Source of the DNA: Nanobdellota archaeon
GTDB lineage: Archaea; Nanobdellota; Nanobdellia; Parvarchaeales; Parvarchaeaceae
Direction of reading: 5' to 3'
Length of the DNA: 21,142 bases
NCBI GenBank assembly: GCA_021818905.1
Contig: JAKASS010000016.1
Coordinates: 1 to 21,142 of the forward strand
The position numbers were made by a program, and so were the translations under genes. The notes beneath the pieces are model-generated. The model did not search any database, was not told the origin of the DNA, and worked only from the letters and a program-made list of their open reading frames with translations. Positions 1 through 21,142 of the stretch are shown here, piece after piece; the first letter of the stretch is position 1, and each line of letters begins with the position of its first letter.

Positions 1-102
1 ATAGGCCGGTGGCAAATCCCGTTCCCATTTCGAACACGGAAGATAATCGCCGGTGCGTCTTATCGGTATTCCGTAAAAGGGAGAAAGTAAGTTGATGCTA
101 TC
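1..102 (+). rRNA. rrf: 5S ribosomal RNA, 5' end outside the window
   Basis: The stretch has the ordered landmarks of 5S rRNA: the loop B/C region around 17-42, including the CGAACACGGAAG signature near 32-43, followed by a GCCGGTGCG helix strand and the late AAAGGGAGAAAGTAAG segment. Aligned to the usual 5S layout, roughly the first 10-12 bases (the 5' strand of helix I) lie upstream of the window. The last bases, about 94-102, would be the 3' strand of that helix. No 23S or 16S sequence is visible here, so linkage to the rest of an rRNA operon cannot be judged. The gene is followed by a T-run and then the S13 promoter. Confidence 0.88.
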
Positions 103-112
103 ACTTTTTTAT
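103..112 (+). terminator. T-run after 5S rRNA
   Basis: Six consecutive T (105-110) begin two bases after the inferred 3' end of the 5S rRNA. Archaeal RNA polymerase commonly terminates at such T-runs. No separate hairpin is needed because the 5S terminal helix lies directly upstream. Confidence 0.55.
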
Positions 113-133
113 AACCCGACCTAGGCTTTAAGA

Positions 134-141
134 TTTAAATA
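134..141 (+). promoter_or_regulatory. TATA box of the S13-S4-S11-rpoD operon
   Basis: TTTAAATA lies about 33 bases before the S13 ATG. With the usual 25-base archaeal TATA-to-start distance, the transcript would begin about 6 bases before the ATG, giving a nearly leaderless mRNA. No Shine-Dalgarno sequence is seen before the ATG, which agrees. Confidence 0.6.
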
Positions 142-170
142 CTCTTATGTCATCAATATTTTAATCTAAT

Positions 171-734
171 ATGCAAGCTAACAAAATAACAATAAAGAAC
201 CCAAAAGCCCCCGTTAAAGCGGTTGCGGCCCAAGTAGGTGAGAGAAGAATAATTAGGATTGCAGATACTGACATAGATGGCAACAAGAAGCTAAGAGATG
301 CTTTGAGATTGATAGACGGTATAAGTTTTTCTTACGCTAATGCGATAATAAAAGTTCTAAACATGGATGGCTCAAAAAAGCTTCAGGACCTGGATGAACA
401 GTCCATGGACAAATTGAAAACCATAATGAAAAACCCACACGAAAGCGGCATACCCGCTTGGATGTACAATTGGCGAAGAGACGAGACTACCGGCGCAAAT
501 ATTCACCTTATAGGAAATGATTTGAAGTCAAAGACTACTCTTCATATACAGACAATCAAAGGAACACGGTCCTATAAAGGATACAGACATTCCTTCAATT
601 ACAAACTAAGAGGCCAAAGGGTCAAGTCTAGAGGAGCTAACTTCAAAGGTCGTATCGGAAATACTCTTGGTGTTACAAAGAAGACCGCGGCAGCCCAGCA
701 GGCCGCGGCGACAGCTACAGAGAATAAGAAATAA
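171..734 (+). CDS. rps13: 30S ribosomal protein S13 (uS13)
   Basis: This protein of 187 residues is uS13 of the small-subunit head, which contacts the initiator/P-site tRNA and forms bridges to the large subunit. The core runs from the RIIRIADTDIDG segment (about residues 27-38) through the helix-two-turn-helix region to the basic C-terminal GTRSYKGYRH and RGQRVKSRGANFKGRIG segments that bind 16S rRNA and tRNA. It is somewhat long for the family because of a lysine- and alanine-rich start (first about 25 residues) and an alanine-rich tail after the conserved core. It is the first gene of a tight cluster; S4 starts 2 bases after its stop. The identification is firm. The exact start rests on the TATA spacing. 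Confidence 0.95.
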   Translation: MQANKITIKNPKAPVKAVAAQVGERRIIRIADTDIDGNKKLRDALRLIDGISFSYANAIIKVLNMDGSKKLQDLDEQSMDKLKTIMKNPHESGIPAWMYNWRRDETTGANIHLIGNDLKSKTTLHIQTIKGTRSYKGYRHSFNYKLRGQRVKSRGANFKGRIGNTLGVTKKTAAAQQAAATATENKK

Positions 735-736
735 AT

Positions 737-1264
737 ATGGGATCAAGCAAGCGACAATCAAAACAGTACAAACCACCACTTAGAATATGGGACAAGACGA
801 GGATAGAAAGAGACAAGGTGCTACGACAGAAATATGGCTTTAAGAATAAAAAAGAGCTTTGGAAAGTAGAATCGGTTCTTAGGAAAGCAAGAAAAAGAGC
901 GAGAGACTTAGTAGGCCTTAAAGCCCTTAACCTTGGGCAGCAGGAAGAAAAGGAATTTGTAAGAAAACTACACTCACTAGGCTTGGTAAAAGAGGATGCA
1001 ACAGTCGATGACGTTTTAGACTTAAAGCTGGAAGACTTTATGGACAGAAGGCTCCAGACGCTTGTTCTTAAGAAGTCGATGGCTAGGACGATAAGAGAAG
1101 CTAGACAAGTAATAACGCACAGGCATATAGAAGTCGATGGCAAGGTGATAGACACGCCAAGTTATATTGTAAGAAGAGACGAAGATGATAAAATAAGTTT
1201 CGTACAGAAATCTCCGCTTTCTTCACCGAATCACCCTATTAGGGTGGCAAAGAGCACTGAATAA
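737..1264 (+). CDS. rps4: 30S ribosomal protein S4 (uS4)
   Basis: This protein of 175 residues is uS4, a primary 16S rRNA-binding protein of the small-subunit body. The N-terminal part carries the archaeal/eukaryotic-type basic region (RLWxxxR-like context, around residues 10-55). The S4 RNA-binding domain follows, with RRLQTLVLKKSMARTIREAR and the VITHRHIEVDGKVIDTPSYIV stretch split across about residues 98-145. The C-terminal tail ends with the archaeal-style SPLSSPNHP motif. It starts 2 bases after the S13 stop and ends 2 bases before S11, so translation in this cluster is probably coupled. A long antisense frame over this gene has no support and is left out. Confidence 0.95.
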   Translation: MGSSKRQSKQYKPPLRIWDKTRIERDKVLRQKYGFKNKKELWKVESVLRKARKRARDLVGLKALNLGQQEEKEFVRKLHSLGLVKEDATVDDVLDLKLEDFMDRRLQTLVLKKSMARTIREARQVITHRHIEVDGKVIDTPSYIVRRDEDDKISFVQKSPLSSPNHPIRVAKSTE

Positions 1265-1266
1265 AC

Positions 1267-1656
1267 ATGGAAAGAGGACGAACAGGAATCGCACATATTT
1301 ACGCTACAATGAATAATACGATAATACATGTAACTGATATAAGCAATGGATATACGTTTGCGATAAAAAGTGGCGGCGCGCAAGTAAAGGCGGACAGATT
1401 AGGCTCCTCACCACGTGCAGCTATGGATGCTGCAAAAAAAGTAGCAGAAGAAATAGTAGCAAAAGGGGTAACTGGAGTTCATGTTAAGATACGCGCAGCC
1501 GGCGGAATAAAATCTAAGACTACCGGACCAGGCGCAAGGTCTTCGGTAAAAGCGTTGGAACGAGCAGGCATAAAGATTTTAAGCATAGAAAACGTTACAC
1601 CAGTGCCGCATGACGGATGTAAAAGAAAAGGGGGCAGGAAAGGAAGAAGAATGTAA
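1267..1656 (+). CDS. rps11: 30S ribosomal protein S11 (uS11)
   Basis: The 129 residues match uS11 along their length. They include the IAHIYATMNNTIIHVTD start, the GGAQVKADR and SSPRAAMDAAKKVAEE segments, the VKIRAAGG core and the very basic C-terminus GCKRKGGRKGRRM. The protein sits on the platform of the small subunit, next to the mRNA exit region and the anti-Shine-Dalgarno end of 16S rRNA. It is close to the usual archaeal length (about 130). Its stop is followed by one base and then the rpoD ATG, so the two genes are likely cotranslated. Confidence 0.96.
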   Translation: MERGRTGIAHIYATMNNTIIHVTDISNGYTFAIKSGGAQVKADRLGSSPRAAMDAAKKVAEEIVAKGVTGVHVKIRAAGGIKSKTTGPGARSSVKALERAGIKILSIENVTPVPHDGCKRKGGRKGRRM

Positions 1657-1657
1657 A

Positions 1658-2407
1658 ATGGAAGCGTCTATTATAAAATCAGAAGGGAAAACATCTACTT
1701 TACTCTTGAGCGACTTTAGATTATCTTTAGTAAATGCATTGAGGCGCGCCGTAATAAACAGCGTGCATACGATGGCGATAGACGACCTAACCATATATAA
1801 GAACACTAGCGGCATGTATGATGAGATACTTGCTTCTAGGTTGGGTCTAGTTCCGCTTAAGACTATACCGGCGCTTGCGAAAAGCAGGAAGGAGATCGTG
1901 TTCAAATTGAAAGAGACCGGCCCCAAAGCTGTGCACGCTTCCGATTTTATATGTGAAGACAAGGACATTTCACCCGTTTATCCCGATACTTTGATAATAA
2001 ACTTGAAGGAAGGTGAAACTATAGACTTGGAAGCGAAAGCCGTCTTTGGAAATGGACAGGAACACATAAAGTTCTCACCAGCACATGTGTTTTATCATTT
2101 TTATCCATCTATAACTATAAAGAAAGGAGACGTTAAGGGCGCAGCCAAAATAGCATCGTTATGTCCAGTTGACATACTGGATGGGCAGGGCGATAAGCTT
2201 TCAGTCAAAAAAGGAAAACTTCAGGACTGTATACTCTGCAAAGCTTGTGAAGACTTCGCAGGTCCAGAGAACATAAAGATATCTTCCGATCAGGACAGGA
2301 TAGTTTTCGAAATTGAAAATTGGGGCCAGATGGACACAAAGGATATTTTTGAGCAGGCTTTTGAAAGCTTAGAGGATGAAGTAAAAGAGATAGGGAAGAA
2401 GGTTTAA
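1658..2407 (+). CDS. rpoD: DNA-directed RNA polymerase subunit D
   Basis: This is the archaeal homologue of Rpb3/alpha, which nucleates RNA polymerase assembly with subunit L. The 249-residue protein opens with the dimerisation motif NALRRAVINSVHTMAIDDL (about residues 26-44). The CPVD start of the ferredoxin-like insert follows near residue 169, with CILCKAC at 191-197. Cys169, 191, 194 and 197 could hold an Fe-S cluster, as in several archaeal RpoD proteins. I chose the ATG at 1658 over an upstream in-frame ATG (1610) because the extra 16 residues overlap S11 and precede the conserved start. In many archaea L18e, L13, S9 and RpoN follow; here a membrane protein follows instead. Confidence 0.94.
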   Translation: MEASIIKSEGKTSTLLLSDFRLSLVNALRRAVINSVHTMAIDDLTIYKNTSGMYDEILASRLGLVPLKTIPALAKSRKEIVFKLKETGPKAVHASDFICEDKDISPVYPDTLIINLKEGETIDLEAKAVFGNGQEHIKFSPAHVFYHFYPSITIKKGDVKGAAKIASLCPVDILDGQGDKLSVKKGKLQDCILCKACEDFAGPENIKISSDQDRIVFEIENWGQMDTKDIFEQAFESLEDEVKEIGKKV

Positions 2408-2441
2408 AAAAGATTTTAATTAACAAAAAACATACCACTCT

Positions 2442-2936
2442 ATGGCACGAAGGGGAGTCGTCGATTATAGACTTAGTCACGCTTCATCAGTTCTTTTTTT
2501 GGCGTTGATATTCGTTCTAATCGGAGTTATAGCAATATTAGGCACGCTCTATGTTTCAGGCGTACTTAACGTAAACAATAGCGTAGTGCATACCTTTTCG
2601 ATATCGAGCGCTTCATGCAATGTAAGCGGCACCTTTATAGAGATAACCAATAATCTAAACGAGAATGTAGTAGTGTCAGAAGCACTTTTAGAAACTGCCA
2701 ACCAGAGCATTTTATTGTTACCGGTTAGAGGCAATGATGTATTATCAGCAAGAGGTACAGCGTACTTTTATTCGAATTCTTACTATTGCCCTTCCTTTGA
2801 TACATTGTCGACAGTAGATGTAAAAGTAAGTTTTAGCTCTTCTAGTACGGTAGTTTATACATTCGGCCCGGCTTATTGGGACACTTTATTAACCAACTCA
2901 GGTACTGTAACTGCAGCCACTAAGGATCCTAAATAA
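2442..2936 (+). CDS. Small membrane-anchored surface protein, unrecognised
   Basis: I do not recognise this 164-residue protein. It has a basic N-terminus (MARRG), one strong hydrophobic segment at about residues 16-40 (VLFLALIFVLIGVIAILG), and then a Ser/Thr/Asn/Val-rich domain likely to lie outside the cell. Two cysteines in that domain (in SASCNVSG and YYCPSF) could form a disulfide. The arrangement of a short basic stretch, one helix and a beta-rich exterior resembles the pilin-like proteins at 11199-13107. A TTTTAATTA box about 24 bases before the ATG (near 2414-2422) suggests its own leaderless transcript, although it lies only 34 bases after rpoD. Confidence 0.75.
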   Translation: MARRGVVDYRLSHASSVLFLALIFVLIGVIAILGTLYVSGVLNVNNSVVHTFSISSASCNVSGTFIEITNNLNENVVVSEALLETANQSILLLPVRGNDVLSARGTAYFYSNSYYCPSFDTLSTVDVKVSFSSSSTVVYTFGPAYWDTLLTNSGTVTAATKDPK

Positions 2937-2968
2937 TTGATTATAAAACGTGTTTGGTATACTAGTAT

Positions 2969-3265
2969 TTACTCTTGTATCAAATTGTCTTTAAGATACC
3001 CCTTGGCTTTTAAGTCCCCCCAAGAATTCTTATCGTATTTGTAGAGAACATCCGCCTTTTTTTCGTGTTCGACAGCCCAAGGCTTTACTATGACAAGATC
3101 GCCTTCTCCGACCCACAAATATCTGCTAAGACTCCCTTTTATCTGGCAGAGCCTTATCTTGCCGTCAGAACATTTGACATACATCCTTCCAAAGCCGAGC
3201 AATTGAGTAACATAACCAAGTAATTCGTCCTTTTTTGGATATCTGAACGTTGGTGCTTCCGTCAT
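2969..3265 (-). CDS. eif1a: Translation initiation factor 1A (aIF1A)
   Basis: The 98 residues form the S1-like OB fold of aIF1A, which binds the A site of the small subunit and promotes mRNA and initiator-tRNA recruitment. Recognisable parts are GYVTQLLGFGRMYVKCSDGK (about 17-36), RLCQIKGSLSRYLWVGEGD (about 38-56), DLVIVKPW, and the C-terminal DVLYKYDKNSWGDLKAKGY, which matches the usual VLHRY-type ending of the family. The length is typical for archaea. It is divergent from the small frameshifted gene at 3329, and the two appear to share a promoter region. Convergence with the membrane protein gene at 2936 leaves a 32-base gap. Confidence 0.93.
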   Translation of the reverse strand: MTEAPTFRYPKKDELLGYVTQLLGFGRMYVKCSDGKIRLCQIKGSLSRYLWVGEGDLVIVKPWAVEHEKKADVLYKYDKNSWGDLKAKGYLKDNLIQE

Positions 3266-3289
3266 AAAATTACTTATTACACCATGCTT

Positions 3290-3308
3290 TATTAAAGCTT
3301 TAAATAAA
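3290..3308. promoter_or_regulatory. Divergent promoter between aIF1A and the gene at 3329
   Basis: The palindromic core TTAAAGCTTTAA is flanked by AATAAAG. On the plus strand the box CTTTAAATAAAG is centred about 26 bases before the ATG at 3329, the spacing of a leaderless archaeal gene. On the minus strand the same AT-rich block reads TTTAAAGCTTTAATAAAG upstream of aIF1A. One symmetrical box could serve both directions. Confidence 0.5.
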
Positions 3309-3328
3309 GATTTTGCTTACGCACAGAA

Positions 3329-3570
3329 ATGAGCCAAAAACTTACAGACATCCTAAAAGAAGCTAAAGAAATCGGTTTTATGAACTACGAGAAATTACGC
3401 GATAATAAGTCTGCAAAGTACGTAAGGCTGCGTGAGTTGCGCTATCTTTTTCCCAAGAACTTTTCAAGTCCAGTCGATATAAAAAAATCCACGGTCTGGC
3501 ACGAAATAACGATAGTATTTATAAGACTCCACTTTTGCGGGCTTTGCTCTCCGCTTATAAAATCAAATAG
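3329..3570 (+). pseudogene. Small unrecognised gene with a frameshift at a run of seven A
   Basis: From the ATG at 3329, set 26 bases after a good TATA box, the frame encodes a charged, helical protein start (MSQKLTDILKEAKEIGFMNY, then about 35 more residues). At the A7 run (3481-3487) the frame drifts into sequence that is the antisense of the DUF424 gene. One extra A in the run would join it to another frame that continues with a plausible end, HGLARNNDSIYK then TPLLRALLSAYKIK, and stops at 3568-3570. The restored protein would be about 80 residues and would end only 8 bases into the converging DUF424 gene. This could be a true pseudogene, a sequencing or assembly error, or slippage during expression. 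I do not recognise the family. Confidence 0.5.
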
Positions 3571-3871
3571 AATATATTTGTGCGTGCTTTATTCCAGCGA
3601 TCATTATAACTTTTTTAGCGTCTATTATTTTTTCTTCTATCAGGGTTTCGACTATCTTATTTCCTACAACATTTACATTATCCGAATGCAATATGAACTG
3701 CATAATCTCTTTTATGTCAAATTCATGGCCGCCATAGAATTCTTTTGATACAGTTATCTCTATCCCTTTATCCAGGTCTTCTATGTGTTTACCCAATATC
3801 TCTGGATCACTGATGGCGACTACCTTTCGCCCTATGTAGTTTTCATGGACTTTCATTATGAATCTAGGCAT
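3563..3871 (-). CDS. DUF424 family protein
   Basis: The 102 residues match the archaeal DUF424 family: the start MPRFIMKVHENYIGRKVVAISD, a central EFYGG-type segment (about residues 43-49), and a C-terminal half with NVVGNKIVETLIEEKIID. No catalytic role is established for the family. It is found in many archaea close to translation genes, and here it directly follows aIF2-beta with a one-base gap, so it is the last gene of the MCM/OB/aIF2-beta operon. The protein has no membrane segment and no cysteines. A translation-related role is inferred from context only. Confidence 0.85.
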   Translation of the reverse strand: MPRFIMKVHENYIGRKVVAISDPEILGKHIEDLDKGIEITVSKEFYGGHEFDIKEIMQFILHSDNVNVVGNKIVETLIEEKIIDAKKVIMIAGIKHAQIYSI

Positions 3872-3872
3872 A

Positions 3873-4274
3873 TTATTTTATTTTTCCGACGGGATACTCA
3901 GCGCCGCAGGCAAGGCATTTTACAACGAAATTTTCATCTATTTTATTCATCTGCGTATCTGGAGAAGAACATTGTTTGCATATTACATAGTCCTTTATGT
4001 AGGCATTCAATTTTTCCTGTACGACCCTTCTAGAGAATCTTCCGCCTATTATTATATTGTTTTTTTCGTCAATCTGGCCGGGTGCGGTAAGTTCATGCAT
4101 TAGATATCTTGCTATGTGTTTGATGGGTCTTTTGATATAATTTGCAAACTTCTCTGCGTTTATCACCGTTTTTTGTCCGGATTGGTTTACTTCAGCTTCT
4201 GGCGGTATAAATCTTTCGCCGCTGCTTGCTTTCTTTTCTTTTAGTACGTTTTTTAATAGTTCTTCGTATTCCAT
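3873..4274 (-). CDS. eif2b: Translation initiation factor 2 subunit beta (aIF2-beta)
   Basis: This 133-residue protein is the beta subunit of aIF2, the GTP-dependent carrier of initiator Met-tRNA. The N-terminal helix EYEELLKNVLKE contacts the gamma subunit. The alpha-beta core includes KTVINAEKFANYIKR (about 35-49) and ELTAPGQID near 61-69. A C-terminal zinc ribbon has Cys99, Cys102, Cys120 and Cys123 (CKQC and CLAC). The length is typical. Its ATG overlaps the stop of the OB-fold gene by one base (TAATG), which points to translational coupling. Confidence 0.95.
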   Translation of the reverse strand: MEYEELLKNVLKEKKASSGERFIPPEAEVNQSGQKTVINAEKFANYIKRPIKHIARYLMHELTAPGQIDEKNNIIIGGRFSRRVVQEKLNAYIKDYVICKQCSSPDTQMNKIDENFVVKCLACGAEYPVGKIK

Positions 4275-4669
4275 TATTTTGATAGCTCCTTGAGATTCTT
4301 AATGCTTTCAAGTTTGTTGTATGTATATCTAACCATATCAACCTTCTTTATGTTGTTAAGTTCAAGTGTGGCGCTCTCATTATAGACATCTATCGTACCC
4401 AAAACTTCTACAAGACTTCCTTTTTGTATTTCTTTGAATAGATTGAAAAGCGGCTTCTGAAAATGCACTAGCATAGTAGAGAACGTATCATCTAGTATTA
4501 TATAACCGCTTCCGCTTTCCTCGTTTAATTCCAATGCGGCAACAGTCCCTACAAGATGTAAACGATATATTTTAACCCCATTTAGCATGACAAAGTTGCC
4601 GCTTTCGTCTGAACCGCGTTCGGCGTTTCCCATTATAGACAATGGGAGCATAAAGAAGGTGTAATTCAT
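4274..4669 (-). CDS. OB-fold nucleic-acid-binding protein, RPA-like
   Basis: The 131 residues read as a single OB fold: VKIYRLHLVGTVAALELNEE (about residues 32-51), GSGYIILDDTFSTMLVHF for strands 2-3, and LVEVLGTIDVYNESATLELN for strands 4-5. A short helical tail follows. The closest well-known pattern is the RPA32/RPA-associated OB protein of archaea, which would bind single-stranded DNA or pair with RPA. Placement one base after the MCM stop supports a replication role. The start is uncertain: the ATGs at residues 7 and 13 are also possible, and the first 12 residues look unlike the family. The family match is by pattern only. Confidence 0.72.
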   Translation of the reverse strand: MNYTFFMLPLSIMGNAERGSDESGNFVMLNGVKIYRLHLVGTVAALELNEESGSGYIILDDTFSTMLVHFQKPLFNLFKEIQKGSLVEVLGTIDVYNESATLELNNIKKVDMVRYTYNKLESIKNLKELSK

Positions 4670-4670
4670 A

Positions 4671-7600
4671 TTATGTTATAAGTTTTATGAAGCCAGATTT
4701 TGGTTCAAATATGTCTCCCTCCCTTTTTAGTACCGATATTGCTTGGTCAACGACGTCTATGTTCATCCCGCTTTTTGACGCATCTTCATATATTTTTGTC
4801 ATTGACAGGGCAGAACCTTTTGGAAGCTGTTCGGTTTCCGATCTTATTATTGATTTTATTGTTAATACCGTACTTCTTTGAGAAGAGGAAATGCCGGTTA
4901 TCACGCGGTCGATGTCAAGTTCGCCGGTGTTCTTGTCTATGCCTACTTCACCTAAATAGGCCATCATAAGATCTATGGCTCGTCTCGCGTCTTCTATTGT
5001 TGCGTATTCTGATAGTCTTACTTTTGCGCTTGCCTCCGAAAGCCTTACTATTGCTTCTAATTGCCTGGCGGATATAGGCACAGGCTTAACTTCTTCGCCC
5101 TCGGTAGAGTATTGGCTTCTTAATTTTAGGTAGAACTCCTGGATTGCGTTCATTGCATCGTTTGAAAGCATTGGTCGGCAGTTTTGTTTTGCGTAAGCAA
5201 TGTACTTCTTGAGCAGAGGGGTAGGGATTGCTGGTTTGTTCTTGTTTATGTCTTTGTTCGCTTCTAATATCCTGCTAGCAATTAACTTATCCGTGTCCTT
5301 GTTGGGCTTATCTTTCATTATGAAGATTAAATCGAAACGATTTATCAAAGTTGAAGGAAGTTCTATTTGGGAAGATATTACATCGAAAGGGTTGAATCTA
5401 CCAAGTTTTGGATTTGCGGCGGCAAGTACGCTAGTCTGCGCCGAAAGAGTTGCGTGGATGTTGGCTTTTGATATACTTATTGTCTGCTGTTCAAGTGCTT
5501 CGTGCATAGCGACTCTATCATCTTTGTTCATCTTGTCAATCTCATCTATCGCGAGTATACCTTTGTTAGTTAATGGAAGCGCGCCGGCTTCGAGTATGTA
5601 GCTTCTTGTCGCTTCATCTTTTATTATCGTAGCCGTAAGACCGGCTGCACTTGAACCCATACCAGTAACATATCTCGCCTTTGGCGCAATGCCACTTACA
5701 TATTTTAATGTAGCGCTCTTGGCGGTGTTATGGGAGATTATCCCATTTGCTATAAACCTGTGCCCTTTTGGGACTTCTATATCGTATACGTCTTTTACAC
5801 CAAGTGGTCGTATAGAAACGATTTTTTCAAAACGATGTCGGTGGTGTCTTTTCTCTATTGAAGCGGCCACTCTCGCAATCTTTTTTAAATCATCCTGTTT
5901 CTTCTTGATCGCAAAACCTATATATTTATAATATTTTTCTATGCCATCGGCGCTTCTTATAAAAAGGTTGTAACCATTCTCATTTTTATAGTGGATAATC
6001 CTAGAAGCGATACCGAATCTCAAAAGTAGTATCTGCAAGTCTCTTACTAGTTCTATGTAGGCCGATTTAAATGAAACGAACCCCAAGCTTTCTCTTCCCG
6101 GGTTTTGATAATTTACTACGTAGCCGTCTGCGGTGAAAAGCCATTTTAAAAATTGTGCGGCAACTTTATTACCGGATGCGAGTACTGAATCCGGTACTCT
6201 TTTTTCAGCTAGGAACGCGAGGTTTTTCGCTATGTCTTCGCTGTCTATCAAGATAGTATACATTTTCTCTGTCCGATTGATAATCCTATTTTTGTAAATG
6301 GACGGTGAAGGCGTTCTTGAGCTAACTTTTGGAGATAGAGAAAATGTCTTTTTCACTAAAGAAACTAGGAGCTCTAATAATTCAATTTCTTTATTCGAAA
6401 CTATTAATCCACATTTGTGTTTGTCGCTATTTACCCGGCCATCTCCTAGTATATATCCAAATAACGCTGCTACGTCTTCGGTTACCAAACTCGGAAGGCT
6501 GCCTTTAAATTTCGGTCCAAACTTGCGTGGGTTTAATTTAAATCCGGTGGGTTTTAAGGAAGTTATCGTGCAGGGTATCCAACTTATTACCTGCACTTCA
6601 TCGCCTACTTTCATCCTATCCAGTCTTTTCCATGTTCTAGTCACTTTTTTACTCAATCTTACAGTTTCTCCGGTTTTTGGATTTTTTCCGTCTATTATGT
6701 TTTCTCTGTCCGCGATTTTTTTTATTAGAAGAGGATGGTTATAGGTACCAACTATGCTTTTGCCAGATTCGGTAACGATCTCCATCACCGGTTGATTTGG
6801 ATAATAGTGAAAAGTAGTTGCGGTATCTCTAGTATATCCTTGGCCAGTTAAAATCTGTTGGCTTAATGGCTGGAGATGTCGCTCGCCTAGGTTTTCTAGT
6901 TTTATGATCGCCCCATTCCCAAGTACTATTCTTTCGTCCCCGATTAGACAGCCCGGGTCCCCGCATAAAAGTAAATGGATATCTCCACGGATTACGCTGT
7001 TGCCATCAGCGCCGACTTTTCTCACACCGCCGAACAGTTGTAATACGACAGCATCTTTGATTGCATCATGACCGAATACATTTGGCGTTATAGAGTCCCT
7101 GAATTTATTGTAGATGGTCTTGTCTTGTGCCATCTCTCTTATGGTCGCTTCCTCTTCTTTTGTTATTATTATCTCTTCAAAACCCTGTTCGACGGCTTCT
7201 AGATAAGAAGCTTCTATAGATATTTCAGAGGTTCTAGATTTTTTGCCGCTGGGAAATATAACAGGCGCCTCATTTACTATGCCGGTTACAACTACTTTAT
7301 TACCCGGGATAATGTTCTTTTCAAATTTAGGGTCGACAAGGTCGCCCTTTAGCATAACGTCTATGTGTTCTGGTTGCGCCCCGCCTTCTAGATCTTCCGG
7401 AGCCTCTTCAAGTATTATCTTTTGCGAGTCTATCAGTTCTTTTTTGAAGGTATTAAATCGACCTTTTTTGCCGCAGTTTGTACAGATGGATGGCATCTTT
7501 ATGGTTTTTTCTTTTTGTTCTACTTTTATCACATGACCACAGCTTTGGCATTCAAATTCTATCGCAGTGACCATTGGCCTTACGCTTACCGCTACTTTTA

Positions 7601-7928
7601 TAAGGCCGCCGACCTGCAATATTTTGCCGATGTGTCGGCTTCTTATATCCCTTATTTTAATTTCGGATGTAGTTGGAAGATTTCTTATCCTTACCTCAAG
7701 ATTTAGTTCCTTGTATACAGCGCCGAGCTCGCTAATGAAATGTTTTATGTCAGCTATAGCTTCAACTGGGGATCTTATTATATAGTCGCCAAGTTCTGGG
7801 GAAAAATTGTCTATATCAGCAAAGTCGATCAAGACAGAAGATTTGTTTGTAGCGATTATAGCTTTAAGTTGGTCGTTAAGTTGTCTGTTTACAAACGAAG
7901 AAATTAAATCATCTGGATCCGATTTCAT
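4671..7928 (-). CDS. mcm: Replicative DNA helicase MCM, interrupted by an intein
   Basis: The reading frame encodes 1085 residues. Removing the intein (residues 327-734) leaves 677, the normal size for archaeal MCM. The N-terminal OB domain has a zinc site at Cys127, Cys130, Cys149 and Cys152. The AAA+ part has the Walker A motif, split as GDPG (323-326) and TAKS (735-738), Walker B ILAIDEIDKM, sensor 1 in VLAAANPKLGRF and the arginine-finger region LPSTLINRFDLIF. A winged-helix tail follows. The hexamer unwinds DNA at the fork. Because the intein splits the P-loop, the helicase cannot bind ATP until splicing occurs. The OB-fold protein, aIF2-beta and DUF424 follow in the same operon, which couples replication and translation-initiation genes. 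Confidence 0.97.
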   Translation of the reverse strand: MKSDPDDLISSFVNRQLNDQLKAIIATNKSSVLIDFADIDNFSPELGDYIIRSPVEAIADIKHFISELGAVYKELNLEVRIRNLPTTSEIKIRDIRSRHIGKILQVGGLIKVAVSVRPMVTAIEFECQSCGHVIKVEQKEKTIKMPSICTNCGKKGRFNTFKKELIDSQKIILEEAPEDLEGGAQPEHIDVMLKGDLVDPKFEKNIIPGNKVVVTGIVNEAPVIFPSGKKSRTSEISIEASYLEAVEQGFEEIIITKEEEATIREMAQDKTIYNKFRDSITPNVFGHDAIKDAVVLQLFGGVRKVGADGNSVIRGDIHLLLCGDPGCLIGDERIVLGNGAIIKLENLGERHLQPLSQQILTGQGYTRDTATTFHYYPNQPVMEIVTESGKSIVGTYNHPLLIKKIADRENIIDGKNPKTGETVRLSKKVTRTWKRLDRMKVGDEVQVISWIPCTITSLKPTGFKLNPRKFGPKFKGSLPSLVTEDVAALFGYILGDGRVNSDKHKCGLIVSNKEIELLELLVSLVKKTFSLSPKVSSRTPSPSIYKNRIINRTEKMYTILIDSEDIAKNLAFLAEKRVPDSVLASGNKVAAQFLKWLFTADGYVVNYQNPGRESLGFVSFKSAYIELVRDLQILLLRFGIASRIIHYKNENGYNLFIRSADGIEKYYKYIGFAIKKKQDDLKKIARVAASIEKRHHRHRFEKIVSIRPLGVKDVYDIEVPKGHRFIANGIISHNTAKSATLKYVSGIAPKARYVTGMGSSAAGLTATIIKDEATRSYILEAGALPLTNKGILAIDEIDKMNKDDRVAMHEALEQQTISISKANIHATLSAQTSVLAAANPKLGRFNPFDVISSQIELPSTLINRFDLIFIMKDKPNKDTDKLIASRILEANKDINKNKPAIPTPLLKKYIAYAKQNCRPMLSNDAMNAIQEFYLKLRSQYSTEGEEVKPVPISARQLEAIVRLSEASAKVRLSEYATIEDARRAIDLMMAYLGEVGIDKNTGELDIDRVITGISSSQRSTVLTIKSIIRSETEQLPKGSALSMTKIYEDASKSGMNIDVVDQAISVLKREGDIFEPKSGFIKLIT
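5727..6950 (-). mobile_element. Intein with LAGLIDADG homing endonuclease, in the MCM P-loop
   Basis: The in-frame insert of 408 residues starts with Cys (CLIGDERIVL) and ends with ISHN, followed by Thr as the +1 extein residue. Splicing blocks are present: block A at the start, block B with GTYNHP (intein residues 68-73), and block F/G with VYDIEVPKGHRFIANG before the terminal His-Asn. Two dodecapeptide motifs, LFGYILGDG (163-171) and FLKWLFTADG (267-276), keep their acidic residues, so the endonuclease looks intact. The insertion point between GDPG and TAKS is a known recurrent intein site in archaeal MCM/CDC21 proteins. The insert is in frame without stops, which argues for recent activity or selection for splicing. 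Confidence 0.95.
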
Positions 7929-8028
7929 ATTCTGATTAATATAGAATAGGTCTGCAACTCTATTAAAACGTTATTAAAGAATATTTCATGGTCGATTTTT
8001 TAATTATTTTGCATTGCCAAGTAGTGCA

Positions 8029-8472
8029 TCAAATGAATGTTATTAATATGTAACCTATAATGAAGCCTATCGCGCCGCCTGCAATTATATCGTGCCAGTA
8101 ATGGTCTTTGATGTAGACTCTGCTGTAAGCCATGATTAAGCCGAAGACGAAAACCGGGAAGAAAATAAATGAGTGTGCGAGCAAACCGGCAAATGCCATC
8201 GCTATAGCGGCGTGAGTCGAAGGAAAACTTCTAAGGTTTAATTTGAAACTCCTCTTATAAAATTTCCTTTCCAACGCGGGAGCAGGTCGACTTTCTCTTA
8301 CGAAGATTTTTATGCCTTCAGAAACTACCACAGTTATTATAATCGCTAGTATAAGGCGTTCAAGTAGTCTTACCGAAGGTATAGCCAGGATTATTAGGAG
8401 TGCCTCAAACGTAAATATCTCTATGTAATACTGTTCTACCAACAGAGAGAACTTGTAAAGGGGGTCTTTCAT
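8029..8472 (-). CDS. PAP2-family membrane phosphatase
   Basis: This 147-residue, highly hydrophobic protein has the three phosphatase motifs of the PAP2 superfamily. They are K55-x6-R62-P63 (in KIFVRESRPAP), PSTH at 84-87 (usually PSGH) and S117-R118-x5-H124-x3-D128 (SRVYIKDHYWHD). About four to five membrane helices surround them. Family members remove phosphate from lipid phosphates such as phosphatidate or polyprenyl pyrophosphate. In archaea a role in recycling the dolichyl/polyprenyl carrier for glycosylation is likely, but the substrate cannot be read from the sequence. Its ATG overlaps the stop of the upstream RCK gene by 4 bases (ATGA), so the two are translationally coupled. It is shorter than many PAP2 proteins but lacks nothing essential. 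Confidence 0.88.
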   Translation of the reverse strand: MKDPLYKFSLLVEQYYIEIFTFEALLIILAIPSVRLLERLILAIIITVVVSEGIKIFVRESRPAPALERKFYKRSFKLNLRSFPSTHAAIAMAFAGLLAHSFIFFPVFVFGLIMAYSRVYIKDHYWHDIIAGGAIGFIIGYILITFI

Positions 8473-9179
8473 TTCTTTCTTTCCCTTTGTGATAAATAGA
8501 CCATCCTGTCGGCACCTACAATCTCTGGCAGGATTACCTCATTTGCGCCAAGCTGTATAAATTTCTTTATGTTCTTTATAGAATTGCACCTTGTAAATAT
8601 CTTTGCGTTCTTGTTTGATTCTCTTGCATTTAGCACGACAAGGAAATTGTCCACGTCTTGCCCTAGACAAGCGAACACCGCTACCGCTTTCTTGGCATTT
8701 GCAAGCTTGAACGATTTTTCATCAAGTGCGCTTTCTCTCAGTACTTTAAAGCCCAATTTCTTAAGCTCGACTGCCCTTGCTTCTTCACTCTCCAATATTA
8801 TAGTAAGCTTGTGCTGTTCCCTGAGAAGGAAAGCTATCCTCTCACCAATCCTACCGCCACCACAGACTATGTAATGGTTCTTAAGTCTCAATGTTTGAGC
8901 CATATATATCACACCTCCAAATTCATTTCTTAATACTGCTACTAAAAACTCGAGAAAGTAAACTGCGAATACCCCAATGAAAAGGGAAAGAAACAGTAGT
9001 AACACGCCAAAGCTAGAACTGAAGTTGAACGTTTCTATCGCTTTCAGTACATCGCTGAGAGCACTTACATAGCTGACTTTATTCTGGTTGGATATAAGCA
9101 CGATCAACACAACTAGTATTAGAAGAAGGACGACGACTACTACCAACAGTTTTTGCCCGTTATCCTTGATACTGTCCAT
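8469..9179 (-). CDS. Channel-like membrane protein with an RCK/TrkA-N domain, no K+ filter
   Basis: The 236 residues give two membrane helices (about 10-29 and 57-82) followed by a Rossmann-type RCK N domain from about residue 101. The RCK domain has the nucleotide motif GGGRIG at 107-112 and an acidic residue (Glu130) at the end of the second strand, as in NAD(H)- or ATP-binding TrkA-N domains. The two-helix-plus-RCK layout is that of MthK-like potassium channels. However, the loop between the helices reads AIETFNFSSSFG where TVGYG would be expected. It may be non-conducting, have another selectivity, or act as a regulatory subunit. No TrkA-C domain is present. The promoter is a TTTTTAAA box about 26 bases before the ATG. 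Confidence 0.82.
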   Translation of the reverse strand: MDSIKDNGQKLLVVVVVLLLILVVLIVLISNQNKVSYVSALSDVLKAIETFNFSSSFGVLLLFLSLFIGVFAVYFLEFLVAVLRNEFGGVIYMAQTLRLKNHYIVCGGGRIGERIAFLLREQHKLTIILESEEARAVELKKLGFKVLRESALDEKSFKLANAKKAVAVFACLGQDVDNFLVVLNARESNKNAKIFTRCNSIKNIKKFIQLGANEVILPEIVGADRMVYLSQRERKK

Positions 9180-9252
9180 AAAGGTTAGTGTTTTCTAGAG
9201 TTTAAAAATATCGTTCGATTGCTTAAAAAAGAAATTATGGGGGTATCTTGGT

Positions 9253-9564
9253 CTAGGCGCCAATTAATTCCATCTCTATATTTACTTCCTTAGGGACACT
9301 GGTCTTCATTATAAGATGAAGCGCCTTAGGGTCGGCCTGCATATCAATTATCCGCTTATGCAATCTCATCTCCCATGTTTCATAGGTTTCTCGGCCAGAG
9401 CCAGCCGGTGCGCGTCTGGTTGTCACCTTTATCTTTTTAGTAGGTATTGGGATTGGACCAGATATGGCAGTGCCGAGTTTACTGGATATCTCTAATATGT
9501 CATCGCATACTTTCTTCAGCTTTACTGCGTCAGTCGACGTCAATTTTATTCTGGCTTTTTGCAT
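9253..9564 (-). CDS. rps10: 30S ribosomal protein S10 (uS10)
   Basis: The 103 residues match uS10 of the 30S head from QKARIKLTSTDAVKLKKVC through the loop GPIPIPTKKIKVTTRRAPAG (about residues 41-60) to the EMRLHKRIIDM and VNIEMELIG end. The length is typical. In many archaea S10 follows EF-1alpha; here it is a separate unit with its own promoter (TTTAAATA near 9594-9601), and the neighbouring genes are not ribosomal. The 46-base gap to the unrecognised gene at 9611 holds that promoter. Confidence 0.95.
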   Translation of the reverse strand: MQKARIKLTSTDAVKLKKVCDDILEISSKLGTAISGPIPIPTKKIKVTTRRAPAGSGRETYETWEMRLHKRIIDMQADPKALHLIMKTSVPKEVNIEMELIGA

Positions 9565-9610
9565 AACGTATTTTTAATAAAGTAGACTACAAGTATTTAA
9601 ATCTTTTATA

Positions 9611-10198
9611 TCAGCTTTTGTAAGAAAAGTCTCGCCATACTTTGTGCATGATCACCACATACGACCTTCTTTTTTTGCCGTCTAGTTCGGTAGCCGTGGT
9701 AAAATCGAGTTCGTAATCGCCAGATAAATCATTAGACTTAGAGAGATCAGCCAAACGCATATTTACTCTTTCCTTGTTTTTGTGCACAAGCCCTATCTTT
9801 CCGCCATGCAGGCCGACTGGTGGATTTTTATCATAAAGCGAACCTAGCTGCGGTCTAAAATATCCAGATAACGATTTCTCCACCGGTGTGGCATCGTACA
9901 TTATTTCTCTTATTGATACGTTACCTTGGACTTTATCCTTCGTGAAAAGATCGTAGAACAATAGTTTTACCCGTCCGCCGTTCTTCAGGTTTTCAGACCA
10001 TTCGGAATCGGTTATTTCAGCGGTAAATTGCGCTTCTTCGTTAAGCAATATCTTTAACAGGGTCCTTTTCTGTTCTTGGTAGGCCATGACAGAAAATTCG
10101 GTTTCTTGCGCATAGTCAGTCGAAGCAAGAACGGAATCTTTAGTGGGCTCAGAAGGACACATCGCGTTTATGAACTTTTCCAGTCCTTCATTTGTCAT
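9611..10198 (-). CDS. Soluble protein of unknown function
   Basis: I do not recognise this 195-residue protein. It has no signal peptide or membrane helix and is rich in charged residues. The first 75 residues look helical with two cysteine-poor, glutamate-rich stretches. The second half is more beta-like, with GGRVKLLFYDLF (about 94-105) and DGKKRRSYVVIMHKVWRDF near the end. It is probably leaderless: a TTTTTATACC box lies about 26 bases before the ATG, near 10220-10229. Placement upstream of S10 in the same direction is the only context, and S10 has its own promoter. Confidence 0.7.
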   Translation of the reverse strand: MTNEGLEKFINAMCPSEPTKDSVLASTDYAQETEFSVMAYQEQKRTLLKILLNEEAQFTAEITDSEWSENLKNGGRVKLLFYDLFTKDKVQGNVSIREIMYDATPVEKSLSGYFRPQLGSLYDKNPPVGLHGGKIGLVHKNKERVNMRLADLSKSNDLSGDYELDFTTATELDGKKRRSYVVIMHKVWRDFSYKS

Positions 10199-10382
10199 CT
10201 TATATTAAGAATTAAATGGTATAAAAACTTTGCAAACTATATCATTGCCACACCGGTATTGTCAAGGCGCTTACAATGTGTTCATATATCATTCGTTAAA
10301 CGATGTGTCACCCTCATATAAAGCTTTATTAATGGTAAGATTCTTATTAGTAAATTAAGAAAATTGAAGGAGGTAGCAGATT
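10199..10382. promoter_or_regulatory. Divergent promoter region with a Shine-Dalgarno site for L7Ae
   Basis: This 184-base gap serves the minus-strand gene at 10198 and L7Ae at 10383. On the plus side a TATA-like block CATATAAAGCTTTATT (about 10315-10330) would start an mRNA near 10350, leaving a leader of about 30 bases. That leader contains GGAGGT (10369-10374), 8 bases before the ATG. This is one of few genes here with a real Shine-Dalgarno sequence. An imperfect inverted repeat, CATTCGTT/AACGATG, lies near 10290-10306 and might bind a regulator; that is a guess. Confidence 0.5.
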
Positions 10383-10736
10383 ATGGCAGATGAAGCTGGA
10401 AAAAAGGACATAGACAGCCAAGTCTATTCGGTTTTGGAAAAGGTAAGAGCCAAATCCGGTTCTATAAGGAAAGGCGTGAACGAAGTAACTAAAGCGCTCG
10501 AAAGATCTCAAGCAAAGCTAGTCGTGTACGCATCAGACGTTTCTCCTAAAGAGATAGTAATGCATCTTCCCCTTTTATCAAAAGACAGAGGAGTACCGTG
10601 CGTAGCTGTAAGGAGCAGAGCAGAGCTTGGAAAAGCGGTCGGTGTGGTAGTACCGACTTCTGCAGTAGCTATATTGAGTGCAGGAGAAGAAACGCACGCC
10701 TTAGAGGACCTTCTAGGCAGACTTAAGACGCTATGA
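10383..10736 (+). CDS. rpl7ae: Ribosomal protein L7Ae
   Basis: The 117 residues are archaeal L7Ae, a kink-turn RNA-binding protein shared by the large ribosomal subunit, C/D and H/ACA ribonucleoproteins and RNase P. The RNA-contact motif [20 protein letters not shown] lies at about residues 26-45. The [20 protein letters not shown] strand-helix and GVPCVAV follow, with a normal C-terminus. A strong Shine-Dalgarno site precedes it, and its stop overlaps the S28e start by 4 bases (ATGA). The first gene of a ribosomal operon with S28e and L24e, it is in a common archaeal arrangement. Confidence 0.96.
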
Positions 10737-11011
10737 AAGCAAATCCAGGCAAAGACAATCAAAATAAACCTGTTCAGAATAAACCTACACAGAAACAGAC
10801 CCAGGACTTTACTTTTGAAGGATATCCTTCGGAGGTTGTTGAGATTGTCGGTAGGCACGGAGTGGCCGGAGAAGTTACACAGGTAAAATGCAAGATACTT
10901 ACAGGAATGGATAAAGATAAGATAATCAGAAGAAATGTAAGGGGGCCGGTTATTTTAGGGGATATTTTGATGCTAAAAGAAACAGAAATGGAGGCACTCC
11001 CGATAAGATAG
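10733..11011 (+). CDS. rps28e: 30S ribosomal protein S28e
   Basis: The 92 residues end in a complete S28e: [46 protein letters not shown] and the terminal EALPIR. S28e is an OB-fold protein of the small-subunit head near the mRNA exit. The protein is longer than usual (about 70 residues) because of a glutamine-, asparagine- and lysine-rich N-terminal extension of about 25 residues ([16 protein letters not shown]), likely disordered. The start is set by the 4-base overlap with L7Ae. L24e follows after 3 bases. Confidence 0.94.
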
Positions 11012-11014
11012 ATT

Positions 11015-11194
11015 ATGAAATGCAGTTTCTGCGGAAGTGAGATAAGGAAAGGTACCGGAACGACTTATGTGAAGATGGACGGTTCGGTTTACTATTTCTG
11101 CAGCAGACGGTGCATGAAGTTCTCCATAGAAAAGAAAGACCCCAGAAAATTCAAATGGGCTTCAAAACCAATAAATAATGCAAAAGCCAATTAA
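11015..11194 (+). CDS. rpl24e: 50S ribosomal protein L24e
   Basis: This 59-residue protein is L24e, a zinc-ribbon protein at the subunit interface of the large subunit. It opens with MKCSFCGSEIRKGTGTTYV; zinc ligands are Cys3, Cys6, Cys29 and Cys33, the last two in YYFCSRRCMKF. The basic tail KKDPRKFKWA ends the conserved core. The length and order (L7Ae-S28e-L24e) are standard for archaea. It starts 3 bases after S28e and stops 4 bases before the surface protein at 11199. Confidence 0.95.
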   Translation: MKCSFCGSEIRKGTGTTYVKMDGSVYYFCSRRCMKFSIEKKDPRKFKWASKPINNAKAN

Positions 11195-11198
11195 TTAA

Positions 11199-12017
11199 AT
11201 GGAGAATAAACGCGGTCTAAGTTCGTTTACTTCGTTTATAATCGCTATAATTGTCCTTATCCCGGTTCTTTTTGTAATCCTTATAGTTATAACCGCAGGC
11301 AGTTCGAGTATAAAAGCCGCAGTGCAGTCCGTTTCGGCTTATGTCAGTGAGACTACCGCGGCGTTGAATACGGGAGAATCTGTGATCGTTGGGGGGCTTT
11401 CCCCAGTACTACAAAGCGACCAGTTCATGGCGCAGTTCTATGGCAGTGCAAGTTGCATATCCTTTCTGAATCAGCTTTCCAGAGTAGGCGTATTGACGAC
11501 GCCATCGGATCCGTCTACTCTCGATGGGACTTATTTTATCTGTTTTGGTACCTACAATTCAAATGGCATAGGGTCGTCGACGATGTCAAGCTCTTATTCT
11601 GATTGGTCAAGTTTGCCAACACAACAGAATAACGCAACGTTTCCAAACTGGTTGGATATATCTAAATACATCACAGGATTTACGGCTTCGGATGCGGCGG
11701 GGATAAGCGGCTCAGAAGGCGCACTTAGTTATTTTGTAAACACAAATCCGATTGCGGCTCTTAGCAGTTCGTGCACAGCATTCTTCAATGCAACTACGCC
11801 GGTCGGCACAGATACGCCAGCACAGTACGTAACTAACCTTGAATGCGTTACTTTGGGTGCGAAGAATGGCGGGCAAATCTATCTTGCGGCCGGCGCGGCT
11901 TCGGTCCCGGCATTGGCACCAGTGGCCTTCTTGCATGGTAACCCTGCTACGATAAACCTTCAAACATGTACATACGCCGGTGGAAACTTCTTAAGCTGCC
12001 AATTTGATATAGCTTGA
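11199..12017 (+). CDS. Pilin-like surface protein, unrecognised
   Basis: The 272 residues begin with a short charged head (MENKRG), then a hydrophobic helix (SFIIAIIVLIPVLFVILIVI, about residues 12-31), then a large Ser/Thr/Ala/Gly/Asn-rich exterior with about six cysteines. The KRG before the helix resembles a type III/IV prepilin peptidase cleavage context, but no Pfam-level family is recognised. It follows L24e by only 4 bases. A AATAAATAATG box about 24 bases upstream, inside the L24e end, could drive its own leaderless transcript. One base separates it from the next surface protein gene, so the two probably work together on the cell surface. The pilin assignment is inference. Confidence 0.72.
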   Translation: MENKRGLSSFTSFIIAIIVLIPVLFVILIVITAGSSSIKAAVQSVSAYVSETTAALNTGESVIVGGLSPVLQSDQFMAQFYGSASCISFLNQLSRVGVLTTPSDPSTLDGTYFICFGTYNSNGIGSSTMSSSYSDWSSLPTQQNNATFPNWLDISKYITGFTASDAAGISGSEGALSYFVNTNPIAALSSSCTAFFNATTPVGTDTPAQYVTNLECVTLGAKNGGQIYLAAGAASVPALAPVAFLHGNPATINLQTCTYAGGNFLSCQFDIA

Positions 12018-12018
12018 T

Positions 12019-13107
12019 ATGGACATCGTCTGGGAAGGAATTTTAATGGTTCTGCTTATAGCGATAATACTTATATTCGTGATTCTAAGTTTGCTTAATT
12101 TCTTCCAGCCGAAGAGTTCGGTATATTATTATGATAACTTCGTTTCAATGGCACAAAGTGCTTGTAGATCGCCCCAGCTTTCTTCAAATCAACAGTTTAA
12201 CTCTCCAAACGCATTGGTTTTCCAGGTTTATGACGAGCCGGCTTGTAACAGCCTTCTCTTAGAAAATACAGGGATCTTCAATGCTAGCACGCCTTACGAT
12301 AGCAGCACTATGGAAAATTCGTACCTACTTTGCTATGCTCTCCCGGGTTCAAGTGGGAATATACCGACCGGCAGTCAGTATTATTTCGCGTACACAAGTT
12401 TAGGTAGCCCGACTTATAGTCTCATAGTCAATGCTGCTGCAAGCGAAGAAACTGGCCAAACCTTTGCGTATTTGAGTGAATATGGCGAGCAGAACGTTCT
12501 GTTCGTTCCTGACATACAGGTTAATTCCAGTGCGACATCTTCTAGTTCTATTGTTTTATTTGCAAATGCAAGCGGAAAGCCGAAGACATTTTATTCTAAT
12601 TATACTTTTGGCATAACATTATACACAAACGTATCCTCTGATTTGTACTTAAGTTTTGGATCTTGCACAAAAGGGCCGTACAGTTCGCCCGCCGGGCAAG
12701 TTTCAATCTATAACATAAGCGGTCCTTGTACATCGAGTTTCTCTTCTGTCGGAGTAGCAATACAAACAGCATCCGGTAGCACGGTTCCCATGACATATCA
12801 GGTGAACATAACAGCGACCGAGAGCACGACTTCCGGCCCGCAGACCGCCAGAGGTGCCTTAGCGCAACAGTGTCTTAACCTTCCTAGTGCAGTAAAGCAA
12901 AATTACATAGTAAACCATAGCATAACTTGTAAACCAATAGAATGCGGTACAAACTCTTTCGCTCTTACAGATACGGCCAACAAAGCTTTCCTGGGCCTTT
13001 ATAGCGGAACTTACAGCACTTTAGGCGTCGAGTCGGGGGTAGGCGACCTGCAGATAATAAACCCAAATACCGAAATAGTCCAGAATACGACATTAATACC
13101 GCCATAA
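12019..13107 (+). CDS. Membrane-anchored surface protein, partner of the preceding gene
   Basis: I do not recognise the family of this 362-residue protein. One hydrophobic helix is at about residues 7-28 (GILMVLLIAIILIFVILSLL). The long external part is rich in Ser, Tyr, Asn and Thr, with many N-glycosylation sequons and about nine cysteines (for example in AQSACRSPQ, EPACNSLL, GSCTKGP, GPCTSSF, SITCKPIECG). The start lies one base after the stop of the preceding surface protein, so the pair is translationally coupled. The hydrophobic N-terminus, disulfide potential and tandem order suggest a minor-pilin-like or S-layer-associated pair. An insertion sequence landed 18 bases after its stop. 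Confidence 0.72.
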   Translation: MDIVWEGILMVLLIAIILIFVILSLLNFFQPKSSVYYYDNFVSMAQSACRSPQLSSNQQFNSPNALVFQVYDEPACNSLLLENTGIFNASTPYDSSTMENSYLLCYALPGSSGNIPTGSQYYFAYTSLGSPTYSLIVNAAASEETGQTFAYLSEYGEQNVLFVPDIQVNSSATSSSSIVLFANASGKPKTFYSNYTFGITLYTNVSSDLYLSFGSCTKGPYSSPAGQVSIYNISGPCTSSFSSVGVAIQTASGSTVPMTYQVNITATESTTSGPQTARGALAQQCLNLPSAVKQNYIVNHSITCKPIECGTNSFALTDTANKAFLGLYSGTYSTLGVESGVGDLQIINPNTEIVQNTTLIPP

Positions 13108-13115
13108 ATAGTTGT

Positions 13116-13125
13116 CGTTGGACGG
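13116..13125. repeat. Target-site duplication, left copy
   Basis: CGTTGGACGG occurs directly before the left inverted repeat and again at 14256-14265 directly after the right one. The 10-base direct repeat marks the insertion target. The next base (A) is the same on both sides, so 11 bases is an alternative reading. Confidence 0.85.
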
Positions 13126-13141
13126 AGGCTGTTGCATAATT
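13126..13141. repeat. Left terminal inverted repeat of the first IS
   Basis: AGGCTGTTGCATAATT, exact complement of 14240-14255. Identity stops after 16 bases. Confidence 0.9.
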
Positions 13142-13203
13142 ACCCGATCCGTTTACAGATCATGCCATCGCCCTATGCTTTTTGCCGTGGCCGATCCGGT
13201 CCT

Positions 13204-14157
13204 TTACCTTATCTCGAGAAGCTTATTGTACGTCAGGCACTTGATAAGCATCTCCTTTCTCAGGCTCTTCCATTTTCTAGAAGAGGCATATCCTCCGAAC
13301 AATGCCTTGAAGGTAGAATAGGACCTCTCCACGGAAGTCCTTCTCCCGTATCCTACCTTATCCTTCCATCTCTGCTGCCAGTACTTCATCCTTTCCGTCT
13401 CGCTGAAGAACATCCTTCCTTTCTCCGCCAGAGGATGCTTCCTCTCAAGATGACCGTGGGGAAGCAGGCTGAACTGCTCCATCACTGCTTTCTTCCTCGG
13501 AAGACAGCCTGGAGCAGTGGGAGAAGCGGTCTGTCTTATCTTTATCCCAGACCTTATCCCTCTCTTTTCCAGGAAAGAGAAGTTATCCTTCGCATCGTAG
13601 GCTCCGTCGGCGTAGACGGTATCGCCCCTTCTTGCGGCTTCCCTGACAATGGCAAGGAACTTCCCGTTGTCGCCTATGCGATCGGAGGTGAGCCTGTAGT
13701 TCACCAGCTCCCCGGTCTCCGCGTCCTCCAGCGCATGGAACTTGTAGAACGGCTGTCTTATGCTATATTTGCCGCTTCTGTAGTCCCCTCGGTAGTGTGT
13801 AGATATCCCAGTGCCGTCGATGGCCAGATACCTTCCCTTTCTCTTAGTCCTGTTTATGAGCCATTTTATCCCTGCAGAAGCAAGCCTTCTGCAAAGCTGC
13901 GAATAAGAAGCGCAGCTTCCGGCTAGGCCCTTTATCAGGACTGCCGTCTGCCTGAATCCCTGTCTCATAAGGGACTTGAAAGCGCTTGCATTGACGATCT
14001 CCGTCTCAGAATATCTATACGGCCTTCCTATCTTTCCCTTGTTCATCTTTAAGAGTTCTATGGCGCCGTTTCCGACTACTTTCTTCAGTTCGTCCACTAC
14101 GAACTGAAGTTTCCTCTGTACTAAGTCTTTAAATCCTGTCGATGCTTGTTTATCCAT
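13204..14157 (-). CDS. Transposase, DDE type with Y(2)R(3)E(6)K motif
   Basis: The 317-residue protein has the RNase H-like catalytic acids of IS4/IS5 transposases. The first Asp is in YLAIDGTGIST, the second in DTVYADGAYDAKDN. The C-terminal YGRRTSVERSYSTFK satisfies Y(2)R(3)E(6)K exactly. An N-terminal helical DNA-binding part includes KIGRPYRYSETEIVNASAFK (about 46-65). It catalyses cut-and-paste movement of the element. Translation starts at the ATG at 14157, preceded by AAAAAAGGAGGC, a strong Shine-Dalgarno sequence. That is unlike the leaderless host genes. The same site is buried in a hairpin (14158-14202). No stops or frameshifts are seen, so the gene looks functional. A long antisense frame over it is ignored. 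Confidence 0.92.
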   Translation of the reverse strand: MDKQASTGFKDLVQRKLQFVVDELKKVVGNGAIELLKMNKGKIGRPYRYSETEIVNASAFKSLMRQGFRQTAVLIKGLAGSCASYSQLCRRLASAGIKWLINRTKRKGRYLAIDGTGISTHYRGDYRSGKYSIRQPFYKFHALEDAETGELVNYRLTSDRIGDNGKFLAIVREAARRGDTVYADGAYDAKDNFSFLEKRGIRSGIKIRQTASPTAPGCLPRKKAVMEQFSLLPHGHLERKHPLAEKGRMFFSETERMKYWQQRWKDKVGYGRRTSVERSYSTFKALFGGYASSRKWKSLRKEMLIKCLTYNKLLEIR

Positions 14158-14202
14158 AAATGCCTCCTTTTTTGTTTCTTCAATAAAAAACAGGAGGCAT
14201 TT
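14158..14202 (-). promoter_or_regulatory. Hairpin that covers the transposase Shine-Dalgarno site
   Basis: In the transposase mRNA, AAATGCCTCCT-type and AGGAGGCATTT arms are perfectly complementary over 11 bases (14158-14168 with 14192-14202). The pairing can extend through a T5/A5 stretch after one bulged C, around a loop of about 11 bases. The 3' arm contains the AGGAGG ribosome-binding site just before the ATG, so folding would block initiation. Such structures in IS leaders are known to prevent transposase synthesis from read-through transcripts. Whether the folding here does that is inference. Confidence 0.72.
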
Positions 14203-14239
14203 GTCTGATTTATCGCTTATCCTGGGCTTTCTGCAATCG

Positions 14240-14255
14240 AATTATGCAACAGCCT
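14240..14255. repeat. Right terminal inverted repeat of the first IS
   Basis: Exact complement of 13126-13141; the right target-site copy starts at 14256. Confidence 0.9.
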
Positions 14256-14265
14256 CGTTGGACGG
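14256..14265. repeat. Target-site duplication, right copy
   Basis: CGTTGGACGG, identical to 13116-13125. Confidence 0.85.
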
Positions 14266-14348
14266 ATAGTGTTAAATAGCAATAATTACACATTAGTAGT
14301 ATAGGAAAATGACGTTGGCATAGCGTTTAAGCCCTTTACTGGGTATTT

Positions 14349-14639
14349 ATGCCGCAGGTGTTTATGGCAAAAGTTACAGTTACTATATGTGACATGTGCA
14401 AGCAGCGAATCGCTACTAAGACTTGTCCGGTATGTGCCAAAGACCTTTGTGAGGCAGATACAAAAGCTTTCTCAGTAGATGTTGGTCTTAGGTTTGGCCC
14501 AAGACTCGAAATCTACCACGGCTATATGTGCGACGAAGACTACAAGAGACTTGAAGGCAATCTCGGTAAGACTCTAGGAAAAGTCGGGGAAAAGATAAGA
14601 TCCGAAATCGACGGCGTAGTCAAAGATAGCGTAAGTTAA
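14349..14639 (+). CDS. Small zinc-binding protein, unrecognised
   Basis: The 96-residue protein has a treble-type cluster of cysteines: Cys14, Cys17, Cys26, Cys29, Cys34 and then His57 and Cys61 (ICDMCKQRIATKTCPVCAKD and HGYMCDEDY). That is enough for two zinc sites. The C-terminal third (about 65-96) is a lysine- and glutamate-rich helix. It resembles B-box or LIM-like zinc-binding modules but matches no family I can name. A GTTTAAG box near 14323-14329 is about 23 bases before the ATG, which favours this start over the second ATG at 14364. The neighbouring insertion sequence upstream stops 83 bases short. Confidence 0.7.
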   Translation: MPQVFMAKVTVTICDMCKQRIATKTCPVCAKDLCEADTKAFSVDVGLRFGPRLEIYHGYMCDEDYKRLEGNLGKTLGKVGEKIRSEIDGVVKDSVS

Positions 14640-15371
14640 TTTGCGGCAATCGATAATTTAAAAATGAGAAGGCCGGCTGAATCTGACAAGAATCTAATTT
14701 TTACTTTACATGATAAAGGATATAGCCTTAATCCTTCATCAAAGCAGTTAAATTTACCAAAAAACGACGATATATTACTACATCAGGAAAAAATATGGCA
14801 GAAAGATTCGGCCAATAAAGACAGACCAGAAATTCAATAGAGACCTTGGAGAATTTTTAGGAGCATTCATCGGCGATGGTCTACATTTAAAGTAAGAAAT
14901 AGATATGCGTACATGATCCGCTTCTATCTTAGCAATGAAGAAATCCAATATGCGCAATGTCTTTCCGATTTATCAGCGAAACTTTTTGGCAGACAATCAT
15001 ATTTGCGGGACGGAAAACATAAGGTCGGGGATAGTTGCCGTAGAGCAAAAATGGATAGCAAATACGTGCACAATTTCTTAAAAAATATATTAACGTTTAC
15101 AAACGACAAATCCCATACAGTAAAAATAAACCGTTCAATATTAAAAAAGGGCAAAGAATCTTTGAAAGGCATAGTAAGCGGTATGATTGCTACAGACGGG
15201 TCCGTTTACTGTGGAAAGTACGGTGTGCATATAAACTTTTCAACCATCTCCAAAACATTAGCTAGACAATACAGCAGAATCTTAAAATTGTTTGGAGTCG
15301 AGCATTCAATTTATAAAAATCCAAGAAAAGGTTTAGAGAGATTAGTTTATAGAATTATAGCAATCCTCGAA

Positions 15372-15384
15372 AGTAATCCTACAC
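15372..15384. repeat. Left inverted repeat of the IS630-type element
   Basis: AGTAATCCTACAC; 11 of 13 bases match the complement of the right end. Confidence 0.7.
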
Positions 15385-16413
15385 TCCGTCCTTTAATGTC
15401 TTTCTGAGAGGAGCCAGAGAGCACACGCTCATCACTTCTTCCGGAGGCACGGAGTTTACGAACCTTGCCATAGCAAAGGCCATCTGCCTTGCGGATCGGA
15501 AGAAGCGGTTGTCAAGCAGCTTCCTGCGGATATGGTTCCACCAGTATTCCTGGGGGTCGAGCCATGGAGAATAAGGGGGAAAGAACCTTACTTTGAGGTC
15601 GGGATGCCGCTTTAGGAAGCGCTTTACCTTCTTCGAACTATGCACGCGGAAATCGTCCACGTACAGCAGTATCCTCTTGCCAGCGAACCTGTCCGCTATC
15701 TTCCCGAGGAACTTCATGAAAGCTGGAGTCTTGGCGCTCGAGGACGAGGACTGTACGATCTCTCCAGTGAGAGGGGAGACGGCTCCGAAGACGTTAGTCC
15801 TCTTCATGTGGTAAGCTGGAGCCTTTATTATCAGTCTTTCGTCGAAAGTCCATCCGTATCCTTTCCTGAGCGAGCCTCCAGCGGACATCTCGTCCTCGAA
15901 AAGCGCGACCGTGTCCTTATCCAGCGATCTTAGCGTTTTAAGTGTCCTCTTGGCGAATGCAAGCTGTTTCTTTAAGTCTGCTTCGGCGTACTCGTGGACG
16001 GCTTTGACGTAGTGTCCTCCCATGCCCAATAACGTCCTGCGTATGGTCTCCCTTGAGACCTTGGCACCCTTCTCCTCGAAGTAAAGCTGCAGGCTTTTCG
16101 TGTCCCACATCGTGACATCGTGACCGTGCTTTGAAGGATCGTTCTCCTCTACCAGCTTCTTTATCTCTTTCTTCTCCTTCTCCCCAAAGGATGGCGGTCT
16201 TCCCCCCTTGGGCTTGTCCGACAGCGTCTTCTCGTGTTTCCACTGCAGCATCCAGTCGTACACTGTAGACCGGTCGACCATAAACGCCTTCGAAACCTCG
16301 CCTATCGATCTGCCGATGCTCAAGAAATGGAGCGCGAAGTATCTAATGCTCTCTTTCTTGTCCTCGCACTTCTTCGCTTTTTTCCTTAAAACTTCTTCGT
16401 CTTCTTCTAACAT
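15379..16413 (-). CDS. IS630-type transposase
   Basis: From the ATG at 16413 the protein has 344 residues, the usual size for IS630. An N-terminal HTH region has SIGEVSKAFMVDRSTVYDWM. The linker GGRPPSF and KLVEENDPSKHGHD-type region follow. The catalytic core has Asp in VALFEDEMSAGG, a second Asp in LLYVDDFRVHS, and Glu in YSPWLDPQEYWW. The spacing between the last two is 34 residues, the IS630 D34E signature. A longer frame reaches a GTG at 16524 inside the inverted repeat, but that would add 37 residues unlike the family. The GGAGGGGGG run about 12 bases upstream of 16413 favours the ATG. No stops are seen. The stop lies 7 bases inside the left end. Confidence 0.9.
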   Translation of the reverse strand: MLEEDEEVLRKKAKKCEDKKESIRYFALHFLSIGRSIGEVSKAFMVDRSTVYDWMLQWKHEKTLSDKPKGGRPPSFGEKEKKEIKKLVEENDPSKHGHDVTMWDTKSLQLYFEEKGAKVSRETIRRTLLGMGGHYVKAVHEYAEADLKKQLAFAKRTLKTLRSLDKDTVALFEDEMSAGGSLRKGYGWTFDERLIIKAPAYHMKRTNVFGAVSPLTGEIVQSSSSSAKTPAFMKFLGKIADRFAGKRILLYVDDFRVHSSKKVKRFLKRHPDLKVRFFPPYSPWLDPQEYWWNHIRRKLLDNRFFRSARQMAFAMARFVNSVPPEEVMSVCSLAPLRKTLKDGV

Positions 16414-16512
16414 CTGGAAAACCCCCCTCCATCCAACTTCGGCTTTCCCCCACCCGCTTATGCTATTATTAAGAACGCTACTTCCCGAAATACTTTTTGG
16501 TCCCCTATTTTG

Positions 16513-16525
16513 GTGTCGGATCACT
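16513..16525. repeat. Right inverted repeat of the IS630-type element
   Basis: GTGTCGGATCACT, partner of 15372-15384; followed by TA at 16526-16527. Confidence 0.7.
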
Positions 16526-16651
16526 TATGTGGAGAGATATAATATAAACAAAAAGGACGCGATTAATAAGTTTTATAAAACGTTTAAGATAAATGAACAA
16601 AATCGGGAGCGAAAATTAGAGCAAATAATAAGTTCCTATTAATAATAAACA

Positions 16652-16666
16652 ATAAATACTAAATAA
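16652..16666 (+). promoter_or_regulatory. TATA-like box of tRNA-Tyr
   Basis: ATAAATACTAAATAA lies about 20-33 bases before the tRNA 5' end, suiting a short 5' leader removed by RNase P. It starts only 10 bases after the endonuclease pseudogene stop. Confidence 0.5.
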
Positions 16667-16684
16667 GGTTGTCTATTACTATAT

Positions 16685-16805
16685 CCACCCATAGCTCAAT
16701 GGCAGAGCGACCGGCTGTAGAAATAAACTAAGTGCTATTATCATAGTGCGATGAAGATAATCAGCGGTCACCGGTAGGTTGGGGGTTCAAGTCCGCCTGG
16801 GTGGA
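16685..16805 (+). tRNA. tRNA-Tyr (GTA) with an intron
   Basis: Acceptor strands CCACCCA (16685-16691) and TGGGTGG (16798-16804) pair fully, with discriminator A at 16805. The D arm is GCTC/GAGC (16694-16697, 16705-16708). The anticodon stem is ACCGG (16710-16714) with CCGGT (16771-16775), and the loop CT-GTA-G places GTA at 16717-16719. The T arm has TTCAAGT with one G-G mismatch in the stem. The C1-G72 pair is the tyrosine identity pair of archaea and eukaryotes. The intron sits after position 37. CCA is not encoded. Confidence 0.92.
16721..16769 (+). other. 49-base intron of tRNA-Tyr at position 37/38
   Basis: The intron interrupts the anticodon loop between G37 and A38, the canonical archaeal site cut by the splicing endonuclease. 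ATTATC (16737-16742) and GATAAT (16756-16761) can form an internal hairpin. A bulge-helix-bulge fold at the junctions is expected but I have not drawn it base by base. No protein is encoded. Confidence 0.85.
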
Positions 16806-16815
16806 GGTTTTTTTA
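16806..16815 (+). terminator. T7 terminator of tRNA-Tyr
   Basis: Seven T (16808-16814) follow two bases after the tRNA end. The converging GluRS stop is only 5 bases further on. Confidence 0.6.
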
Positions 16816-16819
16816 TCGC

Positions 16820-18511
16820 TCATCTGCTTATGTAAATGAAAGAATTTTTCTCTTTGTTGTCTAGTCTGCAGAAGCCAAACCTCTCAAATTGTATTATGTC
16901 TCCTTCGTTGAGGAGTCCGACGGCCCTTTCTGCTAGACCGTTTACTACTTTAAGACTATCTTTGTTAAAAGTACCGTCTTCATTCAGCATCTGGCCAACT
17001 ATCGAGACTTCAGTTTTTAAATTTTCATCGGTCACCCACTGGACTATCTTCTCACCGCCAAGCATACTTTCTGATATCATTTCGGCATTTGCAATTCCGT
17101 CCTTTAACTCGTTTATCTGGATAGTGTACAGATCTTTCAACCTAACTTTATCGCCGACTTTCAAATCGCTGAAATCTTTTTCGTCTATAAGGAAGTTTCC
17201 ATTCGTCTTTATCAATCTAAAGCCAGAATTTTTTAATGGATGAAATTGCAGCTTGGCGTCTCTTTTTCCGCCATTGCTTACATAAAGTTTTGCCGGCCGT
17301 GAGACAAAGAAAAATCGTTTGGCCTTTTCATCTATTATTCGCCTGTTTAATGTGAAAAGCAGATCCCAAGAATATTCGTGTTGTGAACCAGAATAACCTA
17401 CGGTAATTACAAAGTCTCTTATTGCTTCAGGCTGTATGCCCCTTCGTCTAATAGCGGATACAGTTGGACATCGTATGTCGTTCCAATCTTCTAAAAGACC
17501 GTCTTTTATAAATTGCCTTATAAGTCTCTTTGATAAGGTTGTGCCCTTTAGGTTATATCTTCCATACTGCAGCACGGTTGGATTGCGCAGCCCCAAAGCG
17601 GTCCTTATCTTTTCCTGTTCATCAGTGTTGAATTCATTGCTTCTCAAGATATGGGTAACTCCGCACATCTGGTCTTCTATAACGTTTGCAAAATGGTATA
17701 ACGGCCACAACGAATATCGGCTTTTTTCGCTTTTTATTATCCGAAATATATTTGGATCCCTAAGCGAACTATTTTTGTTTTTCATGTCTAATTTAAGCCT
17801 TAATACGGCGCCGCCCTCTCCGATTTCGCCGTTTTTAGCAGAATTCCACAGTTTTAGATTTTCTACTTGCGCATTTTGTCTGTGTACACATTCCTCTCCG
17901 GAGAGTCGCTTGTCTTTTATCTCTTCTGCGCTGCAGAGACACATGTAGGCTTTTGATTCTTTTATCAGCTTCTCCGCATAAGAATACATTGTTTCTATGT
18001 CAGAACTAATAAACTTCTCTTCGTCCCACTTTATGCCAAGCCAAGCTATCCCATCCTCAAAAGCCTTTACAAACTCCTTGACCCTATCTAGTAGCTTAGG
18101 GTTAGTATCCTCAAATCTAAGCCATAGTTTTCCATTATATTTTTCCTTATAGAGATAATTTATCATGAACGAAAACGCATGGCCTAAGTGCATGTACCCA
18201 GATGGCTCGGGCGGCAATCTTAAAATAACTTGGCGGTCTACATTTGGGAGTGCTTTAAGCTCTAGCTTTTGCTCTTTAGGTTTTTCGTTCAATTCAATCC
18301 CAAGATCTTCAGCCATGTTCGCTACATCTTCCGGAGTCTTTGAATTTACTTCTGACACGACTTTTTCAATAAGCGCTTTCGCGGATTTTAGATCTTTAAG
18401 TATAGATTTATCGCTTCCAGCGACTTTAGAGAAAACGGCGCCCGAATTGGCTCTTCCACCGTGTTCGATGGCATTCTTTACAGTGATTTTAAGTATCTCA
18501 CTCTCTTCCAC
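16820..18511 (-). CDS. gltX: Glutamyl-tRNA synthetase (archaeal GluRS)
   Basis: This class I synthetase charges tRNA-Glu and, in archaea with GatDE, often the tRNA-Gln precursor route. The archaeal-type protein has an extra N-terminal helical part of about 90 residues. The catalytic Rossmann fold follows, with the HIGH-equivalent in PPEPSGYMHLGHA (HLGH at residues 108-111) and the KMSKS-equivalent LSKR (326-329). The C-terminal half is the beta-barrel anticodon-binding domain shared with GlnRS. I start it at the GTG at 18511, 24 bases after the TATTAAAATA box, giving 563 residues. A TTG at 18526 would add 5 residues but sits too close to the box. Divergent from the histone gene, convergent with tRNA-Tyr. 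Confidence 0.93.
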   Translation of the reverse strand: MEESEILKITVKNAIEHGGRANSGAVFSKVAGSDKSILKDLKSAKALIEKVVSEVNSKTPEDVANMAEDLGIELNEKPKEQKLELKALPNVDRQVILRLPPEPSGYMHLGHAFSFMINYLYKEKYNGKLWLRFEDTNPKLLDRVKEFVKAFEDGIAWLGIKWDEEKFISSDIETMYSYAEKLIKESKAYMCLCSAEEIKDKRLSGEECVHRQNAQVENLKLWNSAKNGEIGEGGAVLRLKLDMKNKNSSLRDPNIFRIIKSEKSRYSLWPLYHFANVIEDQMCGVTHILRSNEFNTDEQEKIRTALGLRNPTVLQYGRYNLKGTTLSKRLIRQFIKDGLLEDWNDIRCPTVSAIRRRGIQPEAIRDFVITVGYSGSQHEYSWDLLFTLNRRIIDEKAKRFFFVSRPAKLYVSNGGKRDAKLQFHPLKNSGFRLIKTNGNFLIDEKDFSDLKVGDKVRLKDLYTIQINELKDGIANAEMISESMLGGEKIVQWVTDENLKTEVSIVGQMLNEDGTFNKDSLKVVNGLAERAVGLLNEGDIIQFERFGFCRLDNKEKNSFIYISR

Positions 18512-18530
18512 AGTAAATAATAACAACCTG

Positions 18531-18540
18531 TATTTTAATA
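18531..18540 (-). promoter_or_regulatory. TATA box of GluRS
   Basis: TATTAAAATA on the minus strand, centred 24 bases before the GTG at 18511, implies a leaderless transcript and decides the start codon. Confidence 0.55.
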
Positions 18541-18620
18541 CAATTTTCTGGAAATACTATCACGACCTAAACATGCATAAAATGGCACCAAAACGCTCTA
18601 TCCTGCTAAAGACAGCACCT

Positions 18621-18630
18621 TTTTAAATAC
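18621..18630 (+). promoter_or_regulatory. TATA box of the histone gene
   Basis: TTTTAAATAC is centred about 27 bases before the ATG at 18652. A GGTGA (18642-18646) also precedes the ATG but would hardly fit in such a short leader. Confidence 0.5.
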
Positions 18631-18651
18631 GGGCGTTGTAAAGGTGAATAT

Positions 18652-18834
18652 ATGGCAGCAGACTTCGTAAGGAAAAATGCAGTAAAAGCAGAAGTCAAGA
18701 AGGTAGGAAAGGACATGAGATGTCCTGACGCTACAATCGAAGGCCTCGACAAGGTTGTAAAGGCGAAGATCGCCAGAGCAGTCGAGAGGGCAAAAGCTGA
18801 CGGAAGAAAGACCGTTAGACCACACGACTTCTGA
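18652..18834 (+). CDS. Short archaeal histone lacking helix alpha3
   Basis: The 60-residue protein aligns with archaeal histones from helix alpha1 (AVKAEVKKVG, about 10-19), loop 1 (KDMRCPDA), the long helix alpha2 (ATIEGLDKVVKAKIARAVER, continuing AKADG) to loop 2 (GRKTVRPHDF). It stops there, just where HMf-type histones enter helix alpha3. The RKT motif of loop 2 that touches DNA is kept. Similar prokaryotic histones with a truncated alpha3 have been described. No alpha3-like sequence is found in other frames downstream, so this is not a frameshift. It probably forms dimers on DNA. A T-rich terminator follows, and the gene has its own promoter. Confidence 0.85.
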   Translation: MAADFVRKNAVKAEVKKVGKDMRCPDATIEGLDKVVKAKIARAVERAKADGRKTVRPHDF

Positions 18835-18839
18835 GCAGG

Positions 18840-18876
18840 TGTTTTTAATTTTATTTTTTTCTTTTTTATTTTTATA
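18840..18876 (+). terminator. T-rich terminator after the histone gene
   Basis: Several T-runs (five, seven and six T among others) occupy 18842-18875 right after the histone stop, the usual archaeal signal for a highly expressed monocistronic gene. Confidence 0.65.
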
Positions 18877-18934
18877 TAAACACGGCGAAAAGAGATAAAA
18901 TAAGTCTTTTATTTGGCAAGAGCCTCTTATTCTG

Positions 18935-19393
18935 ATGGTCGATGTAGCTTTGATTGCGGGTATCATAATCATAATAGTCGCGATAGTGACTTTGATCAGG
19001 ATAATCAAACAGCTTTTGGAAGCGGCGATAATAATAGTGCTTGTAATAGTCGGCGCGGCGCTCATATTCCATTCTTCACCGATAGTAGGTGTCCCTAATT
19101 TTACGTTGCCGATAAGTATCGGCCCAAACATAGTCGGAGCAAACCCAGGCAACGCAAATACGACGGACGTAGTGATCTTTAATGCTTATGCATTCAGCGT
19201 CGGAGCGTTTACGGCGACTCTCAATGGGAATCCTGTCGCCATACTCGACGGCGGAATCCCCATAAGCGCGGTAAAATTCGGAGTCCTAGTGCTCAATTCT
19301 AGCCAATCCGGCGAAATAAAAATAAGCGGGGCCACTCAGCTATTCGGTTTTAACTTAGGCAGTATGTCTTCTAGTTACAACTATACTAGTTAA
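18935..19393 (+). CDS. Membrane-anchored protein, unrecognised
   Basis: I do not recognise this 152-residue protein. It has two hydrophobic stretches: residues 5-22 (ALIAGIIIIIVAIVTLI) and about 28-45 (LLEAAIIIVLVIVGAALIF). A beta-rich exterior domain follows, from about residue 48, with Asn-Thr-Thr and Asn-Tyr-Thr sequons. The ending SSSYNYTS has no anchor, so the C-terminal domain is probably outside. The CTTTTATTTGG box near 18905-18915 is about 24 bases before the ATG. The next gene follows after 29 bases in the same direction. Confidence 0.68.
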   Translation: MVDVALIAGIIIIIVAIVTLIRIIKQLLEAAIIIVLVIVGAALIFHSSPIVGVPNFTLPISIGPNIVGANPGNANTTDVVIFNAYAFSVGAFTATLNGNPVAILDGGIPISAVKFGVLVLNSSQSGEIKISGATQLFGFNLGSMSSSYNYTS

Positions 19394-19422
19394 TCCTAAC
19401 GGACTAAATAAAGAAAAACAAT

Positions 19423-19974
19423 ATGTCAGATAATATTCCATTTTGTTATAGCCTTTACAGTAAGATAGAGTTTGGCGACATGAAACCGATTTATCGGATG
19501 TATGAATGCTGGGCGGAATCTGCCGATAAGACAATAAAAAAAGGATTAGAATATATCCTTTCGGATTCTTTCAAAGATTTCAACCTTAGGAAAACCCACC
19601 CAGATAAAAAACCAAAGAGAACAGAAAGATACACTGTAACAATAGTAATACCGAAAGATTCAGACCCAGAGCGAATATCCAAGATGTTAAATAACCAATA
19701 TTACTCGCCGCCAAAAAGCCTTTTGACTAAGTTCAAGGAAGGGCTTTATTTCGGGACTGTGGCAGCGTGTGCGGGATATGTAGTAGGCCACGAAGCCGGC
19801 TTATTGCACTCGTCTGCACTGCCGTTCATAGGTATAGTCGGTGCTCTTTTGGTAGGCTTTGTTTTTGACAAGCTCTATACAGACAAGAAAGTATCGAATT
19901 GGAAAGACTTTTTGGATAATGAAGTAAATATAGAGTATTTAGATTCGGAAACCTTCAGGGAGGCCGATAGTTGA
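19423..19974 (+). CDS. Membrane protein with a soluble N-terminal part, unrecognised
   Basis: The 183 residues are not recognised. The first 100 or so are soluble and basic (for example KTHPDKKPKRTERYTVTIVI near 57-76). Two glycine-rich hydrophobic segments follow, at about 109-122 (YFGTVAACAGYVVG) and 131-149 (ALPFIGIVGALLVGFVFDKL). The tail is acidic. A two-helix hairpin near the C-terminus with both ends in the cytoplasm is likely. It may be cotranscribed with the preceding membrane protein. Its stop codon lies in the left arm of an inverted repeat (19971-20011). Confidence 0.65.
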   Translation: MSDNIPFCYSLYSKIEFGDMKPIYRMYECWAESADKTIKKGLEYILSDSFKDFNLRKTHPDKKPKRTERYTVTIVIPKDSDPERISKMLNNQYYSPPKSLLTKFKEGLYFGTVAACAGYVVGHEAGLLHSSALPFIGIVGALLVGFVFDKLYTDKKVSNWKDFLDNEVNIEYLDSETFREADS

Positions 19975-20011
19975 GTGGCCGTTCACAAAATGAACGTTAA
20001 TATCAACTCAA
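19971..20011. terminator. Nested inverted repeat at the end of the membrane protein gene
   Basis: The outer arms TTGAGT (19971-19976) and ACTCAA (20006-20011) enclose an inner stem CGTTCA/TGAACG (19980-19985 with 19991-19996) around a CAAAA loop. The arms hold the stop codon of the plus-strand gene and that of the possible minus-strand gene at 20008. It could terminate transcription from both sides. Confidence 0.45.
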
Positions 20012-20196
20012 TTACCCCAAAAGCTATCGTAAAATAAGCCTGGAAAAACCCCAATTTTCTTGGCCCCGCCGCGTCTTTGCCGGTGTTGCAGGCCCGGAAT
20101 TGATATAACAAGGAATGCAACTAATATTAGCAAGAATGCGACTGGAGCAAACCCTACCGCGTCTAAGACAACAGGTAAAGAGGCTAAAATCTTCAG
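20008..20196 (-). CDS. Possible small membrane protein without a standard start codon
   Basis: This frame encodes about 62 residues with a coherent membrane-protein look: a hydrophobic stretch (GFAPVAFLLILVAFLVISI), then a basic turn HRQRRGGAKK, then an aromatic tail ending FYDSFWGN. No ATG, GTG or TTG precedes the hydrophobic part; the only candidate is a CTG at 20196. A AATAAATA box on the same strand at 20212-20219 is near a leaderless distance, but is shared with the SRP RNA promoter in the other direction. It may be a real gene with a CTG start, a remnant, or chance. The neighbouring 266 bases hold no other protein signal. Confidence 0.25.
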   Translation of the reverse strand: MKILASLPVVLDAVGFAPVAFLLILVAFLVISIPGLQHRQRRGGAKKIGVFPGLFYDSFWGN

Positions 20197-20210
20197 GCCG
20201 CTTTTTTAAG

Positions 20211-20220
20211 CTATTTATTC
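20211..20220 (+). promoter_or_regulatory. TATA box of the SRP RNA gene
   Basis: CTATTTATT is centred about 26 bases before the inferred 5' end (20241) of the 7S RNA, and is preceded by T-rich sequence. Confidence 0.5.
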
Positions 20221-20240
20221 TGTTACGACACTTTATTACT

Positions 20241-20506
20241 TGACAGGCTAGCCGGGGAGTCAGTCCCTCCCTGCAACGCAAATGGACTTTAGGCGTGGCG
20301 AAAGCACGACCGAGGGGCGGTAATTTCATATACGCTAGCAAAGCTATCTGAGAGTCACAGCCCTGTGGGATGCTTTTGTTTGAAAACCCAGCCAGGCCCG
20401 GAAGGGAGCAACTGTAATTAAATGAGGGCGTGCTTGCAGGTAACCTGCGAGGAGAAAATGTTGCTATCCTCTGTATGGATAGCCGTTTCGAAGTCGTGGC
20501 CTGTCA
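20241..20506 (+). ncRNA. ffs: Signal recognition particle 7S RNA
   Basis: The 5' TGACAGGC and 3' GCCTGTCA close helix 1, typical of archaeal SRP RNA. The Alu part has GGCTAGCCGGGG, CCCTGCAACG and GAGGGGCGG, in the usual order. The S part has the nearly invariant helix 8 core AACCCAGCCAGGCCCGGAAG then GGAGCAACTG (20385-20414), with the GGAA tetraloop that binds SRP54, and a later CTATCC/GGATAG stem. The length (about 266) is a little under the usual 300. The RNA organises SRP19 and SRP54 for membrane targeting. Any antisense frame over it is not a gene. Confidence 0.92.
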
Positions 20507-20511
20507 TTTAA

Positions 20512-21142
20512 TCAATACAGTAGAGTTCTTAGGCTCTGTAGAAATCCTATGATAACAATATAAGCAAGCTGTATGCATCGCCGGATGTCGTAGACTACGT
20601 CGATCACCTTCATCTCCTTCAGCTTGCTCAAATGCAGCTTGCTGCCCAAGGTGGAGCTAAACTTCCTCTTCTCCACGGAATTCACGGTCTCCACAAGGCT
20701 TCGTTTATGGTATTCCAACAACGGGAAGTCCGTCTTCATCAGCTTCCTCCATCTGCCTTTCGTTTTCCATATGGGAACGTCTTCATTCCTTGCAGGAATG
20801 ATCGATCCTGCGTGAAGACGCTCTCTTGCGGATCTGTGATTTCTCTCCGAATCGTATCCTTTATCGGCCAGTATCTTATCGATCTTCACTATCTCGGCGG
20901 CTTTCTTCATGAGCGGTATGAAAGTCTTATTGTCGCTTTCATACCTCCGATTGGAAGAAGAAGCGGCTATCGCTTCCGTCTTCGGGTCTACGACGATGGA
21001 ATGCTTGGCAGATCTCCTTCTACGCCGTTCTTCGCCTATCCTTCGCAGGTAGTGATAGGAAGCGTTTCGCTCTTCGTATCCGGTGGAGTCTATGGCGGCG
21101 TCCATCTTCTTGAGACCGAACAGTCCGAACGCGAAGGATAGC
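20512..21142 (-). CDS. Transposase, C-terminal part; 5' part outside the window
   Basis: At least 210 residues of an IS4/IS5-superfamily transposase run to the window edge. The first Asp is in AAIDSTGYEERNAS, the second in ILADKGYDSERNH, and YHKRSLVETVNSVEK fits Y(2)R(3)E(6)K exactly. The frame is open upstream of the internal ATG at 21105 (LSFAFGLFGLKK), so the true start is beyond 21142. It differs from the transposase at 13204 in sequence and is another element. It has no stop inside the element; the frame runs across the end (GFLQS in the inverted repeat) and stops in the flank at 20512-20514. Confidence 0.88.
   Translation of the reverse strand, partial: LSFAFGLFGLKKMDAAIDSTGYEERNASYHYLRRIGEERRRRRSAKHSIVVDPKTEAIAASSSNRRYESDNKTFIPLMKKAAEIVKIDKILADKGYDSERNHRSARERLHAGSIIPARNEDVPIWKTKGRWRKLMKTDFPLLEYHKRSLVETVNSVEKRKFSSTLGSKLHLSKLKEMKVIDVVYDIRRCIQLAYIVIIGFLQSLRTLLY
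20532..21142 (-). mobile_element. Second IS4/IS5-superfamily element, one end in the window
   Basis: The end near 20532 begins GGCTCTGTAGAAATCC, a likely inverted repeat; the other end lies outside, so this is unproven. The element starts about 25 bases after the 3' end of the SRP RNA, so it sits right behind an essential RNA gene. The transposase faces the SRP gene. Confidence 0.7.

Follow-up and report, generated by a model that had tools for sequence, protein, structure and literature searches.

The window analysed here, a stretch of 21,142 nucleotides of archaeal DNA, contains a transposase gene that begins directly after a perfect hairpin in which its Shine-Dalgarno (SD) site is embedded, and the locus raises the question of whether this hairpin separates the element's own messages from those that read into it from outside. 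Control of this kind is familiar from bacteria: in IS10/Tn10 and IS50/Tn5, members of the IS4 family, read-through transposase messages are inhibited when an inverted repeat close to one end of the element, with the ribosome-binding site (RBS) in its inner arm, folds back, and the elements' own transcripts start inside the repeat and escape.

The element, its leader and the host background

The transposase gene (13204-14157, minus strand) encodes a DDE-type protein of 317 aa of the IS5 family, which matches the profile DDE_Tnp_1 (9e-19) and scores 150.3 bits with the NCBIfam model transpos_IS5_2 (cut-off 140). It belongs to a complete IS5-family insertion sequence (IS) of 1132 bp (13125-14256, minus strand), here called group A, with 17-bp terminal inverted repeats that are identical at both ends (GAGGCTGTTGCATAATT; 14240-14256 on the side of the transposase start and 13125-13141 on the side of its end, both annotated on the minus strand) and an identical 8-bp target-site duplication on either flank (CGTCCAAC in minus-strand reading; 14257-14264 and 13117-13124, respectively). 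A second full-length copy lies elsewhere in the genome with the same length, 98% identity and its own pair of 8-bp duplications (ATTTTTGT), and membership of the IS5 family is borne out by the terminal repeats and duplications at these two independent sites. Within the group-A gene, a stretch of about 410 bp (13340-13750) is 81-84% identical to the genes of another IS5 group, A1, in the C10, C4 and C17 copies; the A1 genes are much more distant outside this part, a pattern that suggests that IS groups have recombined.

From the element end to the ATG, the leader measures 99 nt. Read on the minus strand, it passes through the 5′ or anti-SD arm of the hairpin, AAATGCCTCCT (14192-14202), a loop of 23 nt (14169-14191) that is A-rich ahead of the 3′ arm and diverges in sequence among relatives, and the 3′ arm, AGGAGGCATTT (14158-14168), in which the SD AGGAGG (14163-14168) matches the 16S anti-SD CCTCC; the ATG follows at once. 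The arms are complementary at 11/11 positions and, with the A/T extension included, form a 16-nt repeat at 94%, just as the sequence-only reading had described, and the leader fold that it proposed to compute came to -22 kcal/mol for 14140-14230, where shuffled sequences averaged -12.0 (z = -3.65). As in the IS10 type, the inner arm carries the SD and the region of the start site. Two further roles for this leader were considered and rejected: that of a terminator, since the T-run of the window loop is absent from relatives and from the more distant group B described below, and that of a short upstream frame in the 5′ arm (MPPVFY), which is absent from the group-A relative in genome G005 and from group B. 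Another perfect 11-bp hairpin, at 14083-14109 within the transposase coding region, was likewise dropped as a feature, and is probably due to chance because relatives do not keep it.

For the host background, we surveyed the leaders of 314 ORFs with a minimum length of 150 aa, representing about 40% of a genome of 944,665 bases in 25 contigs. TATA-like hexamers and sites peak at 24-26 nt ahead of the start codon in this sample, so that most genes are probably leaderless, and an SD-like 5-mer at -18 to -3 is found in 9.6% of the ORFs versus 1.3-2.2% in control slots, which agrees with the earlier claim of a mostly leaderless host in which an SD is unusual. The 16S anti-SD is intact (GGATCACCTCCT), and the six sampled transposases of groups A and B have SD pairing probabilities of 0.91-1.00, all within the top ten of the 30 SD-bearing ORFs. 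A perfect inverted repeat of at least 11 bp ending at the start codon was found in four of the 314 leaders, all belonging to IS5 transposases (the window gene, the 98% identical copy of it and two from another IS5 group); among 3140 shuffled leaders there was none, the longest perfect repeat being 10 bp.

Several other features of the window were observed. The MCM helicase gene (4671-7928) has an apparent in-frame intein, judged from its translation, and interrupted remains resembling a LAGLIDADG-type endonuclease or intein frame (14840-15407) lie just upstream of the end of an IS630-family element. A tRNA of 121 nt (16685-16805), matched by Rfam and missed by ARAGORN, probably contains an intron because of its length. 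An archaeal SRP RNA (20241-20506) stops 6 bases short of the group-B transposase frame at the contig end.

Conservation and recurrence of the hairpin

Group-A leaders were found in other species of the genus, namely in G019, in G005 and twice in G016, and a fifth, in G003, has lost the middle of the leader. Relative to the window, these leaders keep 17/17 positions of the terminal repeat, 8-10/11 of the 5′ arm, 13-17/23 of the loop and 10-11/11 of the 3′ arm; coding identity is lower and drops off in broken copies. One base pair in the G005 leader is compensated (GC to AU) with the SD core retained, and at one pair in two group-A leaders G-U pairing substitutes. Of the two G016 leaders, G016a, a broken copy, has two unpaired arm positions and G016b has one.

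The same design, with different arms, is seen in group B, a very distant IS5 group whose element of 967 bp has some 30 matches in this genome and 9-bp duplications in several copies. The transposases of the two groups resemble each other in one 95-residue local match (28% identity), and the traits in common with the IS5 family (transpos_IS5_2) are a transposase above the cut-off, terminal repeats and duplications of 8 bp (A) or 9 bp (B). The window itself includes part of a group-B IS5 transposase at the contig end (20512-21141, minus strand; 87% identity to the group-B transposase), its N-terminus and leader lying beyond the contig. The 17 readable group-B leaders sort into three sub-groups, B1, B2 and B3, and two hybrids. 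In B1 (AACTACCTCCTT / AAGGAGGTAGTT) and B2 (AAGCACCTCTTT / AAAGAGGTGCTT) the pairing is perfect over 12-14 bp and reaches into the start codon; the six arm differences between them amount to three fully compensated base pairs, and the SD is retained in both (AGGAGGT or GAGGTG, with 6-7 matches to the anti-SD). Across the group, 11/17 leaders are perfectly paired, 4/17 (B3) have one uncompensated mismatch, a single C-A, and 2/17 (the hybrids, L019 and L037) have two or three. Each hybrid looks as if it had taken one arm from each of two sub-groups, which leaves the hairpin weakened or destroyed and makes these leaders natural test cases for de-repression; the fold of L037 is essentially gone (z -0.58), and one of the hybrids sits in an intact gene.

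The arms of group B usually change together, but not always. The comparison of copies that the sequence-only reading had suggested thus turned up compensated pairs (three between B1 and B2, one in G005), and also some of the uncompensated arm mutations that it had named as evidence against a fold-back role, in B3, in the hybrids and in the broken group-A copy. Column-shuffle tests of covariation in groups A and B are weak because distinct sequences are few, and the pair counts alone were not clearly above those of shuffles (about 0.1).

Matched arm changes could also arise if the repeat were a palindrome acting at the DNA level, as a transposase or repressor site or through arm-templated repair, with no role in RNA. 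Such repair can yield matched changes without selection and would account for B1 and B2 equally well, and the IS ends are close. However, the arms differ among group-B copies with >90% identical transposases, so a protein site would not persist, and every arm set includes the SD and ends at the start codon; moreover, B3 resembles a stepwise intermediate, and the arm spacing of 22-25 nt is unusual for an operator. We consider a purely DNA-level role very improbable.

Further examples came from other genomes. In G020, a 47% relative of group B has a stem that covers the SD and part of the start codon, and in G185, which belongs to another family, a two-copy element at contig ends has a perfect stem of 11 bp (AGTTTACCTCC / GGAGGTAAACT) ahead of an ATG; this element is probably a transposase gene, judging from its repeat nature and from DDE_Tnp_1 pieces at other contig ends. 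An 8-bp stem precedes a decayed frame in G011. The design is found in other Nanoarchaeota as well. Class-wide, across 89 DDE_Tnp_1 loci, a stem of at least 7 bp lies over the SD in 8/177 ORFs, most clearly in G150; the design is recurrent, but in a minority of DDE_Tnp_1 loci. The bare pattern CCTCC..GGAGG..ATG is unusable alone because it was not enriched over control in most related genomes, and its matches were pursued only ahead of transposase-like or multi-copy genes. In related families, it precedes the ATG of multi-copy elements that are truncated by contig ends, in G185 (L159, L160), G182 (L161, L162) and G162 (L156-L158), and among the multi-copy elements of these three genomes a long perfect stem was found in G185 only.

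When the arms of eight hairpins were exchanged among one another, the real combinations totalled -111.9 kcal/mol versus a mean of -64.0 for swapped arms, and 1/40320 permutations was as good as the real pairing; the eight were partly chosen for folding, and the result indicates matched arms but is not an unbiased significance. Short perfect repeats do occur by themselves, as with the unconserved 11-bp example in the coding region, but with none in the shuffled leaders, conservation in relatives and recurrence with unrelated arms, a chance inverted repeat is refuted in practice.

The SD-hiding hairpin is not a feature of the IS5 family as such, because the sister IS5 groups A1 and A2, closely related and from the same genome, leave their SD exposed. 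Upstream of that SD, their leaders (L005, L006, L008, L009 and L061) contain a different hairpin, enclosing a GTGG-rich, SD-like stretch, in which stem changes are matched (GGATCT/AGATCC, GGACG/CGTCC, GGGATCG/CGATCCC). The A and B leaders may share ancestry rather than being independent, because the DNA around their 3′ arms is alike (85% identity over 40 nt).

Promoter geometry and the proposed switch

The energy needed to open positions -14 to +3 was computed for the full message and for a message starting in the loop. With both arms present, opening costs 14.4-15.0 kcal/mol in the window versus 2.1 for a start at -27; from the loop start, the cost falls from 15.7-18.0 to 3.1 kcal/mol in B1, from 13.6-16.4 to 5.1 in B2 and from 17.3-17.9 to 4.1 in G185, and in the hybrids L019 and L037 it is only 4-8 kcal/mol. 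Because these costs differ so much, the SD is closed or open according to whether the message includes the 5′ arm.

Which messages include it is a matter of where transcription starts. Next to the 5′ arm, on its outer side, lies a TATA-like site (AGCGATAAATCAGA, 14204-14217, minus strand), centred at -53, which predicts a start at about -27 (about 14184), within the loop. This outer site occupies the same position in 5/5 group-A leaders (score 4.1-5.7; 2-7% of control slots), although it is mediocre against the genuine-site median of 7.1 and weak in group B (2.6). In group A, a start before the 5′ arm requires a TATA centre no closer than -70, and in that region the best scores inside the element are -2.7 to 0.9; group B would need one at -75 or further, and the element ends at -72. 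The corresponding centre in G020, -79, is the very end of the element, and in G185 the limit of -64 with an element end near -68 leaves no space for a full site. Given this spacing and these scores, full hairpins should arise only from promoters outside the element.

This geometry bears on the proposal that the full hairpin belongs to the normal mRNA and acts as a constant throttle, keeping translation low and perhaps relieved by a small RNA or by conditions. A precedent exists in ISPpu9 of Pseudomonas putida, where a leader structure buries the RBS and its weakening gave 26-fold reporter activity (PMC8450116), and the opening cost of 14-15 kcal/mol in the window would suit such a role. The window element resembles ISPpu9 in having its RBS buried by leader structure, but the ISPpu9 leader is long, is carried on the element's own mRNA and is opened by the antisense RNA Asr9. 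A throttle would require a promoter placed so that the 5′ arm is transcribed; in group B such a promoter falls outside the element, and for it group A has no fitting in-element TATA-like site. This spacing speaks against a full hairpin in the element's own mRNA. We regard a constant throttle as unlikely.

A second TATA-like site, in the loop itself (TGTTTTTTATTGAA, 14179-14192, minus strand; score 5.5 in the window), predicts a start near -2, and an own transcript beginning at the ATG would have neither arm and no need of the SD, with read-through still blocked. Leaderless genes seem to be the majority in this genome, and the loop site scores 5.9 in B1 and 5.6 in B2, the implied starts in these and the window copy being at -2 to -4. 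However, in the four group-A relatives the loop site scores below zero (-0.9 to -5.8), and it is weak in the G020 relative of group B (1.2) and in G185 (1.7). In addition, the arms, although they change, always retain their complementarity to the anti-SD, for which a leaderless message would have no use. A leaderless own transcript thus seems possible in the window copy, B1 and B2, but quite unlikely as the explanation of the design.

The reading that we favour, and hold to be reasonably probable, is that the group-A leader is a fold-back switch that separates own from read-through transcripts, as in IS10. A read-through message from a neighbouring promoter would carry both arms, and their pairing would bury the SD and touch the start codon, so that little transposase would be made from it. 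Transcription from the element's own promoter, at the outer TATA-like site, would begin within the loop, giving a message with the 3′ arm only and a short, A-rich, unpaired leader that would be translated through the exposed SD. An element landing downstream of an active promoter would not thereby be switched on. Whether the own message starts in the loop or is leaderless, read-through would be silenced and the own message would not. What the computations show is the hairpin and where it lies, how rare it is, that it is conserved and recurs with other arms, and how the promoters are spaced; the start in the loop and the block to translation are what we infer. The fold-back control that the sequence-only reading put forward is strengthened by conserved arms around a diverged loop, compensated arms in group B, the arm-swap result and this geometry, and is weakened by the uncompensated copies, the mediocre outer TATA-like site, the exposed SD of A1 and A2 and the small share of ORFs at DDE_Tnp_1 loci that have such a stem. 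More tentatively, several IS groups in mostly leaderless archaea may independently have kept an SD-led start since an upstream arm can hide the SD, so that SD use itself would discriminate own from read-through messages.

Relation to known systems and significance

Like IS10 and IS50, the window element has an inverted repeat near its end with the RBS in the inner arm, and its own transcripts are expected from the predicted promoter to start between the arms; unlike them, it belongs to the IS5 family, and its host is an archaeon, which has promoters of the TATA type and genes that are mostly leaderless. In IS200, a stem-loop in the 5′ leader of tnpA also occludes the transposase RBS (PMC3196728, PMC12594629). 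However, IS200 is a Y1/HUH element that lacks terminal repeats, whereas the window element has a DDE transposase and terminal repeats and is not of the IS200 type; the second stem-loop by which IS200 terminates incoming transcripts has no evident counterpart in the window element. By analogy, the window case would work like IS10 and represent an archaeal case of an already known mechanism. In the literature searched, no archaeal case of such a transposase-RBS hairpin was found, and we claim no priority.

Overall, the hairpin is real, conserved and recurrent, and its role is well supported but unproven. The design lends itself to a simple sequence test elsewhere: an SD arm, an upstream anti-SD arm, and a promoter between the element end and that arm. 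If the switch is true, a safety catch of bacterial ISs would also work in archaea with eukaryote-like promoters, and more than one IS group in a host-dependent lineage with reduced genomes would have evolved or acquired it. It would then explain how IS elements can lie next to genes in a small genome and yet not be activated by them.
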